Shown piece after piece: positions 1-7,149 of a stretch of DNA of 7,149 bases. The notes below the pieces were generated by a model that did no database searches, had not been told where the DNA came from, and saw only the letters and a program-made list of their open reading frames with translations. The stretch is from an uncultured Sphingomonas sp. (GTDB lineage Bacteria > Pseudomonadota > Alphaproteobacteria > Sphingomonadales > Sphingomonadaceae): NCBI GenBank assembly GCA_946482655.1, contig CAMLSA010000132.1, positions 1 through 7,149 of the forward strand, written 5' to 3'. Numbering within the stretch: position 1 is the stretch's first letter; each line of letters opens with the position of its first letter. The position numbers and the translations under genes are program-made.

Positions 1-5
1 AAAAG

Positions 6-74
6 TGTCACCCATGTCTCCGGTACATTCTGTCACCTATCTCTCGGGTCGCTCACTTGTGTCCAGTCTGACAC
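6..74. repeat. Tandem 19-bp motifs, possible insertion-sequence end
   Basis: A 19-bp motif beginning TGTCACC occurs at 6-24 and again at 31-49, matching at 16 of 19 positions with a 25-bp period. A short hairpin follows, GTGTC (59-63) and GACAC (70-74). Repeated transposase-binding motifs of this kind are typical of the termini of some insertion sequences (IS21- and IS481-like elements are candidates), so the window probably begins just outside, or in the last bases of, such an element. No transposase is visible inside the window, the outer boundary is off the left edge, and no target-site duplication can be checked. The IS reading is inference; the repeats are directly visible. Confidence 0.35.
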
Positions 75-290
75 CGGCGACGGTATTCGCCTGCATCGCA
101 CATCGCCGCGCAGCGAAGATGAGCACGAACCCCGTGATTGCAATAGCTGGTGAAAATATGCGGGCGGCGGCGGCGTTGGCAGTGAACACGGTCTCATTGA
201 AGCCGGGTGAGCGGCCGGACCCGCTTCCCGTGCATCATGTCTCAGCTACCGGAACACGGCCCTCGACATCGCGTTCGGGGGGCTCCAGTC
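75..290. other. Intergenic stretch without a convincing gene
   Basis: A reading frame stays open from a GTG at 5 through to the gene at 305, but its translation is low-complexity and arginine/proline/serine-rich, it has no ribosome binding site, and it would bury the clear signal peptide that starts at 305. I treat the stretch as the upstream region of that gene. I could not assign a promoter with good -35 and -10 boxes at acceptable spacing. Confidence 0.5.
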
Positions 291-297
291 GAGGGAG
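291..297 (+). promoter_or_regulatory. Ribosome binding site of the four-repeat exported protein
   Basis: GAGGGAG sits seven bases ahead of the ATG at 305. Together with the signal peptide that starts there, it fixes the start against the longer open frame that runs back to position 5. Confidence 0.7.
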
Positions 298-304
298 AAT
301 ATCC

Positions 305-685
305 ATGCTTGCAAGAACCGTCATAGCCGCGACCGTGTTGTGCCTGGGCACGGCTCCGGCCTGGTCCCAGTCCGCGGTCGAGCGCGCCAATGCGAAGAAC
401 CAGCGGGCGATCGAGCACCGCATGGCCAACTGCCCTCCCGGCAATCAAGCGGCCTGTGAGCGCGCCAATCAGAATGACCGCGAAGCGATCGCCCACAGGA
501 ATGCGACCGCCACCCCCGATCAGCGCGATCCGGACGCCGTGCTCGCCCGCGCCAACGAACGGGATGCCCGCAGCATTGAATATCGCAACGAGAATTGCCC
601 TTCGGGAAACAAGGCCGCGTGCGCGCGCGCCAATGCGAAGACGAAACGCGCCATGGCCAAGCGGAACGCCGAGATCCGGGACTAG
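305..685 (+). CDS. Small exported protein with four degenerate 25-residue repeats
   Basis: This encodes 126 residues. Residues 1-21 form a signal peptide: MLAR, then a hydrophobic core TVIAATVLCLGTAP ending AWS, with cleavage probably before or just after the following Gln-Ser. The mature part is about 105 residues, hydrophilic and charged, and consists of four imperfect repeats of about 25 residues. Their shared core is A-x-x-RAN-x5-(A/S)(I/M)-x-(H/Y/K)RN. Repeats 1 and 3 end in NCPxGNxAAC; repeat 2 has lost this cysteine tail and repeat 4 ends before it. The four mature cysteines therefore form two Cys-x7-Cys pairs that could make disulfides in the periplasm. I recognise no named family. 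The GAGGGAG site at 291-297 sets the start. It converges on the large KAP NTPase gene with only 38 bp between stop codons, so the two are not in one operon. It could be a periplasmic or surface repeat protein; its function is unknown. Confidence 0.75.
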   Translation: MLARTVIAATVLCLGTAPAWSQSAVERANAKNQRAIEHRMANCPPGNQAACERANQNDREAIAHRNATATPDQRDPDAVLARANERDARSIEYRNENCPSGNKAACARANAKTKRAMAKRNAEIRD

Positions 686-727
686 ATGTTTGGTACCGGA
701 ATTTGATAGCATTGGACTAACATCTAG
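682..727. terminator. Inverted repeat spanning two convergent stop codons
   Basis: CTAGATGTT at 682-690 and AACATCTAG at 719-727 form a perfect 9-bp dyad with a 28-base spacer. The left arm contains the TAG stop of the + strand gene and the right arm contains the TAG stop of the - strand gene. A shared bidirectional terminator is a reasonable reading, but the stem is not GC-rich, the loop is long and no T-tract follows on either strand, so intrinsic termination would be weak. Confidence 0.35.
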
Positions 728-3700
728 GCGGGCAGGCTTTCCGCTTCGGGCGGGCTTTGTCGCGGCGCCCGTGACGGCCGCTTGGTTCTTCGCGGTGTTG
801 AGGGCGCCGAGCCTCCGGAAGACGTTGCCGCGAGAATCGAAACCTCGCCCTCGATACGGATACCGTTGATCGAATGCTCGAACGCGTTGAGTTCGGCTGC
901 CGATGGCGGCCAGCCCGCGCCCGTCATGGCGGCATAGGCCCGGACGGCGCCCTGCAACAGGTCACCGTCGTCGTCGGTTTCGCCGTTCGCCTGCCCGAAT
1001 CCGTTCTCGATCCGCTGCCGCCAATCATCGGCATGGAGCATCTGAATCGCACCGAGAGCGACAATACGATGCTCGGCGACCACGTCGATCGTCGCGGCCG
1101 ACTGCTGTCCATCGGTCCGGGCGACGAGGCGGCTCAGGCGCCGAACCCACGCCATCGGGCCCGCATATCCGCCCGGCCCGGCGCCTTCGGCCTGCTGGAG
1201 CATGGCCAGATAGCGGAGCCGGTTGCCGAAGCGCTTGATCGCCCGCGGCGAAGGAGTCTTGCGGGCGACCACCGGCGTCCATGCCTTGAGCGCCTCTGCA
1301 AAGGCGCTCGAATCGCGCACGACCTCGTTCCGGTGCCGGAGCCGGTAGCGAATGACGACGGCGATGGCGGCAAGCGCCGCACAGAGCAGATAGAGCGGCC
1401 ACAGCCGGCCCTCGCTTCCGTCCCGGCCCGGTTCGACCTTCACCTCCCTCCGGGCCGGCTGCGCGGCCGCCGCGGCCGCCGCGGCAGACTTGACGGGAGT
1501 GCTCATCGACGCGGGGCCCGCCGCGCCTTCGCCGGATCGAGCGACGGCAGATGGCTGGGCGGCGACCGCCCGGACCGGTGGCGCAAGCCGGAAATATTGA
1601 GCGCTGAGCGCCCAGCCGGCGGCCGCAACCCCGGCAGCGACGGCAAGCGGTGCGACATAGCGCCTCACCCACTGGCCGCCGGCGGCGAGCCAATCATCAT
1701 CTTCGTCATCCCTCTCGGACTGCATCAGCAGCAGATGCGGCGGGATGTCCGCGCGCGAGGGCACCTTGATCTCGAGGTTGATCAGTTTCTGAAGATATTC
1801 TCCCGCATATTTGCGGCGCTTCTCCCGTTCTGCCCGATCGCGTTCGTGCGGCGGCCCGTCCGGGGAGATGACGGCGTCGAGCTCGACCAGTTCCTGCGCG
1901 ATGTCCTTGAACGACAGGGCGAGCGCCGCCTGCACGCGATGGGTCGCCATGCCGAACACGACGAAGCACTCGCCCGACGACATCAGGAAATTGACGGACT
2001 CCATGACCTGCAGCACCGTATCCGGGCGGCACCGGTCGAGGTCGTCTATCACGATCACCAGCGGGTATGGCAGCGCCGTGGTGACTTCATCGAACTGGCT
2101 CTGGAAGCGTGTCCGGAAACTCACCTGCGCCGATGCGTCGCTCAGCTTGAAATTCTCCACCGATTTGGTGAGCAACACCGCAGGATCGGTGCCGAACGAT
2201 TTCAGGGCCCTTCGGACGCCGGCGAATATGGCCAGGGCCGAGCCCACTTGGGGCACAACCCACAAGGAACGCGCGGCGGCCTCCTTGTCCGTGTTCCCAC
2301 CGCCGTCCTTGAACAGGCCGCCGATCAATTCGCCGATCTGGGCCCAGCCCTGGGCGCCGTTGAGCATGAAGAAGGCGAGGAGCGCACAGGTGAGAAACAG
2401 CAGCAGCAGCGACAGGCGCCACCACTTCACCGCTCGCATCCAGAAGAGCCGCGTCCGGAAGCTGAGCCCCTGCGGCGTGAGGAAGGGCGGCAAGGCCTTG
2501 TCTCGAATGGCCGCGAGCAGCGCGGCGAGAAGCTGCTCCTCGTCCTGATGATGCCAGGCATTGAACCAGACCGGACGATTGCCGTGCAGGCGCAAATCCT
2601 CGCACATCATCTGCATCAGGCTACTCTTGCCGGTGCCCCAGTCGCCGGAGACGGCGAGCGTCAGCGGCGGGCGGGTCGCCTCGTTGCGAAGGAAGCGGGA
2701 GATGCCTCGGGCCAGTGCGGTGAATTGCAGCTTGTCGTCGACTACCGACGCCGCCGGAGCATCGGTCACACCGATCGCGGCCACCCCCTCCTTGGATTCG
2801 GGCGGGGCCGGGCGAAATGCCGAGACCATCAGCGCCACCGCCAGGCCGAACGCCGGATAGAACCAGGGCGCGGGCAACCGGCGATAGACTGCGCCCGGTT
2901 GCGCGGGGCCGGCCCGCAGCTGGGGATACCAGCTGGTGCCGCCGTCGGAGGTGGCGAGGATCGTGCCCGCACCGGCCGCCCAGGCGTGTTTACGGTCGGC
3001 GAGCGCTGCGATGTCCTCGATCGCCCCATGGGTCGAGATCGTCTGCTGCTGCCACTCCGCTCCGCCGCTGGTGGTGCCCGAGATCGCTCCTCCAGGTCCT
3101 GCGGCCCATCCGCTCGTAGCGTCCGTCATGGCCAGCGCGCTGAGGGACCCGGGTCCGCTGACGGAGTTTTCAGGCGTACCGACGAACAAAGCTCCTCCGG
3201 CGATTCCCGCTATGCCGGGTGAGGCGGGAAGAGGGGAGAGGGCGGTGATCGGATCACGCCGAGGCAGCGGCGCGGACGGAGCGGGGGCGGGATTGATGGG
3301 CATTACGGCCGGCCGTCGGGAGGCGCTCTTCGCCGCCGCGCTGGGGCGCGGGTTCGGGGCCGGCTTGGCGGATCGCTCGAGCTGCGCCTGCATCGTCTGC
3401 TGCGGGGGTTCGTACAGTTGCGCGGCGGAATCCTTGGACGGGTCCGGCGGCGGCGATTTGGATAGGCTGTCGCTTGGCGGCCGCTGTTCGGCTTTTTCGG
3501 CCGGAACGAAGGCGATCCGCTGGAATGGCGGCCGGTTGGATGCCGGCGTATAGACGGCGGGAACGAAGGCGCTGTTCGGATTGTTCGCCTGATGGACATC
3601 ATAGGCGATGGCCTTTGCCATGCCGTAGCCAGCGCGGTCCGCGGCCGCGCCGGTGGTGCCCGTCGTCATTCCCCCGCGCGACCAACTGAGGCCACCGTCC

Positions 3701-4440
3701 TTCGTGGCGTAGAGGATGCCGTCGTCTCCGCCCAGCCAGCCGGTCATGCCATCATTGCTCAAGGCGACGGCGCGGAAATCGCGTCCGCCCACCGCCCCGG
3801 CGGCGGCCCAGCTCGCTCCGCCATCGGACGAGATCGATATCGCACCACCCGCGCCGACGGCGATCATCCGGATCCCGTCGGCGGAGATGGCGGTCGCATA
3901 ATATTCGCCGGGCGGAGCGCCCGCGACCGTCCAGGCCGGTTGCGCCGGCCGCCTCACCAGCACCGCGTCGTTGTCTCCGACGGCGACCGCCGTCGCGCCG
4001 TCCGCCGACATGGCGACGTCGTGCAGCGTTGTGCCGCCCCCCCTTCGCGCCCGCCGCCAGTCCAGACCACCATTGTCGGTGGCCAGGATCAATCCGCCCT
4101 CTCCGACCGCAACGCCGCTCTTGCCGTCAGCGGCGAAGGCGATGCCGAACAGGTGTCCGCCGACCCTGGTCAGCCGTAGCGTGGGATTGATCTCCAGCGG
4201 GTAGAGCAGCGTGTCGACGGGCCCCCGCTGCGCATAGCCATGGGCATCGGGATAGACTTGCTGCAGCGAAGCGAGCACTGTCGTGATCAGCAGAAAAATC
4301 CCCGCGACGACCATGGTTGCCCGAGATCGCGCCTTCGACCGCGCCCGTCCGCCGACGTGCGTCGAGGTTCCTGTGTTGGTAGCCGCCGCCATCCTGTGCC
4401 GCTTCTCCGCACGCCCAGCAGACCGATTCGGGAAAGACAC
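724..4440 (-). CDS. Membrane-anchored KAP-family P-loop NTPase with Asp-box propeller region
   Basis: This encodes 1238 residues. Residues 42-59 form a first membrane helix. Residues about 90-255 and 430-510 hold Asp-box (BNR/YCF48-like) blades with the pattern S/T-x-(D/S)-x-GG-x-x-W; five are visible near residues 121, 204, 246, 456 and 497. A proline/alanine-rich linker (about 295-410) splits them. A second helix (about 525-542) leads to the KAP NTPase: Walker A GDWGTGKSS (599-607), the family-typical WFNAW (625-629), an inserted pair of hydrophobic helices (about 673-693 and 726-743), and Walker B LVIVIDDLDRC (794-804). Two more helices (about 926-948 and 1012-1031) follow, then a C-terminal RAIKRFGNRLR segment (1066-1076) like the helical tail of KAP proteins. 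The blades are probably periplasmic and the NTPase cytoplasmic. The KAP family includes Kidins220/ARMS and phage-excluding PifA; the role here is unknown. The GTG at 4440 has GAGG eight bases upstream. An ATG at 4392, with GGAGAA ten bases upstream, is a serious alternative that would drop 16 residues. Confidence 0.85.
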   Translation of the reverse strand: MSFPNRSAGRAEKRHRMAAATNTGTSTHVGGRARSKARSRATMVVAGIFLLITTVLASLQQVYPDAHGYAQRGPVDTLLYPLEINPTLRLTRVGGHLFGIAFAADGKSGVAVGEGGLILATDNGGLDWRRARRGGGTTLHDVAMSADGATAVAVGDNDAVLVRRPAQPAWTVAGAPPGEYYATAISADGIRMIAVGAGGAISISSDGGASWAAAGAVGGRDFRAVALSNDGMTGWLGGDDGILYATKDGGLSWSRGGMTTGTTGAAADRAGYGMAKAIAYDVHQANNPNSAFVPAVYTPASNRPPFQRIAFVPAEKAEQRPPSDSLSKSPPPDPSKDSAAQLYEPPQQTMQAQLERSAKPAPNPRPSAAAKSASRRPAVMPINPAPAPSAPLPRRDPITALSPLPASPGIAGIAGGALFVGTPENSVSGPGSLSALAMTDATSGWAAGPGGAISGTTSGGAEWQQQTISTHGAIEDIAALADRKHAWAAGAGTILATSDGGTSWYPQLRAGPAQPGAVYRRLPAPWFYPAFGLAVALMVSAFRPAPPESKEGVAAIGVTDAPAASVVDDKLQFTALARGISRFLRNEATRPPLTLAVSGDWGTGKSSLMQMMCEDLRLHGNRPVWFNAWHHQDEEQLLAALLAAIRDKALPPFLTPQGLSFRTRLFWMRAVKWWRLSLLLLFLTCALLAFFMLNGAQGWAQIGELIGGLFKDGGGNTDKEAAARSLWVVPQVGSALAIFAGVRRALKSFGTDPAVLLTKSVENFKLSDASAQVSFRTRFQSQFDEVTTALPYPLVIVIDDLDRCRPDTVLQVMESVNFLMSSGECFVVFGMATHRVQAALALSFKDIAQELVELDAVISPDGPPHERDRAEREKRRKYAGEYLQKLINLEIKVPSRADIPPHLLLMQSERDDEDDDWLAAGGQWVRRYVAPLAVAAGVAAAGWALSAQYFRLAPPVRAVAAQPSAVARSGEGAAGPASMSTPVKSAAAAAAAAQPARREVKVEPGRDGSEGRLWPLYLLCAALAAIAVVIRYRLRHRNEVVRDSSAFAEALKAWTPVVARKTPSPRAIKRFGNRLRYLAMLQQAEGAGPGGYAGPMAWVRRLSRLVARTDGQQSAATIDVVAEHRIVALGAIQMLHADDWRQRIENGFGQANGETDDDGDLLQGAVRAYAAMTGAGWPPSAAELNAFEHSINGIRIEGEVSILAATSSGGSAPSTPRRTKRPSRAPRQSPPEAESLPA

Positions 4441-4495
4441 GAAACCGGCCTCGACAATAGCACCTTACTCGGGTTCTCGCGAGATGATCACGGCA

Positions 4496-4828
4496 CTACG
4501 GGATTGGGCGCGTCAGCGTCGTAACAGCGGTGCCCGTCGTCGGTTGCGCAGCGCCCTGAGCGCGGGATGCATGTGCTGGCGCAGATCGTTGCTCCCATGC
4601 CATGTCCGCGACCGCGTGGATATGTGCGGTCAGCTCCCATTTGACCGGAGAGCCGGGAGCCGCGCGAATCCAGCCTCGGTCGGCGAGGGTCATGATCGCC
4701 CGTTGCACGGCGCTCTTGTCGTCGCCGAGCAGCCGGGCAAGAGCGCTGACCCCGATGGGCTGATGCCGCGCGATGCCTTCAAGCGCGGTAAGAACCCGAG
4801 CAGCGCTTTGTATCCGCTTGACCCCCAT
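4496..4828 (-). pseudogene. Decayed IclR-type regulator keeping only its DNA-binding domain
   Basis: The 110-residue frame begins MGVKRIQSAARVLTALEG and continues through a winged helix-turn-helix (about residues 5-72) of the IclR type: VSALARLLGDDKSAVQRAI followed by the wing ending WELTAHIHAVA. IclR regulators are normally about 250 residues with a C-terminal ligand domain; here translation stops at 4496. The damage is visible. After HAVADMA the family-like continuation GSNDLRQHMHPALRALR lies in the next frame (4546-4596), and the original frame then resumes with TTGTAVTTLTRPIP before TAG. That implies at least two indels plus a stop. The ATG at 4828 is preferred over the one at 4852 because GGGGAGAG (4834-4841) sits five bases ahead of it. 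A 110-residue DNA-binding remnant may still be made. It lies 55 bp upstream of the KAP NTPase gene on the same strand. Confidence 0.65.
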
Positions 4829-4833
4829 CAACG

Positions 4834-4841
4834 CTCTCCCC
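4834..4841 (-). promoter_or_regulatory. Ribosome binding site selecting the start at 4828
   Basis: Read on the minus strand, GGGGAGAG lies five bases before the ATG at 4828. The alternative ATG at 4852 has no purine-rich site ahead of it. This decides the start of the IclR-type remnant. Confidence 0.6.
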
Positions 4842-4865
4842 GACCTATTCATGCGCGCAATGAAT

Positions 4866-4882
4866 GTATTATCGGGTAATAC
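4866..4882. promoter_or_regulatory. Perfect 6-5-6 dyad, candidate operator of the IclR-type gene
   Basis: GTATTA (4866-4871), spacer TCGGG, TAATAC (4877-4882) form a perfect 17-bp inverted repeat, an AT-rich island in GC-rich DNA. It ends 38 bp upstream of the preferred start at 4828. On the minus strand it includes GATAAT, a good -10 hexamer, although no clear -35 lies at 16-18 bp. A dyad over a -10 box ahead of a regulator gene suggests autoregulation. Which protein binds is not known. Confidence 0.45.
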
Positions 4883-4934
4883 GTGCCGCCGGCGGCTGCA
4901 AGCCTTGCTACCATCTGCGTCGGGGGCAGGTGCG

Positions 4935-4973
4935 TAATTGAAACGGCACCGGCGCGCTGGCGCCGATGCCGTT
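4935..4973 (-). terminator. Intrinsic terminator of the Gly/Ala-rich exported protein gene
   Basis: On the minus strand, arms at 4960-4973 and 4942-4955 pair over 14 bp with one G-U wobble and enclose a four-base CAGC loop. The stem is GC-rich and is followed by GTTTCAATTA, a T-rich run. It begins 20 bases after the stop at 4994, so it most likely ends the transcript of that gene and insulates the IclR/KAP block below. Confidence 0.7.
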
Positions 4974-4993
4974 CATGTCTCCGGTTCAGCGGT

Positions 4994-5506
4994 TCAGTTT
5001 TCGCGGTTCGCCTGACTGCGGGCGTTCGATTGGACTGCCGCGCTCCCGCTGACCGCGGCACCGCTGTTGGCGGCGCTTTCCACCTCCTTACGCGTCTTCC
5101 GCTTGGCGCGCTTGACGTCATTTGCGGCACTGCGGGTCGTCTGATCCGCCTTCGCCGCGGTATCGGCCACGGCACCCGTTGCCATATCTGTTCTGGGGGT
5201 CTGCGCCGCGACACCGGCGTTGGCCGAGCCGCCGGCCGTCGCGCCGACGGCGTTGCCCGTGGCCCGGGTGCCGCTTCCGAGCGAGCCGTCGGCGGAGGCG
5301 TTCGCGCTGCCGCCCGCGGCGCGCGGATCGACGCTACCGCTCGCACCGAGCGATCCGGTGCCGCCGACATTCGAGCCCACCGAACCCACCCCGCCGCCGA
5401 GTGATCCACCTAGGCCGCCGCCGACCGCGCCGCTCAATTGCGCCACGCCAGGAGCCGACATCAGGCCAAGCGCCATCACGCTGCTCGCGAAGATAATTGT
5501 TTTCAT
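4994..5506 (-). CDS. Exported Gly/Ala/Ser-rich low-complexity protein
   Basis: This encodes 170 residues. Residues 1-22 are a signal peptide: MK-TIIFASSVMALGLMSAP, then GVA before a Gln. The mature protein is low-complexity. Residues about 25-100 are glycine/serine/alanine-rich with repeated VGG, LGG and GSLG units, residues about 100-128 are Ala/Thr-rich, and residues 131-142 form a strongly basic cluster (VKRAKRKTRKEV) before an Ala/Ser/Asn tail. It contains no cysteine or tryptophan, so a compact enzyme is unlikely; a cell-surface, periplasmic or matrix-associated structural protein fits better. Paired purine sites GGAG (5517-5520) and AAGGA (5512-5516) stand just ahead of the ATG. It lies 81 bp downstream of the Crp/Fnr gene on the same strand, so co-transcription is possible, and it ends at a strong terminator. 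I do not recognise a family; the coding call rests on the signal peptide, the RBS and the terminator. Confidence 0.7.
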   Translation of the reverse strand: MKTIIFASSVMALGLMSAPGVAQLSGAVGGGLGGSLGGGVGSVGSNVGGTGSLGASGSVDPRAAGGSANASADGSLGSGTRATGNAVGATAGGSANAGVAAQTPRTDMATGAVADTAAKADQTTRSAANDVKRAKRKTRKEVESAANSGAAVSGSAAVQSNARSQANREN

Positions 5507-5536
5507 GTCCGTCCTTCTCCGTTTCGCGGCCGTAGC

Positions 5537-5550
5537 GGTCGCTCCCGACC
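5537..5550. repeat. Short perfect hairpin between the Crp/Fnr and Gly-rich genes
   Basis: GGTCG (5537-5541) and CGACC (5546-5550) flank a four-base loop, in the 81-bp gap upstream of the Gly-rich gene. It has no T-tract, so it is not a convincing terminator. It could be an operator or a transcript stem, or chance in GC-rich DNA. Confidence 0.25.
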
Positions 5551-5587
5551 TGCAACGCGCGATCGGCCGGATCGATCCCGTAACGGC

Positions 5588-6331
5588 TCAGGCCGCCACC
5601 GAATCGGGCTCGCGCGGGTAGACGCCGGCCAGGACGGTGTCGAAGTGATCGCGCACACGGCCGTTGCAGTCGCACGCGACCGCGCTCAGGCGGTCGGCAT
5701 CGAGAATCAGGATCCGCCGCCGTCGCGAGCCCAATATGCCGCTGGCGCCGAAATGGCGCAGCGAACGGTTGATGAAGCTGCGACCGACGCCGAGCATCTC
5801 GCCGAGCTGTTCCTGGGTGATGACTATCTCGTCGGTTCCGATCCGGTCGCGGGTCGCGATCAGCCAGCGTGCCAGGCGCTGGGCAATGGTGTGCGAGGCA
5901 TTACAGGCGGCGGACTGGAAGATCTGGGCGACGAGGCAGTCCCCATAGCGGGCCAACCAGTTGGCGATGGCGGGCGATTGTTCCTTGGCTTGGGCCAGCG
6001 CGGCCAGCGGCAGCCGCAGGAAACGCCCGCCGAACTGGACATGCGCGCGCGCATATGCCGGGAGGCGGCCGGTCGATACCAAGCCGCCCACGGCGCCTTC
6101 GCGGCCGATCAGCGCGGCATCCACCATATGGTTGGTGTCGGCCGCGACGAGGAAGGATGCTGCGGCCGCATCGAGTGGAAACCAGGCGTAGCGAACGTCG
6201 CCGCCGGCCTCTTGCAGGATCTTGCCCGTAGCACATTCGTGCAGGGTGAAGGATGGCAGCAGCAGCTCGAGGTCCTGAGGCTTGAGCGCGGCAAGCAATC
6301 GGTTCTGATGAGCTGTGTGTGCGTCTATCAT
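5588..6331 (-). CDS. Crp/Fnr-family transcriptional regulator
   Basis: This encodes 247 residues, the usual length for the family. Residues about 20-115 form the cyclic-nucleotide-binding-like beta-roll, including the cassette region VDAALIGREGAVGG (70-83). The canonical cAMP-contacting Arg-Ser pair of E. coli CRP is not evident, so cAMP is an unlikely ligand. A dimerisation helix (about 115-150) leads to a Crp-type helix-turn-helix: ITQEQLGEMLGVGRSFINRSL (171-191, given here with its continuation RHFGASGIL to 200). There is no N-terminal cysteine cluster, so it is not an Fe-S oxygen sensor of the FNR kind. The ATG at 6331 is chosen because GGAG (6338-6341) lies six bases upstream and because the fold starts about there; the frame stays open another 141 codons upstream to 6754. 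It is followed by the Gly-rich exported protein gene on the same strand. The regulated genes and signal are unknown. Confidence 0.88.
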   Translation of the reverse strand: MIDAHTAHQNRLLAALKPQDLELLLPSFTLHECATGKILQEAGGDVRYAWFPLDAAAASFLVAADTNHMVDAALIGREGAVGGLVSTGRLPAYARAHVQFGGRFLRLPLAALAQAKEQSPAIANWLARYGDCLVAQIFQSAACNASHTIAQRLARWLIATRDRIGTDEIVITQEQLGEMLGVGRSFINRSLRHFGASGILGSRRRRILILDADRLSAVACDCNGRVRDHFDTVLAGVYPREPDSVAA

Positions 6332-6754
6332 TCTCGACTCCATCGGCTGAGTTCCAAACGTTCCACCTCCGATCATGTTCACCTGGACACAGTCCGGATG
6401 CGAAAAAATTTTGATGTCGAAACGAAAATCGAGAATCTTCCGAGCGTTAGGGCAACCTCCGCGGCGCTTCCCCTTTCGGTCAAGACGCTCCCGTCGAGCC
6501 GGATCCGCCGCCCGACCGTCGCTGCGCCCACGTCGCGCTGGTGCTGCATGGATCACAGGCGGGAACGCCTCCTCCCGCGGAGGATCGATGAAGTCGGTGA
6601 GCCCGAGACACTCGACGCGCTCCGCGAGCTCATCATATGACAATCGAGCCGGCGATCTGTGCAGTGGCCATGAATCGATATGTGAGATCGAGGGGAAGTC
6701 GTCGAGCCGGGGCCACTCTTCCCGTACGTCGTCGACATTGAGCCCGATCTTCAT
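6332..6754 (-). other. Open frame above the Crp/Fnr gene; possible small hypothetical gene
   Basis: The frame of the Crp/Fnr gene continues without a stop for 141 codons to an ATG at 6754. The first 65 or so codons, beginning MKIGLNVDDVREEW and containing SYDELAERVECLGL, have G/C-rich third positions and a protein-like composition. The later part is arginine-rich and then AT-rich and looks non-coding. Either this is a small hypothetical or truncated gene whose true end has been lost, or it is upstream DNA that happens to stay open. An N-terminal domain fused to the Crp/Fnr protein is less likely. The ATG at 6754 has no well-spaced ribosome binding site; AGGGG is about 16 bases away. The AT-rich island at about 6400-6436 probably holds the Crp/Fnr promoter, but I could not assign clear -35 and -10 boxes. 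Confidence 0.35.
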
Positions 6755-6794
6755 AGCCAGGGCGACAAGCCCCTTTCATCGGGCGGCAGCGTTA

Positions 6795-6811
6795 TCGTAA
6801 GCGCATTACGA
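6795..6811. repeat. Perfect 6-5-6 dyad in the 6755-6879 gap
   Basis: TCGTAA (6795-6800), five bases, TTACGA (6806-6811) form a perfect inverted repeat. It lies about 40 bp upstream of the ATG at 6754 and 69 bp downstream of the microprotein stop. The spacing resembles a dimeric regulator site, but it shares no clear half-site with the dyad at 4866-4882. Confidence 0.3.
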
Positions 6812-6844
6812 CGAAGAACAGGCGGCGGCGCCCAAGAGGAGGGA

Positions 6845-6867
6845 AAGGACGCCGCCGTCTTCGGCGG
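6845..6867 (-). terminator. Candidate intrinsic terminator of the membrane microprotein gene
   Basis: On the minus strand, CCGCCG (6867-6862), loop AAGA, CGGCGG (6857-6852) form a six-bp GC stem, followed by a pyrimidine run that includes CCTTTCCCTCC. It starts 13 bases after the stop at 6880. The stem is short and the tail is C-interrupted, so confidence is moderate. Confidence 0.5.
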
Positions 6868-6879
6868 ATGCCGAACCGG

Positions 6880-6990
6880 TCAATTCCTACCAAAGGCTTG
6901 CTCGATGCTGACGAATGCCACGACGGCCATGAACAGCGTGGCGGCAGCTATCGGGATGATGAGATGAAGATTGGCGGTGACGATGGCCAT
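6880..6990 (-). CDS. 36-residue single-pass membrane microprotein
   Basis: The gene begins MAIVTANLHL and continues through one hydrophobic helix, about residues 8-28 (LHLIIPIAAATLFMAVVAF then VS), to a short polar tail ending IEQAFGRN. AGGAG at 6998-7002 lies seven bases ahead of the ATG, and a hairpin follows the stop, so it looks like a complete transcription unit. It faces an FNR-like gene across a perfect FNR box (7043-7056), which suggests oxygen-responsive expression. Small single-helix subunits of terminal oxidases (CydX-like, CcoQ-like) are about this size, but I see no diagnostic residue of either, so that link is only a hypothesis. A nonspecific membrane peptide or stress microprotein is equally possible. 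Confidence 0.6.
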   Translation of the reverse strand: MAIVTANLHLIIPIAAATLFMAVVAFVSIEQAFGRN

Positions 6991-6997
6991 ATCAATG

Positions 6998-7002
6998 CTC
7001 CT
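6998..7002 (-). promoter_or_regulatory. Ribosome binding site of the membrane microprotein
   Basis: AGGAG on the minus strand, seven bases before the ATG at 6990. It is the main evidence that this 36-codon frame is translated. Confidence 0.6.
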
Positions 7003-7042
7003 GGATGATGGGCCTTCCTGCCCGCTCTCGCCCTTCACGCTG

Positions 7043-7056
7043 TTGATCTCGATCAA
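7043..7056. promoter_or_regulatory. Perfect FNR/ANR box in a divergent intergenic region
   Basis: TTGAT (7043-7047), CTCG, ATCAA (7052-7056) matches the FNR consensus TTGAT-N4-ATCAA exactly. It lies 53 bp upstream of the microprotein start (6990) and 42 bp upstream of the FNR-like start (7099). To the right, TTCGAT (7063-7068) and TTATGT (7086-7091) make a weak promoter with 17-bp spacing, centring the box near -48. Alternatively TTGATC (7043-7048) and GATTCT (7066-7071), also 17 bp apart, would put the box over the -35, where it would repress. Neither side shows the classic -41.5 activator geometry with a good -10, so the direction of control is open. Confidence 0.75.
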
Positions 7057-7087
7057 AAACGGTTCGATTCTTGTGAAGGGCGTCCTT

Positions 7088-7102
7088 ATGTCTGACTCAT
7101 GA
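7088..7102 (+). other. Four-codon upstream reading frame overlapping the FNR-like start
   Basis: ATG-TCT-GAC-TCA-TGA encodes MSDS and stops with an ATGA overlap onto the ATG at 7099. GAAGGG (7075-7080) is well placed, seven bases ahead, for the ATG at 7088 but 18 bases from the ATG at 7099. Ribosomes may therefore load on the mini-frame and re-initiate on the FNR-like gene. A one-base sequence error joining the two frames would look the same. Confidence 0.35.
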
Positions 7103-7149
7103 ACCCGAAGGATCTCTGCACCGACTGCGGCGTCCGTGATCAGGCGCTG
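7099..7149 (+). CDS. Start of an FNR-like oxygen-sensing regulator (cut by window edge)
   Basis: Seventeen codons are visible: MNPKDLCTDCGVRDQAL. The Cys-x2-Cys at residues 7 and 10, followed by a charged GVRDQAL, resembles the N-terminal cysteine cluster of alphaproteobacterial FnrL/FnrN/FixK-type proteins, where Cys-x2-Cys-x7-Cys helps bind an oxygen-labile 4Fe-4S cluster. On that pattern residue 18, the first codon beyond the window, should be Cys. A perfect FNR box 42 bp upstream fits auto- or cross-regulation. An in-frame TGA at 7093-7095 rules out a longer N-terminus in this frame. The family call rests on 17 residues plus context, so other small-cysteine-motif proteins remain possible. 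Confidence 0.6.
   Translation, partial: MNPKDLCTDCGVRDQAL

Follow-up and report, generated by a model that had tools for sequence, protein, structure and literature searches.

What might a membrane-bound KAP NTPase be listening to through a propeller placed in front of it? This question was raised by one gene of the window, the stretch of 7,149 nucleotides analysed here, whose minus strand carries the open reading frame of a propeller-KAP membrane protein.

Architecture and membrane topology

Along the protein, a first helix is followed by a seven-bladed Asp-box (YCF48-type) propeller, a second helix, a KAP NTPase domain into which a helix pair is inserted, a further two helices and a helical C-terminal domain. 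The features were located as follows.

724..4440, minus strand: whole open reading frame, 1238 aa, propeller-KAP membrane protein
4264..4320, minus strand: TM helix 1, residues 41-59, predicted N-terminus inside (helix prediction; KR bias in relatives)
3676..4164, minus strand: propeller blades 1-4, residues about 93-255 (structure model; YCF48 matches)
3274..3666, minus strand: disordered insert after blade 4, residues 259-389, Pro/Ala/Ser-rich (pLDDT < 50)
2875..3273, minus strand: propeller blades 5-7, residues about 390-522 (structure model)
2815..2871, minus strand: TM helix 2, residues 524-542 (helix prediction)
1900..2709, minus strand: KAP NTPase domain, residues 578-847 (Pfam match)
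2620..2646, minus strand: Walker A GDWGTGKSS, residues 599-607 (sequence)
2359..2415, minus strand: TM helix 3, inserted in the NTPase domain, residues 676-694 (helix prediction and model)
2188..2286, minus strand: helix 4 of the inserted pair, residues 719-751, weakly hydrophobic in the window protein (model helix)
2029..2061, minus strand: Walker B LVIVIDDLDRC, residues 794-804 (sequence)
1600..1656, minus strand: TM helix 5, residues 929-947 (helix prediction)
1348..1404, minus strand: TM helix 6, residues 1013-1031 (helix prediction)
856..1347, minus strand: C-terminal helical domain, residues 1032-1195, conserved among relatives (relatives' conservation; model)

The original prediction had described a KAP NTPase joined to an Asp-box propeller on a six-helix frame, and had named profile searches for KAP and BNR/YCF48 domains and structure prediction as its check. 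Both confirmed it. The KAP NTPase profile (PF07693) was matched at 81 bits against a cut-off of 20, with Walker A and Walker B present, and the YCF48/PSII_BNR matches together with the model showed the N-terminal half to be an Asp-box propeller. Helices covering residues 676-694 and 719-751 were placed by the model between Walker A and Walker B, and two hydrophobic segments lay inside the NTPase domain in 89 of 110 proteins. The consensus of the relatives conserves PAPW just ahead of TM helix 2. Promoter/terminator, Rfam and tRNA scans of the window gave nothing useful, and its composition was even.

We consider it very probable that the N-terminus lies inside, the propeller outside and the KAP NTPase inside. 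The propeller was placed outside because the same slot holds extracytoplasmic domain types in relatives, because of the charge bias of helix 1, and because all three predicted outer segments drift fast. Helices 1 and 2 were both parsed in 69 of 110 sequences, and in these the N side of helix 1 was more positive in 41 and less positive in 15, an N-in bias. The flanks of helix 2 did not agree with this topology (20 for, 30 against, of the same 69), and charge alone was rejected as a guide. Hydropathy parsing recovered the full set of six helices in just 136 of 306 sequences, a number that includes fragments. In 31 non-overlapping pairs of relatives, picked by the identity of the second NTPase part, the median identity was 62.7% for the ectodomain (29 of the 31 pairs), 66.7% for the helix 3-4 loop and 52.6% for the helix 5-6 loop. 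By comparison, the two NTPase parts had medians of 92.1% and 87.3%, and the C-terminus one of 72.6%. Taken with the domains described below, these data lend good support to the six-helix layout predicted from sequence, and to the earlier proposal that the N-terminal region is exported and couples an outside sensor to an inside NTPase. For the window protein itself we infer the topology.

Distribution and gene neighbourhood

The gene was sporadic, being found in 2 of 99 and in 1 of 147 genomes; these counts include the centre genomes. One relative sits in a phage structural module, among head and tail genes; the phage concerned is a single one, recovered from two metagenomes, and the blades of this relative show no recent duplication. 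The window protein had no match among 50,697 phage records or 72,556 plasmid records. A search for the empty site in Pseudomonas, using the sequences that flank the gene in one locus (L009), found one flank in 0 of 99 and the other in 5 of 99, giving no usable answer.

When 946 ORFs from 78 of 80 loci were clustered, no conserved partner gene was obtained. The clusters that spanned most loci (13 and 10) resembled response regulators/kinases and ABC transporters and had no fixed place beside the gene, and the neighbourhood was set aside as a guide to function. From 55 loci, 196 nearest neighbours were listed, and 113 of these (39 loci) were scanned; the ORFs were script-called and may be wrong, and the scan left out 16 whole loci (L005, which shares the location of L004; L056; 14 others), one ORF of 2,792 aa, and ORFs that were short or doubtful. 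Many of the scanned neighbours belonged to ordinary metabolic, transport and regulatory families, with MFS in 4, response regulators in 3 and others in 1 or 2 among the best 25 of 130 Pfam entries. In the best 25 of 49 PADLOC entries at 1e-15, each match occurred in one member, and the matches listed included a type III restriction enzyme, a DndA/SspA-type protein, a reverse-transcriptase-linked helicase, a GajB-type (UvrD) helicase and an RtcR-type protein. Co-location of relatives with known defence genes, which had been named as a further check, was thus not borne out: the 113 neighbours gave no sign of a defence island, no background rate having been computed.

Exchange and diversification of the outer segment

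In the relatives, the segment between predicted helices 1 and 2 was exchangeable. It consisted of an Asp-box propeller with or without PASTA (P0105, P0119), PG_binding_1 (P0211) or Big_7 (P0120), of a WD40 propeller (L063), or of an OmpA domain (L073, P0128, P0134), the last being carried by 9 of 120 listed proteins. The PASTA domain of P0105 and P0119 lies between groups of blades, comparable to the insert after blade 4 in the window protein; a PASTA match in L058 scored 23.0 bits, just below the cut-off of 23.2. In two Gallionella genomes the gene occupied one shared locus with unlike ectodomains (L004 and L005), both genomes being metagenome bins in which mis-assembly is a possible cause. 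In other related pairs (L044/L047, P0142/P0146 and P0222/P0229) the ectodomain was as conserved as the KAP half. Two candidates were rejected. The L055/L056 pair (KAP half 96%, ectodomain 59%) reflected a frame effect, the gene DNA being 97.4% identical with gaps, and a ricin-lectin match in L071 (20 bits, cut-off 29) was probably due to chance, the stretch being an array of 42-residue propeller-like repeats.

The OmpA, PASTA and PG_binding_1 domains, together with the ordinary families among the neighbours, would suit a sensor of envelope or peptidoglycan integrity, whose outer segment reads the state of the wall and whose NTPase drives repair or a stress output with no invader involved. Such wall-binding domains may however serve only as an anchor, and sporadic presence, unlike ectodomains at one locus and the ligand-face diversification described next would be odd for a reader of a conserved wall. 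We regard envelope sensing as unlikely to be the role of the protein, at perhaps one chance in four.

Adjacent blade units that repeat every 41 or 42 codons and are 80% or more identical in DNA were found in 23 of 77 loci, or in 21 of 75 when L053 and L064, duplicates of L052 and L055, were left out (L056, a third copy of the L055 stretch, was still counted). The KAP half served as the control, and there 0 of 77 loci reached 70% adjacent-unit identity. Three loci (L067, L074 and L080) were excluded, as the script-chosen ORF was not the KAP gene. The propeller of the window protein had no recent blade duplication, its best adjacent unit reaching 0.53.

With 15 relatives pooled, replacements concentrated at blade positions 8, 10, 12, 28 and 29, on the ligand face, where pN was 0.40 versus 0.084 elsewhere, with pS at 0.186; these values come from simple counting, not from likelihood testing, and it was overlapping data that first drew attention to the five positions. 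Leave-one-out analysis of the 15 loci always returned the same five positions, and the loci's own top five overlapped with them in 44 of 75 cases versus 9 expected. Replacements at the five positions exceeded the synonymous level in 14 of the 15 loci, which span several phyla; the exception was L001 (ratio 0.88, 1 of 5 positions), and L049 came only just above that level (ratio 1.02). In 14 further proteins the highest-ranked positions were 10, 28, 12, 8, 9 and 29, with position 29 among the top five in only 2 of them. The subfamily of the window protein was only mildly more variable at the five positions (mean entropy 1.95 versus 1.48), other positions being equally high. A diversified recognition surface is a probable trait of the family.

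This pattern has a parallel in the fungal receptors HET-E/HET-D (HNWD). Both groups join a propeller to an NTPase, both have near-identical blades (here in relatives, not in the window protein), and in both the changes fall at the d-a loop and the b-c turn flanking a conserved residue (here in the 15 pooled and the 14 further proteins). An excerpt of PMC1805685 gives codons 7, 9, 25 and 27 as the selected ones in HET-E/HET-D, the same structural spots as the five blade positions of the relatives. The bacterial protein differs in having Asp-box instead of WD40 blades, KAP instead of NACHT, and a predicted place outside the membrane instead of in the cytoplasm. Recognition of kin or rivals (allorecognition or contact competition) instead of phages, the reading that comes closest to HET-E/HET-D, is favoured by these shared positions and by the unlike ectodomains of related genomes. 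The phage-borne relative points rather to conflict with phages, and no recurring neighbour offers itself as a partner; we regard kin or rival recognition as improbable.

Neutral repeat turnover alone, in which the blade arrays would tell nothing about recognition, appeared more doubtful still. An excerpt of PMC9218822 reports propellers with recent amplification from every major propeller lineage. Neutral turnover would not, however, be expected to place replacements at the same five positions in loci of several phyla, with the synonymous level exceeded in 14 of the 15. The least likely reading is a chaperone or assembly factor for membrane proteins, like YCF48 for photosystem II: it is suggested by the propeller family and by solved YCF48 complexes with a D1 peptide, but an assembly factor for a conserved client would not be expected to occur patchily, to duplicate its blades or to exchange its ectodomain, and ten stand-alone YCF48 genes from KAP-carrying genomes had no fresh blades (a rough comparison that used open frames of 331-453 aa with fewer recognised blades than KAP-linked propellers, and left out two frames of 728 and 747 aa as well as KAP genes cut at locus ends and mislabelled stand-alone). 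The propellers of YCF48/HCF136 and of the window protein are both of Asp-box type, although the latter is fused to a membrane NTPase and reached only 50 of the 326 bits of the Ycf48 equivalog (NCBIfam PRK13684).

Proposed function and comparison with known systems

We propose, with a probability of about 0.5 and from computational evidence, that the gene product is a receptor for extracytoplasmic recognition, probably directed at phages or other invaders, which signals to an inner NTPase. A role in conflict, be it with phage or rival, has roughly even odds. Helices 1 and 2 would hold the seven-bladed propeller outside, which means the periplasm provided that the hosts, as their names indicate, are Gram-negative. 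The N-terminus would sit in the cytoplasm, together with the C-terminal domain and the KAP NTPase that contains the helix pair. A ligand contacted by the ligand-face loops would change the helix bundle and thereby switch the NTPase, whose target would be either the membrane or a partner in the cytoplasm; a direct effect on the membrane seems a rather unlikely output. The ligands would most likely be invader-derived parts that reach the periplasm, such as entry proteins of phages or proteins of rival bacteria. We infer ligand, switching and output alike. The protein would thus be a periplasm-facing receptor of immune type or for superinfection exclusion. More tentatively, the relatives may form a family of bacterial extracytoplasmic immune receptors, in which rapidly re-arranged propellers with diversified ligand faces, or other outer domains, would detect parts of invaders in the periplasm and pass the signal across six helices to the KAP NTPase, and which phages can carry as superinfection-exclusion cargo.

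The original interpretation is partly supported as a whole. Its suggestion of phage sensing gains from the ligand-face replacements in relatives, the unlike ectodomains at one locus and the phage-borne relative, but not from the neighbours, many of them ordinary. If the proposal is true, the protein is a bacterial, outward-facing parallel to the HET-E/HET-D receptors, offers a bacterial system in which to trace how non-self recognition through repeated blades evolves, and extends bacterial innate recognition to the entry step through a periplasm-reading receptor with a fast-diversified surface. To our knowledge, most bacterial anti-phage receptors work in the cytoplasm, with Zorya an envelope-anchored exception. 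Zorya is an inner-membrane anti-phage system in which an OmpA-like wall-binding domain reads the envelope; it has a MotAB-type motor and cytoplasmic nuclease/helicase partners, and neither a KAP NTPase nor a propeller. It shares with the proteins studied here the inner membrane and, in some relatives, the OmpA-like domain, and differs from them in the KAP NTPase and the propeller.

The KAP P-loop NTPase family (Pfam PF07693), reportedly treated by Aravind and colleagues in 2004, has in common with the window protein Walker A and B, the helix pair inserted in the NTPase domain and the association with membranes. The window protein adds the module of helix 1, propeller and helix 2 in front, an architecture that would give KAP NTPases a clear input side. 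The propeller-KAP fusion was not found described in open-licence PMC full text (preprints and supplements excluded), in agreement with the earlier remark that the layout matched no standard annotated system. Among KAP-type anti-phage proteins, similarity of the KAP core was 74 bits to PDC-S20 (a PADLOC candidate), 70 bits to QatA and 56 bits to PifA. The best-matching stretches fell within the KAP part, for PifA within residues 559-647 only, and the window protein differs by its outer propeller. It scored 87.5 of the 600 bits of the equivalog for QatA of qatABCD, and no Tmn entry was among its PADLOC matches. Tmn is described in an excerpt of PMC11846954 as a KAP NTPase with two TM domains, the mechanism of KAP NTPases in Tmn being called unexplored there in 2025. 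According to excerpts of two other papers, KAP NTPases are an occasional NTPase in DGR target proteins (PMC10907252) and stand in place of STAND NTPases in counter-invader systems (PMC8195603); the excerpt of PMC7159879 had no passage on the latter. The nearest solved fold to the KAP domain was RdrA of RADAR (14% identity, Foldseek E 0.004), a resemblance that likely reflects a shared AAA+-type fold.

Family, layout and gene surroundings

With the whole window protein as query, at least 128 matching proteins were found, the window's own counted, and with residues 440-980 of a distant relative as query at least 918 (the best 120 were listed in each case); scoring in these protein searches was limited to the candidates with the most words in common. 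The best 80 of at least 493 genome loci were retrieved, and by title they came from Proteobacteria as well as KSB1, Acidobacteria, Planctomycetes, Verrucomicrobia, Spirochaetes, and Gemmatimonadetes. The KAP-propeller gene is a member of a family, not an accident. The common layout consisted of one helix near the N-terminus (helix 1), the outer segment, and a helix just ahead of Walker A (helix 2), followed in the KAP part by one or two helices from Walker A to Walker B and two more after Walker B. The parse recovered all six helices in 136 of 306 sequences, a set that includes fragments. The distribution of the gene was sporadic. Within the genus of the Pseudomonas donghuensis locus (L012), 2 of 99 genomes had it, and within the order of a Sphingomonadales locus (L024), 1 of 147, the centre genome counted and at most six and four candidate places scored per genome, respectively. 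The window protein had zero matches among phage records and plasmid records.

Other genes in the window
305-685, (+), small protein, exported-looking, whose repeated units contain Asn/Arg/Cys; no family match above cut-off
4496-4852, (-), winged-helix protein of 118 aa, HTH_IclR/MarR match
4994-5506, (-), Gly/Ala-rich exported-looking protein of 170 aa; zero family matches
5588-6754, (-), Crp/FNR-type regulator (HTH_Crp_2, 49 bits); cyclic-nucleotide domain match absent

The winged-helix gene ended 55 bases upstream of the GTG of the KAP gene on the same strand, and may share a transcript with it. Among the genome loci, genes of the winged-helix type were not prominent as a recurring neighbour.

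Exchange of the outer segment

As a module, the outer segment is exchangeable. In relatives, helices 1 and 2 enclosed OmpA (L073, P0128, P0134), PASTA (P0105, P0119, and, slightly below cut-off, L058), PG_binding_1 (P0211), or bacterial Ig (P0120) domains or a WD40 propeller (L063), the Asp-box propeller being a further occupant. Since known proteins carry their OmpA and PASTA domains outside the cytoplasm, this slot is predicted to face outward. Among 31 non-overlapping related pairs, median identity was lowest in the three predicted outer segments (62.7, 66.7, and 52.6%), intermediate at the C-terminus (72.6%), and highest in the two NTPase parts (92.1 and 87.3%), with a bias in favour of the second NTPase part, by whose identity the pairs were picked. 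The closest relatives of the window protein (P0003-P0009) showed 30-35% identity in the ectodomain versus 61-66% in the KAP part. Two of them, P0004 and P0007, had 86.5% of the KAP half in common versus 39.8% of the ectodomain, and P0042 and P0070 had 93.0% versus 30.1%. The halves were alike in conservation in L044/L047 (93.5 and 92.2%) and P0142/P0146 (93.4 and 92.8%); these pair figures were taken from the best 30 of 117 pairs.

Two Gallionella genomes (L004 and L005, both metagenome bins) carried the gene at the same place with unlike ectodomains. The closest flanking DNA blocks matched at 93.5% on the upstream side and at 96.2% on the downstream side. Around the start, 90 bases matched at 90%, and the first 17 residues were identical; the KAP part matched at 89.2% in DNA (84.6% identity between the KAP halves). 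The approximately 2 kb in between (L004 9895-11938) gave no DNA alignment, and the length ahead of helix 2 was 671 residues in L004 versus 363 in L005. Further upstream, L005 was longer than L004 by about 3 kb.

Fresh blades and a diversified face

Adjacent units of at least 80% DNA identity with a 41- or 42-codon period were found at 23 of 77 loci (maximum 99%). Removal of the duplicates L053 and L064 left 21 of 75, a count that still includes L056, in which the L055 stretch recurs a third time. The KAP half gave 0 of 77 loci at 70% unit identity. The array at L055 comprised 13.7 copies of 126 bp with 92% match. Stand-alone YCF48 genes from KAP-gene-carrying genomes (n = 10), whose blade number is lower, had adjacent units peaking at 0.47-0.57, versus at least 0.81 in six of the eight KAP-linked YCF48 genes from the same search. 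Highly repetitive propellers are described for all major propeller lineages, Asp-box included, in a study whose text mentions neither KAP nor YCF48 (PMC9218822); repeats alone are therefore not new. The window protein had no recent copies among its blades (best adjacent unit 0.53), and is a family member by architecture, not a case of fresh blade turnover.

On one Siccirubricoccus contig, a stretch of 13-21 kb occurred three times in near-identical form (L055, L056, and L064). Each copy carried the KAP gene together with two genes named by eye, one serine-recombinase-like and one PLD/helicase-like. A neighbouring coding region (L055:1-1249), HEAT-like by eye, held 13 copies of a 96-bp repeat with 81% match. 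In one relative (L071:4480-7488), the outer segment was a propeller-like array of fresh 42-residue repeats that lacked the Asp-box.

Replacements were analyzed at 15 loci, each with at least three blade pairs at 80% identity or above, pooled with equal weight. They were concentrated at blade positions 28, 10, 12, 29, and 8, where pN was 0.40 versus 0.084 elsewhere, with an overall pS of 0.186. The ratio to pS exceeded 1 at 14 of 15 loci (merely 1.02 at L049), the exception being L001 (0.88). When each locus was left out in turn, the remaining loci named the identical five positions, with which the top five of the omitted loci overlapped in 44 of 75 cases (9 expected); none of 2000 random draws was equally concentrated. 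A second set comprised 186 further proteins, with 19 dropped because the genome loci already contained them. Four or more 42-residue blades were present in 52, and in the 14 with at least four alike, variability was highest at positions 10, 28, 12, 8, 9, and 29, position 29 ranking in the top five for just two. In the subfamily of the window protein, variation at the five positions was only mildly enriched. By our own mapping of blade 4 onto the strands of the structure model, these positions belong to the d-a loop plus the beginning of strand a and to the b-c loop, all on a single face of the ring and distant from the Asp-box. For the fungal receptors HET-E and HET-D, selection is reported at codons 7 and 9 of the d-a loop and 25 and 27 of the b-c turn, a conserved codon standing between the members of each pair (PMC1805685; also PMC2873952). 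Similarly, positions 10 and 12 of the KAP-linked blades flank L11, which is nearly invariant.

Possible roles in conflict or envelope sensing, and a phage-borne relative

We give about even odds (0.5) to the KAP-propeller protein being a receptor in conflict with phages or rivals. Against this reading, a scan of 113 neighbours in the genome loci gave neither a conserved partner nor a sign of defence islands, with no background rate for comparison. The peptidoglycan-binding domains of relatives also count against it, as they suit envelope sensing, which we regard as a less likely role of the protein. Both estimates stayed the same after the pair L055/L056 was withdrawn from the evidence.

For a role in conflict, phages are favoured by one viral relative, P0233, since cargo amid late phage genes often consists of superinfection-exclusion genes.

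L082:6985-10911, KAP-propeller gene of P0233, within a phage structural module

On this viral contig (PHROGs), head maturation protease, major head protein, and tail protein were encoded upstream and the tape-measure protein downstream, with one unmatched ORF at either side of the gene. The two metagenomes in which it was found contained one and the same phage (identity at 14,184 of 14,200 positions), and in two more viral scans no other contig had a match beyond the KAP half. P0233 (1308 aa) comprised helix 1, mostly 42-residue blades, helix 2, and the KAP core. Its blades were old copies (DNA median 0.55), and their variability again ranked positions 28, 12, and 10 first, then 40, 29, 4, and 8.
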